From Desulfocapsa sp. (GTDB lineage Bacteria > Desulfobacterota > Desulfobulbia > Desulfobulbales > Desulfocapsaceae), in the NCBI GenBank assembly GCA_030145625.1, contig JAQYVF010000010.1, positions 1 through 64,000 of the forward strand: a stretch of 64,000 bases of DNA. Direction: 5' to 3'. The notes beneath the pieces were generated by a model that worked only from the letters and a program-made list of their open reading frames with translations, was not told the DNA's origin and did not search any database. Within the stretch, counting starts at the first letter, position 1. Each line of letters begins with the position of its first letter. A program made the translations under genes and the position numbers. Positions 1 through 64,000 of the stretch are shown piece after piece.

Positions 1-218
1 GAGAAAATAGTCCTGCGACTCATGACTCCAGATGGCTCTGGCTTGAGGTAATCGCCAGGAATAAAGCGGCCAAATATTTCTCCAATCTGTTTGAACGATT
101 TTTGTTTGAAAGAGGCAATTTTGTCTGCGAATACCTGCTGATTTGAACGAGGTTTTCTTCCTCGAAGCGGCAGATAAAAACCGGGGAACATTGGTGTAGG
201 ATTGGTTAAATTTTTCAT
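1..218 (-). CDS. IS4-family transposase, N-terminal fragment (runs off window)
   Basis: The frame reads leftward from an ATG at 218 and is open to the window edge, giving 72 residues. Visible segments are FADKIASFKQKSFKQIGEIF, FIPGDYLKPE and a tail SRRTIFS. This arrangement resembles the N-terminal region of IS4-type DDE transposases, in which a short helical domain precedes a segment starting SRxRIF. The DDE catalytic residues would lie outside the window, so activity cannot be judged. No strong ribosome-binding site is visible, as is common for transposases. The family assignment rests on recalled sequence resemblance only. Confidence 0.65.
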   Translation of the reverse strand, partial: MKNLTNPTPMFPGFYLPLRGRKPRSNQQVFADKIASFKQKSFKQIGEIFGRFIPGDYLKPEPSGVMSRRTIF

Positions 219-300
219 GCTCAAACTTAACAATTTTAACCAATATTATCAGACTGTTTTTTGCAAAAAAAAGACCTTAAACTAGCGCCATTCTGGTCTG
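1..300 (-). mobile_element. Upstream end of an IS4-like insertion sequence
   Basis: Upstream of the transposase start lies an A-rich stretch and then the motif CTTAAACTAGCGCCATT at about 276-292, read on the plus strand. The reverse complement, AATGGCGCTAGTTTAAG, resembles terminal inverted repeats of IS4-type elements. The other end is outside the window, so neither the terminal repeat nor a target duplication can be confirmed. The right boundary is approximate, within roughly 290-312. Confidence 0.45.
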
Positions 301-964
301 TCCCTATTACTACGAACAAGACCAGCAAAAGCAACTCTACAGGTTGGTCTCTCTATAGAAGGCTTGGTGGCTGGCTTTTGGGCTTGATAGAGAGTCGAAA
401 AATAATCGGGTAGCCGGGGTTTTTTCCCCCCAGCCCCCACAACACCCTGCGTTCAGCTCTGCACAGGACGTTTCATTAAGTGTCGGGCCAAATCTTGGTT
501 ATATCGACTTGAGATTGCCACATCGAAGGTATTAAGATCTCGCCAATTCCAATATATTAGGTGTCTACTGTGAATGTCAGGTTTGGTCACGTCTTGTCAA
601 TGGAATAGTCAGGTAAAGTATAAGCTACTATGGATTCTTCAGTTTTGTGCAGCAGCTGCACTAAAAGGATAGTTCTCCAACCTTCCCCTCCTTCACTTTT
701 TTACCCTGTATACACCTGCGACCATTTTTCCATATTTGCTGATAATTGGTTTGCCTGACCAAAGTAAACGACAACCACCTGTTGTTCCCTGTTATTTTAT
801 CGGAAAAAGAGCAGTTATTGTTTTTGTCTCTTGTGTTGCAGTGTGATATATTGTAAGATAAAGCGTTTGCTTAAATTCCTAGTGTGGTGGTCTAGTTCAT
901 GGGCCGATATATAGTATAGGTTAGAGACCGATCCAAGTTTGTTTATCAATAAAAGAGTGTGATT
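301..964. other. Gene-free stretch between IS end and efflux operon
   Basis: About 660 bp without a convincing gene. Around 406-488 there is a GC-rich segment with short hairpins (GCCGGGG pairing with CCCCCAGC, and CCCTG pairing with CAGG around a 15-nt loop). It is reminiscent of sequence found next to reverse-transcriptase/group II intron loci, but no reverse transcriptase frame is present, so this is only a suspicion of a decayed element. The last 120 bp are A+T-rich and presumably carry the promoter of the tolC-like gene. Confidence 0.5.
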
Positions 965-2320
965 ATGATCAAAGTGAGAAGCACTGCTCTGTTGCTCCTC
1001 TGTTTGCTGAGCCCCGTTGTTTCAGTGTGTTATTCAGCCTCTCAAGAGACTCCAGAGGCTTGGACTGCCAGAAATAGTGTAATATTTTCCCTGGAAAACA
1101 GTCCTGACAGTCGGATTGCGCTGCAACGGATGGAAATGGCTGGAGCTGCGATGGATCAGGCCAGGGTTGGATATTATCCGCAAATTGATATCTCTGCCTT
1201 GTATGGTCAGACGAATAATCCAATGTATTCTTTTGGTAATATTCTCAACCAGGGAACATTCACCCCGGCCATCGATTTTAATAATCCAGGTCGCACCGAT
1301 GACCTGAATCTTCGCGCCGGAATTGAGTACAGGTTATATAATGGAGGGCGGGACCGGGCTGCTGTGGAGGCTGCAAGTGCCGGTTTTGAGATGTCCCGCA
1401 TGGATCTTGAGGTGGTGCACTCCCGTCTGGCCTTTGAAGTGGTACGTAGTTTTCAGACCATGGTTCAGGCCGGGGAGATGCTTGAGGCTCGCAAGGTGGC
1501 CCTTGATGCCATCCAGGCCTCCCTTGCAGTGGCCTGGTCTCGTTACAGGGCTGGTGATCTACTGAAGACGGATCTGCTCAATATGGAAGTTCTGGAATCC
1601 AGAGCCAGCGAGAATCTTATCCTTGCCGAACATGGTCTTGAACTGTCACAAAAGGTCTTTCTCAACCTTCTCGGTCTGGAGGAGGGGACAGTACTTATCA
1701 ATCCTTCTCTGGAGAATGAACAACCGATCCCGCAGGGTCGGTCTTATGAGCAGCGTGCAGAGCTCAAAAGCCTCGCCTCGGCAGAGGAATCTGCAGCAGC
1801 AATGTTGCAGGCGGCAAAGGGAGGCAATTTACCAACTGTGGACGGTTTTGCTTCTTATCAGTATGATAAGGGATATGTAGTAGAAGGTGAAGGTGACTCC
1901 TGGATGGCTGGAGTGAAGGTGAATTATCGCCTTTTTGAGGGAAATAAGACCTCTGCCGATGTGGCCAGAGCCATGGCGGAGTTGTCCGCAGTACGGGCTC
2001 AACGGAAAAAGGCTGAGCTGGGTATGGATCTGGAGATAAAACAGGCAGATCTCAGTTATCACCAGGCAGAGCAGCGTTTTCATGTGACTGAGAAAATGGT
2101 GGAGCAGGCTGAAGAGAGTGCACGCCTGAGTCGGAGTCGGTTCAAGGAGGGAGTGATCCTGTCGTCAGACCTGATTGACGTGGAGATGCGTCTCACAGAT
2201 GCCCGGGTGAGGCGGAGTGTGGCCAAGGCAAACATCAAGGTGGCCATAGCAGATCTGCGACGGGCCATGGGTTTACCGCAGTTTGAAGAGAGTGCAACAG
2301 GGAAAGAGGAGAGCAGGTGA
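965..2320 (+). CDS. TolC-family outer membrane efflux protein
   Basis: Outer-membrane channel of a tripartite efflux pump, 451 residues, a usual length for the family. An N-terminal signal peptide (KVRSTALLLLCLLSPVVSV) is followed by two homologous halves rich in long amphipathic helices, as in OEP-domain proteins. The ATG at 965 is preferred over an in-frame GTG at 959, because the purine-rich AAAAGAG at 951-957 is correctly spaced only from the ATG. The stop overlaps the start of the membrane-fusion gene by 4 bases, so the two are translationally coupled. The substrate cannot be read from sequence. Confidence 0.9.
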   Translation: MIKVRSTALLLLCLLSPVVSVCYSASQETPEAWTARNSVIFSLENSPDSRIALQRMEMAGAAMDQARVGYYPQIDISALYGQTNNPMYSFGNILNQGTFTPAIDFNNPGRTDDLNLRAGIEYRLYNGGRDRAAVEAASAGFEMSRMDLEVVHSRLAFEVVRSFQTMVQAGEMLEARKVALDAIQASLAVAWSRYRAGDLLKTDLLNMEVLESRASENLILAEHGLELSQKVFLNLLGLEEGTVLINPSLENEQPIPQGRSYEQRAELKSLASAEESAAAMLQAAKGGNLPTVDGFASYQYDKGYVVEGEGDSWMAGVKVNYRLFEGNKTSADVARAMAELSAVRAQRKKAELGMDLEIKQADLSYHQAEQRFHVTEKMVEQAEESARLSRSRFKEGVILSSDLIDVEMRLTDARVRRSVAKANIKVAIADLRRAMGLPQFEESATGKEESR

Positions 2321-3360
2321 TGAACTGGAGCGCGTTGATGACAGGAGCCATGCTCCTTGGCGGAATTGCAGTCTTGCCCGGATGCAAAGGTCAGGACGAG
2401 CATACGAGAGAAGAGGTCCAGCCACTTCCTTCGGTGGCGGTGGCCGTAGAGGGGGTCAGTGAAGAGGTTGCCCGTTCCCGGGTTGAGGTGGTGGGGACTG
2501 TGGAGGCAGTTCAGAGGGCCTCAATTTCCGCCAGGATTTCAGGTCAGATCGTTGAATTGCCGCTGGTTTTAGGTTCTGGGGTGGAGAAAGGGGAGTTGCT
2601 GGTGAAGATCAGTGCCGGTGAAATTGCAGCCAAGGTCTTACAGGCCGAAGCGCAACTGGCTCAAGCCCGCCGTAACCTGGCTCGTGAAAACAAATTGCAG
2701 AAAGAAGGGGCATCCACCCGGGAAACTGTCAAGTCGTTACAGGATGTTACTCGTATTGCCGAGGCAGCGTATACAGAGTCCAAGACCATGCTGGATTACA
2801 CCACCATCACTGCTCCTTTTTCAGGGACTATTACCAGAAAGATGGCCAATGTTGGAGATCTTGCATCCCCGGGAATGGGTCTACTGGAGATGGAAAACAG
2901 TGAAGATCTGCAAATTTTAGCTCAGGTACCGGAGGCCTTGCTTCTCAAGGTCTCCATTGGTGATAGTCTACCGGTTCATATTCCGGCAGCAGGCCTTACC
3001 TTGGTGGGCGAGGTGGCTGAGGTGGCACCTGCCGCTGATCCTATGTCTCGCACTGCCCCTGTGAAGATTAAGATCCCGGTGGGGCCTGATCTCAGGGTCG
3101 GACAGTTTGCCCGGGTCACCCTTGAAAATTCCGATGAAATGACCCTTGTCGTTGCAGAGTCTGCAGTCATTGCGAAGGGACAGATGGACCTTGTTTTTGT
3201 GGTTGAGGAAAATATTGCCCGCTTGCGTCTGATTCGCACAGGAGTGGTTTATGGCGGTGATGTGGAGATCCTTTCCGGGTTGGATCCGGGAGAGTTGGTT
3301 GTTGTTCGTGGCGCAGAGAAGCTGCAGGATGGGCAGCCACTGACCATTGAAAACCTATAA
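2317..3360 (+). CDS. RND efflux periplasmic adaptor (membrane fusion protein), lipoprotein
   Basis: HlyD/AcrA-type adaptor of 347 residues that links the inner-membrane RND pump to the TolC-like channel. The N-terminus carries a lipobox (VLPGC, Cys at about residue 23), predicting a lipid anchor. The order is then a barrel-sandwich half (ISARISGQIVELPLVLGSG), a helical hairpin (about residues 100-155), the second lipoyl half (ITAPFSGTITRKMANVGD), and a beta-barrel plus membrane-proximal domain ending in GLDPGELVVVRGAEKLQDGQ. These are the hallmarks of the family. It overlaps the preceding gene by ATGA and precedes the pump gene by 225 bp. Confidence 0.92.
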   Translation: MMNWSALMTGAMLLGGIAVLPGCKGQDEHTREEVQPLPSVAVAVEGVSEEVARSRVEVVGTVEAVQRASISARISGQIVELPLVLGSGVEKGELLVKISAGEIAAKVLQAEAQLAQARRNLARENKLQKEGASTRETVKSLQDVTRIAEAAYTESKTMLDYTTITAPFSGTITRKMANVGDLASPGMGLLEMENSEDLQILAQVPEALLLKVSIGDSLPVHIPAAGLTLVGEVAEVAPAADPMSRTAPVKIKIPVGPDLRVGQFARVTLENSDEMTLVVAESAVIAKGQMDLVFVVEENIARLRLIRTGVVYGGDVEILSGLDPGELVVVRGAEKLQDGQPLTIENL

Positions 3361-3585
3361 AAATTACCCGCACCCCATCTTTGGATCACATAATAAACTA
3401 TAGATTCGCCAGTCTGAGTCAACGAATCCGAGGCACTGGTGAACTCTTATCGTGCTATGAGTATTGAGACTGTTTTCGTTCCCACGCTTTGCCTGGAAAA
3501 TTGTGGATACCGGGTGATCTGTTATTATTCGATCTTCAACATTGAACGTTCTGTATTGGATGTTTAACTCTATGCTTAGAATCCT
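3361..3585. other. Intercistronic gap with possible dispersed-repeat remnant
   Basis: The adaptor and pump genes of one operon are separated by 225 bp. The stretch holds CGTTCCCACGC at about 3478 and an imperfect palindrome around AACATTGAACGTTC (about 3539), both reminiscent of short dispersed repeats in other genomes. No good ribosome-binding site is visible before the pump ATG at 3586. Confidence 0.4.
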
Positions 3586-6500
3586 ATGAACAAACAAGAA
3601 TTTGAAAATCCGGGATTTGCCGGACGAATGGCAGCTGCCTTTATTGATTCTAAATTGACTCCGGTTGGGATTATTGCTTCTCTTCTTCTGGGGCTGATGG
3701 CCATCATCATGCTGCCTCGGGAAGAGGAGCCGCAGATTAAGGTGCCCATGATTGATGTCATGGTCTCCATGCCTGGTGCAACCCCCAAAGAGGTGGAGGA
3801 ACGGCTCTCCATTCCCATGGAAAAACTGCTCTATGAACTTCCAGGGGTTGAATATATCTACTCCACCTCCATGGCCGGCCAGAGTTTACTTGTTGTTCGC
3901 TTTTACGTGGGGGAGAAGCTGGATACTTCCATAGTCAGGCTGAACCAGAAACTGGAGACAAATTTTGATCGTATCCCCCATGGAGTTTCCCAACCCCTGA
4001 TTAAGCCCCACACCATTGATGACGTTCCCATCCTTGCTCTGACTTTTCATGCAAAGAATTATGATCATTTCATTCTGCGACGTCTGGCCGCCGAGGTAGA
4101 TGATGTGGTCAAGAGTATCCATAATGTGGCTGAGACAAAAGTGATTGGCGGAACCAGAAGACAGGTCCGTATTCAGTTCGACCCTTTGCTCCTTGTATCG
4201 CGTAATCTTACTGTTGCTCAGTTGGTTCCGGCCCTGCAGCAGGCCAATCGTCAGATATTCAGCGGTAAGGCTGAGGTCATGAACCAGGAAATTCTCCTGC
4301 AGACAGGCACCTTTCTCAAAAATGCAGAAGATATCGGGCGTGTCGTTGTTGGAGTGTACGGCGGCAGACCGGTTTATCTCGATGAAGTGGCCACCATCCT
4401 TGATGGTCCTGAAGAACCGAATAACTACGTCCTCTTTGGTGAGGCGGCAGGGCATAGTGAAGAGGCTGCCGTTACCCTCTCCATTGCCAAACGGCCGGGA
4501 TCCAATGCTGTGAGTGTAGTAGAAGAGGTCCTGGAAAAGGTAGAGAGTCTGAAAGGGAGGCTTATCCCTGATGATATTTCCGTCACCGTTACCCGTAACT
4601 ACGGAGAGACTGCTGCAGAAAAGTCTAACGAACTGCTCCTCCATATGGGGATTGCAGTCTTTGGCGTGGCCATCCTCATTCTCTTCTTTCTTGGTTGGCG
4701 GGAATCTACAGTGGTCATGCTGGCTATCCCCTCTACTTTGGCGCTGACCCTTCTTGTTTTTTATCTCTACGGGTATACCCTGAACCGGATAACCCTTTTT
4801 GCCCTGATCTTTTCCATTGGTATCCTGGTAGATGACGCCATTGTGGTGGTGGAAAATATTGTACGCCACATGCGTCTGGCCGCTAACAAGGAAAAACCAC
4901 TGGTCAAGATTGCTGTGGAGGCGGTAATCGAGGTGGGGAACCCAACTATTCTCGCCACCTGGGCGGTTATTGCCGCAATCCTGCCCATGGCCTTTGTCGG
5001 TGGGCTCATGGGTCCCTATATGCGTCCTATTCCCATCGGTGCCTCTGCAGCCATGATTTTTTCTCTGATCATTGCCTTTACCGTCACCCCCTGGGCTGCA
5101 GTGAAGGTGTTGAGAAAGAAGAGCACTTCGGCTGCAGGCGTTGAAGAGGGAGATGAGGATCATGCCCCGGATGATTTTTTCACCCGCCTTTATCATCGAA
5201 TTATGGACCCGTTGCTGGCAAGTGGGTTTGCGCGTTTAGTCTTTTTCGTGTCCATCGTGGCCATGCTTCTCGGTGCCTGTTCCATGTTTTATCTGGGGCT
5301 GGTCAAGGTGAAAATGCTGCCCTTTGACAATAAGAGTGAGTTCCAGGTCATCCTTGATATGCCGGAGGGTTCCACCCTGGAACAGACAAGCAGGGTGGCC
5401 CTGGAGATGGCAGAGGTGGTCAAGGCTGACCCGACCGTGGTCAATTATCAGGTTTATGCCGGCGTTGCTTCTCCCTATAATTTTAACGGTCTGGTTCGGC
5501 ACTATTTCATGCGTCAGGGACCCACGGTGGCCGATATCCAGGTCAACCTTCTGCCTAAACATGAACGATCCCTGCAGAGTCATGATATTGCTGTGCGCAT
5601 CCGTCCGGCCATTGCCGAAATTGCCAAAAAATACGGAGCAGCTGTGGCCGTGGCCGAGGTTCCGCCCGGCCCGCCGGTACTCCAGACCCTGGTGGCCGAA
5701 ATCTATGGGCCCAGTGATGGAGATCGGGTTAAACTGGCCGAAGAGGTGAAGCGTATTTTCGAAGCCACTGAAGGGGCGGTGGATGTGGATTGGTATCGAG
5801 AAAGTGAGCGTAGCCGTCTGGTACTAACTGTGGATAAAGAAAAGGCGGCCCTGAATCACATCTCTGTAGGAGAAATTACTCGAGCTGTGCAGATGGGAAT
5901 GCAGGGCATGTCCATTGATCTTTTCCATCAGCCCCGTGATAAGGAAGAAATTAATATTGTTTTGGAATTGCCGCGGCCTCTGCGTGCCTCTGTCGATGGG
6001 TTACTCAATATCGGCCTGCGCTGTTCCATAAATCCGGATGAGCCACTGGTGCCTCTGCGAGAATTGGTGGTAGTGGAAGAAGTAGCGGTGGAGCAAGCCA
6101 TATATCGTAAGAATCTCAAATCGGTTATTTATGTTACCGGTGATGTGGCAGGATCTGTAGAAAGCCCGGTTTATGCCATATTCGATATGAATAAGCGCCT
6201 GGCGGAGCTGAACCCTTCCGATTTTGGAGGAAGCGGCAGTAGGGTTGAACTCTATAACCTGAAGCAGCCGTTCAGCACGGCCCAACCGTCAATAAAGTGG
6301 GACGGCGAGTGGCACATCACCCTGGAAGTGTTTCGTGACCTGGGGCTGGCTTTCTGTGTGGTCATGATCCTTATTTATATGCTCATGGTGGGCTGGTTTA
6401 AGGACTACTTTACGCCCCTGGTGGTTATGGCGGCTATCCCATTTTCCCTCATCGGAATCTTACCTGCCCATTGGGGATTTGGTGCCTTTTTTACTGCCAC

Positions 6501-6831
6501 ATCCATGATCGGCTTCATGGCCGGCGCCGGTATCGTGGTTCGAAACTCCATCATCCTGGTGGATTTTATTGAACTGCGCATCAGTCATGGTCTCCCCCTG
6601 GCAGAAGCAGTCGTTGAGGCTGGTGCTGTCCGCTTTCGGCCAATGCTCCTTACAGCCCTGGCCGTTGTTGTCGGTGCTTCGGTCATCCTGGCCGACCCCA
6701 TCTTCCAGGGACTGGCAATCTCACTGATGTTTGGCGAGATTGCTTCTTTGCTGGTGAGTCGTATGGCCGTGCCGGTACTTTACTTTATGCTCAAAAAGCG
6801 TTCGCATGCAGGGCAGATTACGGAGGTGTAG
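3586..6831 (+). CDS. RND-family efflux transporter permease
   Basis: Proton-driven inner-membrane pump of 1081 residues, slightly longer than the usual 1020-1050. It shows the RND layout: a first transmembrane helix ([16 protein letters not shown]), a large periplasmic loop, a transmembrane block at about residues 345-505, a second periplasmic loop, and a final block at about 920-1070. The proton-relay pair is present in [14 protein letters not shown] (two adjacent Asp in TM4). The sequence [15 protein letters not shown] after TM1 is typical of the acriflavine-resistance/RND group. Together with the adaptor and TolC-like genes it forms a complete tripartite pump. No repressor gene is adjacent, and the substrate is unknown. 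Confidence 0.93.
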
Positions 6832-6944
6832 TTGGTTTCTATTTCCTGATGAGAAACGGATAGGTTCTTGGTCTGGTGAAGGGGGAGTTGTTTGTGACAT
6901 GGCTCACCAGGGAGCATGAGGTTGGTATTGTCAGGAGAATAGTT

Positions 6945-9071
6945 CTAGTTGAAAATTTTATTCCTTTTTCCTGTGAATTTCAAATATGCCTCATCGATAC
7001 TTTCTTTATTTCCAAAGAGGGTGATAATGTCGCCACTGGAAAAAGTGGTATTGCCCCTGGGAATGATGAGTTTTTCGTTGCGCTCAACAGAGACCACGTT
7101 AATTGCTTTGGGCAGACCTAACTCCTTGAGCTGTATGTTTATGGCATTGTGTTTGGACTTAAGGCTAAATTCCATAAAATCATTGTGGTGCTGCCGGCGT
7201 AAGGTGATTTGTTCCTTAAGCAACTGGCCCCTTTGTTTACGTACTATTCCAATATCATAGGCTCTGAGGATATCGCTGCGGCTGATTAACCCGAGGAGTT
7301 GTTTTTCCGATGATCTTGCCACAACCGGCAGCCGGGCCAGGTCCCTGGGTGCCATTTTTTGAATGGCATGCCATATAGGTTCATCGGCATAGACTGTCAC
7401 TGGATCGGTGGTTGTTACATCTTCAACCGTTAAGCCGCGAATATTTATCTCTGGTTGAGAAAGGGCTCTTTCCATGTCTTGGAGAGTGACTATTCCGCAC
7501 AGGCTATTCTTGTCATCAAGGACTGGAAAGCCAAGTAAATTTGTCTCTTGAAACTGCTGGTAGAGTTCTGCAAGAGGTTGGCTGGTTTTAATGGTGAGCG
7601 GTTCTCGGTTCATTACTTCACGAACATGTACACCTTGCATAATATCCATATCCCGCCCCTGTTCAAATCGTATGCCGCGTCGGGCAAGCTTGCTGGTGTA
7701 GATGGATTCTGGATACAGGTACTGGGCAAGGTAGGAAGCTGTAACCGCAGTGAGCATGAGGGGTAAAATGAGTGCGTAGTCATTACTCATTTCAAAAACA
7801 ATAAGCATGGCCGTTAGTGGTGCACGGGCACAAGCAGAAAAAACTGCAGCCATGCCTACCAAGGCATAGGCACCTGATGGCCCGGCAAGTTCCGGCTGCC
7901 AGGCGGAAAAAAGTTTTCCCATGGCACCACCAAGCATTGCCCCGATAAATAGTGATGGGGCAAACACACCTCCTGAATTTCCGGAACCAAGGGTAAATGA
8001 TGTTGCAAGTGGTTTCAGGAAGATGAGGAGGGCCATAATCAAAAAACTGGTATGTCCATGCAGCGCTTCCTCGATAAAGGTGAACCCTGAGCCGTATATT
8101 GGGGGAATATTTGCAACAAGCGGCAAGCCAAGTTGGGGGGCGATTTGGTTGTTGACGGTGATACCAGGGAGTTGCAGATATAAAAATCCAAGTAAACCAA
8201 GGAGCAGTGCGCCCACGGCAGGTTTAAGTGAAAGGGGGAATCTCCAGTTATCAAAAATATCCTCAAACCAGGCCAGCATACGAATGAAGAGTACACCGAC
8301 AAGGGCGGCAACAAGTCCGAGGAGGAGATAAAAGAGGATAGTTACCGGCGAATCCATCGTATAGGAAGGCACGGTAAAGGCGGGCCGAGCACCAAGGTAT
8401 ATGTGGCTGACAACAGAAGCGGATACTGCAGCAATAACCACGTTGCCAAATGTTCGCACTTGCAATTCACACATCAATACTTCAATAGCAAAGGCGACAC
8501 CGGCAATGGGGGCATTAAAAGTTGCTGCAATTCCTGATGCCGCACCGCAGGCGACAAGATTTTTTATACGGTCATCAGAGAGATGGAGAATTTGGCCAGT
8601 TACTGAACCAAGGGCAGAACCGACTTGAATAATGGGTCCCTCACGACCCGCGGAACCACCGGTTCCGATGCATAAAGCAGAGGCTATTATTTTTGCAATT
8701 GCCACCCGTGGACGAATTCTGCCGCCACGCAAGACCAAGGCCTGCATCACTTCAGGAACCCCATGTCCTTTTGCTTCCCTGGCAAACCAGGCAATGAGCG
8801 GTCCGGCAAGCAAGGCGCCGCCAATGGGTACGAAGACATAACTCCATGTGCCCAGGTGAGGAAACAGGAATTGAACGGTGCCGTACGAACGATTCTGGAT
8901 GAGAGCAATAAGTTGAATAAAGACAACAGCAGCTAACCCGGTGGAACTGCCGATAAGAACGGCGAGCACAAGAAGCAACAGTCCTTCCGGTGGGGTTGTT
9001 TTGTCGAGGAGTGCGCCAAAAGGATTGCGTTTCATGGTAATGAAAGGGATGGCACGTGAGGGCCTGTCCAT
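6945..9071 (-). CDS. ClC-family chloride channel/transporter with CBS pair and TrkA-C domain
   Basis: Integral membrane chloride-transport protein of 708 residues. The ClC core (about residues 25-450) shows the signature segments KGHGVPEVM, GSAGREGPI with the gating glutamate, and GSGNSGGVFAPSLFIGAMLG. Two CBS repeats follow (about 470-590), then a TrkA-C (RCK_C) domain at the C-terminus (about 620-700, ending near GDIITLFGNKESI). The position equivalent to the internal proton glutamate of E. coli ClC appears to be Val (AIEVLM instead of IIEEM), which points to channel-like rather than H+-exchanging behaviour; this is inferred from a by-eye alignment. The gene is convergent to the RND pump and stands alone. 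Confidence 0.92.
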   Translation of the reverse strand: MDRPSRAIPFITMKRNPFGALLDKTTPPEGLLLLVLAVLIGSSTGLAAVVFIQLIALIQNRSYGTVQFLFPHLGTWSYVFVPIGGALLAGPLIAWFAREAKGHGVPEVMQALVLRGGRIRPRVAIAKIIASALCIGTGGSAGREGPIIQVGSALGSVTGQILHLSDDRIKNLVACGAASGIAATFNAPIAGVAFAIEVLMCELQVRTFGNVVIAAVSASVVSHIYLGARPAFTVPSYTMDSPVTILFYLLLGLVAALVGVLFIRMLAWFEDIFDNWRFPLSLKPAVGALLLGLLGFLYLQLPGITVNNQIAPQLGLPLVANIPPIYGSGFTFIEEALHGHTSFLIMALLIFLKPLATSFTLGSGNSGGVFAPSLFIGAMLGGAMGKLFSAWQPELAGPSGAYALVGMAAVFSACARAPLTAMLIVFEMSNDYALILPLMLTAVTASYLAQYLYPESIYTSKLARRGIRFEQGRDMDIMQGVHVREVMNREPLTIKTSQPLAELYQQFQETNLLGFPVLDDKNSLCGIVTLQDMERALSQPEINIRGLTVEDVTTTDPVTVYADEPIWHAIQKMAPRDLARLPVVARSSEKQLLGLISRSDILRAYDIGIVRKQRGQLLKEQITLRRQHHNDFMEFSLKSKHNAINIQLKELGLPKAINVVSVERNEKLIIPRGNTTFSSGDIITLFGNKESIDEAYLKFTGKRNKIFN

Positions 9072-9732
9072 AAGTGGTCTTTTCGTCCAGGCACTTCATT
9101 ATAGGAATGATATTATAGCATCATATAAAGTATGCTTAAAAAAAGCTGCCGCTTTTGTCTTTTTTTAGGATCCTGCGCTATTCTATCGTTTTTTTACAAA
9201 AAAATCTAATTTGAAAAAATTATCAGTACAGCTCCTGTCATCTGTTCTTACTTTTCCTGCGACCTCTTCTTTTTGAGAGGTTCTGTTCATGATGTCTATA
9301 CAATGGAACGGCTGGAAATAGTTGGTAATTGAATAATTTATTGCATAATTTTAGTATTGTGCGATAATATTGATTACTCCCTTGTTTTCTCCACGTCTTG
9401 TTTACATTCAAGAAAATTTGCAGCGGAGCGCTAATATTGAAAATCAAAGCAATAGAATGAACGGTTGAGAAAGGGGACGGCTTTTTCACGATTACAACTT
9501 GCCACTGAGGACGTACGGCTGACGTGTAGTTTTTTCTGCACCCAAGCAGCATGACTTTTTGAAATTGCAATGTGTTTGCACCCTTTTCAAATTTACAGGA
9601 AATGGATTGTCTTTTACCGTAGTGAAAAATGATTGCCTATGAAAAGTTGCTGACCACGTAAGTCAATTAATAACCCGGCTAAACGGCACCAACTGAGCAA
9701 CTAACCAAAAAATTTTGATCAGTGGAAAGCGC
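9072..9732. other. A+T-rich intergenic region between divergent clc and sps genes
   Basis: About 660 bp separating divergently transcribed genes. It contains several short hairpins (ACCTCTTC with GAGAGGT around 9260-9285; AAAAGCTGCCGCTTTT around 9136-9154) and long A/T runs. A 110-codon frame on the minus strand has no ribosome-binding site and no recognisable motif, and is not called. Both promoters are presumably here, but no specific operator could be recognised. Confidence 0.5.
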
Positions 9733-11916
9733 ATGGAATATGAGGGATTGTATATTCAACTTTTCAGCATCCACGGTCTAATCCGTGGAGAAATGCCGGA
9801 ACTTGGCAGAGATGCCGATACCGGTGGCCAAGTGAAATATGTTTTGGAGCTCGCCAGGGCCCTTGGCGAACGTGATGATGTGGCCCAAGTTGACTTGGTC
9901 ACCAGGCTTATTGATGACAAAGCCGTTGGACCGGAGTACGCGCAATCCATTGAACCACTGTCTGCTAAAGTTCGAATTGTTCGTATCCGGTGCGGCGGTC
10001 GAAAATATATAAGAAAAGAACTCCTCTGGCCGCATCTTGAAGAATTTATTGACGGAACGATCCGCTTTCTTAAGTCCCAGAATAGAATCCCGGACCTCTT
10101 TCACGGTCACTATGCTGATGCTGGATATATCGTCATGGAGCTTGCCATCGCTTTTGATACACCATTCGTTTTCACCGGCCATTCCATGGGACGCAACAAG
10201 AAGGCTAAACTCTTGGATGATGGTCTCAGCGAGGCAAGGATTAACAGACATTATAAAATTAATACCCGTATTAACATAGAAGAAGAGATCATAGAAAAAG
10301 CGAATCTTATCATCACATCTACTCAGCAGGAGATAGATAAACAGTATGGTCTTTATGACAACAGTGGACATAACAGGTTTGTCGTTATCCCTCCCGGCAT
10401 CGATCTGGAAACATTTTATCCCTATTATGATCCTCAACTTGACAGTGATCTGTTCAACGAAGAGGTCAAGCAGACCAGGTATACGCTGCTGGAAGAGCTG
10501 CACCGTTTTTGGGCTCGTCCGGAAAAGCCTTTCATACTTGCTCTGTGCCGGCCGGACCATCGGAAAAATATTGCCGGCTTGATTGAGGCCTACGATAAGA
10601 ATAAGCAATTACGGGCCATTGCCAATCTTGCAATTTTTGCGGGTATTCGCAGCGATATTGTAAAGATGGAGGAAAATGAGCAGTTGGTTTTGACCGAAAT
10701 GCTGCTTCAGATGGATCGTTTTGACCTGTATGGCAAACTGGCTATACCTAAAAAGCATGAATTTTCCACAGAGGTCCCGGAACTCTACAGATTGTGCGCT
10801 GAAAGCGGTGGAGTGTTTGTAAATCCTGCCATGACCGAGCCCTTCGGTCTCACACTTATCGAGGCATCTGCCTGCGGTCTTCCCATTGTAGCCACAAATG
10901 ATGGTGGACCGGTTGACATTGTTGCAAGCTGTGAAAACGGGATACTGGTAGATGCCGGCAGTCCCGTTGAGATTGGTGATGCTATACTGTCCATTTTAGT
11001 TGATCAGGATGCATGGAGTATATTTTCAAATAATGGAATCAACGGAGTTCGTAGCCATTATTCCTGGCAGGTTCATTGTGAAAAAACCATACATCAATTC
11101 AGCAACTTTTTACCGGTTATGAAAGAGCAGGATAAAAAAAATAGAGAAGAAGAACCTCTACGGAAGCGTCCTTCCTTCGGTAAGCGGCTTACCGGCTTAA
11201 ATCGATTGATGATCACGGATATTGATAATACCCTGATTGGTGACGATACCTCCATGCAGCAGCTTTTTACTCTGCTTGAAAGTCACCGGGACAGCATTGC
11301 CTGGGGTATGTCCACGGGGCGGAGCCTGGAGCTGACCATCAGTGCCATGACCGAACACAATATCCCCATGCCCGATATCATCATTTGCTCTGTGGGTACA
11401 GAGATTTACTATGGTCCGGATCTGCGCATGGACAAGGGCTGGCTGAAGCATATTTCCCATCAGTGGAAGCCGGAGGCTATTAAGGAGGTATTGGGAAATA
11501 TCGACTTTCTCAGTTTCCAGGAAGCTGAAGGACAGCGCAGTCATAAAATCAGTTATTATATGGCCGATGATTATGATTACCTTTTCTGGGTGTATTACAT
11601 GCTCAAAGAGGCCGGCCTTCGCTGTCAGGTAATTTATTCGCACGGACAATTTTTAGATATTGTGCCCCTGCGCGCTTCCAAAGGCAAGGCCATCGATTAC
11701 CTGCGCTACAAGTATGAGTTCTCTCCACTCAACGTGATGGTCGCAGGAGATTCCGGTAATGACGAAGATATGCTTTCAGGCAAGGCCTGCGGACTGGTTG
11801 TTGGTAATTACAGTGAAGAGCTGGAGAAATTGAAAGGGCGGCGGAATATCTACTTCAGCTCGGAAAAATATGCTTCTGGTATCATTGACGGCCTGGGCCA
11901 TTACAGTTTCATTTAA
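9733..11916 (+). CDS. Sucrose-phosphate synthase with C-terminal sucrose-phosphate phosphatase domain
   Basis: Bifunctional enzyme of 727 residues making sucrose from UDP-glucose and fructose-6-phosphate. The N-terminal two thirds is a GT4 glycosyltransferase: the acceptor-side loop [20 protein letters not shown] and the nucleotide-sugar motif [20 protein letters not shown] are diagnostic of the SPS/sucrose synthase group. The last ~240 residues are a HAD phosphatase (SPP type) with [15 protein letters not shown] and [10 protein letters not shown], the residues needed to dephosphorylate sucrose-6-phosphate. The ATG at 9733 is chosen over the upstream TTG at 9715 because GGAAAG (9724-9729) precedes it. 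The gene is convergent with sucrose synthase, overlapping by 4 bases. Confidence 0.93.
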
Positions 11917-14288
11917 ATTTTAGCTGCCAGTGGCCGAAACTGAAGATGGTAGAGCATTTCCAGGTAACGGCTTGTCTCCTGGTGTTCCAGGTTGGTGGCG
12001 TATTTCCAGAAGCCGTAGATACAGGTCAGAGAGAGCAGTCGTTTTGCATAGCGTTCCCAGGTATATTTTGTCTCCACACGTCTGATTGCCCCTTCGGAGA
12101 GTTTTTGCCAGTGGGAAGGGTCTATCTGGCAGCGTTCAAAGAAGTCGACCAGTATTGCTGCAGCCTTATCGCCGTGGTTGGGATCGATGTGAAATCCTGA
12201 GATTCCGTCCTCAATAATCTCCAGAGGGCCGCCATAACTGGTGGCAAAGGTGGGAAGACCTGAGGCCATGGCCTCGATAACGGTCAAGCCAAAGGCTTCA
12301 AAAAAAGCGGGCTGAACAAAGGCCCCATTCTGGTCTGCAATGTATCGGTACAGTTCACCAGACAGGTTTTTGTCCATCCGCAATCCAAGCCACCGTACCT
12401 GTCCCTCGAGCCCATATTGCTCAAAAAGTTCGTGCATTTTGAGAATCTGCTCCCTTTCCTCGCTATCACCGGAATTATCCGGATGCACGGTTCCGCCGAT
12501 AATCAACAGGTTGGTGAGATTGCGTAGCTGTTTATTTTCACCGAACCACTGAATCAGGCCAGTGAGGTTCTTTATATGGTCCAGGCGGGCCATGGAAAAA
12601 ATAATCGGTTTTGTCCTGTCTTCCAGTCTGCCGCGACTGTCTGGCTGTTCGTCGCCGAAAAGCAACTGTTCGAGTTCGCCATGGAGACCGGTAAAGCGAC
12701 GGTCGTTTTCTGTGTAAGGAAAATAGACTTCTTTGTCGGCTCCTGGCGAGACAATGTTGAACTTGGGGTCATAAACATCAATACCTTGAATAATACGCTG
12801 CAGGCCGGGCATGGTGAAAGAGCCGTAGCTTTCGTATTGGCCGACCACATCGTCTGAACCGGCGATTTCCTGATAGGTTGAGGTGATGATGAAATCAGCT
12901 GAATTCATGGCTATCAGATCGGCGGTGAATTGACAGGAGAAATGATACTGCTTTTCCATCTGTCGCCAGTATAATGCCGAATAGAGGTATTTCGTTTTTT
13001 CAAGGGCATGGGCAATGTTGCATTGTGTTACTGCCAGCCGCTGGGCGAGAAGGGTTGCGACAAGATTACCATCCGAATAGTTACCGATGATCAGATCCGG
13101 CCGACGGCCGAGCCTGGACAAAACCTCTTTCTCCACTTCCCGAGAAAATTCTTCCAGATAGGGCCATACCTCAAACCTTGAGATCCATTGCGGAACAATC
13201 GACCCGTCTTTCTCACGAAAAGGGATACGGATGATATTGACATTATTTGTTCCATTGACCAGTTCCTCCGGCTGATTACAGGTCGTTTCCCCGGCCTCAG
13301 GGATTAAACGGGTGAGAATCAGAAGTTGCGGTTCTATCTCCAGTCCCTGGTTATAGATCCGTTTTTTCATCTCATGTTCCAGGGCCCGAACCTGATCAAG
13401 GATGTAAACAACCTGGCCACCGGTATCCGGCAGGCCAAGAACGTTGTCCTGGCCGAAATAGCCGTGCGGCGAGAGGATGACGATGTTGAAAATCATTGGG
13501 ATACGACCAAGAAATTTTTCCAGATTCTGGTGATCCGGCGCCTCCAGAAGATCGGCCAGGAGGCTCATGGTTTTTTTGATCCCTTCCACGCTTCTGCCCC
13601 ATCCCGCTTCAAACCCAATGCCACGTAACTCATGCTCCAGGTCGTGCCACTCCAACCCCCGATCCTGCCGGCTGACAAACTCCATTCCCTGTATCAGGGC
13701 CTTTCGCAGCACACTGACGCTTGTGATGCCGCTGTTGATCATGAACGGCGTGTTTTGATAGCCATGCACCCGTAAAAATTCCAGGAGTAGTTCATCTCCT
13801 TTTGTCAGCTCATAGGCTAGGCGGCTGGAAAACTTGCGGTTTAAAAATTCAACCCCGTGGCCGATGGAGCGGGTTTGGTTCATCTTGGGAAAATCACGTT
13901 CAAAAGGGGCGAGATCGATTTCCAGAATGAGTTCATCTTTTTCGTTGTTGACCAGGTTTTCCTTGAAAGCAAGAAACTCGGCAACCGAGATCTCCTCAAA
14001 GGACATGTTCTCGAAATGATAGCGTACGTAATGCCATTGGGCGACCCCGGGACGTATGTCAAGGTAAAACCAGGGATCTGCAACCGCTGCTTCCTGCGTT
14101 TGTTGTAATGCATGGGCAAGTGGAGAATCGCTTAAACCGGATTCTCCGGTTTCTTTGCAAAAGGCATTGAATTCATCCCATAGCTCGCTGCCGAGAATGA
14201 GGGCTTTACCCCGGCTCTGGTAGCGTCGAAACAGGCTGTATACCGTATCTCGGTTTTCTTGGATAAAAACCAGTAAATTTTTCAGCAT
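11913..14288 (-). CDS. Sucrose synthase
   Basis: Reversible cleavage of sucrose with a nucleoside diphosphate to NDP-glucose and fructose. The 791 residues match the usual ~800. An N-terminal regulatory region (about 1-260) precedes the GT-B core, which contains [20 protein letters not shown] and [20 protein letters not shown], both strongly diagnostic. The family is common in plants and cyanobacteria and sporadic in other bacteria. It faces SPS tail to tail with a 4-base overlap, so no terminator separates them. Divergent from it, 122 bp away, is a fructokinase that would consume the fructose. NDP preference (ADP or UDP) cannot be fixed by eye. Confidence 0.95.
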
Positions 14289-14410
14289 TCTTTATCTCCT
14301 CGGGATGGCGGCCTGTATTCTATTTGCTAAGGAAACCACATTTGTCTATAGTTCCTATGAGAATGACTTATATGGTAGCAAATAAGAGACATCTCAGGAA
14401 GGTTTAAAAG
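14289..14410. promoter_or_regulatory. Shared divergent promoter region, sucrose synthase / fructokinase
   Basis: A 122-bp gap between two divergent starts. A ribosome-binding site AGGAAGG (about 14396-14402) serves the fructokinase, and an AGGAGATAAAG-type site serves sucrose synthase on the other strand. The shared gap suggests joint control of sucrose breakdown and fructose phosphorylation. No operator is recognised. Confidence 0.45.
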
Positions 14411-15277
14411 ATGAAAGATTCGATTGTTTCTTTTGGGGAGATTGTTTGGGATCAATTTGAAGATACTTCAATATTGGGAGGAGCACCGTTAAATGTTGCC
14501 TATCATCTGCATGCCAGTGGATGGCCGGTACGGATTGTCAGCCGGATTGGAGATGATGAGCTTGGTCGTGAGACCCTGCAGCAGATAAAACAGCTTGGAT
14601 TGCCGCTTATGACCATCCAGCAGGACAGAGATCTCCCTACGGGGCGGGTATTGGTTTCACTCGATGAACACAATGAACCAAGCTTCGAGATTGCAGCACC
14701 TGCGGCCTGGGACAATATTCAGGCGGATACAGTGCTTTCTCAATTGGCGGAGACTCCCTTTCATCTGGTATTCGGAACCCTGGCTCAACGCAACGAAACA
14801 AGTCGCAGCTCCTTGCACCGCCTCCTGAAACAAGCCGATATAAAGTTTTATGATGTCAATTTACGTCCTCCATACACGAAACCGGAACAGGTACTTGCTT
14901 CCATTAAGGCCGCAAATGTTGTCAAAGTTAACCGGGAGGAACTCATGTCCCTGGATGACTGGTTTATGCAGGGGAAGAAAGGACGGGTAGAGGAGATTGG
15001 TCGAGAGTTGCTGAACTCCTTTGATCTGTCATTGTTGGCCGTAACAGATGGTGATAGAGGAGCCCAGCTCATTACCAGGGACGAGCATGTTGAGCATAAA
15101 GGATTTCAGGTAAACGTTGCTGACCCGGTGGGTAGCGGAGATGCCTTCTTTGCAGCGCTGATTAACGGCTTTTTGTCCGGGTTGCCACTTGATGAGTGTC
15201 TTAAGCAGGCAAATCGACAGGGAGCATGGGTTGCATCGCAACAGGGGGCGACCCCTGCATATCCTGAAAAGGGTTAA
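14411..15277 (+). CDS. PfkB-family sugar kinase, probable fructokinase
   Basis: ATP-dependent kinase of 288 residues, a usual length for ribokinase/PfkB enzymes. The N-terminus has the substrate-side FGEIVWDQF and GGAPLNVAYHL segments. The C-terminus has the anion-hole/catalytic motif DPVGSGDAFFAAL, whose Asp is the general base. It lies beside sucrose synthase and SPS, so fructose is the likely substrate, returning fructose-6-phosphate to SPS. The 3' end overlaps the convergent secreted-protein gene by 4 bases. Specificity for fructose is inferred from context. Confidence 0.88.
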   Translation: MKDSIVSFGEIVWDQFEDTSILGGAPLNVAYHLHASGWPVRIVSRIGDDELGRETLQQIKQLGLPLMTIQQDRDLPTGRVLVSLDEHNEPSFEIAAPAAWDNIQADTVLSQLAETPFHLVFGTLAQRNETSRSSLHRLLKQADIKFYDVNLRPPYTKPEQVLASIKAANVVKVNREELMSLDDWFMQGKKGRVEEIGRELLNSFDLSLLAVTDGDRGAQLITRDEHVEHKGFQVNVADPVGSGDAFFAALINGFLSGLPLDECLKQANRQGAWVASQQGATPAYPEKG

Positions 15278-16032
15278 GGAAGCAGGGAAATTTGGATTGA
15301 AGAGCCTTGACCATGGGCGAACGACACTTGAATATCAGTTGCATCTTCGGGCACATCCAGTGTGAATGTATTATCACCACTGGACAATCGTGTTCCCACG
15401 GTTTTCCAGCCGAGTTTTCTTTGGTTTGACAATACCAAGATCGAATTGACAATAACTGCATGTTTTTCTCCAATCCGGACTCTAAAATTGATTTTTGAGA
15501 AACCTCCAGAGGGAAAAGAGAATTTTTTGATTTCCGATTGATAGTTTTTTTTAACAAAATTTCCAATTTCAAGGGTACTTTTGAGTTTGGGAATTCTTTT
15601 CTGTTTATGGAATCTTTTTCCCCTTCGCTGTTCAAGACCTCTTGGGTATCCGTCTGTAATAAATTCAACTCGGTCCACATAAGTATCATTTTCAAAATAC
15701 AGAAAAGCCGGTCTCTGATATTTTTCATAAATGGGTAACGAAGCGTAGCCATTTGACAAAGAGTCTTGCGAAATAAGCCTCCTGTTATCATCCAGAAGTT
15801 GTACATATCCGCCAAAGTGACGATTTTTTGAACTTGCATATACAATTACATCGCTAATTCGTTCTCTTGTATATCCGGGGGCTCTACGTTCAAAAAGATC
15901 AATTAAATAAACAGCTTCACCAGCAAAAACAGATTTTTCACCTCTAAAATCAATGACAATATTATTGTTGCCATGAGCTGGGTTAGAGATAAAAATTGAA
16001 AATAAAAATATGAGTAAAAAAAGTGGTTTCAT
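15274..16032 (-). CDS. Secreted protein of unknown function
   Basis: A 252-residue protein with a clear signal peptide (MKPLFLLIFLFSIFISNPAH, cut after AHG). The mature part is rich in beta-strand-like alternation and aromatic residues, with segments such as NIVIDFRGEKSVFAGEAVYL and a C-terminal half that reads like an immunoglobulin/jelly-roll fold. No family is recognised. The start at 16032 is chosen because the signal peptide begins there; an upstream in-frame start adds 22 polar residues and lacks a leader. It is tail to tail with the fructokinase and has no obvious partner. Confidence 0.7.
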   Translation of the reverse strand: MKPLFLLIFLFSIFISNPAHGNNNIVIDFRGEKSVFAGEAVYLIDLFERRAPGYTRERISDVIVYASSKNRHFGGYVQLLDDNRRLISQDSLSNGYASLPIYEKYQRPAFLYFENDTYVDRVEFITDGYPRGLEQRRGKRFHKQKRIPKLKSTLEIGNFVKKNYQSEIKKFSFPSGGFSKINFRVRIGEKHAVIVNSILVLSNQRKLGWKTVGTRLSSGDNTFTLDVPEDATDIQVSFAHGQGSSIQISLLP

Positions 16033-16463
16033 AACGGACTCTCTGGGAGATTTTGAATCAAAATATTGGTGGCATAAATAAAATGTTGTTATCATCAAGA
16101 TAGCTATGAGGAGTGGCTGCAGTTAGGCCATGTTTATTCATTCCTTTCTTTTCTCTTTTATTGTCTTTACTATAGCAATGCCGCAATAACCATACAAGCA
16201 GAGAGAGATATAGTGAGAATCCGCACCGCTTTATACACTCTACCTTTCTTGTTTTTTCGTTTCTCCAAATAGTGATCAGATTTCTTTTCGCCAGAATATA
16301 CAGTAGATATTGCTTCACTTTGCTCACCTTTTAGTGCGGTGAATTCAAGTCGCAAATGCAACTCTCTCTAACGTAGATTAAAATGAGCAAGCTTTTTATG
16401 ATTCGTGATACGAGCGAAAGGATCTGTACGGTATGGTAGTTATCTGAAATTGTTGCAGGGAAT
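16033..16463. other. Gene-free stretch upstream of the secreted protein
   Basis: About 430 bp between the secreted-protein start and the terminator of the cytochrome gene. It is A+T-rich with two short overlapping minus-strand frames (63 and 89 codons), neither with a normal ribosome-binding site. One ends in a hydrophobic stretch, but it starts with TTG and is not supported. Confidence 0.5.
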
Positions 16464-16505
16464 AAAAAAAGGCCCCGGAGGATACATCCTCCGGGGCCTT
16501 TTTTA
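16464..16505 (-). terminator. Rho-independent terminator of the 12-heme cytochrome gene
   Basis: Perfect GC-rich stem GGCCCCGGAGGAT / ATCCTCCGGGGCC (16471-16498) with a short loop, flanked by seven A before and six T after. It can work in both directions but sits 16 bp past the cytochrome stop codon, so termination of that minus-strand gene is its evident role. Confidence 0.92.
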
Positions 16506-16520
16506 CCACGGATTGCTAGT

Positions 16521-18263
16521 TTAGAAGGTATGGCAGGCTGTACAGGTATAATTTTTCTCCATATGTTTTTTATGGATTTTCTGCGTGTCATTCTCATCTT
16601 CATAATCATGACAGCTTGAGCACAGTACACCCTGACTTGCCGTGAGGCCGGTTGGTTCTGTGGTATGACAATTTGTACAGTTCATAGCCGCTGAACCTTC
16701 CTTGTCACCATCTGCTGCATGCTTGGCATGCATGTCTTCCAAGTTCATATTTTCTGAGGAATGACATAAGGTGCAGTTCTTTACCATGGCTGGCCAGGTG
16801 TGATAGCCCAGAGCGGTAAAGGGCAGCATCTTGGTGTTGTCAGGAGTCTGGCTATCCAGGTCATGACATTCCTGACAGGAAGGAGCGCTGGATTTGGGGT
16901 CTACGCCATGGCTGATTAGCATTTCAGCATCGGCATCAACAATGGTGTAGGTACCACTCAGGCCTTGATCAATCATACCTGCCTGAACTGCCTGATCAAA
17001 ATCGCCGGTCATGAACATTCTCATAATTTTCGGGGCAATGATCTGACCGCTTTCATGGAGAGGCATATTGGTAAAGTGGCGTTTGATGGGTACGATTTTG
17101 GACTTGCCATCAAAGGCGCCCCCATTGGCTTTAGCCATTGTGTAGACACCACGCTCGTCCGGGCTGATTTGCTCCCCAACATTATAGACATAGGATGTGC
17201 CGTCAAACCAGGTATACTCTGGTTTGACATAGCTCTCTTTAATCTCATGACCAACCCAGCCTCCTTGGCCATTACAGAAGGCCGGATTCCAATGGGGAGC
17301 TAACCAGTCACGGGACATCTCAGTGGCGCCTCCTTTACCGAATTCACGGATATGGCAGACCTGGCAACTTACTTGGCCCTGGGAATGTCGGTTCAATGCA
17401 CTGTCGTCATGTGGTGTGAGAGAGTGGCAATTCTGGCAGGTTGGAGTGGCAGCCTCGGTCTGACGAAGATCAATGCCGCGACCTCCAACCTTATGGCCGC
17501 CTTCGCTGGAATGACAGGCATTACAGGAAAGATCTGCACCATCTGGAGACATATGAATATCCTCGGCCAGGCTGGGATTCTTGGTGCTCAGACCCATGTC
17601 GCCGCGTTTGGTCCAATCACCGCCGCCAGCCTTGGCATGGCAACGCAGACATGACGTTCGGGTGGGTAGATGGACATCTCTGGCAAGATCGACCATGGTG
17701 GTGCCGGCTGGCATGGCGTCAAAATTAGGAACGGTTGTGTAGTTACCACCTGCATCTTGGGCTCCAAAGACATAGGTCTTTTCATTGCCTAGATAATCAA
17801 TAACCGTTTCGGCGCTGTTGGGATCAGCTACAAATTTACGTTGATAGGTGTCATTATGACACATCAGACAGTCAACGTCATTAATATCAGGGGCATGGGG
17901 GGCATTTCCATCGGCCCGGACATGGCAGCTAAAACAGGCGCCACCGGAAGACATGGCATAGGTGCAGAAGGTATTAATTCCGCCAACGGCCTTACCAAGT
18001 ATTTCACCATTGGTGTTGCTTAGATCAGGGGTTGGGCCAGCCCATTGCATATGGAGGCTGTTCAGCATCTCATTAGCAGCACTCTCATGGCAGCTGATAC
18101 AGGTAGCCGGGCCATCATAGGAGGTAATATTCTGATGAGCTTCTATTGGCATAGTGACCGTTGGCAGACTGTCGTTATCATCATCTGCCAAAAGTTGTGG
18201 CGGCGGGGTATAGATTATTGAAATTGCAGCAGCTGTCAGAGACAGTTTGAAAAATCGATTCAT
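16521..18263 (-). CDS. Periplasmic dodecaheme cytochrome c
   Basis: Predicted electron-transfer protein of 580 residues with a signal peptide (MNRFFKLSLTAAAISIIYT) and twelve CxxCH heme-attachment motifs: CISCH, CFSCH, CLMCH, CLRCH, CNACH, CQNCH, CQVCH, CQECH, CTLCH, CTNCH, CSSCH and CTACH. The first seven lie in the N-terminal half and five in the C-terminal third. The spacing resembles the octaheme tetrathionate-reductase/hydroxylamine-oxidoreductase-like group with extra hemes, but no exact family is recognised. The start at 18263 has a GGAGGG ribosome-binding site. Upstream lie a sigma54-type promoter, a pair of palindromes and a two-component system whose kinase also has a CxxCH motif, so redox-responsive expression is likely. 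Confidence 0.88.
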   Translation of the reverse strand: MNRFFKLSLTAAAISIIYTPPPQLLADDDNDSLPTVTMPIEAHQNITSYDGPATCISCHESAANEMLNSLHMQWAGPTPDLSNTNGEILGKAVGGINTFCTYAMSSGGACFSCHVRADGNAPHAPDINDVDCLMCHNDTYQRKFVADPNSAETVIDYLGNEKTYVFGAQDAGGNYTTVPNFDAMPAGTTMVDLARDVHLPTRTSCLRCHAKAGGGDWTKRGDMGLSTKNPSLAEDIHMSPDGADLSCNACHSSEGGHKVGGRGIDLRQTEAATPTCQNCHSLTPHDDSALNRHSQGQVSCQVCHIREFGKGGATEMSRDWLAPHWNPAFCNGQGGWVGHEIKESYVKPEYTWFDGTSYVYNVGEQISPDERGVYTMAKANGGAFDGKSKIVPIKRHFTNMPLHESGQIIAPKIMRMFMTGDFDQAVQAGMIDQGLSGTYTIVDADAEMLISHGVDPKSSAPSCQECHDLDSQTPDNTKMLPFTALGYHTWPAMVKNCTLCHSSENMNLEDMHAKHAADGDKEGSAAMNCTNCHTTEPTGLTASQGVLCSSCHDYEDENDTQKIHKKHMEKNYTCTACHTF

Positions 18264-18475
18264 ATTTTCCCTCCTAACTATTTTCACTTTTTCCGAACGG
18301 TATGGTCTGAAAATCAATATGACTTAAGACCCCGTCAGATTTTACACTTCCCTGTTTCTTGTTTTGGTCTGGTCTGTGCACATCTGTTCTGAGACTGTGG
18401 GTTACAAAAAAAATGTATGAGATATAAGCGCCTCGGGTGATGAATTGATGGTCGATCAAATCCTATTACTAGCAA

Positions 18476-18491
18476 TGCAAAAGTGGGACCA
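18476..18491 (-). promoter_or_regulatory. Sigma54-type promoter upstream of the cytochrome gene
   Basis: On the minus strand the sequence is TGGTCCCACTTTTGCA. It keeps the invariant GG and GC exactly 10 bases apart and has a full TTGCA at -12 (consensus TGGCACG-N4-TTGCW). Transcription would start near 18466 and leave a leader of about 200 bases before the cytochrome ATG. The only sigma54 activator gene in the window ends 190 bp upstream. Confidence 0.7.
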
Positions 18492-18601
18492 GGGAAGGGA
18501 TAGGATTGTAGAAAAGATTAATTAACTGGTAGGACAATAGGTTAGGGTTGTTGCTTGATTTGTGATATGCCGGTAGAGAAGTGTGGAAAGAATGGTCGGT
18601 A

Positions 18602-18640
18602 GCCATATGGCCACCACAAAATAGCCATATGGCTATTTTG
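18602..18640. promoter_or_regulatory. Paired GCCATATGGC palindromes, probable activator-binding sites
   Basis: Two identical 10-bp palindromes GCCATATGGC lie at 18602-18611 and 18624-18633, centres 22 bp apart (two helical turns). The second extends to a 24-bp perfect palindrome at 18617-18640. They lie about 130-150 bp upstream of the sigma54-type promoter, the usual distance for enhancer sites of NtrC-type activators. The neighbouring response regulator is the natural ligand (inference). A terminator role is less likely because the side downstream of the regulator gene has no T-run. Confidence 0.65.
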
Positions 18641-18678
18641 TTTTTTGATAGGGAGGTCTATAGGGAGAGGAGAAGAAT

Positions 18679-20064
18679 TTAGTTTAATAAGCCATGTTTT
18701 TTAAGCTTATAGCGAAAGGTGTCATACTTCATGCGTAGGAGAGAAGCGGCCTTTTTCTGGGTATTGTTGCTTTGCTCCATGGCCTGGTGAATGAAATTTT
18801 TTTCAAGTTCATCAATGTCAACTCCTTCCGGGGGCAGAATAAAGGAACCATGTGAAACTGATTCAGAATATGGCGTTTCACTACCGACAACCTCAGGAGG
18901 AAGATGCTGCGGTTCGATCATGGAGGGATTTTTGAGAACGACGAGGCGCTCCACCATGTTTTTGAGTTCCCGGACATTGCCGGGCCACTCATAATTGATC
19001 ATCAACTCCTGACTGGCTGCGTTAAAGCCCTGAATGGTGTCTTTCATGTAACGCTGGTTATAGTGTGCGAGAAAATGTTCGGCCAGGGGCATGATGTCAT
19101 CCTGACGTTTATGCAGGGGTGGGACTTGGAGGTGGAAAGTGTTTAATCGATAAAAGAGGTCGAGGCGAAAGTCTCCCTTGTCCACCAAAGCCTTAATATC
19201 CTGATTGGTGGTGGCAATAATCGTAACTGTAACTGGGATTTCTTCCTGCCCACCTACTCGTCTGATTCGCCGCTCTTCCAGGGCTCGCAGGAGTTTACTC
19301 TGCAACTCTACTTTCATCTCGGCTATTTCATCAAGGAGCAGACAGCCACCATCGGCGAGTTCAAAGAGCCCCTTCTTATCATGACTGGCATCGGTGAAGG
19401 TTCCTTTGCTATGACCAAAGAGTTCCGCCTCCAGAAGGGACTCTGGCAGGGCTGCGCAGTTGATACGGATAAGAGGGGTCTGGCTCCCGTTACTGAGGAG
19501 GTGATGGAGGTGGCCGGCCACTAACTCTTTACCTGTTCCAGATTCTCCGGTGACCAGCACTGTATCCACCCTGGCCTGGGCAATGGTTTGAATTTCATTA
19601 AATAGACTCTGGGTGGCAGGATCCTGGCCGATGAGTTGTTTATGGTTTCGATCTTGACAACGTTTGCGAAAATATCCCACTTCATGGCGAAGTTTTTCTT
19701 TTTCCAGTGCCCTGGCTACCACCAGAAGTACTTCGTCCATGTTAAAGGGTTTGGTGAGATAATCAATGGCCCCGAGTTTCATGGCCTTTACTGAGGTCTC
19801 CACTGTGTCATCCGCAGTGAGCATGATTACCTGGGTGGAGACATTCTGTTTTTTAATCTCGGCAAGAATTTCAAGACCACTTATCCCCGGAAGATTATTG
19901 TCAAGCATGGTGATATCCGGAACCCAATTGCTAATTTCGCTAATGATGTTTTTGGTAGTACTTTCATAGCGCACTGCATGTCCTGCATTTTTTAAAGCCC
20001 GTGCCAGCATGGAGCCGATGAATGTATCATCCTCAACAACAAAAATTCTGCCTTTAACTTGCAT
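18679..20064 (-). CDS. NtrC-family sigma54-dependent response regulator
   Basis: Transcription activator of 461 residues. A receiver domain (IFVVEDD near the N-terminus, phospho-Asp in DITMLDNNLP, Lys in TKPF) is followed by an AAA+ domain with Walker A GESGTGKE and Walker B-like GGCLLLDEIAEM. A Fis-type helix-turn-helix lies at the C-terminus (KKAASLLRMKYDTFRYKLKK). The sigma54-contact loop reads GTFTDA instead of GAFTGA. The start at 20064 has a GGAGGA site and overlaps the kinase stop by 11 bases, so the pair is co-translated. Its likely target is the cytochrome gene downstream, with paired palindromes and a sigma54-type promoter between. Confidence 0.92.
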   Translation of the reverse strand: MQVKGRIFVVEDDTFIGSMLARALKNAGHAVRYESTTKNIISEISNWVPDITMLDNNLPGISGLEILAEIKKQNVSTQVIMLTADDTVETSVKAMKLGAIDYLTKPFNMDEVLLVVARALEKEKLRHEVGYFRKRCQDRNHKQLIGQDPATQSLFNEIQTIAQARVDTVLVTGESGTGKELVAGHLHHLLSNGSQTPLIRINCAALPESLLEAELFGHSKGTFTDASHDKKGLFELADGGCLLLDEIAEMKVELQSKLLRALEERRIRRVGGQEEIPVTVTIIATTNQDIKALVDKGDFRLDLFYRLNTFHLQVPPLHKRQDDIMPLAEHFLAHYNQRYMKDTIQGFNAASQELMINYEWPGNVRELKNMVERLVVLKNPSMIEPQHLPPEVVGSETPYSESVSHGSFILPPEGVDIDELEKNFIHQAMEQSNNTQKKAASLLRMKYDTFRYKLKKHGLLN

Positions 20065-21487
20065 TTTCAGTTCCTCCGGAAATGGGCAGGGTGATAAGAA
20101 AAAGTGCCCCACCTTCTGGAGAGTTACTGGCGACGATAGTCCCGTGGTGCAGGTCTATAAGGGTTTTACAGGTGGCCAGGCCAAGACCGGATCCTTTTGC
20201 CTTGGTGGTAAAGAACGGTTTGAAAATATCGTCAAGAAGTGTTTCCTCAATGCCGCATCCTGTATCGGAAATTGCCACACTTATTGTCTCTGCGGTTGTG
20301 TTTGTTGTTATGACAACAGAGAGAGTCCCTCCTTCCGGCATGGCCGCTGTAGCGTTAAGAAAAAGATTGAGAAAGACCTGATAGAGATGGTTTGCATCAG
20401 CATTGATGATGGGTGAAATCTTCTCCTTGTCCCAGCATACTGTTACCTCTTGAGTCAGTATTGATGGAATGAAGAGAAGAGCCCGATCAATGATTTCCTG
20501 TAAGCCAACGCTGATAAATTGTGGGGGCTTGGGTCTGGCAAATTCAAGCATGTTTGTAAACAAACCTTCTATTCGGTCAACCTCCCTTACCACCTGAATG
20601 AGGATTTCCCGGTCTTCCTGAGCAACTGCCGATTCACTTGAGAGCACCTCCATAGCCGCTTTAATGCCAGCAAGTGGATTACGAACCTCATGAGCCAGAG
20701 TGGTTGCAATCTTGCCGCAGGTGACTAATTGTTCGCTACGTTGAAGTTGTAGCATCTGTGTTTTCAGGGAAGCGGACATGGCATTAAAAGAGTTTGCCAG
20801 TTCTCCAAATTCATATTTTAAGCCCAGGACCCGATAGTCAAAATCTCCTTGCTTGATTTTTTGGGTTGCAGTCAACAATCCTTGTAATGGCTTTGTGAAA
20901 CTTCGAATCAGCATAAAGGATGTAAAAATTACCATAACCAGTCCACTACAGGTAATGATATAAAGTAGCCATTTGCTTTTTATGGCTAGATATCGAGCGA
21001 CCTTGGTTTCACCGGTGAGCTGTTGCGATGATTTGGTAAAAAGATCCAGGCCATGGTCGTAAAGTTCATGGCCCATAATGAAGGCTTGAACATTCATGAG
21101 TTCGTGGTCTGGGTGATCGGTATGTTCAAATACTTGTTTCATGATATCCTGAAAAGCTACGCCTTTTTGAGAAAACGATTTGATCTTGTCGGCAACAGGC
21201 TGGGGATGATGACAGGTGGTGCAGGAGGAGGCTGTTTTGCCAAGGGCAACGATTTGGTTCAGCATTTCGTTGTTTTTGGTGTCACCATTGGTGCGGTGAA
21301 GAATCCCGTCATGCTGAACCTTTTTGACTTCCATGAGTACACGGGTGCAGTTACGATCCTTTTCGTAACGGCCTATAAGATCGTCAAGGCTGTTGATTGC
21401 CTGCTCAATATTGAAGATAACAAAAGTTGTTCCAAGGACAAGAATCAGGACAATGAGGGACAAAAGCGTGAGAAAACGTTTTTTCAT
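20054..21487 (-). CDS. Membrane histidine kinase with periplasmic c-type heme motif
   Basis: Sensor kinase of 477 residues. TM1 is at about 7-27, a periplasmic helical sensor region at about 28-172 contains SCTTCHHPQP (CxxCH at residues 89-93), and TM2 is at about 174-196. A HAMP domain and a HisKA domain with the phospho-acceptor in LAHEVRNPLAG come next, then HATPase_c with NLFLNATAAMPEGG, DTGCGIEE and GSGLGLA. The CxxCH lies on the periplasmic side, where cytochrome c maturation would attach heme. This implies a redox, gas or ligand sensor, comparable to c-type-heme sensors described in Geobacter. It overlaps the sigma54 regulator gene and is its evident partner. Confidence 0.9.
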   Translation of the reverse strand: MKKRFLTLLSLIVLILVLGTTFVIFNIEQAINSLDDLIGRYEKDRNCTRVLMEVKKVQHDGILHRTNGDTKNNEMLNQIVALGKTASSCTTCHHPQPVADKIKSFSQKGVAFQDIMKQVFEHTDHPDHELMNVQAFIMGHELYDHGLDLFTKSSQQLTGETKVARYLAIKSKWLLYIITCSGLVMVIFTSFMLIRSFTKPLQGLLTATQKIKQGDFDYRVLGLKYEFGELANSFNAMSASLKTQMLQLQRSEQLVTCGKIATTLAHEVRNPLAGIKAAMEVLSSESAVAQEDREILIQVVREVDRIEGLFTNMLEFARPKPPQFISVGLQEIIDRALLFIPSILTQEVTVCWDKEKISPIINADANHLYQVFLNLFLNATAAMPEGGTLSVVITTNTTAETISVAISDTGCGIEETLLDDIFKPFFTTKAKGSGLGLATCKTLIDLHHGTIVASNSPEGGALFLITLPISGGTENAS

Positions 21488-21891
21488 GTGACAGGGTGAC
21501 CTCGTGTCTTTATAGAGGGAGAAACGCTAATTGAACAGGTTTTGTTTCACAAATTATGCCTCGGTTGAGGGATAGGATGTTTCTAAATAGTAAATAAAAC
21601 AATTTGGTTAACGTCGTGGCGAGGGGCCGTTTGATACCGCATAAAGATGTACCACTATGTCATAGTTGTAGCCGGGGAAATGTGAGAGGTCAAGGGAACC
21701 AGGTAAGGTATTATTATTTTTCCTCTCAGGGAGTGGCTTGAGGGAAGAGAGAACAGGAGATCTGTTTTTCTTTGAGGAGCGGGTTTATACGAAAAGTGGG
21801 CTTGGTGTGGTTCGTTTATCTGTTAGAATTGTGTAGGGGAGTGTTCGTCGTTTACTGGGGGAAGTGGAGGAGATTCCTCCTGGTTATCTAA
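21488..21891. other. Gene-free region upstream of the kinase gene
   Basis: About 400 bp between two minus-strand genes. It should hold the promoter of the kinase-regulator operon. Short imperfect palindromes (CTATG-T-CATAG near 21654; GGAGGA/TCCTCC near 21868) are present, but no copy of GCCATATGGC and no convincing sigma54-type site was found. Confidence 0.4.
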
Positions 21892-22581
21892 TTATGGAGG
21901 ATTATCATTAAAAACAACATGATACTTTGCAACTGCCTCTTGAGTCCTGGAGTTGATAATTTTGAGAGAGATTGGAAAACTTTCTTTCTGGCTCTGTGAT
22001 GATTTTGGACATTTTTTTAAAAATTTCCCGGCTTGATGCAATGCTATTCTCCCATCAAGCAATAGTAGCCCACCGATGACGCCTTCAACAACAAATGAAA
22101 GATCTTTTTCAATATTTTTAAGATGATTTGCCTGTTGGGGGGATATTCCGTTAAAAGATAAGGTTTTTATATCACGAGATATGGTTGGGGACGTTGTTGC
22201 TTCGACGTCGCCAAAATATTGAGTATTTAACCATGTACATTGAAGATAGGCAGGACCTGAACATTGTTCACACTGTTTGAATACCGATATCAGTTCTCCA
22301 AACTCCCCAATGATTTGTAAATTCAGTATCCTTTCTGCTGCACTGTATTCTACTTTTGTGTTTCCAATGTTTTGACATTTTATGGGGTCGCCACAAGGTA
22401 GCATATCGTCTTCAGGGAGGCTGTCATTCCACCAATTTATAATCTTGTACAACAAAATGTCATTGTTATTCACATGACATTTTTCAGAAATGAACGAATG
22501 TGCAGTTTCATTGCCAAAAGCTTCTTGAATAAGAGCGTGAAAGGATAAAAAAATAATAGTCAGGAAGAGGAATGTTTTCAT
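21892..22581 (-). CDS. Secreted cysteine-containing protein of unknown function
   Basis: A 229-residue protein with an N-terminal signal peptide (MKTFLFLTIIFLSFHALIQE). The mature part carries seven cysteines, including CGDPIKC and CEQCSGPAYLQC, suggesting disulfides or a metal site. There is no CxxCH, so it is not a c-type cytochrome. A second hydrophobic stretch (VVEGVIGGLLLLDG) lies near residue 165. No family is recognised. It may belong to the kinase-cytochrome region only by position, as a 400-bp gap separates it from the kinase. Confidence 0.65.
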   Translation of the reverse strand: MKTFLFLTIIFLSFHALIQEAFGNETAHSFISEKCHVNNNDILLYKIINWWNDSLPEDDMLPCGDPIKCQNIGNTKVEYSAAERILNLQIIGEFGELISVFKQCEQCSGPAYLQCTWLNTQYFGDVEATTSPTISRDIKTLSFNGISPQQANHLKNIEKDLSFVVEGVIGGLLLLDGRIALHQAGKFLKKCPKSSQSQKESFPISLKIINSRTQEAVAKYHVVFNDNPP

Positions 22582-22847
22582 TAAGCTATAGTAACATAAT
22601 TTTCCGATTTGTGGGTTGGAAGAGAATGATGGTAGAGGATGTCTTCCACATTTTTAAGTTAAAGGAACACACCATGTTCCCACACTAAACACGGAAGAAA
22701 ATCAATTGAATAATGTTTCATTCCTGCAAGTTCTGATGGTGTTTTTGGGTGAGGGGTTCACACTTACGGTAACGAGGGTTGCTTTTAAAGAGGTTAAAAG
22801 GTCATAGGATTGTTAAACAGTAATTGCCCTTTCCTGCGTTTCCCTTT
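22582..22847. other. Gene-free stretch before the tandem repeats
   Basis: About 265 bp upstream of a divergent minus-strand gene, continuing into the 101-bp repeats. A possible promoter for the secreted protein on the minus strand lies here. Nothing else was recognised. Confidence 0.4.
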
Positions 22848-23140
22848 AGATTCTTGCTCAGTTGATTTGAAGAGGTATTGCCGCAAACTGCTGATGTTTG
22901 AAATCGTAACCTTCTCAGTTACCACCAAGAATCTTATCCTTTAGGGCTAGATTCTTGCTCAGTTGATTTGAAGAGTTATTGCCGCAAACTGCTGATGTTT
23001 GAAATCGTAACCTTCTCAGTTACCACCAAGAATCTTATCCTTTAGGGCTAGATTCTTGCTCAGTTGATTTGAAGAGGTATTGCCGCAAACTGCTGATATT
23101 TGAAACCGTAACCTTCTCAGTTACCATCAAGAACCTTATA
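22848..23140 (+). repeat. Three tandem copies of a 101-bp repeat with self-complementary ends
   Basis: Copies start at 22848, 22949 and 23050, exactly 101 bp apart. The first two are almost identical; the third diverges toward its end. In copies 1 and 2 the unit begins AGATTCTTG and contains CAAGAATCT about 70 bases later, a perfect 9-bp inverted repeat (22848-22856 with 22926-22934 in copy 1); copy 3 has one mismatch. A second small inverted repeat GTAAC/GTTAC lies inside. The array ends about 50 bp before rlmL. It has no spacers, so it is not a CRISPR array. Confidence 0.9.
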
Positions 23141-23189
23141 CCCCTCAACGGGGTACTAAAAAATATCCTTTAGGGGTAGTCTAATTACC

Positions 23190-25343
23190 ATGACGGAAAA
23201 TAAGAACACAATCTACAGTCTCACGGCCAGCTGTGCGGCCGGTCTTGAGACACTGGTGAGCCAGGAAGTGCAGACCTTTGGCGGTACTGAGATTGAAAAG
23301 GCCAGGGGACTGGTGACCTGGCAGGGGGAGCTGGAATCTGCCTACCGAACCTGTCTCTGGTCGCGCTATGCCTCGCGTATCTTTCTCAAGCTTGCTGAGT
23401 TTCCGGCTCAGGATGAAGATGCACTCTACCAGGGAGCCCTGGAAGTGAACTGGGCGGAGCAGATGCGGGTGAGTGACAGTTTTGCCGTGGACTGCAGTAT
23501 CAGCCAGTCAGCCATCAATCACAGCCGTTTTGCCGCCCTGCGGGTCAAAGATGCCCTGGTGGATCAGTTTCGCGAGCAATGCGGGGAGCGGCCCAGTGTG
23601 TCGGTTGAGCGACCTGACCTGAGAATTCGTCTGTATATCCATAAGGATCAGGCCACACTCTCTCTGGATCTTTCCGGTGAGAGTCTGCACCGGCGTGGAT
23701 ATCGCAGTGATGGCGGCAGTCTGGCCCCTCTGAAGGAGAGTCTGGCTGCGGCCATTGTTACCCTTGCCGGATGGACACCTGAGACAGCACAAGACACCAT
23801 GCTTCTTGATCCCATGTGTGGTTCCGGAACATTGCTCATTGAAGGTGCCTTGATTTATGGTGACGCCGCCCCCGGTCTTTCCCGCAGCTATTTTGGATTT
23901 AATGGCTGGAAGGAGCATGATGCTGCACTTTGGTCACGACTGGTGGAAGAGGCTGTGCAGCGGGAGGAAGCCGGGCTTAATAGGGAGTGGCCTCTCATCC
24001 TTGGTTATGATGCGGACCCGCGTGCTGTCGCCGTTGCCAGAAAGAATATCGAGAACGCCGGTCTTGAGGATCGAATTGTAATCAAACAGAGCCAGCTGGC
24101 TCATCTCCGCCGCCCGGCAGGAAAAGGACTTCTGGTGGTTAATCCACCTTATGGAGAACGGCTGGCTGAAAAAGATGAGGCGGAACAACTGCACCGTGCC
24201 CTGGGGCGTATCTGCAAGCGGGAGCTGGATGGCTGGCAGCTTGGTATCTTTACCGCCAACCCGGACTTCGGCGATCGTATGGGGATCAAATGGGAGGAGA
24301 CCCATCGCCTCTATAATGGCCCCATCAACTGTCGTCTTTTCTGTGGCCGGGCACAGGCGGAGGAAGAGCAGGAATTCTTGTGGACCATGGCCAGTGAGCA
24401 GGGACCGGCAGAGGCCGAGGAGTTTGGCAATCGGCTGCGCAAAAATTCGAAAAAAATAATGAAATGGGCCAAACGGCAGGGAGTGCGTTGTTTTCGTCTC
24501 TATGACCGGGACCTTCCTCATTATAATGTGTCGGTGGATATCTATGAAAAGTGGATTCTGGTCCAGGAATACGCAGCACCGGCAACTGTTGATGAGAAGA
24601 TAGCTGCCCAGCGTTTTCAGCAGAGTCTGGCTCAGATCCGTCACCTCTTTGCAGTACGCCGGGACCGGGTTTTTCTTAAGACCAGAAGAAAACAAAAAGG
24701 CAAGGCCCAGTATCAGAAACAGGCGCAGCGTAAGAAGATGCATGTGGTGCGGGAGGGAGACTGTTTTCTTTTGGTCAATTTTACCGATTACCTGGATACC
24801 GGACTCTTTCTCGATCATCGCAGCATTCGTGCCAGGGTGGGACAAGAGGCGGCAGGAAAGCGTTTTCTCAATCTCTATGGCTATACCGGTTCAGCCACGG
24901 TCCATGCGGCTGTGGGTGGAGCGGAGACGACTACCACTGTGGATCTTTCAGCTAACTATCTGAGTTGGGCCAGGGCAAATCTGAGTCTCAATGGCTTTGG
25001 TGGTCTGGCCCATGAAACAGTGACGGCAGATTGTCTCCAGTGGCTGCAGGAGAACAGGGGAACATATGACCTGATCTTTGTTGATCCTCCCACCTTTTCC
25101 AATACCAAAAAACAGAGGCTGGTTTTTGATGTGCAGCGGGATCATAAGATGTTGCTGGAAAAAGCCATGAATCGCCTGGCCGATGACGGTCTTCTTCTCT
25201 TTTCAACCAATTTCAGGAGATTCCAGATGGATGAATCACTGGCTGAACGTTTTGCAATGCGCAATATCAGTCGGGATAGCATCCCGATGGATTTTGCACG
25301 AAACAGCCGAATCCATCAGTGTTGGGAAATACGTAGAAAATAG
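23190..25343 (+). CDS. rlmL: Bifunctional 23S rRNA methyltransferase RlmKL
   Basis: SAM-dependent rRNA methyltransferase of 717 residues; the family methylates G2445 (N2) and G2069 (N7) of 23S rRNA. An N-terminal THUMP domain (about 45-160) is followed by a first Rossmann methyltransferase (LLDPMCGSGTLLIEGAL and catalytic NPPYGERL). A second C-terminal methyltransferase contains LNLYGYTGSATVHAA and DPPTFSNTKK. Length and domain order match RlmL of enterobacteria (~700 residues). The stop codon abuts an inserted palindromic element whose target duplication includes the TAG. Before that insertion the gene would have been 17 bases from the thioredoxin-like gene. Confidence 0.95.
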   Translation: MTENKNTIYSLTASCAAGLETLVSQEVQTFGGTEIEKARGLVTWQGELESAYRTCLWSRYASRIFLKLAEFPAQDEDALYQGALEVNWAEQMRVSDSFAVDCSISQSAINHSRFAALRVKDALVDQFREQCGERPSVSVERPDLRIRLYIHKDQATLSLDLSGESLHRRGYRSDGGSLAPLKESLAAAIVTLAGWTPETAQDTMLLDPMCGSGTLLIEGALIYGDAAPGLSRSYFGFNGWKEHDAALWSRLVEEAVQREEAGLNREWPLILGYDADPRAVAVARKNIENAGLEDRIVIKQSQLAHLRRPAGKGLLVVNPPYGERLAEKDEAEQLHRALGRICKRELDGWQLGIFTANPDFGDRMGIKWEETHRLYNGPINCRLFCGRAQAEEEQEFLWTMASEQGPAEAEEFGNRLRKNSKKIMKWAKRQGVRCFRLYDRDLPHYNVSVDIYEKWILVQEYAAPATVDEKIAAQRFQQSLAQIRHLFAVRRDRVFLKTRRKQKGKAQYQKQAQRKKMHVVREGDCFLLVNFTDYLDTGLFLDHRSIRARVGQEAAGKRFLNLYGYTGSATVHAAVGGAETTTTVDLSANYLSWARANLSLNGFGGLAHETVTADCLQWLQENRGTYDLIFVDPPTFSNTKKQRLVFDVQRDHKMLLEKAMNRLADDGLLLFSTNFRRFQMDESLAERFAMRNISRDSIPMDFARNSRIHQCWEIRRK

Positions 25344-25503
25344 GTAACTATTCAGCAGCACTTAATCTTCGTCCATTTAGGTCTTCTCGAATAGCACTAG
25401 TATGCTTCGAAGTCCTAACTGAACGAATATAAAGCACTGCTAAACAGTTACAGAGCGGTTGTTCGCTAATTATTAGGCCTTAGCTGAATAGTTACGAAAA
25501 TAG
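25336..25503. mobile_element. MITE-like palindromic insertion with 8-bp target duplication
   Basis: A 152-bp unit (25344-25495) with perfect 12-bp terminal inverted repeats GTAACTATTCAG / CTGAATAGTTAC. It is flanked by the direct repeat GAAAATAG at 25336-25343 and 25496-25503. The interior is a long imperfect palindrome, and an inner copy of the end (ACAGTTAC ending at 25451) marks a 108-bp sub-unit. It has no coding capacity. The left duplication includes the rlmL stop codon TAG. Structure and duplication fit a non-autonomous transposable element. Confidence 0.85.
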
Positions 25504-25520
25504 AAAAGAGGGAAACAGAG

Positions 25521-25892
25521 ATGCTAAAAGATATTTCTCCCGCAGAAGTAAGAGAGCAGATTGAACAGGGAGAGACCTTTGTGGTCAATGTAGTCGCTTC
25601 CTGGTGCCCGGACTGTGTGGAGCGGCAACACCCTCATCTTCCCGGATTTGTAGAAAAGATGGAAAGAGCGGAGGTTCCGGTCTATCAATGTAGGGTGCAG
25701 GAGGAAAAACTGGTTTTCATCTCCAGTGCTCACGAAACCCTCACCAATGCTTTTGGTGGACACGGCTATCCGCGCACAGTCCTGGTGATCAAGGGAGTAG
25801 TTGAGGATTCCAGGGTTGAGGTCATGGATCCTCTTACTCTGGATATGTTGGCGACTGAATATATGGAAAGGGTTCGTTTAGCTTTTTCCTGA
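25521..25892 (+). CDS. Thioredoxin-like protein with CPDC motif
   Basis: A small cytoplasmic protein of 123 residues with a thioredoxin-fold active site WCPDC (about residues 28-32) after the strand FVVNVVAS, and a proline loop GYPRTV near residue 89. It lacks a signal peptide. It probably reduces disulfides or a specific partner. An AGAGGG ribosome-binding site precedes the ATG. It likely began as the second gene of an rlmL operon now interrupted by the palindromic insertion. The 3' end overlaps the convergent zinc-ribbon gene by 15 bases. Confidence 0.82.
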   Translation: MLKDISPAEVREQIEQGETFVVNVVASWCPDCVERQHPHLPGFVEKMERAEVPVYQCRVQEEKLVFISSAHETLTNAFGGHGYPRTVLVIKGVVEDSRVEVMDPLTLDMLATEYMERVRLAFS

Positions 25893-26264
25893 GGTATCTT
25901 CTTTCTTGGGTGGAAACTGCAGGAGCTTGCCTTCTTTTTTCGTGGGTGGCGGTCCACACTTTGTGCAGTTGCTACACCCTTTGTTCAGCATGGATTGAAC
26001 CAGCTTGAGAAAGGTCGTTCTGCATGTGGGACAGAGTTGGAGAATGATTTCCTGGTAGATCTCGGCCAGGAGCTCCACCTCGTCTTTCCCGCTGATTTCG
26101 GACAGGGCCTGGGCAATGAGTTTGTCCGGATGCTTCAGGTCGGGGATGGTCTCATCTTTGCCGGCAATGATTTCTGTTCGGCAGTGATAAAAGAGTTCAC
26201 CATCAGGGAGGGGAACACCGCAGGAATCGCAGTGTCTTTTGCCGATGTTGGGAATATCTGTCAT
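25878..26264 (-). CDS. Zinc-ribbon-like cysteine-pair protein, unknown function
   Basis: A protein of 128 residues with four CxxC pairs: CDSC near the N-terminus, CPTC in the middle, and CSNC and CTKC near the C-terminus, suggesting one or two zinc sites. The middle is an acidic helical segment and the tail is Lys/Pro-rich (PPPTKKEGKLLQFPPKKE). No family is recognised. It precedes nothing obvious and lies downstream of the amidohydrolase on the same strand, 40 bp away, so the two may be co-transcribed. Confidence 0.65.
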   Translation of the reverse strand: MTDIPNIGKRHCDSCGVPLPDGELFYHCRTEIIAGKDETIPDLKHPDKLIAQALSEISGKDEVELLAEIYQEIILQLCPTCRTTFLKLVQSMLNKGCSNCTKCGPPPTKKEGKLLQFPPKKEDTSGKS

Positions 26265-26304
26265 ATACTTTACATTCTGAGTTTTTTAATTTTTGGCTCG
26301 TATC

Positions 26305-27093
26305 CTAAAGAGCAAGGAGTTCCTGGGCGTTTTCACCAAGGATGGCGGTGACAAGTTTCGGGTCGAGCTGCAAAGTCTTCAGGCGGGCAATGCAATCTGC
26401 CTGATCATCCCAGGGTGAATCGCTTCCAAAGAGAAGGTACTCTGCCCGATGGCGGGTCAGCATTCGTATAGCCTGCTCTTTATGAAGATACTGGAGGGCA
26501 AAAGATATTTCCATGTAAATTTTTTTGCCGATGAGCATCTCTTCCACCTCGTCCCAGAGATGCCATCCTCCAAAGTGGGTGGTGATAAGGCGCAGATTGG
26601 GAAACTCTTGATGGAGGATGAGGATCTGAGCCGGGTCGGCACAGCGGATACGGGGGTAGGCAATGTCATATCCGCAATGGACCACAAGCAGCAGGCCGGT
26701 TTCGCTCAGGGCTTCATAAAAAGGGGTCAGTCTTTTTTCGCTCAGGAAGTAATTCTGGTAGTAGGGGTGCATTTTGATCCCGACAAAGCCTTTTCGGTGT
26801 ACAGTGTAGACTTTTTCCACGCAATCTGGGTCATCAGGGTGGATAGAGGGCAGGGGAATCAGTCGCTCGCAGCGAATCTGGCTTGACCAGTCAAGAATGG
26901 AGTTAAATTGTTCGGGGCGGGTGGCAATGGAGCAGATGAGACTGCGATCAATCCCTGCCCGGTCCATAGAGGCCAGAAGGGAACTGCTGGTTCCGGAAGT
27001 GTTGGCCTTGATACCACCCTCCTTTTCCAATGCCGGAATGGCTTTGGCGGCCACATTGTCCGGAAAGGCGTGGGTATGAAAATCGATGATCAT
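26305..27093 (-). CDS. Amidohydrolase-family (TIM-barrel) metal-dependent hydrolase
   Basis: A 262-residue protein of the amidohydrolase_2/COG2159 type. The first strand carries the metal motif DFHTHAFPD (HxH), a later strand ends VVHCGYD, another gives ITTHFGGWH, and the C-terminal metal Asp fits LLFGSDSPWDD. These match a TIM-barrel hydrolase or decarboxylase using a divalent metal. The substrate is unknown. A 10-bp palindrome lies 54 bp upstream of its start and may be an operator. Confidence 0.85.
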   Translation of the reverse strand: MIIDFHTHAFPDNVAAKAIPALEKEGGIKANTSGTSSSLLASMDRAGIDRSLICSIATRPEQFNSILDWSSQIRCERLIPLPSIHPDDPDCVEKVYTVHRKGFVGIKMHPYYQNYFLSEKRLTPFYEALSETGLLLVVHCGYDIAYPRIRCADPAQILILHQEFPNLRLITTHFGGWHLWDEVEEMLIGKKIYMEISFALQYLHKEQAIRMLTRHRAEYLLFGSDSPWDDQADCIARLKTLQLDPKLVTAILGENAQELLAL

Positions 27094-27394
27094 CTTTCTT
27101 TTTGCCGAAAAGGAGAGAGCCAGTGTTGATTCAGTTAGTCTAGCGCTGGTTCAATCTTGTAGATTGAACCATTCATTTATTATAAACGTCTCTTGTAATG
27201 TCAATGTCTGATTGAGGTATTAAACTTTGCGAACAATAGTAAGGAGCCGGCTACAATCCTGCTCCAGCAAAGACCATGGCACGCATTTATACTTGGAGAC
27301 GCTCTTTTTGTACAGCTCTTGTGAAGAGAACCTGGTAAGGCTTGCTTTTTGTAAATTCGCCATGTCTCCTCTTATCTTTTGACAAATTGTCTTG
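27094..27394. other. Divergent intergenic region upstream of the ABC transporter
   Basis: About 300 bp between divergent genes. It holds the palindrome at 27147-27171 and a 47-codon minus-strand frame (27220-27363) with a purine-rich site very close to its ATG. The frame has no recognisable motif and is not called. The permease start has no clear ribosome-binding site. Confidence 0.4.
27147..27171. promoter_or_regulatory. Palindrome TGGTTCAATC-N5-GATTGAACCA
   Basis: Perfect 10-bp inverted repeat with a TTGTA loop, 54 bp upstream of the amidohydrolase start on the minus strand. There is no T-run on either side, so it fits an operator better than a terminator. No regulator gene is adjacent. 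Confidence 0.4.
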
Positions 27395-28213
27395 ATGCAC
27401 TCTTTATCACCTGAAAACAAAAAAGGAAATCTGCTGCGCTTTTATCGATCCCCCCTATTTGATATTGGACAGTTTCTCCTGCTTATTGGCCTGATATTCT
27501 GGTTTTTTAACCGTTCCGTGCAGGAACTGGGATATCATTGGCAATGGTATCAGGTACCGCGCTATCTGTATGTATGGGATGAGACAGGTTTTATTGCCGG
27601 GCCACTGCTGCGTGGCCTGGGGGTGACTCTGGAAATATCGGCTATCAGTTTGCTCTTGGCCTTTGCCATCGGCATGCTCACTGCCTTGCTCCGTCTTTCT
27701 AATTCCATGCCCGGCCGTGTGCTTTCCCGGGTGTATCTGGAGGTGAGCCGTAACACGCCCCTCCTCATCCAGCTCTTTTTTATCTATTTTGTCATGGGAC
27801 CTATCCTGGATTTGGACCGGTTTTGGGCTGCGGTGTTGTCTTTGAGTTTTTTTGAAGGTGCCTACGCCTCTGAGATTTTTCGATCAGGGATCGTTTCTGT
27901 GGAGAAGGGCCAGTGGGAGGCCTCACACAGTCTGGGCTTGAGTTTCAAGCATGCTTACCGATTTGTGGTCTTGCCCCAGGCCGTGCGTCGTATATTGCCA
28001 CCCCTTGCCAGTCAAGCCATTTCCCTTATTAAAGATTCGGCCCTGGTCAGTACCATAGCTGTCTACGATTTGACCATGGAGGCCCAGGCCCTTATTTCCG
28101 AAACTTTTCTTACCTTTGAGCTCTGGTTTACCGTGGCCCTTATGTATTTTGTGATCACGATTTCTCTCTCCTTTCTGGTCTCTTATCTGGAGAAACGGAT
28201 GGCCGTAGTTTGA
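27395..28213 (+). CDS. Polar amino-acid ABC transporter permease (HisM/GlnP type)
   Basis: Inner-membrane permease of 272 residues. TM1 (FLLLIGLIFWFF) is followed by a long periplasmic segment with YHWQWYQVP, then the conserved permease core with the ATPase-contact loop EGAYASEIFRSGIVSVEKGQ and WEASHSLGLS (EAA motif). It pairs with a second permease and a family-3 binding protein downstream. The ATG at 27395 is preferred to the adjacent TTG, though neither has a strong ribosome-binding site. Transport of a polar amino acid is family knowledge; the exact ligand is not evident. Confidence 0.88.
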   Translation: MHSLSPENKKGNLLRFYRSPLFDIGQFLLLIGLIFWFFNRSVQELGYHWQWYQVPRYLYVWDETGFIAGPLLRGLGVTLEISAISLLLAFAIGMLTALLRLSNSMPGRVLSRVYLEVSRNTPLLIQLFFIYFVMGPILDLDRFWAAVLSLSFFEGAYASEIFRSGIVSVEKGQWEASHSLGLSFKHAYRFVVLPQAVRRILPPLASQAISLIKDSALVSTIAVYDLTMEAQALISETFLTFELWFTVALMYFVITISLSFLVSYLEKRMAVV

Positions 28214-28305
28214 GGATGAATTTGAAATTTAGCTTCATATACAATATGATACTGCTTACTCTGTATCATCTACTTACTCTCTGAACGAATCCACAAGGAG
28301 GAAAA

Positions 28306-29139
28306 ATGAAAACAGTGAACAGGATCATCTTAGGCTTTACCCTAATGCTGGCAGTGATCATGGCAAGCGTTCCCGCCATGGCCGGAAAACTCCAGAATCA
28401 GCTCGTTGCAGAATCGACCCTGGACCAGGTTATGCGCCGGGGCGTATTGCGGGTGGGTATGGATACCTTTCTGCCTTGGGCCATAAAGGATAAAAAGGGT
28501 GAGCTGGTGGGATTTGAGATCGATGTGGCTCGCCGACTGGCAGAAGATATGGGAGTCAAGGTGGAGTTTGTCCCTACCAAGTGGGCTGGAATTATTCCAG
28601 CGCTCCTCACCGGCAAGTTTGACGTGATCATAGGAGGCATGGGAATCCAGACCAAACGTGCCCTCAAGGTTAATTTTTCCATTCCCTATGATTACTCCGG
28701 TATGGATATTGTTGCCCATAAGGAGAAAGCTGCGGGCTTTCATAGCCTGGAGGATTTTAATAAACCCGAAGTAGAGATAGCCTGTAAGCTGGGGACCACT
28801 GCTGTTACAGCTGCCAAAAAGTATATCCCCAATGCCAAATTAAGGCTTTTTGATGACGAGGCCCAAGCCTATCAGGAGCTGCGTAACGGCAATGTTTCTG
28901 CAGTGGTTGGAAATGCCCCAAGACCAGCGTATGAGGCGATAAATTATCCTGAAACCATGTTTCTCCCCCTGGAATCCAATTTTACTAAGGAGCCCATTGG
29001 CTTTGCCGTACGTAAGGGAGATCCTGATACATTGACCTTTTTCAATAACTGGATCACCATCGTCACCCATGAAGGCTGGCTGGAAGAGCGGCATCACTAC
29101 TGGTTTGGTACCAGGGAGTGGGCTCATTTGGTTGAATAA
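28306..29139 (+). CDS. Periplasmic amino-acid-binding protein (SBP family 3)
   Basis: Substrate-binding protein of 277 residues with signal peptide (MKTVNRIILGFTLMLAVIMA, cut after AMA). The two-lobed fold is shown by RGVLRVGMDTFLPWA, GFEIDVARRLAEDMGVKVEF, FDVIIGGMGIQTKRA and the hinge segments that follow. The start has a strong AAGGAGG site. It lies between two permease genes. The short leader upstream (28214-28305) includes GATAC/GTATC complementarity. The ligand is probably a polar amino acid. Confidence 0.92.
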   Translation: MKTVNRIILGFTLMLAVIMASVPAMAGKLQNQLVAESTLDQVMRRGVLRVGMDTFLPWAIKDKKGELVGFEIDVARRLAEDMGVKVEFVPTKWAGIIPALLTGKFDVIIGGMGIQTKRALKVNFSIPYDYSGMDIVAHKEKAAGFHSLEDFNKPEVEIACKLGTTAVTAAKKYIPNAKLRLFDDEAQAYQELRNGNVSAVVGNAPRPAYEAINYPETMFLPLESNFTKEPIGFAVRKGDPDTLTFFNNWITIVTHEGWLEERHHYWFGTREWAHLVE

Positions 29140-29301
29140 CGGTAAGAGTTCCCTGACATCCCAGGTAAGTGAGTATAATGATATTCAAATTATTGTATTC
29201 ATTTACCCGGCCACTGGGAAAACCATGCAGCGCTCTATGTTACCGGGGGCTTTAGTCCTGTGATGAATGAGTCTGAATAAGGCGGTTGAGAAAGTAAAAG
29301 T
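29140..29301 (+). other. Intercistronic leader with possible structured RNA
   Basis: 162 bp between binding-protein and second permease genes. The segment 29203-29280 has complementary blocks (ACCCGG with CCGGGG; GGGGCTTTAGTCC nearby) that could fold. It matches no riboswitch I can name. Confidence 0.3.
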
Positions 29302-30192
29302 ATGACCGGTGTCTACCTTGTCAAAAAGAGGAGCAATATTCTCGATATTTTCGTGACAGCCGCCCTTCTTCTGTTTCTGGGTTATGTCACCTATCGGGTG
29401 AGTGTCGGACTTCATTACCGCTGGGACTGGGGAGTGATTCCGAACTATCTGCTGCGCTGGGATGCGGAGAAGGAGCGCTGGGTTGCCAATATACTCCTGG
29501 ATGGTTTTTTTACCACTATCCGGCTCAGTATCTGGTCCATTCTTTTTGCTACCGGCATTGGGCTGGTGATGGGAATAGTACGGACACGGAAGCGTCTTTT
29601 TTTTCGTCTGGTGGGCCGCAGTTATGTGGAGCTGATCCGAAACATCCCACCCCTGGTTCTGATATTTATCTTCTACTTTTTTGTTTCTGATCAGCTGATG
29701 CTCCTGCTTGGAGTTGAAGATTTTATTCGCAGCAGAACAGAGATGAGCAACAGGTGGATAACCATTCTTGTCGCTCCGCCCGAGCTTTTTACCGCCTTTG
29801 TGGCCGGTGTGTTCACAGTGGCTCTTTTTCAAGGTGCTTATATTACCGAGATAGTCCGGGCCGGTATCCAGTCCATAGGGAAGGGACAATGGGAGGCTTC
29901 GGCAGCCCTGGGATTGACCTGGCTGCAGCAGATGCGCCTTATCATCCTTCCCCAGGCAGCCAGACGGGTATTACCACCTCTGGCCAATGAGTTGATTAAC
30001 ACCATTAAGTATTCCTCCATCGTTTCTATCATCTCTATCCAGGAACTCACCTTTCAGGGGATGCAGATAATGGCCTCCACTCAGCGCACCATAGAGGTGT
30101 GGCTGACTATCTCCCTTATGTATCTGCTGCTTTGTCTTTCCGTATCGCTCCTGGCCCGTCGTCTGGAAAATTCCATGGCCGAGAGTGTTTGA
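29302..30192 (+). CDS. Polar amino-acid ABC transporter permease
   Basis: A second permease of the same transporter, 296 residues. It has an N-terminal TM (IFVTAALLLFLGYVTYRVSV), a periplasmic stretch HYRWDWGVIPNYLLRWD that mirrors the first permease, and a core with the ATPase-contact loop QGAYITEIVRAGIQSIGKGQ. The two permeases probably form a heterodimer around the binding protein. The ATPase subunit is not encoded in this cluster. Confidence 0.88.
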   Translation: MTGVYLVKKRSNILDIFVTAALLLFLGYVTYRVSVGLHYRWDWGVIPNYLLRWDAEKERWVANILLDGFFTTIRLSIWSILFATGIGLVMGIVRTRKRLFFRLVGRSYVELIRNIPPLVLIFIFYFFVSDQLMLLLGVEDFIRSRTEMSNRWITILVAPPELFTAFVAGVFTVALFQGAYITEIVRAGIQSIGKGQWEASAALGLTWLQQMRLIILPQAARRVLPPLANELINTIKYSSIVSIISIQELTFQGMQIMASTQRTIEVWLTISLMYLLLCLSVSLLARRLENSMAESV

Positions 30193-30393
30193 TTGAAATC
30201 AGGATCCTCTCTCCATTGATTCCTTAGGTTGTTTTCCTTGTTCATACCTGCTACATTCCGCTCTGAAGTATGATTAGAGGACGATGGCGTATCTCTTCTA
30301 AACAGCCACTGTTCTCTTCCTGCTTTTTTCAATAGAGTGAAAAAGCAGAGCTGTTGGCAGGAATAATGACGGGAACTTCCCCTGGAGTTGATT
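30193..30393 (+). other. Intergenic region with hairpin before lysE-like gene
   Basis: 200 bp containing the inverted repeat CTGCTTTTT / AAAAAGCAG (30320-30348) shortly before the exporter gene. It may be an attenuator or terminator; the polarity of T-runs does not decide. Confidence 0.35.
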
Positions 30394-31008
30394 ATGTTGA
30401 GCACAGAATTTCTTATTACATCATTAGTGGTTGTTCTCCTTCCCGGCACCGGGGTTATTTATACTATATCCTCCGGTCTTTTTATGGGGTTACGAGCAAG
30501 TATTGCAGCAGCATGTGGCTGCACATTAGGAATTGTTCCCCATTTACTTGCCAGTATATTGGGATTATCGGCCATTCTTCACATGAGTGCACTTGCTTTT
30601 CAGTTGATAAAATATGCAGGTACTGCCTATCTCCTGTATCTTGCCTGGTCCATGTGGCGTGAAACCGGTTCACTGAAGTTTGATGAACAAGATCAAAAAA
30701 ACAGTATGTTGCAGATTGCACTGAAAGGATTCTTAATTAATATACTCAACCCCAAACTCTCCATTTTCTTTTTGGCATTTCTCCCATTATTTGTTTCCCC
30801 GGATGCTTCATCACCCATGTTGCAAATGTTTCTCTTGAGTGCTGTTTTTATGATGATGACTCTCTGTATATTTATACTGTATGGAGCATCGGCCCATAGC
30901 GTGCGAATGCATGTGGTCAATTCGCCTAAGGTTATTCTTTGGCTGCAACGAACTTTTGCTGCCGTTTTTGCAGCACTTGGGGCCAAATTAGCGATGTCCG
31001 ATCAATAA
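30394..31008 (+). CDS. LysE/RhtB-family amino-acid exporter
   Basis: Inner-membrane protein of 204 residues with about six TM segments. The family motif near the N-terminus is LLPGTGVIYTISSGLFMGLR, and a conserved NPKLSIFFLAFLPLFV follows near residue 120. The family exports amino acids such as lysine, homoserine or threonine. The ATG at 30394 has GGAG seven bases upstream and is preferred to the TTG at 30388. Confidence 0.9.
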   Translation: MLSTEFLITSLVVVLLPGTGVIYTISSGLFMGLRASIAAACGCTLGIVPHLLASILGLSAILHMSALAFQLIKYAGTAYLLYLAWSMWRETGSLKFDEQDQKNSMLQIALKGFLINILNPKLSIFFLAFLPLFVSPDASSPMLQMFLLSAVFMMMTLCIFILYGASAHSVRMHVVNSPKVILWLQRTFAAVFAALGAKLAMSDQ

Positions 31009-31062
31009 AGGATAAATAACGTTTGTTGAAAAACAGTTCGTGAAGACAGACAAGAGACGACT

Positions 31063-32097
31063 ATGCATTACTCAAAAGTTTGCCTCCATACATTTGCTTA
31101 TGTCCTGCCGCCCCGGATCTTGAGCTCTGAGGCCATTGAAGAACGATTGGCTCCTCTGTATCAACGCTTGAAACTCCCTCCCGGACGCCTGGGGTTGATG
31201 AGTGGTATTCGGGAGAGACGGCTGTGGGAAGCGGGTACCTTACCCAGTGAGGGAGCAGCACTGGCCGGACAGGAGGTTCTTACAAAGAGTGATCTGGATC
31301 CGGAATCTATTGAATGTCTTATCTTTACCTCGGTCTCCAGGGATATGATGGAACCGGCAACCGCCTCCTTTGTTCATAATCGCCTAGGATTGTCGGAAGA
31401 TTGTCTGCTCTTTGATCTCTCCAATGCCTGTCTGGGATTCCTTGACGGGATGGTCATGTTGGCCAATATGATTGAACTGGGACAGGTACGAAACGGGTTG
31501 ATTGTTGCCGGTGAGACCGCTGAAGAGCTGGTTGAATCCACTATCCAGGCCCTGCTTGCAGATGAAGGGCTGAGCAGAAAGGCAATTAAACCTGCCTTTG
31601 CCTCCCTCACCATTGGTTCTGGGGCGGTTGCTTTATATATGTGCAGCCTGCGGCCGACAATGGACAGGCCACGCCTTATTAATGGGGCCTGGAAGACCAA
31701 CACCAGACATTCCGATCTCTGCCAGGGAGCACAGAACGGCACTGAAACAACCCTGATGAACACCAACTCTGAGGAACTGTTGCGCAGGGGGGTGGAGACT
31801 GCCCACTTAACCTGGCAGGAGTTTTCTTCCATAGCGGGATGGAGCGCTGATAATATCGACCGGTTTTTCTGTCATCAAGTGGGTACGGCTCACGCCCGGT
31901 TGCTTTTTGATACCTTGGGGCTGGATTCGGAAAAGAATTTTGAGACTCTCCAGCTTCTTGGTAATGTGGGCTCTGTTTCAGCGCCGATTACCATGGCCAT
32001 GGCCATGGAGCAGGGCTGCTTTTATCATGGTGAAAAGGCTGCTTTGCTCGGTATCGGCAGTGGTATTAATTGTCTTATGCTGGGAATTGAATGGTAG
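31063..32097 (+). CDS. 3-oxoacyl-ACP synthase III-like (FabH/OleA-type) condensing enzyme
   Basis: Thiolase-fold enzyme of 344 residues. The nucleophile Cys is in LSNACLGF (about residue 123), the His in FCHQVGTAH (about 271), and the Asn in GNVGSVSAPITMAMA, so the Cys-His-Asn triad is complete. The family condenses an acyl thioester with another acyl or malonyl thioester. It stands alone rather than in a fab cluster, so a special role (for example a long-chain condensation as in OleA) is possible. The stop codon TAG runs into a palindromic element whose first G is the last base of the stop. Confidence 0.87.
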   Translation: MHYSKVCLHTFAYVLPPRILSSEAIEERLAPLYQRLKLPPGRLGLMSGIRERRLWEAGTLPSEGAALAGQEVLTKSDLDPESIECLIFTSVSRDMMEPATASFVHNRLGLSEDCLLFDLSNACLGFLDGMVMLANMIELGQVRNGLIVAGETAEELVESTIQALLADEGLSRKAIKPAFASLTIGSGAVALYMCSLRPTMDRPRLINGAWKTNTRHSDLCQGAQNGTETTLMNTNSEELLRRGVETAHLTWQEFSSIAGWSADNIDRFFCHQVGTAHARLLFDTLGLDSEKNFETLQLLGNVGSVSAPITMAMAMEQGCFYHGEKAALLGIGSGINCLMLGIEW

Positions 32098-32205
32098 TAA
32101 CTGGCCAGCAGCACCCCATCTGCACACGCTCAGGCCGGACCATATAGGTCAGACTATAATGGCCTGGCCTGAGCATGCACATATGGATCACTGCTGACCA
32201 GTTAC
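32097..32205. repeat. 109-bp palindromic element after the KAS III stop codon
   Basis: Ends are GTAACTGGCCAGCAG and CTGCTGACCAGTTAC, complementary with one mismatch. The interior forms a second long stem (GCTCAGGCC with GGCCTGAGC). The left end (GTAACT-N4-AGCAGCAC) matches the left end of the insertion at 25344, and the size equals that element's 108-bp sub-unit, so both belong to one family. No target duplication is evident here. Confidence 0.75.
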
Positions 32206-32236
32206 GTGTAAATAATAAAAAGCGAATGAGGGGACC

Positions 32237-32806
32237 ATGAAAGCTGTACTGACCGAGGAGCAGGGAGAGGTCTTGCTGCGTCTTGCCAGGCAGGCCATTG
32301 GAGAAGTACTTGGGGTTGAAGAGGGGGTGACACTTCCTCTGGAGCCTGGGTTTGACGTCGAATGTGGGACCTTTGTCACTCTCAAGATAGGCGGGGCCTT
32401 GCGTGGGTGTATCGGTAACATTATGGCGGATGGATCTGTTGCTGAGGGCATAAAACGAAATGCCGAGAATGCAGCCTTTCATGATTCTCGGTTTTCTCCG
32501 CTTACTGTGGAAGAGCTGGCAAAGGTGCATATTGATATTTCTATCCTCAGTCAACCCCAGTCTCTGGACTACAGTGACGGAGAGGATCTTATTGCAAAAT
32601 TACGGCCGGGGATTGATGGGGTGATTGTGCGTCTGGGCATGGCCGGAGCCACGTTTCTCCCTCAGGTCTGGGAGCAGTTGCCGGATCCACAGCTTTTTCT
32701 TGGACATCTTTGCCAAAAGGCAGGTCTTGCAGCAACGGCCTGGCGTGATTCCCATCCGGAGATCGATATCTATCAGGTGCAATGTTTTGAAGAGGAAAAG
32801 TCATGA
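32237..32806 (+). CDS. AMMECR1-domain protein
   Basis: A 189-residue protein of the AMMECR1 family (AmmeMemoRadiSam system protein A). The diagnostic hexapeptide LRGCIG occurs near residue 54 (GALRGCIGNI), with AFHDSRFSPLTVEEL downstream. The family usually travels with a MEMO-like dioxygenase and a radical SAM enzyme; neither is adjacent here. It overlaps the next YkgJ gene by 4 bases. The biochemical role of the family is not settled. Confidence 0.93.
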   Translation: MKAVLTEEQGEVLLRLARQAIGEVLGVEEGVTLPLEPGFDVECGTFVTLKIGGALRGCIGNIMADGSVAEGIKRNAENAAFHDSRFSPLTVEELAKVHIDISILSQPQSLDYSDGEDLIAKLRPGIDGVIVRLGMAGATFLPQVWEQLPDPQLFLGHLCQKAGLAATAWRDSHPEIDIYQVQCFEEEKS

Positions 32807-33438
32807 AAGAGGTTATGCTCAGTGAACAGTTGAGCGAGGAGATCCGCACAATTTATGAAGAGATGGAAAGTGGGTATGATACGGTAGCAAAATCTTTGAA
32901 CTTCAGTTGTGACGGCTGTCCGGATAACTGTTGTGACTCCTATTTTCTGCATCATACTTATACTGAGTGGAGCTATCTCTGGCAGGGGGTTCGCCTGAAT
33001 TCGGAAGCAAAACAGGCAGAAATGATGGAGCGGGCAAGGGCGTATATCCTGGCCTGTGAAAAAGCTGAAGCAAGAGGAGAGCGGCCTCAGGTTATGTGTC
33101 CTCTGAATGATGATGGGCGTTGTATTCTGTATGTTCACCGTCTCATGGTCTGCAGGACGCATGGAGTGCCTGCCTCGATGCGTCGGCCGGATGGACAGCA
33201 GCTCAACTTCCCCGGTTGTTTCCGTTGTCAGAAGATTGTAAAGAAAAAATTTGTCCACGATTCTGAAGCCCCCCATATGGAGCGAACCCCTCTTCTGCAG
33301 CGGCTGGTTGCTGTTGAGCGGGAATTGATGGGAGAAATGCTGCATCTCTATCCCAGAGTCAAGTTGACCATTGCTCAGATGCTGGTTGCAGGACCTCCCA
33401 CTATCCCAACTCCACACTGTGAACGGAGCAGGAAGTAA
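32803..33438 (+). CDS. YkgJ-family cysteine-cluster protein
   Basis: A 211-residue cytoplasmic protein with two cysteine groups: CDGCPDNCCDSYF near residue 30 and a later set CPLNDDGRCILY, CRTHG, CFRC. This is the layout of UPF0153/YkgJ proteins, thought to bind zinc or an iron-sulfur cluster. It overlaps the AMMECR1 gene by 4 bases, which suggests a linked role. Confidence 0.85.
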   Translation: MKEVMLSEQLSEEIRTIYEEMESGYDTVAKSLNFSCDGCPDNCCDSYFLHHTYTEWSYLWQGVRLNSEAKQAEMMERARAYILACEKAEARGERPQVMCPLNDDGRCILYVHRLMVCRTHGVPASMRRPDGQQLNFPGCFRCQKIVKKKFVHDSEAPHMERTPLLQRLVAVERELMGEMLHLYPRVKLTIAQMLVAGPPTIPTPHCERSRK

Positions 33439-33464
33439 AAAATAAATCATAATTCAACAGACTC

Positions 33465-33965
33465 ATGTATAATCCAGGAGAAGAGATCGTTCAGATTGTT
33501 GATCGTGAGAACCGGGAACTGGATGCATTGCCTCGGCGTATCATGCGACAGCAGGGCCTTATTCATCGTGCTGCATATATCCTTGTTTTCAATGAGAAGA
33601 AGGAACTCTTCCTCCAGAAACGGACAGCCACTAAGGATCTGTATCCATCCTGCTGGGATGTAGCAGCCGGAGGTGTGGTCCTGGCAGGTGAATCCTACGA
33701 GGAATCTGCCGAGAGAGAACTGGCAGAGGAGTTGGGTGTCAGCGGGGTAACGTGTTGTCCTCTTTTTGATCAATATTTTGAAGAAGAGGATAATCGGGTT
33801 TGGGGCAGGGTGTTTTCCTGTACCCATAATGGCCCCTTCCGCTTGCAGGAGGAAGAGGTTGCGTATGGAATTTTCATGGATGTCCCTGCCATTTTTGAGT
33901 TGAGTAGAAAAGATCCCTTTACACCGGATGGTATTGATATCCTGCGTAAAGTATCTCAGGGATAA
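33465..33965 (+). CDS. Nudix hydrolase
   Basis: A 166-residue protein with a full Nudix box GGVVLAGESYEESAERELAE plus ELGV, giving the magnesium-binding REx2EE pattern. The N-terminal segment EEIVQIVDRENREL resembles the YfcD-type subgroup. The substrate is unknown, likely a nucleoside diphosphate linked to another moiety. It follows the YkgJ gene by 26 bases and may be co-transcribed. Confidence 0.9.
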   Translation: MYNPGEEIVQIVDRENRELDALPRRIMRQQGLIHRAAYILVFNEKKELFLQKRTATKDLYPSCWDVAAGGVVLAGESYEESAERELAEELGVSGVTCCPLFDQYFEEEDNRVWGRVFSCTHNGPFRLQEEEVAYGIFMDVPAIFELSRKDPFTPDGIDILRKVSQG

Positions 33966-34126
33966 CCCATTACAGTGCCTCATTTTCATCCGATCGGGGA
34001 TGTCGAGTGTCGCATCAACGCAGCACTGTCGCACTTTGCTTGTTCTTTGCCGCAATAAAGCAGGCACTGAAATTACTTGTAATATTATGTCATCGCATCA
34101 TTGACGAGACATTAGAGATAAATGAG

Positions 34127-35575
34127 ATGAAGAAAAAACAGGTCAGGCGACTGGCGAGAAAAAAGAGAATTTTTGCAGGAGCTGGAAGAAAGAAACAACG
34201 CTTTTCCAAGGGAAGTGGTGTCATTTCCACGGCTTTCAGTATTCCAATACCGGACAAGGCAGTTGGAGAAGAAATCCGGATTCAAGCCCCTGCAGACACC
34301 CCTGTACAGGGTGAAAAAAGAGGCAGACGAAGAAGACCCAAGCATTCCGGAAAGAGAACTGAAAAGTGGAGTGTGGAAGATTTTGCTGTGGATCCGGTGA
34401 TTGATAAGTCCCGTTTCCATGATTTTGATCTTCCTGTCTCTCTCATGCATGGTATCGCTGATCTTGATTTTAAATATTGCACTCCCATCCAGAAAAAGTC
34501 TCTTCCTGATGTCTTGAATGGCAAGGATCTTATCGGTAAAGCCAGTACAGGAACTGGGAAAAGTGCAGTTTTTCTTATTGGGATTTTTGCTCGATTACTC
34601 CGGGAGAGACATACGGAGCGACGTAAGGGGTGGCCCCGGGCCCTTATTATCGCCCCCACTCGAGAGCTGGTGATCCAGATTGCCAAGGACGCCAGGGACA
34701 TCGGCAAGTATCTCCCCCTACGCGTGGCAGAGGCTTATGGGGGAACTGACTACGAACGGCAGATGCGCAATATCAGTGAGAGGCCAGTGGATATTCTGGT
34801 GGCCACTCCCGGTCGTCTTCTCGATTTTTCGCGAAAGCGCGTGGTTCAGCTCAAACAGGCGGGTATCATGGTGATCGACGAGGCGGATCGGATGTTGGAC
34901 ATGGGGTTTATCCCGGACGTGCGTTCCATCATTTATAAGACACGGCCTAAGGAACAACGGCAGACCATGCTTTTTTCTGCCACCCTCACCGATGATGTTA
35001 AACGCTTGGCCTCTCAATGGTGCATCAATCCTGTTTCTGTGGAAACTGAGACCGAGCAGGTGGCAGTGGAAACGGTGCAGCAGATTGTCTATATGACGAC
35101 CAAAGAGCAAAAGTACCTGGTTCTCTACAATCTTATTACCAGTGAGAAGCATGAGCGGATTATCGTCTTTGCCAATATGAAGAGAGATGTAAAAAGGCTG
35201 TATGATAGGCTGAGCAGGGATGGTGTCAACTGTTCGCTGCTCTCGGGTGACGTCCCTCAGCAGAAGAGAACGGCTCGTCTCGAAAGCTTTCGCAGTGGAC
35301 GCGTCCAGGTCATGATCGCCACAGATGTGGCAGGGAGGGGGATTCATATCGGTGGCGTCAGCCATGTGGTCAACTACACCCTGCCCTATGAGCCGGAAGA
35401 TTATGTCCACCGTATCGGACGCACGGGCCGAGCAGGAGCAGCAGGGATCTCGATCAGCTTTGCCGACGAAGAAAGCTCATTTTATCTCATGGATATTGAA
35501 GAATATATCGGACAGCCAATGCCTTGTGTACAGCCTGCCGAATCACTGCTTCGACCTGTCCCGCGGAAAAAGTAA
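34127..35575 (+). CDS. DEAD-box RNA helicase
   Basis: ATP-dependent RNA helicase of 482 residues. A basic N-terminal extension of about 100 residues (MKKKQVRRLARKKR...) is followed by the Q motif region, motif I ASTGTGKS, Ia PTREL, Ib TPGRLL, II DEAD, III SAT, and in the second RecA domain the motifs IVFANMKRDV, ATDVAGRGI and HRIGRTGRAG. The start at 34127 is chosen because the basic tail begins there; an upstream in-frame start at 34007 would add a hydrophobic stretch not expected in the family. It likely acts in ribosome assembly or RNA decay. Confidence 0.92.
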   Translation: MKKKQVRRLARKKRIFAGAGRKKQRFSKGSGVISTAFSIPIPDKAVGEEIRIQAPADTPVQGEKRGRRRRPKHSGKRTEKWSVEDFAVDPVIDKSRFHDFDLPVSLMHGIADLDFKYCTPIQKKSLPDVLNGKDLIGKASTGTGKSAVFLIGIFARLLRERHTERRKGWPRALIIAPTRELVIQIAKDARDIGKYLPLRVAEAYGGTDYERQMRNISERPVDILVATPGRLLDFSRKRVVQLKQAGIMVIDEADRMLDMGFIPDVRSIIYKTRPKEQRQTMLFSATLTDDVKRLASQWCINPVSVETETEQVAVETVQQIVYMTTKEQKYLVLYNLITSEKHERIIVFANMKRDVKRLYDRLSRDGVNCSLLSGDVPQQKRTARLESFRSGRVQVMIATDVAGRGIHIGGVSHVVNYTLPYEPEDYVHRIGRTGRAGAAGISISFADEESSFYLMDIEEYIGQPMPCVQPAESLLRPVPRKK

Positions 35576-35774
35576 AGAAAGTTTTCTTTTCTCTGTAGGT
35601 GCTGATTTATTCGCGAACAGGGCCTGGTGCAGTCCCCTTGTACTGGTTTAATCTTACAGGTTGAGTTTTGTGTGTGTGGTATTAACGGCTGAAATCGCCC
35701 CTCCATACAGAAGTAAATCACTCGTCAATATCAGTGCGCGCTTTCCCCATTACTCCACGTTGAGCATGTATCGT

Positions 35775-36209
35775 TTATTTGTCCTTGTTCAGCGGCAGGC
35801 CGAACCTGTCCTGGCCTAGGAGGTGAATGGCATCGTCAGCAAAGAGGGAGAGGAAACTCTCGTCTGCCAGATTGCAGCGAAATCCCTGGCAGGAGAGGGG
35901 GCGGTAGTGGTAGATCTTGCAATAGAATAAGCCATTTCGTTGTTCCAGAAAGATACAGCCCTTGTCATCAGGGTGGATCATGTAGATCTTTCCCAGCTTC
36001 TTGTTTTCTGCGATGAGTTGACTCATGGTTTTTTCCCTGAGTTCTTTCAGGGTGGCATTCACCCCCACATGGCCTCCCATCTTTTTGATAAATTCTATCT
36101 CATCCCCCTGAAGCAGGACCTTTTTATATTTTTTACAGCAGGTTCCACATTGTCGGCATTCTTGCAGGATGGTCTTCAGGGTGGCGTTGTCGAGGTCTGT
36201 GGGTTTCAT
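35775..36209 (-). CDS. YkgJ-family cysteine-cluster protein
   Basis: A 144-residue protein with CRQCGTCCKKY near residue 17 and CIFLEQRNGLFYCKIY plus CQGFRC further on, the YkgJ/UPF0153 metal-binding pattern. A second, shorter member of this family lies at 32803 on the other strand. It is the last gene of a GNAT, HDAC-like, YkgJ series on the minus strand, 37 bp after the HDAC-like stop. Function unknown. Confidence 0.83.
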   Translation of the reverse strand: MKPTDLDNATLKTILQECRQCGTCCKKYKKVLLQGDEIEFIKKMGGHVGVNATLKELREKTMSQLIAENKKLGKIYMIHPDDKGCIFLEQRNGLFYCKIYHYRPLSCQGFRCNLADESFLSLFADDAIHLLGQDRFGLPLNKDK

Positions 36210-36246
36210 GGTTATCGATTAGGTGATATTTTATGCTACCGGCGTA

Positions 36247-37287
36247 TCAAATTGCCCAATATTGGTGAATAGGGTGGTCGTGCAGGAGTTTTTCCGCACG
36301 CGGCACCGGAAAAATTCCCGGTCTGAGAAACTCTTTCTGCAGGAGGGCATCAATACTGGTCACCACTGAGGCCTCAAGAGAAACAGCGTTGTAGCCGCCT
36401 TCCATGATATAGAGCAGCCGGTTTTCACAGCTTTCAGAGGCATGCTGTCGCAGGATATGGGTGATCAGGCCATACCACTGGGTGCTCAGGAGTGTTTTAC
36501 TGATGCTATCATCAATGTGGGCATCATAACCGGCGGATACCAGGATGAACTGAGGCAGGTACTGTTCCACCAGTCCCTGCAGCATGCGACCGAGGAGATA
36601 GGTATATTCCGGGTCACCAAATTGGGGGTGCACAGGGATGTTCACGGTATAGCCCAATCCCTCTCCGTCTCCCAGTTCTTCAGGCGTGCCGCTGAAAGGA
36701 AAGATCCCCTTCTCATGGATCGAGAAAAACAGGACCTCATTTGTGTCGTAAAAGATTTCCTGGGTGCCGTTGCCATGGTGGACATCAAAATCGAGGATAA
36801 GGATGCGGCTCAGGCCATACTGTCGGCGCAGATATTCTGCGGTCAGGGCAATGTTATTGAAGATGCAAAATCCCATGCCCCTTCCCGGCGTGGCGTGATG
36901 GCCGGGAGGGCGGACCAGGGCAAAGCCGTAATCGATTTCTCCGGCCATGATACGGTCAGCCAGGTTCAGGCAGCCGCCTGCAGCCAGCCGGGCAGTGGGG
37001 AGAGAGTCATCCATCAGGTAGGTGTCACGGTCATAGGAGTAGTGATCTTCTTTTACCGCATGTTCCCGCAACTGTTCCACATAGAATGCGGAGTGCGTCA
37101 TCATTATTTCGTCATGGGTTGCCTCTCGCGGCTGGATGTGGCTGATGGATCTAGTATCTTTTTGCTGCTGCAGCAGCAGGTGCAGGTGTTGGTAGAGATT
37201 GCGTACTCGATCTGGGCTTTCCGGTGTTGGTGTGGGGATGAAGTGGTGGAGATACCTGTTGTCAAAGACCAGGCCGAGTTTATTCAT
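36247..37287 (-). CDS. Histone-deacetylase-family (AcuC-like) deacetylase
   Basis: Zinc-dependent deacetylase of 346 residues. Key motifs are VRPPGHHATP, LDFDVHHGNGTQE (catalytic His pair and zinc ligands) and VSAGYDAH (third zinc ligand). In bacteria the family removes acetyl groups from proteins, acetylpolyamines or acetyl-CoA synthetase. It overlaps a GNAT acetyltransferase gene by 8 bases, so a writer and an eraser of acetylation may be co-expressed (inference). Confidence 0.93.
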   Translation of the reverse strand: MNKLGLVFDNRYLHHFIPTPTPESPDRVRNLYQHLHLLLQQQKDTRSISHIQPREATHDEIMMTHSAFYVEQLREHAVKEDHYSYDRDTYLMDDSLPTARLAAGGCLNLADRIMAGEIDYGFALVRPPGHHATPGRGMGFCIFNNIALTAEYLRRQYGLSRILILDFDVHHGNGTQEIFYDTNEVLFFSIHEKGIFPFSGTPEELGDGEGLGYTVNIPVHPQFGDPEYTYLLGRMLQGLVEQYLPQFILVSAGYDAHIDDSISKTLLSTQWYGLITHILRQHASESCENRLLYIMEGGYNAVSLEASVVTSIDALLQKEFLRPGIFPVPRAEKLLHDHPIHQYWAI

Positions 37288-37846
37288 AATGGTATTGGTA
37301 GATAGGGTGAGACTTGTATTGTTGAGCGGTCAAGCGTAAGAGGTGGCCTGTTCTTTTTTCTCGCTGGTCGTCATAGACCAGGGATTCGATGAGTTCAAAT
37401 CCCAGTTTTTTTGCACAGCGCAACTGAGCAGTGTTGTTGATGTCGGTATATATCTCAATGGCTTCCACCGGAAGTCGATCAAGGATGTATATAATGAGTG
37501 ATTTTTGTATTTCGGTCCCATAGCCCTTGCCTCGCTCTTCCGGGATGGCTACTTTCAGGGCCATAGTGGCCGTATTGTGTTTGCCGGTGGGGTGCCAGTA
37601 GTGGGCTGTACCGATGGGTCGCCCGTCCTCTTTTCGTTCCACGATAAACATCTTTTCCAGGTCACTCCAGAAGACACCGGAACGGATTTGCTCACGCATC
37701 TGTTCAGTGTTATAGCTTTCAGGAGTCAGATACCCACCGCAGGCAGCTTTCGTCTGACTCCAGGCTACAATTTCTGGAAGATGTTCCTCCTGGACCCTTC
37801 GCAGGGCCAGCCTGTTGGTAAAAAGCTGATTACCATAAAGACTCAT
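37280..37846 (-). CDS. GNAT-family N-acetyltransferase
   Basis: A 188-residue acetyltransferase. It contains the acetyl-CoA loop around PEERGKGYGTEIQKSLIIYI and the C-terminal strand AKKLGFELIESLVYDDQ, typical of RimJ/RimL-type GNATs. The start at 37846 has GGGAGA upstream and replaces an in-frame upstream start inside the hairpin region. It overlaps the deacetylase gene by 8 bases. Confidence 0.87.
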   Translation of the reverse strand: MSLYGNQLFTNRLALRRVQEEHLPEIVAWSQTKAACGGYLTPESYNTEQMREQIRSGVFWSDLEKMFIVERKEDGRPIGTAHYWHPTGKHNTATMALKVAIPEERGKGYGTEIQKSLIIYILDRLPVEAIEIYTDINNTAQLRCAKKLGFELIESLVYDDQREKRTGHLLRLTAQQYKSHPIYQYHYE

Positions 37847-37859
37847 AGCTTTTCTCCCG

Positions 37860-37905
37860 GAGTTACTGTGGTCGAACCGGAAAAAGCAGTCGACCACGGT
37901 AACTC
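37860..37905. repeat. Long hairpin between chemoreceptor stop and GNAT start
   Basis: Two arms of 16 bases (GAGTTACTGTGGTCGA and TCGACCACGGTAACTC, one mismatch that pairs as G-U in RNA) enclose a 14-base loop. It begins 7 bases after the chemoreceptor stop and ends next to the GNAT ribosome-binding site on the minus strand. On that strand no T-run follows, so attenuation or mRNA end protection is more likely than simple termination. Confidence 0.65.
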
Positions 37906-37912
37906 GTCCTTT

Positions 37913-40900
37913 TTATGATACGTTGACGGTTGTGTTCAGTTCCTTGCTTGAGGATTCTAGTTTGTGCAGTGCTTCGATGGTACTGTTAATGGAGAAGTTG
38001 ATCGCCTTGGTGGATTCCTGATTTTCGTGGGAGGAGCTGACCACACTCTCAAGCTGTTCTTTGACGGCTTGTCCGTTATCACTGAGGATCCCCGCCTTTT
38101 TATCCAGTTCGTCAACGGAACCGGAGATGGTGACAATGCCGGTGGAGATCTTTTCCATGGCTTCCAGTGCTGTCTGGATAACCTCACTGCCGTCACCGAG
38201 CATCTTCATACCGTCCTTCATGGCGACTATGGTTTCTTTGGATTCGTGTTCTACTTTTTTGACGATATTGGCGATGTCCACAGCCGATTTGGACGAATTT
38301 TCGGCAAGTTTACGGATCTCATCGGCTACCACGGCAAAGCCGCGGCCTGCATCTCCTGCCCGAGCGGCTTCAATGGCGGCATTAAAGGCCAGAAGGTTGG
38401 TCTGCGAGGCAATCTCTTTGATGATGTCCACAAAGCCGCCGATTCGTTCAAGCTGGCTCACCAGATTGGCCACCATCTGGTTGGAGCTTTCCATGGATTC
38501 GTTGATGGCTCCCATCTTTTTTTCGGCATCGGCTCCGGCCTTCTTACCCTGTTCTGCATCTCCGGCCACGTTGGTCGCCATTTCACTGGATTTGGTGGTG
38601 AGATCCACCATCTCATGGGCAAAGCCGAGCATGCCGTCTACGGTGGAGGATGACTGATCCAGCAGGTTGACCTCTTTTTCAATGAGTTCATTGATAGATT
38701 CCATATTATTGGTTGCCTCATCCATTTTCACAAGGGAGTCGGAGACCAAGGATGAAATCATGGCTTCTACCTCTGAGGAAGCTTCGTTGATCAAGCGTTC
38801 CGTTTCAGCTTCTGCTGTCACATCCATCGTGTACTCCAGCCCACCTTTGACATTGCCCTTGGCATCCTTGATGGAGATACTGGTGACCTTGACCGGGATA
38901 TCCTTGTTGTTGATATGGGCGATGCTCTGTTCTGTTATTGTTGTGTTTTCGCTAATGGCCCGTCGGACCCCGCATTTTTCGGTTTCACAGTGGTCTGTAC
39001 CGAAGAGCTCCCAGCATTTTTTGCCCTGGGCCTCTTCTACACTCATTCCGGCCATAGCGGCACCGGCCGGGTTGATATAGGTTATGTTGTAATTCAGGTC
39101 CACGGCATGGATAGGATTGGGGATGACATTGAGATTTTCAATCTTTTCGTTGGCCTCCTGGCGCTGTCTGACTTCTTCTGTGATGTCGAGGACAAATTCC
39201 AGTGCTCCTTTGATATTTCCTTTGGCATCCTTGATGGGTGCACCGGTGTACTTGATGGGAATGATGACACCGTCTGATGGTCTGGCAATGGTCTCTTCGC
39301 TGATGACATTGTCTTCACGCATGGCGCGACCTACAGCACATTTTTCCGTTTGGCAGTGGGAGGTTTTAAAGAGTTCGTAGCATTTTTTGCCAATAACTTC
39401 GTCGGGGGTGAGTCCTACGATTCCTGCCCCGGCCGGGTTCATGAAAGTGACATTGAAATCCGTGTCCACGGACATTATGGGGGTGGGAATGGCGTTGAGA
39501 TTTTCGATCTTCTCGTTGGCCGCCTGTTTCTGTTGAGCCTCCTCGGTGATATCAAGGATGTATTCCAGTGCTCCTTTGATGTTTCCTTTGGCATCTTTGA
39601 TGGGAGAGGCCGTGTACTTGATGGGGACAATCACCCCTTCAGCAGGCCTGGCAATGGTGTGGTCGGTGACCACGGAATCAGTCTGCATGGCCCTGGCACA
39701 GGCACATCTCTCTGTCTGGCAGTGCGGTGTCTTGAAAAGGTCGTAGCACTTCTTGCCCACCACCTCGTCTGGAGTCATTCCGGCCACCGCAGCTCCTGCC
39801 GGGTTCATGAAGGTGATGCTGAAGTCGGTGTCAATGGACATAATCGGGGTCGGTATTGTGTTGAGATTGTTGATTTTTTCTTCAGCAACCTGTTTTTGCT
39901 GTGCCTCTTCCGTGACATCGATAATATATTCCAGCGCGCCCTTGATGTTTCCCTTTGCATCCTTGATGGGAGAGGCGGTGTATTTGATGGGGACAATCAC
40001 GCCCTCAGCAGGTCTGGCAATGGTATGGGCTGTGACTACGGAATCCGTCTTCATGGCCCTGGCACAGGCACATTGCTCTGTCTGGCAATGCGGTGTCTTA
40101 AAGAGATCGTAGCACTTCTTGCCCACCACCTCGTCCGGGGTCATCCCTGCCACGGCAGCCCCTGCCGGGTTCATGAAGGTGACGCTGAAGTCTGTATCAA
40201 TGGACATGATGGGTGTGGGAATGGTGTTAAGGTTGTTGATTTTTTCCTCAGCAATCTGCTTTTGTTTGTTTTCCTCGGTGACATCAAGGATGTATTCCAG
40301 TGCGCCTTTGATGTTTCCCTTGGCATCCTTTATGGGAGAGGCGGTGTATTTGATGGGGATGATAACGCCTTCAGCCGGCCTGGCAATGGTCTGGGCAGTG
40401 ATCACGGAATCTGTCTTCATGGCTCTGGCACAGGCGCATTTTTCTGTCTTGCAATGGGGTGTTTTGAAGAGGTCGAAACACTTTTTGCCCACCACTTCAT
40501 CAGGGGTCATTCCGGCCACAGCTGCTCCTGCCGGGTTCATGAAGGTGATGTTGAACTTGTCATCAATCTCCATGATGGGAGTGGGAATCACGTTGAGATC
40601 CGTTTGCATCTGCTGCAGTTTGGATTGCAGCTCCTTGACCATGGTGATATTTCTCATGGAGACCAGAGTGGTGCCATTTTCAGGCATGGGGGTTGCTTTG
40701 GAGTGGTACCAGCTCACAGCCTTGCCGTTTGACTTGTGAAGGACCTCTGCCTCGGCACCTTTTTTCAGGCGCTTGGCCTTGGTCACTGGACAATTTTTGG
40801 TTCCGCAAAGTTGCGAGGGGCAACACTCTTCACAGGTGAGTTTTCCAATGACCTTGTCTGCTTTGAGATTGAATTCCTGTAAAAAAGCATCGTTGGCCCA

Positions 40901-40999
40901 GGTGATGACCGTGTCCTCATTGACAAGATAACTGGGTTCCGTTAACAGGGAAAATTGAGAATCTTCAACTTTTGCTTGTTTGGCTGAAACATTGACCAT
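37913..40999 (-). CDS. Soluble methyl-accepting chemotaxis protein with six PAS domains
   Basis: Chemoreceptor of 1028 residues with no transmembrane segment, hence cytoplasmic. An N-terminal PAS (about 15-130) with CEECC and CPVTK cysteines is followed by five PAS repeats of 122 residues starting near 135, 257, 379, 501 and 623. The signalling domain (about 745-1028) has the hairpin tip [20 protein letters not shown]. Each repeat holds GKKCxxLFxTxHCxTExC, a conserved cysteine triad. Repeats 2-5 are nearly identical, showing recent amplification. The start at 40999 has AAGGAGATT upstream. It follows the triple-CheW gene by 25 bases. A redox or ligand signal via the cysteines is likely. Confidence 0.94.
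39134..40597 (-). repeat. Four 366-bp in-frame direct repeats coding for PAS domains
   Basis: Within the chemoreceptor gene, PAS repeats 2 to 5 are encoded by 366-bp units with long stretches of DNA identity, for example around TTGCCCACCACCTCGTC and GGGGACAATCAC. The most similar are the second and third units. They also create long spurious open frames on the opposite strand. Confidence 0.85.
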
Positions 41000-41024
41000 A
41001 CTAATCTCCTTTTTCGTTCTCTGT

Positions 41025-42524
41025 TTACAGAGCCGTTTGTTCTTCAATCTCCTCGCCTTGTTGTTTTGTATCAGTGGGAGATACATTCTGGCGCAGATGA
41101 TTATTGATTAGGTTGCGGGTGTTGATAACCAGGACATGCTCTTTAGTTTTTTGTTCACCAATAAATTCAATGAGATGGTCCAAGGTATCTTTTTTGGGCT
41201 GTAGCTGTGGATTTAATGATGGAGTGGAGTGAAACTGTTCCTGTTTGTAAATGGTGACAATATTGTCTACCAGCAGTCCAATAACGTGGTCACCGTCGCG
41301 ACAGATGATCAATCTGGAGTTGTTTTCCTCTTCCTCTTGCTCCGGATAACCATAAAATTGGCGAAGATTGATCACTGGAATGATTTTTCCCCGCAAGTTA
41401 AGGACTTCGGAATCAAACCCCTTTGCTCCGGGTATGGGCATAAGCGTGTTGCGCTCTATGATCTCTTGTACGTCTTTCAGTTCTATGGCAAAAAATTTTC
41501 CAATGGAAAAGATGAGATAGCAGTTTTCGGTAATCAGGTGCCTGGCTTCAGCAACAACCGTCTCTTCTTTCTCTTCTCTGTCGGTCTTGATTTTGGCCAT
41601 GGACTCGAGCTGTTCCATATGGTTAGAGACCAGGTGTACCACATCAAGAAGTATGATGTTGCGGCCGGATGTTGGTTCGTAAATACCTGTCACGGATTGT
41701 TCTTCCAGTGCAGGCATGGGAAGAATCTCTTCGTTGACCACGGTGAGGATCTCACATATTTCGTCAATGATCATGCCAAAGTTGAGGGAATCTATGGCCA
41801 TGATCAGAATGCGGCTTAATTCTCCATATTCTTCTGCAGAACTCCCACCGTTGAGCAAGGCACCTGCACTCATAACCGGAATGGTCAATCCCCTTAACTG
41901 CAGGGCCCCTTCCAGGCAACCGTTTTTGAAAACCTCATCGATGTCGGTGAGGAAGGTGAGCTCTCGTGAATTTTCCACCGGGATCCCATATTCTCGGTTA
42001 CCCGAAGAAAAAATTACATATCTGGAATAGGTCCGGCTTTCAGAGATCTGGTCTTCGGAGCTGACGGGCTGGTCACTAAACAGGCTGTTGTCGTGAAAGA
42101 GTCTGTTCAGGTCGAGGACTTCAATGGTCCGATGTTCTTGGTGCAGGGAAATCAGATCGGAAATGACAGAGTCTTCGGACTGCAGAGCGGGCTGAACGGG
42201 AATGAGTTGAGACTCTTCTACTCGCAGGACTTCTCGGATGTCATCAAAGAGGAGGCCGAATTGTTGGTTTGCCAGCATGACCACTGCAATCTTGGCATCT
42301 CTGTCATACTCTGACTTGGCCAGGCCCAGCCTTTTTTTCAGGTTGAGCACTGGGATGACTGCATTGCGAAGATGCATGATTCCCTCAAGAAAGGGAATGC
42401 TGGCCGGCAGGGGCTGGATATTTTCGGTGATGGGTGTTGCTTCAGTTACATTCTCTGCCGCAATGGCAATTTCCAGTCCCAGGTCCCGATCCAGGATAAA
42501 TGATGCAAAAAGCTGTTCTGCCAT
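41025..42524 (-). CDS. Protein with three tandem CheW domains
   Basis: Adaptor of 499 residues built from three CheW-like domains: about 1-150 ([20 protein letters not shown]), about 160-315 ([20 protein letters not shown]) and about 335-480 ([20 protein letters not shown]). Each has the GIxxLRGxVIPVINL-like core strand. Such proteins couple several receptors to CheA. No cheA, cheR, cheB or cheY is adjacent. The ATG at 42524 has AGGAGA nine bases upstream; a GTG two codons earlier is less well spaced. It sits directly upstream of the six-PAS receptor and surely acts with it. Confidence 0.9.
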
Positions 42525-42892
42525 AAGCACTTGTCTCCTGTGTAGAGTAGTGCCGATACAATCACGATGATAGCTGAGTGATTAGTATCGGGACGTAAAA
42601 TAGCTGAAGATCAACTGTGCGGTACTTTAAAGCAATGTTTCAAGTCACCTCCATCTGTTTAGCAGTCACTCTGACCAATGATACAATCACCATATTGTGG
42701 TAGAAGTGATACATTCTGCCTAGCCCTTTTCGTGGGACAGATTATGCTGACCACGACCTATCCAATTAAAATAACGTCCTTCTATTAAAAATCTTATCAC
42801 CAGCAAACCAAGATGTCCTAACGAAATCGTAACAAAACCCTAACAAAGTGAGGATTATATCCGGAAATGTTGTATTATATTAATAGGTTCGG

Positions 42893-42923
42893 ATTGAAAA
42901 AAAAGTTGGGTCAGAAAGACCCG
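42893..42923 (-). terminator. Rho-independent terminator downstream of nitroreductase
   Basis: On the minus strand the stem GGGTC-TTTCT-GACCC is followed by AAC and eight T. It lies about 105 bp past the nitroreductase stop codon. Confidence 0.65.
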
Positions 42924-42968
42924 AGAAAAGAGAGGGGGCGGAAGAGGGAATTACAGTTCTGTTGTTAA

Positions 42969-43020
42969 TGTGGTACCATGTGGTATTGTGTGGGGGACTT
43001 GATTGTCACATGGTACCACA
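42969..43020. repeat. 14-bp perfect inverted repeat after nitroreductase stop
   Basis: TGTGGTACCATGTG (42969-42982) and CACATGGTACCACA (43007-43020) with a 24-base loop. Each arm contains the palindrome GGTACC. It starts 8 bases after the nitroreductase stop on the minus strand and has no T-run. Confidence 0.7.
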
Positions 43021-43027
43021 TGGCTGA

Positions 43028-43690
43028 TTATTCCAACCAGCGACTGAACTCTTTTGTCTCTGATCGTTCTGTACGATACGCATTAACAGGAGAGTCCATA
43101 TCCGGGTATCCGACGGAGAGGCCGAGGATCAGCCGTTTGGAGGTCGGGATGCCAAGGAATTCTTTGACCTCTGGTGCATAATCGGTGGCAAAGGCCTGGG
43201 GAACTGTGGCCAGTCCTTTGGCATGGGCCGTTAGCATCAGGCTCTGGGCAAAGATCCCGAGGTCAAAGAGAGACCATTGGCTGAGCGAAGCGTCTTGGAA
43301 GAGGTAGATGGCGTGCGGCGCATAATAGAAGTTGAAGTTGGCCTTTTTGGCCTTGATTATGGTTTCAGGTGCTGCCAGATCGATACCGGTGAGTTCTTTT
43401 CGTTTGGCAAAGAGATAGTCGATACGGTTGGCCTCGGCTTCGGGCCAGGAAATAGGTGCTGCGATATCAGGGGTGTTTTCTTTGCCATCCTCCAGGAGGC
43501 CGACCAGCATTTTTGAGAGCCCTTTCTTTTTCTCACCGGAAAGGATGATCACTTCCCAGGGCTGGGAGTTTTTGTAGGAGGGACTCCAGCGGGCAATGTC
43601 GATTAGTTCTTCCAGCTCTTCTCTGGGCACTGGTTCCGAGGTGAATTTTCTTATGCTTCTCCGGCTCTTGATGCATTCCAGGGTATCCAT
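43028..43690 (-). CDS. Nitroreductase-family flavoprotein
   Basis: An FMN-dependent oxidoreductase of 220 residues. The N-terminal IKSRRSIRKFTSEPVP is the family signature, followed by ARWSPSYKNSQPWEVII, and a C-terminal GLSVGYPD. The start at 43690 has GGAG six bases upstream; upstream in-frame starts add an unlikely leader. The substrate is unknown. Confidence 0.9.
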   Translation of the reverse strand: MDTLECIKSRRSIRKFTSEPVPREELEELIDIARWSPSYKNSQPWEVIILSGEKKKGLSKMLVGLLEDGKENTPDIAAPISWPEAEANRIDYLFAKRKELTGIDLAAPETIIKAKKANFNFYYAPHAIYLFQDASLSQWSLFDLGIFAQSLMLTAHAKGLATVPQAFATDYAPEVKEFLGIPTSKRLILGLSVGYPDMDSPVNAYRTERSETKEFSRWLE

Positions 43691-43838
43691 AGTAAACTCC
43701 ATGGCAAAATGTTTTGGGGCTGTGAGTGTATCTGTTGAGGCTTTGGATGATATGGAATAGTATAACTGGCTGCAAAGAGAATGCAACTGCTACCTTTTTG
43801 GGTCGGTAGAGAAGAAAAGAGAGAGAAAAAGGAGAGAG

Positions 43839-44210
43839 ATGATCAGTCATTACCAGGATGTTTCATCTTATGTCACTCGAGACGGTTCCACCATTCGAGA
43901 ACTGATTCATCCCAACTGTCACGGCCCAGGAAATCAGAGCCTGGCCGAGGCAAGGGTTGCGCCCGGCTGTTCAACTTTGCTGCATAGTCACAACGAGTCG
44001 GAAGAGATCTATCATATTACTGCCGGTCATGCCCGTATGACTCTGGGGAGCGAAGAGTTTCTCCTTGCACCAGGAGACAGTGTCCGTATTGTTCCCGGAA
44101 CACCCCATTGCCTGCTGAATGTTGGGGTGGATGAGCTTTGTGTTCTTTGTTGCTGTTCTCCTCCGTACAGCCATGAGGATACCGTATTGATGGCTCCGGC
44201 ACCTGCGTGA
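43839..44210 (+). CDS. Small cupin protein
   Basis: A single-domain cupin of 123 residues. Motif 1 reads LLHSHNESEEIYHITAGHA (metal ligands HxH, Glu) and motif 2 has PGDSVRIVPGTPHCLLNVG with the last His ligand. It may bind a metal and a small ligand. An AGGAGAG site precedes the start. It overlaps the MATE transporter gene by 4 bases, which suggests a linked role. Confidence 0.87.
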   Translation: MISHYQDVSSYVTRDGSTIRELIHPNCHGPGNQSLAEARVAPGCSTLLHSHNESEEIYHITAGHARMTLGSEEFLLAPGDSVRIVPGTPHCLLNVGVDELCVLCCCSPPYSHEDTVLMAPAPA

Positions 44211-45604
44211 ATGCAGTTTTGCTGGAGGCGTGGAGAGATTGGCGCAGCAGGAGTCGTTACCGTGAGGTTTCCGGGGTCTGTATACCCCTGGTGACTGGCA
44301 TGGCCGCCACCACGGTCATGGAATTTACCGATCGCATTTTTCTCTCCCATTACAGTGTGGATGCTATCTCTGCAGTGGTTCCGGCCGGAGTCACTGCCTT
44401 TCTCCTCCTCTGTTTTCTGGGCGGGGTTTCAGGTTATGTCTCTGTTTTTATAGCTCAGTATTATGGATCTGGAAGGCCTGAGAAAATAGGGTCTGCACTC
44501 TGGCAAGGTCTTTTTTTCACCCTTCTCTCCGGTCTCTTTCTCTGTCTTTTCGCTTTGTTTGCCACTACTCTTCTGTTCACTCTGGTCGGTCACAGTCCAT
44601 CCGTTCGCATTCAGGAAGAACTCTATTTCCGGATTCTCTGCTATGGCGGTGTACTTCATGTGGCCACCCAGACCTTTTCCGGGTTTTTTACCGGCAGGGG
44701 ACAGACCAGGCCTGTTATGCTGGCCAATATCGTGGGAATGGCGGTCAACATTCCCCTGGATTACGGACTCATTAATGGAGTATGGGGATTCCCGGAACTG
44801 GGAATCCGCGGTGCCGGTATAGCCACTGTTGTTTCCTGGGGCGTGACAGTTATATTTCTGGTTTTGCCCACCTTTTCCAAGCGGTTACGGATTGATTTCA
44901 GGCTGATCGAGTCCATGGCGCTGGACCGGGAGATTTTTGGCCGTCTCCTCAGGTATGGTGTCCCTGGTGCCCTGCAGTTCAGTCTGGATATCTTTGCTTT
45001 CACCTTCTTTATCCTTATGGTTGGGCGGATGGGTACCGTTCCCCTTGCTGCCTCCAATATCGTGATTTCCATCAGTTCCCTCGCCTTTATGCCTGCCCTT
45101 GGTTTTTCTTACGGAATCAGCAGCATGGCAGGATATGCCCTGGGTAGGGGCAGGCCGGATGAGGCACGGGCAGCAGCCTGGAGCGGGATTCATATCCTTC
45201 TGGCCTATACCCTGCTCCTGGATATTCTCTTTCTTGTCAGTCCGGAATGGATTGTTTCCGCCTTCATCCACAGCAGTGATAGTGGTCAATATGAAGAGAT
45301 TTCGCAAATGGCCTCGAAACTCCTGGGCTTGGTGGCCGCTTATATCCTGTTGGATGCTTTTTATATGATCTTTGCGGCAGTGCTCAAAGGGGCCGGAGAT
45401 ACCCGCTTTCTGCTCTGGGCAATTTCGGGGGCATCAATGGGATGTATGATTATTCCCCTTTTTCTTGGCATTAATTATATGGGAATGGGGATTTATGCGG
45501 CCTGGTCCTGTATTGTCGGGTTCATTGCTACCCTCTGTCTTCTGGTATCCAGGCGCTATGGGGCAGGCAAGTGGGAGAAGATGCTGGTGATAGAGAAGAG
45601 TTGA
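44207..45604 (+). CDS. MATE-family efflux transporter
   Basis: Multidrug/toxin exporter of 465 residues with twelve predicted membrane helices in two halves. Characteristic stretches are TDRIFLSHYSVDAISAV in TM1, the PLDYGLINGVWGFPELGIRG loop, and AASNIVISISSLAFMPALGF in the second half. Export is driven by Na+ or H+. It is translationally coupled (ATGA) to the cupin gene. Confidence 0.92.
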   Translation: MNAVLLEAWRDWRSRSRYREVSGVCIPLVTGMAATTVMEFTDRIFLSHYSVDAISAVVPAGVTAFLLLCFLGGVSGYVSVFIAQYYGSGRPEKIGSALWQGLFFTLLSGLFLCLFALFATTLLFTLVGHSPSVRIQEELYFRILCYGGVLHVATQTFSGFFTGRGQTRPVMLANIVGMAVNIPLDYGLINGVWGFPELGIRGAGIATVVSWGVTVIFLVLPTFSKRLRIDFRLIESMALDREIFGRLLRYGVPGALQFSLDIFAFTFFILMVGRMGTVPLAASNIVISISSLAFMPALGFSYGISSMAGYALGRGRPDEARAAAWSGIHILLAYTLLLDILFLVSPEWIVSAFIHSSDSGQYEEISQMASKLLGLVAAYILLDAFYMIFAAVLKGAGDTRFLLWAISGASMGCMIIPLFLGINYMGMGIYAAWSCIVGFIATLCLLVSRRYGAGKWEKMLVIEKS

Positions 45605-45635
45605 TACCTTTTTCCCGGCGCAATCAAGAATTGGC

Positions 45636-46034
45636 TCAGTGGCTCTCCTTGCTTATGTCCCGGTGGAAATGGTCCACTGTATCAAATTTTTCGCGAAGAA
45701 GCGGGGCAAGGGCTTCAGTTATGGCCACAGAGCGGTGATGACCGCCGGTGCAGCCGATACCGATTCGGAGTTCTTTTTTGCCAGTTCGCTGGTGCTGTTC
45801 GGCAAAAAAGCCAATCACCCGCAGCAGGTGTTGCAGACACTCTTTCCCTGATTCATTGCTCAAGACATAGTCGGCAATGGATGGTTCCAGGCCGGTAAAG
45901 GAACGTAGCGTTTCTACGTGATAAGGGTTGGCCAGAAAGCGCACATCAAAGAGCAGGTTTACATCCTGAGGCGGATCATATTTGTAGCCAAAGGAGAAGA
46001 TGGTGATGGGGAAAGAGCCGTGTGCAGGGGTCAT
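45636..46034 (-). CDS. Stand-alone RapZ C-terminal domain protein
   Basis: A 132-residue protein matching the C-terminal domain of RapZ (YvcJ family): FSFGYKYDPPQDVNLLFDVR, FLANPYHVETLR and the signature GIGCTGGHHRSV. The N-terminal P-loop kinase-like domain of full-length RapZ (~285 residues) is absent. In E. coli this domain binds small RNAs or glucosamine-6-phosphate. Its gene overlaps the phosphoribosyltransferase-like gene by 4 bases. Confidence 0.88.
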   Translation of the reverse strand: MTPAHGSFPITIFSFGYKYDPPQDVNLLFDVRFLANPYHVETLRSFTGLEPSIADYVLSNESGKECLQHLLRVIGFFAEQHQRTGKKELRIGIGCTGGHHRSVAITEALAPLLREKFDTVDHFHRDISKESH

Positions 46035-46600
46035 GTATTTACTTCCAGCAGTTCATTACCGTTGAAGATCACTTTGACCGGGCAGTTGTCCATCTGGTTA
46101 AGCGCCACAAATTTCAGGATGTTTTCCACTCCGTTGCCATCAAGGCTGTCGATGACGATGATAATTTTAACAATAAAGGCACCAAACTGGATGACCTCTT
46201 CCAGGGCTCGTATAAGCTGACTGCCTGAGGAGACCACGTCACCCACCAAGGCTACCCGATCTCCTGCCTTGATCCTGGACTCCAGCCACTTGGGATCCTG
46301 GATATTCCCTTCTTTGCGAATGGAGTCACGGATATAAAATACACCGATCTCTTTGAGAAAGGCTGCCCGGCAGAGGACGGAGAGGATGGGATGGCCGGGT
46401 CCGCCCAGGGCACAGATATTCAGGTCTTTGATTTCTTCATAGATAAGTTCGCCGGTCAGTTTGATTCCCTGGTGTTTGAGGGAGATCTGAAAGAAATCGA
46501 AGTAATTTGAGACAATTTTTGACGGAGTGCGAAAATGGCCATCTTTTTTAACAGCTCTCTCTGCAATGAGTTTTTTTAACTCTTCCCTGGTATCAGACAT
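46031..46600 (-). CDS. Phosphoribosyltransferase-fold protein (orotate PRT-like)
   Basis: A 189-residue protein with a PRPP-binding loop VALVGDVVSSGSQLIRALE and an upstream RKEGN segment, as in orotate phosphoribosyltransferases. The usual motif acidic pair is altered (GDVVSSG rather than EDVxTTG), so the activity is uncertain and a regulatory role is possible. It is coupled to the RapZ C-terminal-domain gene. Confidence 0.75.
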   Translation of the reverse strand: MSDTREELKKLIAERAVKKDGHFRTPSKIVSNYFDFFQISLKHQGIKLTGELIYEEIKDLNICALGGPGHPILSVLCRAAFLKEIGVFYIRDSIRKEGNIQDPKWLESRIKAGDRVALVGDVVSSGSQLIRALEEVIQFGAFIVKIIIVIDSLDGNGVENILKFVALNQMDNCPVKVIFNGNELLEVNT

Positions 46601-46803
46601 GACTTTTTCCTCACCGGTTACTATTTAAAAAAACAGGTAGATCTTCCCTAACGAATCAGGGTAATCACCTTTCTCTCTTGAGACATATAGGGGGTTCTCT
46701 CAATGATGGCAATTTAAAATTTTGCTAATTCTTCATCTGTGAGTATAAAACTGAGAATGGAGTTGTGATATACAGCCAATAAAATGGAACAGGAGTAAAA
46801 AGT

Positions 46804-47211
46804 ATGTATTCCACTTTTGAGACAGAGATCACTGTCCGTCCGGATGACATTGATATGAACAACCATGTCCACTACTCCAGGTATTTGGATTATCTCCTCA
46901 TGGCCCGTTATGATCAGATGAAAAAAGATTATAAGGTCTCCATGGAAGAGTTCGTGGAACAGGGATATTCCTGGGTGGCCTCTGAAGTCAATATCCAATA
47001 TAAACGGCCCATCCTCCTTCAGGACGCCATCACGGTTCGTACCCAGGTCAAGAACTTTCAGGGGGCTCAGGTCGTAGTAAGCTTCTGGATTGTTAAGGGC
47101 GAGAGAAAAAAGATCGCGGCCCAGGGTGAGGTCGGCTACACAATGGTCTCGATAAAGAGCGGCAGGCCCACACGTATCCCCGATGAAATTGCTGAAAAAT
47201 ATCAGGTATAG
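46804..47211 (+). CDS. Acyl-CoA thioesterase, hot-dog fold
   Basis: A 135-residue protein of the YbgC/4-hydroxybenzoyl-CoA thioesterase group. The motif DIDMNNHVHYSRYLDYL carries the conserved Asp and the family's NHV segment. It stands alone and may clear stalled acyl-CoA or acyl-ACP. The ATG has an AGGAG site. A long palindrome begins 4 bases after its stop. Confidence 0.88.
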   Translation: MYSTFETEITVRPDDIDMNNHVHYSRYLDYLLMARYDQMKKDYKVSMEEFVEQGYSWVASEVNIQYKRPILLQDAITVRTQVKNFQGAQVVVSFWIVKGERKKIAAQGEVGYTMVSIKSGRPTRIPDEIAEKYQV

Positions 47212-47214
47212 GGT

Positions 47215-47347
47215 ACCTTGAAAAATTAGAATTTTCGTTCAAAATCGAGGCATGAGGAAAATTTTACCGCAGGCATATATTTGATATTCCGAGGATAAAA
47301 TTTTTCTCATAACGTAGAGTTTGGGCGAAAAAACAATTTTGCAAGGT
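47215..47347. repeat. 133-bp imperfect palindrome after the thioesterase stop
   Basis: Ends ACCTTGAAAAATT and AATTTTGCAAGGT are complementary with one mismatch over 13 bases. An inner pair (ATGAGGAAAATTTTACC with GGATAAAATTTTTCTCAT) extends the stem. It is A+T-rich and non-coding, looks like a MITE or REP-type element, and differs in sequence from the GTAACT family at 25344 and 32097. It lies between convergent genes, so it could also terminate. Confidence 0.7.
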
Positions 47348-47377
47348 GGCCTATAAAAGGTCTGTGATAACTTTTCA

Positions 47378-48748
47378 TTAGATGCTGAATTTTTTATTAA
47401 GCATGATGGAGAGAATGGTACGATCCATCTCAATCATTCCCTGGGTGCTGAGAGTGCCCACATTCTGCATGGTTTGTTCCGGGGAGAGGCCGATTATTCC
47501 ATCCGTTGGTTTGACCGAGACTCCCTGCAGGGAGAAGAGTGCGGCCTGGGTAGCAGCTCCGGCCGCTGTAGCCAGTTTTAGAGAACAGCCGGCCTTGGCC
47601 CCGTCGCAGATGATGCCAGCCAGATCCTGAGTTATATTTTTAATGGCCCCGGCAATGTGCTGAACATCTCCGCCCAAAAGATAGGTGATCCCGGCGGCCG
47701 CTCCGGCCCCGGCGGCAATGGAGCATCCGCAGATGGCCGAAAGTCTGCCTGTGTGGGCTTTGACATAGGCGGTGAGGATGTGGCTGAGGGCAATGGCCTC
47801 AATGACTGTATCATGACTGCACTCCACATAGTTCTTTACGGCCCAGATAGGGAGGATAGCAGTGAGACCATGGTTGCCGCTGCCGGCAGAGCTCATGGCC
47901 GGCAGCTTGACTCCATCCATCCTGGCATCCGAGGCAGATGAGGTCAGGATACGGGCATCAAGAATCATGTCCCGGGAGATCATGCGCTGGCGTACCAGTC
48001 GCTCCAGGGTCTTGCCGATTCCAAGTCCGGATCCATGTTTGAGGCCGTAATCTGCCAGTCGTAGATTGACTGTAACCCCCTCTTCAATGAATTTCCGGTC
48101 CTCAGAGTCCAGATTATCCAGGAGTTCCAGAAGTTGAGTCAGACTCAGACGTTTCAGCCACACCTCCAGCTCTGCCAGACCACCTGATCCCGATGTTTTT
48201 CCATCCTTATCCGCTTGCTCGGTGAGAAGTTCCTGGTCGTTCAGGGTTAGAGAGACGATATTATCATGAATGTCCCGGATGATGGATTGGGCCGAGTCCG
48301 TGTCTGTACTTACCTTCGTTCTGATGTATATCCCCCGTTGATTGGGAAGTAGCTTGACCTGCACCTTGTCGGCAGCCAGAAATGCTCTGGCCTGGTTCAC
48401 TGCCTCTGCAGACACCGACTCAAGGACTTCCAGCTTTAATTCCGGGTTGCCGCCAAATGCACCCAGAGCAGCAGCCGTATCCAGTCCGCTCAAGCCGCCG
48501 CTCCCAGGAATGGAAACAGCCATGCCGTTTTTATAAATGTTGGGATCCACCGAGACTTCAATTGAGGTGATTTTTCCCGGCGGTAGAGCGGTCGCAGCAG
48601 CGGCTGCACCAAGAGCAATGGCAACCGGTTCGGTACAGCCGAGCGCCGGGGCGACTTCTATCTTGAGAATATCTTTTACTGTATACAAGGCTTCACTCCC
48701 TGGACGATTAAATGAGAATGATTCATTCTCTGGATTCAACTCTATCAT
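47378..48748 (-). CDS. L-cysteine desulfidase (CyuA/YhaM family, UPF0597)
   Basis: A 456-residue enzyme splitting L-cysteine to H2S, pyruvate and ammonia with a [4Fe-4S] cluster (family knowledge). Conserved cysteines are in APALGCTEPVAIALG, CGCSIAAGAGAAAG and ICDGAKAGCSLKLA. The start at 48748 (MIELNPENE) is preferred to a TTG 93 bases upstream, whose extra residues come from a poly-G tract. It is divergent from a small response regulator. H2S release would suit a sulfur-metabolising cell, though this is inference. Confidence 0.9.
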   Translation of the reverse strand: MIELNPENESFSFNRPGSEALYTVKDILKIEVAPALGCTEPVAIALGAAAAATALPPGKITSIEVSVDPNIYKNGMAVSIPGSGGLSGLDTAAALGAFGGNPELKLEVLESVSAEAVNQARAFLAADKVQVKLLPNQRGIYIRTKVSTDTDSAQSIIRDIHDNIVSLTLNDQELLTEQADKDGKTSGSGGLAELEVWLKRLSLTQLLELLDNLDSEDRKFIEEGVTVNLRLADYGLKHGSGLGIGKTLERLVRQRMISRDMILDARILTSSASDARMDGVKLPAMSSAGSGNHGLTAILPIWAVKNYVECSHDTVIEAIALSHILTAYVKAHTGRLSAICGCSIAAGAGAAAGITYLLGGDVQHIAGAIKNITQDLAGIICDGAKAGCSLKLATAAGAATQAALFSLQGVSVKPTDGIIGLSPEQTMQNVGTLSTQGMIEMDRTILSIMLNKKFSI

Positions 48749-48895
48749 CGGGGAGAAAAAATAACCAACGAAGATCTTACCCCCCCCTTTGGGGAGAGTG
48801 GGGATTTTCTTTCTTGTATTGCCGTCATGAAAATTATACAATTAAATTTAAAAATTGTAGTAGAGATTGACCCTCTAAAGAGATCAGGAGAAGCA

Positions 48896-49282
48896 ATGGT
48901 AGGAGAGCAGCGATTTGTTTTGCTCATGGATGATGATGCACAAATCTGTACCATAGGCACCCTGTTTTTGGAAAATTTCGGCTATGAGGTGGAGTGTGTA
49001 CCTGATGGTGAACAAGCTCTTGTTGCCTATTCTCAGGCCCATACAAAAGGGAGTCCCTTTTGTATGGCCTTTCTTGATTTAAATATTCCGGGAGCGATGG
49101 GAGGGAAAGAGACTATGGAAAAATTACTGGAGATTGACTCCTCGGTCCGTGGAGTGGTGACCAGTGGTGATTCTACTGACCCGGTGTTTGTGGAATATCG
49201 TGCTCACGGTTTTAGCGGAGCACTTTCCAAGCCCTTCAATCTGGCGGAATTCAAGCAGATTCTTGAGAGTGTTTCCGAGTAA
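48896..49282 (+). CDS. Single-domain response regulator (receiver)
   Basis: A receiver domain of 128 residues without output domain. The acidic pocket is MDDDAQ, the phospho-Asp lies in AFLDLNIPGAMGG (residue 61), then VVTSGDSTD and SKPF with the conserved Lys. Its sequence closely resembles the receiver at the end of the hybrid kinase at 54821. The ATG at 48896 has AGGAGA correctly spaced, which beats an upstream ATG at 48827. No kinase is adjacent. Confidence 0.88.
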   Translation: MVGEQRFVLLMDDDAQICTIGTLFLENFGYEVECVPDGEQALVAYSQAHTKGSPFCMAFLDLNIPGAMGGKETMEKLLEIDSSVRGVVTSGDSTDPVFVEYRAHGFSGALSKPFNLAEFKQILESVSE

Positions 49283-49387
49283 TTCCCTCAGCTGTTCAAC
49301 AATTCGATATTTCCCCAATAAGTACCTTTTGCTGTGCTGAACCTGGTGTACAGGGTTTGCTCTGTCTGTTCGCAGAAATTATCAAGA

Positions 49388-50467
49388 TCAACGTCGGTTG
49401 CGGGAGAGAAGAGGCCGCAGGTATTCGCTAACCGTGTCGGCACCATTTGTCGGGGCTGGTGACAAACGTTGCTTGGAGATGAGTTGGTCAAGATCGCTAA
49501 GCCAGTCGCCGGAGAGAAAAGATTGCTGATCAAGAGATTGTCCGTTCATCTCAGTGGTAGTGAATTGCTCCAGGACTGCTGATTCTGGAAAAGTGGTTCG
49601 GCCCACAGTGAGAAGGGGAACGCCTGCTTGATAGCACTCAGCCACGGTTGAATAACCACTTTTACAAATTACCAGGTCCGCTGCGTTGATAAGATCGGGG
49701 TGATAATAGTTGCTGTTCCGCGACAGGAGCAGGACGTTATCGCCCAGAGTAGTGCTTTGTTGCTGGCCGGCCAGGAGAAAGAGGGTGTCGGGAATGCTTG
49801 CCAATCGCTTGATAAAGGGAAGTTCCATATCGATACCACCCATGGAGATGAGTACCACTCGTCTCTCCCCGCAGCCAAGGTCGTTTCGTACATCCGATCG
49901 CTGTCTGCGAATACGGCGAAAGATAGGACTGCAGACCAGGTGGCCGTTGCGAGTACTGCAGAGAGGTTCGCTCTGAATATGGATGTCAACGTCTTGATAT
50001 TGGGACTTCAGGTAGTCAATGGCAGGCAGGAGGTCGGGATATTGCGGAAGATAGGCCTGATAGATCCAGTCCCAGGTAAAATTTTCAATGAGCACGGAAC
50101 ATATTCCCGCCTCCTGGGCCACTGCAATACCTAACGAAGAAATGTCGCAGATGGCCAGGCTGTATCCTCGTATTTTTTTGGCTAACTCTTTGACCAGGGA
50201 ATCCTGAAAGGGAAGAAACTCCTGCAGGCGGATGATGGTTGTTTCCAGATCGGCCTCCAGTCCGTTTTTCTGGATGAGGCCGATATCGCACTGCAGGGGG
50301 TGATAACTGTAATGTGTCAGGGTCTCTGCAAAGAGGGATTCAGGAACAGTGGTAAAGAGGTGAGGGTGGAGGTCCGGAATTCTGTTCTGTAATGCCTCAA
50401 GGATACCACTCATCCGAGTGGCATGGCCGAAGCCGTGGGGAGTGATAAAGCAGGCGATCTCTATCAT
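49388..50467 (-). CDS. GT-B glycosyltransferase-like protein
   Basis: A 359-residue protein beginning IACFITPHGFGHATRM, typical of the donor/acceptor loop of MurG/UGT-like enzymes. The C-terminal half holds LLISMGG-like VVLISMGGIDMELPFI and the nucleotide-sugar segment ADLVICKSGYSTVAECYQAG. The sugar and acceptor are unknown. It lies 4 bp after the nikO stop, at the end of the nickel operon, which may be chance. A start 36 bases upstream would overlap nikO. Confidence 0.82.
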   Translation of the reverse strand: MIEIACFITPHGFGHATRMSGILEALQNRIPDLHPHLFTTVPESLFAETLTHYSYHPLQCDIGLIQKNGLEADLETTIIRLQEFLPFQDSLVKELAKKIRGYSLAICDISSLGIAVAQEAGICSVLIENFTWDWIYQAYLPQYPDLLPAIDYLKSQYQDVDIHIQSEPLCSTRNGHLVCSPIFRRIRRQRSDVRNDLGCGERRVVLISMGGIDMELPFIKRLASIPDTLFLLAGQQQSTTLGDNVLLLSRNSNYYHPDLINAADLVICKSGYSTVAECYQAGVPLLTVGRTTFPESAVLEQFTTTEMNGQSLDQQSFLSGDWLSDLDQLISKQRLSPAPTNGADTVSEYLRPLLSRNRR

Positions 50468-50471
50468 GTTC

Positions 50472-51203
50472 TCAGGTCCCGTGCTGGTGGGGTTTGTTAC
50501 CATAGGGATGGATATGATCGTGGCTGTGGATCTGTTTTTCTTTGCAACGTACCAGGTGCCTTTTCTCGATAGTATAGAGATGGGAGCAGGTGGAGGCGAG
50601 AAAGTCCAGATCGTGGGAGATGATTATATGGGCCTGGTCCAGGCCTCTGAGGATACCAATGAGTCGTTCCCGGGTTTCCGGATCCAGGTTGTTGCTTGGT
50701 TCATCCAGGAGCAGGAGTTTCGGCTGCATGGAAAGAATAGTGGCCAGAGCCACTAGTTTCTTTTCTCCACCTGATAGTCTGTGGGTTATGCGCTCTTCAA
50801 AATCTTTCAGGCCAAGGCCCTCCAGGGTGCGGCTGGATATCTCTCGTGCCTCTTCCGGTGAGGAGCCGAGGTTGAGGGGACCAAAGGCCACGTCTTCCAG
50901 CACTGTCGGAGAAAAGAGCTGATCATCCGAGTTCTGAAAGAGAAATCCCAGCTTGCGTCGCAGGATACGAAAGCCCTTTTTGTCTTTCATAGCCACTCCT
51001 TCCAGAAGAACTTCTCCCCTGTCTGCAGTGAGCAAGCCCATGATGATCTGAAATAAGGTGGTCTTGCCGCAGCCGTTTGGACCGATAAGGCCGATTCGTT
51101 CTTCACAGATACTGAAATTGATCTCTTCCAAGAGTGGAGAGTTTTGTCCCGGGCAGGAGTAGTTGATGTTACGAAGTTCGATGAGTGGCGATGGAGTGGT
51201 CAT
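50472..51203 (-). CDS. Nickel/cobalt ECF transporter ATPase (NikO/CbiO)
   Basis: ABC ATPase of 243 residues with Walker A GPNGCGKT, Q loop FLFQNSDDQLFSP, signature HRLSGGEKKL, Walker B LLLLDEPSNNLDP and H loop IISHDLDFL. The C-terminal tail is His-rich (HSHDHIHPYGNKPHQHG), as often found in nickel proteins. Follows nikQ by 10 bases in a nikR-M-L-Q-O series. Confidence 0.93.
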   Translation of the reverse strand: MTTPSPLIELRNINYSCPGQNSPLLEEINFSICEERIGLIGPNGCGKTTLFQIIMGLLTADRGEVLLEGVAMKDKKGFRILRRKLGFLFQNSDDQLFSPTVLEDVAFGPLNLGSSPEEAREISSRTLEGLGLKDFEERITHRLSGGEKKLVALATILSMQPKLLLLDEPSNNLDPETRERLIGILRGLDQAHIIISHDLDFLASTCSHLYTIEKRHLVRCKEKQIHSHDHIHPYGNKPHQHGT

Positions 51204-51213
51204 GATGGACGAA

Positions 51214-51966
51214 TTACCGGAAAAAGGGGATTGCTGCCAGGAGGAAGCTGATCAGGAGTATGGTGAGCAAAAAAAGATAATCTTTCCTGCACAGTTGCGG
51301 TTGATTGAGGGGAATCAGTGTATCGTTGAAGCCGCGCAGAACCATGGCCTGGTGGACCCTTTCAGCTCGGTTCCAGCTTTTTACCAGGGTCATGCCGAAG
51401 AGGTGGCTGTAGGTGCGATAGGTGTGCAGGGAATTTGCTGGGATAAATCCCCGCAGTCTGGCCGCCCGCTGCAGCCGCAGATATTCCTGGTGAATGACAA
51501 AGAGCTGGCGATAGGAAAAGAGGAGGAGAAAGGAGAGTTTGCGTGGCATGCCGAGTTTCTCCAGACCATGGCCCAGACTGGCTACCGTGGAGGTGGCGAG
51601 CAGGGCCAGAAAACAGAAAAGAATCCCGTTGGTCTTCAGACTGATGAGGGTTGCCACCCGGATACCGTCCAGGCTCATATTCAGGAAAAGGAAAGGGGAA
51701 ACTTTGTCTCCTCCGTAGGTGAGGGGAAGGGTGAGCCAGAGAAAGAGGGTGAAGATGTTGACAGTGCAGAACCGTTTCAGCAGGAGTCGGGGGCTGGGTC
51801 TGGACAGGCTGAGCAATATAGCGGTCAGGACACAGCCTGTTCCTGCCACCAGGAAAGAGGAGGTCAGGGCAAGGATCAAGGTGATGATAACAGCCGGAAT
51901 GATTTTTACCCGGGCATCGCGTCTGTGAAGAAAAGTAGTGCCCCTGGCAAAGGGTTCTTCAATCAT
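51214..51966 (-). CDS. Nickel/cobalt ECF transporter T component (NikQ/CbiQ)
   Basis: Membrane coupling protein of 250 residues with about six TM segments. The cytoplasmic motifs YRQLFVIHQEYLRLQRAARLRG and RAERVHQAMVLRGF are the two Arg-rich ATPase-contact loops of the EcfT/CbiQ family. It overlaps nikL by 4 bases. Together with NikM and NikO it forms the core transporter. Confidence 0.92.
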   Translation of the reverse strand: MIEEPFARGTTFLHRRDARVKIIPAVIITLILALTSSFLVAGTGCVLTAILLSLSRPSPRLLLKRFCTVNIFTLFLWLTLPLTYGGDKVSPFLFLNMSLDGIRVATLISLKTNGILFCFLALLATSTVASLGHGLEKLGMPRKLSFLLLFSYRQLFVIHQEYLRLQRAARLRGFIPANSLHTYRTYSHLFGMTLVKSWNRAERVHQAMVLRGFNDTLIPLNQPQLCRKDYLFLLTILLISFLLAAIPFFR

Positions 51967-52598
51967 TGCTTCTGTTGGCCTCCGGGACGACGGTTTTTGA
52001 GCCAGGCAGCCAGTCCGGCAAGGCCTAAAAGATAGCCGATTCCACCAAGGATGTCGTGGATGGTTGGTTTTTTATTCTCGGCCTTGGCCAGGCTTCGCCT
52101 GATGGGAGCCAGCTGTTCTTCCAGTACTTCCTCTATAAGTTGTTTCAGTTCCGCATTGTCTACTTCTGCAGAGCTTGAGGGTGAAGCTGTCGGGGAAAGG
52201 CAAGGCTTTTTATCAAGAGCAGGAGAAGGTACTTCGCCTTGGGGAAGGTATTCTGTGGAGGGGATCAGCCATTGGTTCTGGTGTCCTTCGCCACCGGAGA
52301 CAACGATGAGCAGGTCTCTTGCCTCGGCCCTGGCTTTGTCCGGAATAGGAAAGGTGAAGACTCCCTTCTCGTCGCTGTTCCCCTGTAGCAGGATCGTACC
52401 GTTTTTGTTGTCTTTTACTGTTACTTTTCCGTTTATCAGGGGGCGCTTGCCTGCGAAACCTGATTCCACGGTCACCATATTCCCTGAGACCCAGGCAAAG
52501 ACCCGAATCTTGTGGGCCAGACTTTCAGAGGGGAAGAGAAAGAGATAGGCAAGGAGAAGAAAGAGTTGTTTGTTGTGCAGACAGGAGTGTGTAAACAT
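51963..52598 (-). CDS. Nickel transporter auxiliary component NikL
   Basis: A 211-residue protein with a signal-anchor (LFLLLAYLFLFPSESLAHKI), an extracellular beta domain (about 30-115), a variable Pro/Ser-rich linker and a C-terminal membrane helix (GGIGYLLGLAGLAAWLKNRR). This architecture and its position between nikM and nikQ match NikL of NikKMLQO systems. It may help pass Ni2+ to NikM. The start at 52598 is chosen because the signal anchor begins there. Confidence 0.8.
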   Translation of the reverse strand: MFTHSCLHNKQLFLLLAYLFLFPSESLAHKIRVFAWVSGNMVTVESGFAGKRPLINGKVTVKDNKNGTILLQGNSDEKGVFTFPIPDKARAEARDLLIVVSGGEGHQNQWLIPSTEYLPQGEVPSPALDKKPCLSPTASPSSSAEVDNAELKQLIEEVLEEQLAPIRRSLAKAENKKPTIHDILGGIGYLLGLAGLAAWLKNRRPGGQQKQ

Positions 52599-52602
52599 GA
52601 GA

Positions 52603-53211
52603 TTATTTTCGGGTAGTGAGAGAGAGGATTTCCGGCTGTACCCGGGCCAGAAAACTGACAACGAACATGGTGATCAGCCCTTCGATGAGCATGATCGGCA
52701 AGTGACTGCTCAGGAGAATGACGGCAGCGTGCAGAAACCCCTGATCCGAGAGGAAGAGAGCTCCTGCCATGAGGAGTGCTGAAAGAAACATGGAGCAGAA
52801 CCCGGCTAGAAATCCTGCTGTCATCAGTTGTTTTTTGCTTCCCCCGAGTAAGGGACTCAAGAAGAGGCCACAGAGGACTGCGGGGCCGCCAATGTTCAGA
52901 CCGTTGATGCCGAGGACAACAATACCGCCATATTGGAAAAAAATGGCCTGCAGGAGCAGGGCCACGACAATGGCAGGAAAGGCACCCCAGCCAAGGAGAA
53001 GACCGAGCAGGCCGCCGAGGAGGAGGTGTACGGAGCCTGGGCCTACCGGGACGTGGATCAGGGAGGCCACGAAAAAGGTGGCGGAGAGCATGGAAACGGT
53101 CATGATACGATCGTAATCCAATTTTTTCAGACCCACTGTTGTGCCCGCGGCTGTGAGAACAGCACCTCCGATTAATACCGGTGCGGTAAGGACGCCTTCT
53201 GAGATGTGCAT
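52603..53211 (-). CDS. Nickel/cobalt ECF transporter substrate component (NikM/CbiM)
   Basis: Membrane protein of 202 residues. It begins MHISEGVLTAPVLIGG; the N-terminal Met-His is the metal-binding ligand of CbiM/NikM. Further family segments are HVPVGPGSVHLLLGGLLGLL and FQYGGIVVLGINGLNIGGPA. It follows nikR by 26 bases. NikR control and the His-rich NikO favour nickel over cobalt. Confidence 0.94.
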   Translation of the reverse strand: MHISEGVLTAPVLIGGAVLTAAGTTVGLKKLDYDRIMTVSMLSATFFVASLIHVPVGPGSVHLLLGGLLGLLLGWGAFPAIVVALLLQAIFFQYGGIVVLGINGLNIGGPAVLCGLFLSPLLGGSKKQLMTAGFLAGFCSMFLSALLMAGALFLSDQGFLHAAVILLSSHLPIMLIEGLITMFVVSFLARVQPEILSLTTRK

Positions 53212-53237
53212 GGAAGTTATTTGCTATTGGGTGAAAT

Positions 53238-53648
53238 TCAGTGCAGGTCTTTTCCGGTTGAGCTCATGGCCAGATTTCCATTGCGCACGCCGCGCAGGGT
53301 AATGAGGCTGTCAGCCAGACTGCGTACATCACCTGCCTTGCCGTGGACAATGATCACTTCCAGGCAGTTGTCATGGTCCATGTGGACATGGGTGGTAGAG
53401 ACGATCTGGTGATGAAAGTCGTGCTGCAGTTCCGTCACCTTTTCCTGTAGTCCATGCTGATGGTGGTCGTAGACCAGAGAGATAACGCCCATCACATTCT
53501 TGTCCGCCTCCCATTGTTTTTCAATGATGCGCTTGCGAATAAGATCGCGCAGGGCCTCGGAACGGTTTTGGTAATTGCGTTCCCGAGTGAAGCTGTCAAA
53601 GTCGTCCAGAAGGTCTTCTTCCATGGAAACGGTAAAGCGTTTTAACAT
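53238..53648 (-). CDS. nikR: Nickel-responsive regulator NikR
   Basis: A ribbon-helix-helix repressor of 136 residues. The N-terminal RFTVSMEEDLLDDFDSF contacts DNA, and the C-terminal ACT-like domain carries the nickel ligands in VYDHHQHGL, THVHMDHDNCLEVI. All four ligand types (His, His, His, Cys) are present. It heads the nickel operon and would repress it in nickel-replete cells. A matching dyad overlaps its start. Confidence 0.95.
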   Translation of the reverse strand: MLKRFTVSMEEDLLDDFDSFTRERNYQNRSEALRDLIRKRIIEKQWEADKNVMGVISLVYDHHQHGLQEKVTELQHDFHHQIVSTTHVHMDHDNCLEVIIVHGKAGDVRSLADSLITLRGVRNGNLAMSSTGKDLH

Positions 53649-53682
53649 ACTGTAACACCTTTTTTAAATTTGTGTTACAGTA
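53648..53682. promoter_or_regulatory. Dyad TACTGTAACAC-N13-GTGTTACAGTA, probable NikR operator
   Basis: Perfect 11-bp inverted repeat with a 13-base A/T-rich spacer. It touches the nikR ATG and covers its ribosome-binding site. The half-sites GTAACAC/GTGTTAC resemble those reported for NikR of Geobacter and some archaea, although there the order GTGTTAC...GTAACAC is quoted as I recall. Autoregulation of the nickel operon is the natural reading. Confidence 0.65.
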
Positions 53683-53919
53683 GCAACTGTTCCCCAAAAG
53701 GTCAACAGCTATCTCTTTGTATATGCTGGGAGAGCTGAGACCGTGAACTCGTGTCTGTCCATAAAAGGCTAGCTTCCCGTAACTCTTGTTTCCTTTTAAG
53801 ATATATTCTTTGAAATATCATATGGATATGTGCTGTTGATTCATCGAGCGCCTCGATTTAGAAAAACTATCTTATAGCGGATAGACACTTACTCTGAATA
53901 TGAAAAGAATGAGGATGTT

Positions 53920-54627
53920 GTGGAATACACGATACAGCCCATAGGCCTGATCCATTCCTGCTACAGTGAAAAATTCGGGATTCCCAGACAGCCCGGACTG
54001 GTGAAAAGTGCTAGGGGGTCAATCGAACTTCTGCCTCCCTGTAATCGTGAAGAAATGTTCAAGGGGCTGGAGACCTTTTCTCATATCTGGCTGCAATTTG
54101 TTTTTCATGAGTCCATGGATGACGGCTGGCGGCCCACCGTGAGGCCACCATGGCTCGGTGGTAGAGAACGGGTGGGGCTCTTTGCCAGTCGTAGCCCGCA
54201 CAGGCCCAATTTTTTAGGACTTTCAGTGGTTCGTTACCTTGGTATGAGAAAGGTGCAGGGAAAACTCTTCCTCGATATTGGTGAATTGGACCTCCTGCAC
54301 GGAACACCAATCATCGATATTAAACCCTATGTGCCATACAGTGATCGGCTTGAAGACGCTGCCAATGGTTTTGTTCGATTTTCCGAGAAGAAGATTAACG
54401 TTTGTTTTAGTGCAGAGGTCGAAGTTGCCTGCCGCCGTTATAAAGAGGAGAGTGGCAGGGATCTGAAAGCCCTGATCCGGGAGGTCCTGGAACAGGATCC
54501 GCGCCCAGCCAGTCAGAGACAAAAACAGCGGGAATACGGGATGCTTCTCTGGGAGATGAATGTGCGTTGGTTGGCTGACGAAAGCGAGTTTACGGTACTT
54601 TCTGTGGAAAAGGAGGAGGAAGAGTAG
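53920..54627 (+). CDS. trmO: tRNA (adenine-N6)-methyltransferase TrmO (TsaA family)
   Basis: A 235-residue SAM-dependent enzyme that methylates t6A37 of tRNA-Thr (family knowledge). The N-terminal IQPIGLIHSCYSEKFGIPRQ and the later FASRSPHRPNFLGLS are strong TrmO signatures. The C-terminal extension EDAANGFVRFSEK is also typical. The start is a GTG with GAGG upstream. It has no functional link to its neighbours. Confidence 0.93.
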   Translation: MEYTIQPIGLIHSCYSEKFGIPRQPGLVKSARGSIELLPPCNREEMFKGLETFSHIWLQFVFHESMDDGWRPTVRPPWLGGRERVGLFASRSPHRPNFLGLSVVRYLGMRKVQGKLFLDIGELDLLHGTPIIDIKPYVPYSDRLEDAANGFVRFSEKKINVCFSAEVEVACRRYKEESGRDLKALIREVLEQDPRPASQRQKQREYGMLLWEMNVRWLADESEFTVLSVEKEEEE

Positions 54628-54820
54628 GATTTGGGAGTCAAGTTCTTTGCTCTCATCGATTGAATGCAAAACAGGAGTGTTGACCAGTTGAGAATTCTTT
54701 GGCTTTCTTGACTTTGACTGGTTATTAGGGCATCCTTTTATAGAGACGAAGCAATTTTCTTTTTCAAAACTCTGTTGCAGAATTTCTTCATTTTTAATGA
54801 ATAATTCAGGAGTATCCCCT

Positions 54821-57094
54821 GTGGTCATGAAAAATGTAGAGAGTCAAAAGTTTTTTTCTAAACAACTGAACGAGGGGTATTCTTATCTCTCCGCTTCCTT
54901 ATCCGCCTCGTTTGTCCTTACCTTTATTTTAGTCTACATTCTTTGGGGAAAAATAAGTTCTCAACTTCTGCTGGCCTGGGTCTCAGTTTTCCTGCTTGTT
55001 TTGTTTTTTAGATTAATCACCTGTTATTTTTATCAAAAAAGCTACACGGGCGGCGTTTCTGCCAGGAAGTGGACCTTGCTCTACTTTACCGGTTTAATCT
55101 CGGCAGGTGTCCTTTGGGGAATTATCGGAATTTTGATATTCTTGTCTGATTCGGTTCCTCACCAGATGTTTGTCGCATTTTTCCTTGGCGGCATGGTCGC
55201 CGGTGCCATTGCTTCAATATCTGTTATAAAATACGCCTTTTATTGTTTTAGCCTGCCGACCCTCCTTCCAGTTTCTTATAACTTTCTTTGTTGTGGTGGT
55301 GAAATACAATTTGCCATGGGAGCTATGATTCTCATTTTTCTGGTTTTCAGCGCTTCAATTTCATATCAAATGTATTCCAAGTCATGCAAATCAATTCAGA
55401 ATGAATTGGAAAAAGATAAGGAGATTGAGCAGCGTTTAAAAGTGGAAGAACAATTAAGAGGATACCAAAATGAATTGGAAAGAGAGGTTCAGGCACAGAC
55501 CGATGAACTGCTACAGGCAAATAAGGCGCTGAAAGAAGAAATAGAAGAACGAAAAAATGTAGAAAAGGAACTTTTTGAAAAAAGAGAGCAATTTCGTACT
55601 ATTATAGAAAATATTCCGGAAGCGATTTATCGTTGTGACTTAGATGCTCCATGGCATGTTGCCTATATGAGTGAAAATGTTTTTCCGTTCACCGGGTACA
55701 GTGCTGAGGAGTTCATGACCGGAAAATTAGTTTATGCAGACCTTGTTTACCCTGAAGATCTCACTTTTGTTGAGAAAGAGATCAGGAAGGGAGTTACAGG
55801 TCATAAACCGTATGTATTGGACTATAGGATTGTCCATCGTGACACAACTATCCGCTGGGTTTGTGAGAGGGGGCAGGCCCATTATGATGTTGATGGAAAT
55901 CCCCTCTGGCTGGATGGAGTTATCGTAGATATAACGGAACAAAAACAGATAAAGGAGGAGCTGCAGAAAAAAAATAATATTGAATCGCTGGGAGCTCTTG
56001 CAGGAGGTATTGCCCATGATTTTAACAACTTGTTTATGGGGATCTTTGGGAATATTGAAATGGCAAAGGAATTTGTGCCATCCTCAAGAGCTGAGTATCA
56101 ATTTCTGGAAAGTTCTCTACGGTCTTTAGATAAAGCAAAAAGATTAACAACACAACTCCTCACCTTTTCAAGAGGAGGGGATCCAATCATCAAGGCCGCC
56201 TCACTCAAAGAGTTAATTGAGGCGGCTCAACAAAATATTTTGCAGGGGTCCAATATACAAACCAGTCTCAATTTTTCTCCCGACCTTTGGTTGGTTGCCA
56301 TTGATCAGGCACAGATGAGTCAGGTTTTATATAACCTCTTCACCAACGTCAAAGAGGCAATGCCGGCTGGAGGGAATCTCTCTATACATGCGGAAAATAT
56401 GTTGATCGAGGAGGACAATACCACTCTTTCTCGTGGGAAATATGTGAAAATCTCTTTCAGGGATGAGGGAGTCGGTATTGCCCCTGATATTCAGGCAAAA
56501 ATATTTGACCCATATTTTTCGACAAAGACAAAAGGTGCTGACAAGGGAACAGGGATGGGACTCGCAGTGTGTCTCTCCATAATTACAAAACATAAAGGTC
56601 AGATCACTGTAGAATCAATACCTGGAAAAGAAACGATTTTTACTCTTCTGCTCCCGGCCTCGGTTGATGATGAAAAAACATCTGATGGAGAAAACAAAAG
56701 GAACCAAAAAATCTCCAAAAAGGTAAACCGTATTCTTATCCTTGAAGATGAAGAGGAGGTGCGTAGGGTTGTGGACATGATGTTAGAACGTTTGGGATAT
56801 GAGTTTGAAATTGTGGAAGATGGCAGGAAAGCCGTCGAGCTTTACCGGAAATCATTAGATTCAAGTAGACCCTTTGATATCGTCATTCTTGACCTTACAA
56901 TCCATGGAGGAATGGGAGGCAGAGAAACGATGGAGCAGTTGCGGAGGATTGATCCCCAGGTCAAGGCTATCGTGGCAAGTGGCTATACAGACGATATTGT
57001 TATGTCCAATTTTGAAGCATACGGTTTCGTTGCCTCCCTTGCAAAACCCTATAGTAAGAGCGCACTCAAAAAAACCCTGAAGCAGTATTGCTAA
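54821..57094 (+). CDS. Hybrid histidine kinase: membrane domain, PAS, HisKA, ATPase, receiver
   Basis: A sensor protein of 757 residues. About six TM segments (to residue ~190) form an MASE-like sensor, followed by a coiled coil (about 200-260), a PAS/PAC domain (AIYRCDLDAPWHVAYMSENV), a kinase core with H-box ALAGGIAHDFNNLFMG, N-box LYNLFTNVKEAMPAGG and GTGMGLAV, and a C-terminal receiver (ILILEDEEEVRRV, Asp in VILDLTIHGGMGG). The GTG at 54821 is chosen because AGGAG sits 8 bases upstream; the ATG at 54797 has no such site. The receiver is very similar to the lone receiver at 48896. Confidence 0.92.
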   Translation: MVMKNVESQKFFSKQLNEGYSYLSASLSASFVLTFILVYILWGKISSQLLLAWVSVFLLVLFFRLITCYFYQKSYTGGVSARKWTLLYFTGLISAGVLWGIIGILIFLSDSVPHQMFVAFFLGGMVAGAIASISVIKYAFYCFSLPTLLPVSYNFLCCGGEIQFAMGAMILIFLVFSASISYQMYSKSCKSIQNELEKDKEIEQRLKVEEQLRGYQNELEREVQAQTDELLQANKALKEEIEERKNVEKELFEKREQFRTIIENIPEAIYRCDLDAPWHVAYMSENVFPFTGYSAEEFMTGKLVYADLVYPEDLTFVEKEIRKGVTGHKPYVLDYRIVHRDTTIRWVCERGQAHYDVDGNPLWLDGVIVDITEQKQIKEELQKKNNIESLGALAGGIAHDFNNLFMGIFGNIEMAKEFVPSSRAEYQFLESSLRSLDKAKRLTTQLLTFSRGGDPIIKAASLKELIEAAQQNILQGSNIQTSLNFSPDLWLVAIDQAQMSQVLYNLFTNVKEAMPAGGNLSIHAENMLIEEDNTTLSRGKYVKISFRDEGVGIAPDIQAKIFDPYFSTKTKGADKGTGMGLAVCLSIITKHKGQITVESIPGKETIFTLLLPASVDDEKTSDGENKRNQKISKKVNRILILEDEEEVRRVVDMMLERLGYEFEIVEDGRKAVELYRKSLDSSRPFDIVILDLTIHGGMGGRETMEQLRRIDPQVKAIVASGYTDDIVMSNFEAYGFVASLAKPYSKSALKKTLKQYC

Positions 57095-57664
57095 AGGTGG
57101 CCTAAAGTCGGCAGCCAGGTTATTTCTCCGGGCTAGGGAAATTGTCATGCGTAGCAAAATGGGTTGGCGCCTGATTTCAATGGTAATTTGAACTATTGCT
57201 GCTCAAAAATATCTCTGCTTTATTCATAAAAGCTGTCTCGGCTTTTCCTCCACAATGTGTTTGGCTATGTGTTTGGCAGTTTCTTTGCAATTACTTAACT
57301 GGCTTGATTATCATGAGATATTGTTTAGTGGGATTAAATGCACATCTCCATGTTTGTCAACCCTCTTACTGGACCTATTTCGCTCAGTTAAAAAACAGCG
57401 ATAAGTCGATCCATTGTATGGATAGGAAAGGAGTTTTTAGTGTCTAACTGGCTGTTTTCTAGTGGTTATTATTTTAAACTGGTAGTAGATCTATGCAGGA
57501 CCCCTCCCAAAGGGGTGTTATGGTTGCTTTAAGACATTGTAATGTAATGTTGCCAGGGTATCGCTGGAGGATGACGGATGGAAGAACTATGGACATCGCA
57601 TGTGGCTTCCCCTTGAGGCGGATTTTTAAAGGAAGTACCTATCACACCTGTAAACGGTTGTACC
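57095..57664. other. Gene-free stretch before the HD-GYP gene
   Basis: About 570 bp. An 83-codon plus-strand frame at 57196 has no ribosome-binding site or motif and is not called. A small stem CCCCTCCCAAAGGGG lies near 57501. No c-di-GMP riboswitch core (GGGCAAACC...GACGCAAAG) was found. No ribosome-binding site is evident directly before the HD-GYP ATG. Confidence 0.4.
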
Positions 57665-59401
57665 ATGCTTGAAAAAAAAATAAGAAAGCTCTCCAATAAG
57701 ACTTCCCGCCGCATAGCATTGCCCACTTTTATTACCCTTTTCCTCTTTGTTATTGTTATTTTCTTCGTTCTTTTGCCTCAGCTTGAGGAGAATTTTCTCA
57801 ACAGGAAGAAGGAAATGATTCAAGAACTGACGGAAACGACCTGGAGCTTACTTGAGTCGTATCATGAACGGGAGTTAACCGGTGAATTGACTAGGGCCGA
57901 GGCTCAGAGGCGGGCTGTTTTACGAATTAATAAACTTCGTTACGGTCCGGAACAAAAAGATTACTTCTGGATCAACGATATGTCTCCGCGAATGATCATG
58001 CACCCCTATCGCAGCGATCTGGAGGGAAAAGATGTTTCTGATTTCCAGGATTCAAAAGGCAAATATCTTTTTCGTGAATTTGTTCGTACGGTGCAGAAAC
58101 AGGGAGCAGGGTATGTTGACTACATGTGGCAGTGGAAGGATGATCCTACAAAAATTTCTCCGAAAATGTCCTATGTGAAAGGATTTAAACCATGGGGATG
58201 GATAATCGGTACAGGGCTGTATGTCGATGATATTTATACCGAGATTTCCAAAATTCGGAAAAAACTCTCTGCCATTTCCATGGGCATTTTATTTATCGTC
58301 TCCTTGCTGGCTGTCTATTCCATTCGTCAGACCATGATAGCTGATCGAGAGCGATTGGGGATTTTTTTGGAGCGGGAAGGCTTGATGAAGTCACTGGAGA
58401 AGAGCAAGGAGCGCTATCGTAACCTGCTTGAGACCACCAGTGACTGGATATGGGAATCGGATCAGGATGGCAGATATACTTATTCAAGTCCCAGGGTGAA
58501 AGACCTGCTTGGTTTTGAGCCCAAAGAAATGGAAAATAAAACATTGATCGATATTGTTTCTCCTCAGCATACAAAATTATTCAGTGCGAAATTCAAAAAA
58601 ATGCTGCGCGCCAAAAAACCTATTAACGGTCTGGAGAGCACCTGCCTGGGAAAGAATGGTCAGGTAGTGGTGCTTGAAAACAACGCGGTGCCGATCTTCA
58701 ATCATCTGGAGGAATTAGTGGGGTATCGGGGTATTGCCCGAGATGTAACGGAACGAAAAGTAGCCTTGGAAAAGCTGAAAAAAAGCCGCGATGATCTGCA
58801 TACCAGTTTGGAGGAAACGGTATCGTCACTGGCATCTACCGCTGAGAAACGGGACCCCTATACTGCTGGTCATCAACAGCGGGTTGATCTTTTGGCGTGC
58901 GCAATTGGCAGGGAGCTGGGACTCCCTGAACTGCAGATCGAGGGGCTCCACATTGCAGCCCTGTTGCATGATATTGGCAAGATTACCCTGCCATCTGAGT
59001 ATCTTGCCAAACCAACTAAACTCTCCAAAGAGGAGACTGCCATCATCAGATTCCATACCGAGGTAGGGTATGATATTTTAAAAAATATCCACTTTCCATG
59101 GCCGGTGGCGGAGATCGTTTACCAGCATCATGAACATTTGGATGGATCGGGTTACCCGCGCGGGTTGATGGATAAGGATATTCTTCTGGAGGCAAAAATT
59201 ATTACTGTGGCAGACGTGGTGGAAGCCATGTCATCCCACCGTCCTTATCGTCCTTCGCTGGGTATAACCAAAGCCCTGGATGAAATTCGCTCAGGCAGAG
59301 GAACTCGCTATCATGCCGCGAGTGTGGATGCCTGCCTGCATCTCGTCCTGGATAAGAAATTAGAGCTTGCTTCCGGGGATTGGTGTCCGCTTTTTATCTG
59401 A
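57665..59401 (+). CDS. Cache-PAS-HD-GYP cyclic-di-GMP phosphodiesterase
   Basis: A 578-residue membrane sensor that likely degrades c-di-GMP. TM1 is at about 19-40, a periplasmic single-Cache (sCache_2) domain at 45-190 shows DYFWINDMSPRMIMHPY, and TM2 is at about 198-215. A PAS domain (250-360) and the HD-GYP domain (380-560) follow. The HD site reads ALLHDIGKITLP, and the GYP signature is HHEHLDGSGYPRGL, so the catalytic motif is complete. The Cache type suggests a small organic ligand. Confidence 0.93.
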   Translation: MLEKKIRKLSNKTSRRIALPTFITLFLFVIVIFFVLLPQLEENFLNRKKEMIQELTETTWSLLESYHERELTGELTRAEAQRRAVLRINKLRYGPEQKDYFWINDMSPRMIMHPYRSDLEGKDVSDFQDSKGKYLFREFVRTVQKQGAGYVDYMWQWKDDPTKISPKMSYVKGFKPWGWIIGTGLYVDDIYTEISKIRKKLSAISMGILFIVSLLAVYSIRQTMIADRERLGIFLEREGLMKSLEKSKERYRNLLETTSDWIWESDQDGRYTYSSPRVKDLLGFEPKEMENKTLIDIVSPQHTKLFSAKFKKMLRAKKPINGLESTCLGKNGQVVVLENNAVPIFNHLEELVGYRGIARDVTERKVALEKLKKSRDDLHTSLEETVSSLASTAEKRDPYTAGHQQRVDLLACAIGRELGLPELQIEGLHIAALLHDIGKITLPSEYLAKPTKLSKEETAIIRFHTEVGYDILKNIHFPWPVAEIVYQHHEHLDGSGYPRGLMDKDILLEAKIITVADVVEAMSSHRPYRPSLGITKALDEIRSGRGTRYHAASVDACLHLVLDKKLELASGDWCPLFI

Positions 59402-59427
59402 TGGCCACCGGATGTTATGAGAAGAGT

Positions 59428-59456
59428 AAACCGCTTATGGTTCTCATAAGCGGTTT
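59428..59456. terminator. Bidirectional hairpin between HD-GYP and anti-sigma genes
   Basis: Perfect 12-bp stem AAACCGCTTATG / CATAAGCGGTTT with a 5-base loop. It lies 26 bp after the HD-GYP stop and 16 bp after the stop of the convergent anti-sigma gene, so it probably ends both transcripts. Confidence 0.8.
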
Positions 59457-59472
59457 CATGAGTGACTATAGA

Positions 59473-60060
59473 CTATACCTTGACGGATAGAATGGAGTTT
59501 TCGCCGCCGAAATCATCCTGCACACGTTCCTGTACGGTCGGGTCGGCAATTTGTTGCCCATCTTCAACAAGGTAGCTGTACTGATATTCTCCTTCAGGAA
59601 GATTCAGAGTCAGGCTCCAGTACCCGCTGGGGCCTATTCTTTCCATGGCCACCGGTTGCCAGCTGGTAAATGTACCGATAATATCAGCATGGTCTGCATT
59701 CGGACGATAGATGATAAATCGATGAGGAATTTCCCTGTTTATGGCAGTGCTGGGAATCGGTACGGGAATTGATGGCGGCAGCATGAACAGAACTGCTGCT
59801 CCAAGCGCGAGACCTGTAGAAAAGAGTGCCGCAGGCCGTAGCCAGGGGACGGAAAAGCTTTTTTGAGATTTTTGCGCTATCGGCAACTGTACCTGGGGCA
59901 CTGGCTGTGTCAGTTCGGCATGCACCAGTTTTTCCTGCTCAAGCAGAGTAAGAGCCTCATCTTTAAATGTCTTTTCTTTATGTACCGTTTCCACAAAATC
60001 GATTTTTTCATCAAGATCCAGCTCGTTGTCAATAAACATACTGATTAGATAATCTTTCAT
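59473..60060 (-). CDS. Anti-sigma factor-like protein with glycogen-binding-like (CBM48/E-set) domain
   Basis: A 195-residue protein. The cytoplasmic N-terminus (about 1-70) has MFIDNELDLDEKIDFVETVH, typical of anti-sigma helical domains but without the usual zinc-finger HxxxCxxC motif. A TM lies at about 75-97 (FSTGLALGAAVLFMLPP). The C-terminal ~85 residues resemble the early-set/AMPK glycogen-binding domain (ADIIGTFTSWQPVAM, GYWSLTLNLPEGEYQYSYLV). Such a combination occurs in some anti-sigma factors. It overlaps the sigma gene by 4 bases. Confidence 0.85.
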   Translation of the reverse strand: MKDYLISMFIDNELDLDEKIDFVETVHKEKTFKDEALTLLEQEKLVHAELTQPVPQVQLPIAQKSQKSFSVPWLRPAALFSTGLALGAAVLFMLPPSIPVPIPSTAINREIPHRFIIYRPNADHADIIGTFTSWQPVAMERIGPSGYWSLTLNLPEGEYQYSYLVEDGQQIADPTVQERVQDDFGGENSILSVKV

Positions 60061-60533
60061 AGCTCACCTGCATGAAGTATTTTTTTAAGTTTAAGACGAG
60101 AGCGGTGTATTTTAACTTTTATGTTTGACTCGCTTGTGCCGGTCAGTTCGGCAATTTTTTTGTAGGACAGGCCGTTGCTGACGGCCAGGGACAGGACCTT
60201 GACCTCATCCGGGTCAAGCTGCTGCAGTGCATCCTGCACGCGGCGTGATTCTTCACGTACCAGAAAATTTGACTCTTCATCACACTCGCTCTTATGCCGT
60301 TCCTCTAGGAACGGAACGGTGGTGCGTTGTCTGCGGCAGTTATCGTTAAGCAGATTGCGACCAATGGTAAAGAGCAGTGATACGCTGAATTCCCCCTTAC
60401 CGTATCGTTCAAGATACCTGGTAAAGCTTTCCTGTAAGGTATCCGCCGCCAGGTAATGATCACCACTCCTGCGCAGAAGATACCCAAAAAACCGATCTTT
60501 ATTGTCGCTGTAAAATTCTCTAAAGGTATTCAT
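60057..60533 (-). CDS. ECF-type RNA polymerase sigma factor
   Basis: A sigma70-family ECF factor of 158 residues. Region 2 lies at about 1-65 (FREFYSDNKDRFFGYLLRRS and DTLQESFTRYLERYG) and region 4 at about 100-150 (GLSYKKIAELTGTSESNIKV), ending with the helix-turn-helix KVKIHRSRLKLKKIL. The anti-sigma gene follows with a 4-base overlap. It is divergent from the secreted cysteine-repeat protein, the likely regulon member. Confidence 0.94.
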   Translation of the reverse strand: MNTFREFYSDNKDRFFGYLLRRSGDHYLAADTLQESFTRYLERYGKGEFSVSLLFTIGRNLLNDNCRRQRTTVPFLEERHKSECDEESNFLVREESRRVQDALQQLDPDEVKVLSLAVSNGLSYKKIAELTGTSESNIKVKIHRSRLKLKKILHAGEL

Positions 60534-60563
60534 CTTATTAGGTAAACGTTTTTCTCCCGCAGA

Positions 60564-60608
60564 GGTTACTGATATTTTTTTTATAAAAAATATCAGTAAC
60601 CTTTTTTT
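60564..60608. terminator. 17-bp perfect hairpin with T-run between divergent promoters
   Basis: GGTTACTGATATTTTTT (60564-60580) pairs perfectly with its complement at 60585-60601 around TTAT, followed by seven T on the plus strand. It looks like a rho-independent terminator but lies upstream of both flanking genes. It could stop transcripts arriving from antisense of the sigma gene, or it overlaps the sigma promoter. Confidence 0.6.
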
Positions 60609-60622
60609 CGCTGAATCGTTCC
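60595..60622 (-). promoter_or_regulatory. Possible ECF-type promoter of the sigma gene
   Basis: On the minus strand GGAAC (60622-60618) is followed after 17 bases by GTTACT. GGAAC is the classic ECF -35 core. The -10 part is loose and falls inside the hairpin stem, so this is only a candidate for autoregulation. Confidence 0.3.
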
Positions 60623-60639
60623 CCCTCTATATGAATCGC

Positions 60640-60651
60640 GAACATATGTTC
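60640..60651. promoter_or_regulatory. Palindrome GAACATATGTTC
   Basis: Perfect 12-bp palindrome 83 bp upstream of the cysteine-repeat gene and 107 bp upstream of the sigma gene. A regulator binding site is possible; no factor is known. Confidence 0.35.
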
Positions 60652-60733
60652 ACAGATGTTAATGGAGCGGTTTTTACCGCTTAATATAACTTTCCCGCTG
60701 TGGGAACAATTCAATCATCAGGAGATTATCAAG

Positions 60734-61345
60734 ATGAAACTTTCAAGAAAAGTCAGCACGATTATCGGTATGGCAGCACTCTTTGGTATGCTTACGGTAC
60801 CGGCTATGGCTCAGACAACACTACCCGGCTCGTCGCTGGGCGTTCAGTATGGCAGTGGAAACGGCAGCGACGCCGGTGATCAGGATCGTCTGCGGGATGG
60901 TTCCTGTTTACCTGCCGTTGAGATCGTAGCCCCGACTCTGGCAGGAGATCAGATTCGTGATAAAAAACAGCTTAAGGACGATTCATGCTTACCTGCAGTT
61001 GAGATTGTAACCCCCACTCTGGCTGCTGATCAGATTCGTGATAAAAAACAGCTTAAGGACGGTTCTTGTATACCTGCAGTTGAGATCGTAACGCCCACTC
61101 TGGCTGCTGATCAGATTCGTGATAAAAAACAGCTTAAGGACGGTTCCTGTTTACCTGCAGTTGAGATCGTAGCCCCGACTCTGGCAGGAGATCAGATTCG
61201 TGATAAAAAACAGCTTAAGGACGATTCATGCTTACCTGCAGTTGAGATCGTAACTCCCACTCTGGCAGGAAATGGCAACGGTCGCAGCAGAGGAGACTGT
61301 GACGGTACCGGTGATGGTGATCGGGATGGTTCTTGCCAGGTTTGA
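60734..61345 (+). CDS. Secreted protein made of 27-residue cysteine-containing repeats
   Basis: A 203-residue protein. Signal peptide MKLSRKVSTIIGMAALFGML with cleavage after AMA. Five repeats of about 27 residues (DQIRDKKQLKDxSCxPAVEI then VxPTLA) follow, cysteines at 58, 85, 112, 139 and 166, and a Gly/Asp-rich tail with two more (CDG, GSCQV). One Cys per repeat, evenly spaced, suggests a ladder of metal ligands, intermolecular disulfides or attachment sites. No family is recognised. The ATG at 60734 has AGGAG upstream; an earlier in-frame ATG at 60656 lacks one. It is divergent from the ECF sigma gene. Confidence 0.8.
   Translation: MKLSRKVSTIIGMAALFGMLTVPAMAQTTLPGSSLGVQYGSGNGSDAGDQDRLRDGSCLPAVEIVAPTLAGDQIRDKKQLKDDSCLPAVEIVTPTLAADQIRDKKQLKDGSCIPAVEIVTPTLAADQIRDKKQLKDGSCLPAVEIVAPTLAGDQIRDKKQLKDDSCLPAVEIVTPTLAGNGNGRSRGDCDGTGDGDRDGSCQV
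60878..61267 (+). repeat. 81-bp tandem repeats inside the cysteine-repeat gene
   Basis: The repeat units are 81 bp and nearly identical in DNA (for example TCGTGATAAAAAACAGCTTA in each full unit). The units ending at about 61010 and 61255 are the most alike. The first unit is shorter by 12 bp. Such identity points to recent expansion and to possible copy-number variation. Confidence 0.88.
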
Positions 61346-61398
61346 GAACGGGCTTCGATTGTAAATGTACCAATTCTAATTGAGTTCACAATTTGTTG

Positions 61399-61433
61399 TA
61401 CCCCCCCGCTGATTTTATGATCAGCGGGGGGTA
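61399..61433 (+). terminator. Terminator hairpin after the cysteine-repeat gene
   Basis: Stem TACCCCCCGCTGAT / ATCAGCGGGGGGTA around a TTTATG-like loop, 54 bp after the stop. A T-run follows 12 bases later rather than at once, so it may be only part of the stop signal. Confidence 0.7.
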
Positions 61434-61463
61434 GGATTTGGGAAATTTTTTAGAATCTCTCCG

Positions 61464-61515
61464 CACAAGGGCTTCCAGAGGATGTTCATATTCTTCTGGA
61501 GGCCCTTGTGTTTTT
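61464..61515 (+). terminator. Second terminator hairpin
   Basis: CACAAGGGCTTCCAGAGGA pairs with TCTTCTGGAGGCCCTTGTG through 17 Watson-Crick and two G-U pairs, then five T. It is a strong rho-independent terminator on the plus strand, backing up the first. Confidence 0.8.
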
Positions 61516-61888
61516 CAGGAGGAGCTGTGTTGGCATAAATGATAGATAATATTGATTAATTTGTAAATGAACCTCGTTTGGAAATGATGATAATCGAATT
61601 TGTTTTTGCATGACAAAAAAATCCTCGCTAGTGAGAAAGTCAAAAAATGAAACGAAATCGTAATAGTTCACTGGGGGTAACCCAGGTGGGCTATGCGAAG
61701 ACGGGCACCGTTGGCATATCTTTTTTCTCTGATTCGGACGGAGGTACCCTGTCATTTACGGTATGTGGATCTTTCACCCATAGAAAAAGTAAGGTTGATT
61801 TTGTTTTCGAACGCAAGCCATAAAAATATGGCCGTGAGGCTGCACGCTACTCACTCTTTTTTATATCTACAGAAGTTAAGGAATGGAC

Positions 61889-62758
61889 ATGAAAATTTTT
61901 TCTTTAGTAGTACTATTTTTTACGTTGACCTGTTTAACATCCTGGGGTCAAGAACCTACCTATAAACAAGGAGTTAACATTTTTATAGAAACTGGTGTAA
62001 CCCAGCCAGATCGTATACCTACCTGGTATGCTCCTATGGTTGCCATGCCATATGCCCCTGTTTTTGAAATTCTTGCCACTAAAGGAACTCAAGGTCGATA
62101 TTATCAGCGTACTTATGCAGTAACCATTAAAGATATTATCAAGTGGCATGGTCATGACTGTGAAGGCATAACACATGTCGCTAATTGCTCAAAGATTGCT
62201 TTCGATATTCTTTTCCCGGATGGAATTATTGATAGAAGTGTTCTCAAAGCAATTTCCGGGACAGGACCTTGTTGGTCAGATGGAGTCGCTTTTTTGACCG
62301 GAGCTCGTCTTCAATATGGCAACCTCGGCTTCTTTAAAAATAAAGACTATAATCATGCTATTATCTTGTATCGAGAGGATACAAAAGTCGCTGTCCTGGC
62401 CACGTTAAAAAAAGGGATTAATAACATCCCAAACGAGCCAGTAGTTCTTCCGGAAAAAATTAAATGGAAGACTAAAATTAACATGCAAGAAGTCATTGAT
62501 CTTAAAAAAGAGGTAAAAAATCCAAAAGGGACTCCTGTACCTTATCAAGTGGATCTTCTCCGCTATTATCAATGGATGCATGTTAACGATATCCTAAGCC
62601 ACCCACTAACTGAAAGCTACCAGGCTGAAATTATAAATAATTTCAGTTGGGATGATTGGGTCGACTCAACAAAGACTATTGCTAATCCGCATACACGTGG
62701 AGACATTCGGTTGAGAAATTATCCTTATCGTGAAAAGCCTGTTACAGAGGTGAAATAG
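61889..62758 (+). CDS. Secreted FmdE-domain protein
   Basis: A 289-residue protein with a signal peptide (MKIFSLVVLFFTLTCLTSWG). The central part matches the FmdE domain (formylmethanofuran dehydrogenase subunit E family): IIKWHGHDCEGITHVANCSK, corresponding to the family FHGHxCPG metal site, then GTGPCWSDGVAFLTG and GNLGFFKNKDYNHAIILY. The usual Pro after Cys is Glu here. Most family members are cytoplasmic; export is uncommon. The ATG at 61889 has AAGGA six bases upstream and is preferred to the ATG at 61883. Function unknown, perhaps metal binding in the periplasm. Confidence 0.85.
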   Translation: MKIFSLVVLFFTLTCLTSWGQEPTYKQGVNIFIETGVTQPDRIPTWYAPMVAMPYAPVFEILATKGTQGRYYQRTYAVTIKDIIKWHGHDCEGITHVANCSKIAFDILFPDGIIDRSVLKAISGTGPCWSDGVAFLTGARLQYGNLGFFKNKDYNHAIILYREDTKVAVLATLKKGINNIPNEPVVLPEKIKWKTKINMQEVIDLKKEVKNPKGTPVPYQVDLLRYYQWMHVNDILSHPLTESYQAEIINNFSWDDWVDSTKTIANPHTRGDIRLRNYPYREKPVTEVK

Positions 62759-63157
62759 TCCGTTTATTCGTGCTACTATAATATATCATTTTGGCAGAGC
62801 CGCTAACACCTGCCGGAATCACTGCGGGCATATTACAAGATAGGTGGTATCCACTTCGCTCTCCTGAAAGCACAATTCGTAGGTTGGGTTAAGCGAGCAG
62901 CTTCCACCTTATTCTGTTGGGTTCGCTTATCCTCTGCAAACTCAATGGGTTGATGCCTTTCGGTGTCAGCGAACCCAACAAACGTGAAGCATATAATCCG
63001 CTTAACCCAACCTACACAGTGTTCAAGGAGAGTGAAGTGGATGGCCCCGTTACAAGATATGAGCGTTGTTCCAGCAGGTTGTCGTTACGTTATTGCCAAT
63101 AAACCGGATGGTTATTGCTTCTTTTGATATCCCCCACCTCTTCCCCCTCTCTGCTGA
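62759..63157. other. Gene-free stretch containing a palindromic repeat
   Basis: About 400 bp between convergent genes (FmdE-like plus, NikK-like minus). It holds the 137-bp palindromic element at 62879-63015. No coding frame is supported. Confidence 0.5.
62879..63015. repeat. 137-bp palindromic dispersed-repeat element
   Basis: Perfect 17-bp terminal inverted repeats GTAGGTTGGGTTAAGCG (62879-62895) and its complement (62999-63015), with an inner pair TGTTGGGTTCGCT / AGCGAACCCAACA (62915-62927, 62968-62980). The core GGTTGGGTT/AACCCAACC is a type of short repeat seen in many bacterial genomes. No target duplication is evident. Confidence 0.8.
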
Positions 63158-63928
63158 TTACAGCCAGGGGTCCATGTAGACCCAGAGTACTGCTCCCAGT
63201 TCCACCTCTTTTTCTTCGCCCTGCGGATTTTTCAAAGTGTAATCAGCACTGCTCAGGGCGGCAAAGCCCCACCATCCCGGTTGGGGGCAAGTGAAGGAAA
63301 AGATGCCTTCAGCATCGGCCTTGACTACCTGGGTGATGTGGTAGTCACTTGCGGCCTTGAATTTTTGTTCCTTGTTGTAAAATTCTACCTCTACTTCGGC
63401 TCCGGGAACAGGTTTGTTGTCAAAGAGGACCTGGCCGCTGAAGCTGTTGCCTGCATAGTTGCCAAATGGACGGAGCAAAGGCACGATCTCTGTGGGCAGG
63501 CCCACGGGTTGATCCCAGCCATCTTCGGAGCCAAAGGCAGGGATAATTGTCTTGGTGTAGTGGATGATGGAGAGGTCTTCCGTGGGTTCCCAGTAGGGGA
63601 CAGGTTCCATGACAAAATGATAGACTCCCGGGCGTTTGACTCGGAAGTCAGACTTCCAGGCGTGGTGGTCCATGACCTTGCTTTCCTGCAGGCCAGGCAG
63701 GAGGTCTGTTTCTTCACCATCCTTGATCACAGAGAATTTTGCCGGTTTGACCATGTCCATGCCAATTCCTTCAAAAGGGTGGGAGAATGAGAGGTCGAGC
63801 TGGATAGTTCTTTTTTCTGCGGTAACAATGGGTTCCGTTGGAATGACCATACCGAAATGTGCTGCTCCCGGACTGACGGTGGCCAGGAACAGGCTTGTGG
63901 TGATAAGGGTTGTGGAAAGTGGTTTCAT
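63158..63928 (-). CDS. Periplasmic DUF4198 protein, probable NikK-type nickel-binding component
   Basis: A 256-residue secreted protein with signal peptide (MKPLSTTLITTSLFLATVSP) ending AAHFGMV; the mature N-terminus starts with an Ala-His-Phe typical of DUF4198/NikK proteins, where the His may bind metal. Segments YHFVMEPVPYWEPTEDLSII and LLRPFGNYAGNSFSGQVLF and the final beta domain (PGAEVEVEFYN) match the family. NikK works with NikMLQO, whose genes lie 10 kb away. A strong AAGGAGAA site precedes the ATG. Confidence 0.85.
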   Translation of the reverse strand: MKPLSTTLITTSLFLATVSPGAAHFGMVIPTEPIVTAEKRTIQLDLSFSHPFEGIGMDMVKPAKFSVIKDGEETDLLPGLQESKVMDHHAWKSDFRVKRPGVYHFVMEPVPYWEPTEDLSIIHYTKTIIPAFGSEDGWDQPVGLPTEIVPLLRPFGNYAGNSFSGQVLFDNKPVPGAEVEVEFYNKEQKFKAASDYHITQVVKADAEGIFSFTCPQPGWWGFAALSSADYTLKNPQGEEKEVELGAVLWVYMDPWL

Positions 63929-64000
63929 CTGGTTCTCCTTGTGGTTGTTGCTGCAGTCGAATTGGTTACGATATCGCAGGATAGAGGAACGAAATCGGCC

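Follow-up and report, generated by a model that had tools for sequence, protein, structure and literature searches.

The window, i.e. the whole stretch of 64,000 nucleotides analyzed here, corresponds to contig C19 of the 4.98-Mb genome G000, whose host is probably a sulfur-cycling bacterium. Three genes form the locus under study. The anti-sigma factor gene (59473..60060; 195 aa; identified from the ORF list, Pfam and a structure model) and the ECF sigma factor gene (60057..60533; 158 aa; ORF list, Pfam and NCBIfam) are on the minus strand, the 3’ end of the latter overlapping the start of the former by 4 nt, and the gene for a secreted repeat protein (60734..61345; 203 aa; ORF list and tandem-repeat analysis) is on the plus strand, so that the ORFs diverge as first described. 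The intergenic region contains a putative GTAAC-N16-CGTT promoter directed toward the sigma gene (60545..60569, minus strand), another of the same design directed toward the repeat-protein gene (60596..60620, plus strand), an 18-bp perfect inverted repeat with a 4-nt loop (60563..60602, no strand assigned), and the 5’ leader of the repeat-protein mRNA with predicted stems (60621..60733, plus strand).

The sigma factor scored 71.7 bits against TIGR02937 (cut-off 42.9) and 49.2 bits against Sigma70_r4_2 (E-value 4.1e-13; cut-off 25.7), while its match to Sigma70_r2 (22.3 bits) was slightly under the cut-off of 24. As sigma regions 2 and 4 are present and region 3 is missing, it classifies as an ECF (group IV) sigma factor, and it is accompanied, at the sequence level, by an adjacent membrane anti-sigma and a predicted autoregulated AAC/CGT-type promoter. 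As only 11 nt separate CGTT from the sigma ATG, the sigma mRNA would be almost leaderless.

The anti-sigma factor has an N-terminal helical region, a hydrophobic helix at about residues 75–93, which we take as a putative transmembrane segment, and a C-terminal CBM48/AMPK1_CBM-like domain (residues 114–194). The carbohydrate-binding-like end, already noted in the preliminary description, is supported by both family profile and fold: the C-terminus matched AMPK1_CBM (PF16561; E-value 5.8e-9, 36.5 bits; cut-off 26.8) and CBM_48 (24.6 bits; cut-off 22.4), and the structure model (mean pLDDT 74; block means 85–93 from residue 111 on) resembled AMPK-beta glycogen-binding domains (Foldseek, 1z0m_C, TMt 0.86). 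In all 71 homologs, residues R114, F115, W134, W148, D173, P174, D182, G185, N188 and S189 are invariant. We take W100, K126, W133 and N150 of AMPK beta1 to be sugar-contact residues; the counterparts of W100 and N150 are invariant in the 71 homologs, whereas those of K126 and W133 are S/T and R/Q, respectively, each in 54 of them. The earlier suggestion of glycan sensing is therefore only partly supported, by the glycogen-binding-type fold with its invariant W134 and N188 but not by the two exchanged positions, and the domain may possibly bind a glycan. The AMPK beta glycogen-binding domain and CBM48 share its fold and sequence profile; in the window, unlike in AMPK beta, the domain is the C-terminal part of an anti-sigma factor, and two of the presumed sugar contacts are not kept. 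A zinc-binding anti-sigma (ZAS/HCC) was rejected, as HxxxCxxC was found in the N-terminal domain of none of the 71 homologs; the window anti-sigma itself has no cysteine.

For the repeat-protein gene the ORF list gives the start at ATG 60656, but a start at 60734 (MKLSRKV...) is better, because it is preceded by AGGAG 9 nt upstream and because MKLS(R/K)K also opens the proteins of three relatives (L034, L035 and L036). The gene carries a tandem array with a period of 81 nt (4.6 copies, 89% matches), which encodes five units of 27 residues starting at residues 57, 84, 111, 138 and 165, with cysteines 27 residues apart at positions 58, 85, 112, 139 and 166. The five repeats with one cysteine each had been described before; to this we add that the fifth unit is partial, diverging beyond its first 15 residues, and that two more cysteines near the C-terminus (189 and 201) bring the total to seven. 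The C-terminal sequence is GDCDGTGDGDRDGSCQV. Units 1 and 4 are one silent base apart, and 3–4 residues distinguish units 2 and 3 from these two; such near-identity indicates that the array was duplicated or homogenized recently. Among the sequences fetched, similar arrays were found in G002 (L034 and L166, where the contigs break within the array), and a degenerate form in G007. At the N-terminus there is a Sec-type signal, recognized by sequence and ending in ..VPAMA/Q, and the protein would be exported by Sec. Its scans against Pfam and NCBIfam yielded only matches below the cut-offs, in agreement with the initial remark that no family could be named for it. A classical metallothionein was rejected: the mature protein has seven cysteines in 177 residues, the nearest two being 12 apart, and the dense CxC/CxxC pairs of that class are absent.

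The two promoters have one design and stand back to back, one leading into the sigma gene and one into the repeat gene, and comparison of the window with its relatives shows both blocks to be conserved in the intergenic region. The two -35 elements (GGTTAC and GTAACC) coincide with the ends of the 18-bp palindrome; as only these ends are kept in relatives, a terminator was rejected as the role of the palindrome. We analyzed the motif in 80 loci (L076–L155), collected by scanning genome contigs with the anti-sigma alignment; their titles name mostly Desulfo- or Deltaproteobacteria, while a few give only Proteobacteria, Pseudomonadota or uncultured bacterium and two give Denitrovibrio. All locus counts refer to this set, which shares genomes with L033–L051; short matches to the CBM only (L020–L032) were left out. 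In the 828 kb of these loci, read on both strands, GTAAC-N16-CGTT occurred at 156 sites and in 80 of 80 loci, whereas each other spacing from 10 to 23 gave 0–6 sites, and other box pairs at N16 gave at most 11. The commonest bases around 155 sites were T-GTAAC-C-TTTT-N10-A..-CGTT-A-T-A; at the window sites the first T is replaced by A. A sigma-side site was present in 67 of the 80 loci, the other 13 having no exact one; a divergent site was found in 17, and 38 have one immediately after the anti-sigma gene.

Across the whole own genome the plain 9-base motif was not enriched (23 occurrences, compared with 43 of the reversed control); it becomes informative only together with its context or in extended form. 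The own genome had no match to the extended motif TGTAACCTT-N13-CGTT, which occurred 27 times in 16 of the 22 system-bearing genomes, compared with two occurrences of the reversed control. No exact site precedes the DGTG/GTGDC paralog of the own genome (contig C81), and three D-G-S-C proteins (L161–L163) had no motif site in the stretch fetched. Control of the repeat protein by the sigma factor, as proposed at the outset, is strongly supported at the sequence level by the paired promoters and the recurring arrangement; absence of the neighborhood elsewhere had been named beforehand as speaking against such control, and recurrence was found.

Besides the anti-sigma gene (71 loci) and the sigma gene (66), the commonest neighbors in the 80 loci encode a helical secreted protein whose tail is Gly-rich (69) and a small lipoprotein judged CBM-like from its sequence (58). 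An N-terminal cysteine is aligned in 58 of 58 of these lipoproteins, 43 of which show a lipobox pattern, and two more cysteines are each conserved in 57 of 58, which would be compatible with a thiol or disulfide role. In a set of 96 genomes, the helical protein was found in 18, namely all 17 with a full-length anti-sigma (E < 1e-30) and G020; the other 32 of the 49 genomes with anti-sigma matches had mostly short matches to the C-terminal domain. In a phylum sample of 296 genomes (both samples include the own genome and have some members of the order in common), the anti-sigma was found in 15 and the helical protein in 14, all within those 15 and always on the same contig as the anti-sigma and close by; in the fifteenth (G306) the anti-sigma gene lies at a contig end. 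The system is therefore patchy, and its parts travel together. The D-G-S-C profile matched in nine of the 96 genomes, of which seven also have the anti-sigma, while the remaining two (G032 and G039) lack it.

A scripted assignment of the 156 sites to target classes, based on crude pattern matches, gave 52 sigma genes, 39 Gly-rich or D-G-S-C secreted proteins, 35 helical secreted proteins, three dihaem-peroxidase-like and two PAS-Cys genes, two sites with no ORF and 23 unassigned. Reading of the unassigned sites by eye added 17 sigma genes (two by position only) and two helical proteins, and the four sites left are likely due to chance. The low-complexity targets form a range, with silk-like sequence (AGPGPGASAGPGPG) at one end, GYGPGDGTGNxGxGPxDGTGYGPG in between and Cys repeats, for example GDQIRKQDRKRDGSC in L121, at the other; many others are Gly-rich with 0–2 cysteines. 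The cysteine ladder emphasized in the preliminary description accordingly holds for part of the regulon but not for these Gly-rich targets. The window protein thus represents a type that recurs and is not an orphan.

Of the 27 extended sites, ten have no linkage to a sigma locus. Among these ten, two lie about 290 nt upstream of repeat-like genes, one for a protein with RDRDxSC repeats (G269, L191) and one for a D/Q-rich protein ending in RDC (G054, L189), a distance that makes both target assignments tentative. Downstream of the remaining sites are PAS-Cys-like proteins (L174 and L175), two small secreted proteins homologous to each other (L195 and L196), a different secreted protein (L170), short ORFs (L187 and L188) or no ORF (L192). 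By sequence look, a MauG/cytochrome c peroxidase-like gene carries the promoter at three of the 156 sites and in the own paralog locus; the divergent gene in L037 is thiol-peroxidase-like; and in both L041 and L042 a chemoreceptor-like gene lies upstream, on the sigma gene’s own strand. In L037 and L041, the sigma-side site is the only one next to sigma.

The target families could not be linked to known ones with the profiles used. Nine proteins, the window protein and eight others, scanned singly against Pfam gave only matches below the cut-offs, and the family alignments gave scattered weak matches of one or two members, in tables without cut-offs, for the helical family (Pfam and NCBIfam) and the D-G-S-C family (Pfam), and no match for the DGTG family (NCBIfam). 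The model of the helical protein found nothing in PDB better than an E-value of 0.03, and its profile only three chance-level chains (E-values 0.27–0.88).

Leaders of the Gly/Cys targets are predicted to fold more stably than dinucleotide shuffles (mean z -2.46, 29 leaders), compared with a mean z of -0.21 for 60 control upstream regions, which were taken from mechanically called ORFs and may have wrong start positions. For the window-type leader, a consensus of three predicted stems was obtained from as few as four sequences (the window and three relatives), two of the stems standing directly before the Shine-Dalgarno sequence; in four of the 17 pairs both partners are exchanged in one or more of the four sequences, and several pairs are broken in one of them. 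One structure common to all leaders was rejected, none being found in an alignment of 12 sequences, and consensus structures were found for subsets of five and four. An Rfam scan of 13 loci identified one tRNA only, the window leader matching only below gathering scores.

Gene order, promoter design, recurrence, co-occurrence and domain assignments, all established by computation, lead us to put at roughly 85% the probability that an ECF sigma/anti-sigma switch directly drives the divergent secreted repeat protein, within a regulon scattered across Desulfobacterota. The anti-sigma would keep the sigma factor at the inner membrane, and an envelope signal would be received by its periplasmic glycogen-binding-like domain. 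The freed sigma factor would lead RNA polymerase to GTAACC-N15-CGTT promoters, both its own, resulting in autoregulation, and that of the repeat protein. The latter, exported by Sec, would probably be cross-linked or ligand-bound via its regularly spaced cysteines, and the other outputs of the regulon would be the conserved helical protein with the Gly-rich tail and diverse Gly-rich or D-x-S-C repeat proteins.

We read the Gly/Cys output as a surface matrix or as a thiol/metal binder. That the targets form a matrix at the surface or in the periplasm, rich in glycine and in part linked by disulfides, judged only from their composition, has in our opinion slightly less than an even chance. A fuller reading, to which we give somewhat less weight, is that Desulfobacterota possess an ECF regulon with a glycogen-binding-like anti-sigma, in which a matrix is made from unnamed helical, silk-like Gly-rich and D-x-S-C families, sensing of matrix glycan or unassembled subunits is coupled to production, and repeat mRNAs have structured leaders. 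Our literature search found no description of such a regulon; the comparison was made without the 2021 ECF classification, in which the group may be numbered. The spacing specificity of the promoter motif is enough to define the regulon from sequence alone, and one switch links several unnamed secreted protein families in members of a phylum with many sulfate reducers and sulfur disproportionators. This provides a testable system for the role of low-complexity Gly-/Cys-rich secreted proteins in these anaerobes, and for the question whether an AMPK-type domain can serve as a periplasmic sensor.

Two alternatives concern the signal and are compatible with the switch; we consider both tentative and somewhat less probable than the matrix readings. 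The first is thiol, redox or metal stress, with oxidants or metals freeing the sigma factor and Cys-repeat proteins binding thiols or metals, as in ECF16 systems. According to published work, the ECF16 promoter consensus is (T/C)GTAACC-N16-CGAA, ECF16 sigma factors respond to Cr/Cd, H2O2 or HOCl, and the Caulobacter one controls DUF2282/DUF692 genes (PMC3511200, PMC3420878, PMC8315932). According to the same papers, the -35 element (T)GTAAC is common to the window system and ECF16 (Caulobacter SigF-NrsF, Bradyrhizobium EcfF-OsrA and Brucella BcrS-AbcS), the N16 spacing is shared with Caulobacter, and autoregulation, predicted here, was shown for EcfF. The conserved lipoprotein cysteines and the peroxidase-like and thiol-peroxidase-like genes also agree with this alternative. 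On the other hand, the -10 element is CGTT where ECF16 has CGAA; the anti-sigma, with its single hydrophobic helix and CBM-like domain, is not of the six-TM DUF1109 type of ECF16, no DUF1109 match being found by Pfam, and is free of cysteine in the window; many targets have few cysteines and include, unlike those described for ECF16, Gly-rich and D-x-S-C repeat proteins and the unnamed helical family; and CxC or CxxC pairs are absent from the repeat protein. As -10 element, anti-sigma and targets differ, we do not place the window system in ECF16.

The second alternative is polysaccharide sensing as in clostridial RsgI/SigI: the domain would bind an alpha-glucan-type matrix polymer and free the sigma factor, protein and polysaccharide of the matrix being made together. 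The AMPK1_CBM/CBM48 match with its AMPK-beta fold, the invariant W134 and N188 and the CBM-like lipoprotein next to most anti-sigma genes are in line with it. In its logic the window system resembles RsgI/SigI of Clostridium thermocellum, in which extracellular products are likewise described as controlled by an anti-sigma whose extracellular module is of the carbohydrate-binding type. However, the counterparts of K126 and W133 are mostly exchanged, so that the sugar site is only partly kept; CBM48/AMPK-type domains may also be protein-protein modules; the window sigma factor is of the ECF type, and Pfam gave no match to the RsgI N-terminal domain or a SigI partner for sigma or anti-sigma; and no glycan-active enzymes or CAZymes were recognized by eye among the targets.

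That the repeat protein is a RiPP-like precursor with processed cysteine units seems to us very improbable in comparison with direct control of a secreted repeat protein. DUF2282 proteins are small Cys-bearing secreted proteins, and the analogy to those under ECF16 control, together with the tandem cysteine units of variable copy number, would agree with a precursor; but no modifying enzyme was present among the five neighbors scanned, and the N-terminus is, by sequence, a Sec-type signal and not a RiPP leader. A bufferin or DUF692-modified peptide was rejected, the repeat protein having no DUF2282 match in the Pfam scan and PF05114 (DUF692-type enzyme) being absent from the one genome searched, the own one, which also counts against ECF16-like thiol or metal binding. 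Least probable of all is that the repeat gene is an unrelated neighbor and the common promoter a coincidence: the short motif is not enriched in the own genome and some loci have other neighbors upstream of sigma, but the excess of sites is specific to one spacing, and both promoters are kept in relatives with homologous or analogous targets (clusters that include L033–L051 as well as L076–L155).

The only helical protein of the own genome is encoded in a second sigma/anti-sigma locus on contig C59. Downstream of the anti-sigma gene, the window locus has neither the helical protein nor the CBM-like lipoprotein that are usual elsewhere, and it thus resembles a reduced copy, with an output of its own, within the larger regulon.

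The leaders of the secreted Gly-rich or D-x-S-C/DGTG repeat proteins encoded downstream of GTAAC-N16-CGTT, the promoter site proposed for the ECF sigma factor, have strong predicted structure. Folding against dinucleotide shuffles yielded a mean z of -2.46 for these leaders (n=29; window positions 60621-60733 and the corresponding leaders from loci L076-L146), versus -0.21 for the upstream regions of mechanically called ORFs used as controls (n=60). An Rfam search of 13 loci and the window leader found no family. The leader of these targets could possibly be a stability element or a regulator-binding leader. The sigma gene itself starts with an ATG 11 nt after the CGTT of its promoter (window 60533-60569), and the distance is likewise 11 nt in L034, L112 and L140; given this short spacing, the sigma mRNA is predicted from the sequence to be nearly leaderless.

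Three genomes (G023, G044 and G039; loci L161-L163) encode D-G-S-C repeat proteins, for example TGDQDGTGPDRLRDGSC, and the promoter site is absent from the fetched stretches of these loci; this protein type is more widespread than the sigma regulon. In L164 (G032) the promoter site is present, and a D-G-S-C ORF is not among the ORFs listed. A second secreted DGTG/GTGDC protein is encoded on another contig of the Desulfocapsa genome (C81; L002 1438-1812); its gene has no exact promoter site, and a hairpin resembling that of the window leader lies 5' of the start codon.

Secreted proteins starting with ..AHHPxxxI.. and preceded by GTAAC-N16-CGTT were found in two separate genomes (L063, on contig C109 of the Desulfocapsa genome, and L051, position 2942), and are likely members of the regulon. 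The extended promoter motif precedes each of two small secreted homologues (..GTI.SISY.PN..; L195 in G007 and L196 in G002), which are not on the same contigs as the sigma loci. The GTAAC-N16-CGTT site also precedes a secreted protein that by sequence inspection resembles MauG/cytochrome c peroxidase (L033 and L045-L047).

Beside the window repeat gene (60734-61345) are genes for a secreted FmdE-domain protein (61883-62758) and a DUF4198 protein (63158-63928); in G007 (L035) the repeat gene is also followed by a DUF4198-like gene. Elsewhere, the window contains two large tandem arrays, one with a 366-nt unit in 4.0 copies (39118-40599) and the other with a 101-nt unit in 2.9 copies (22847-23139).
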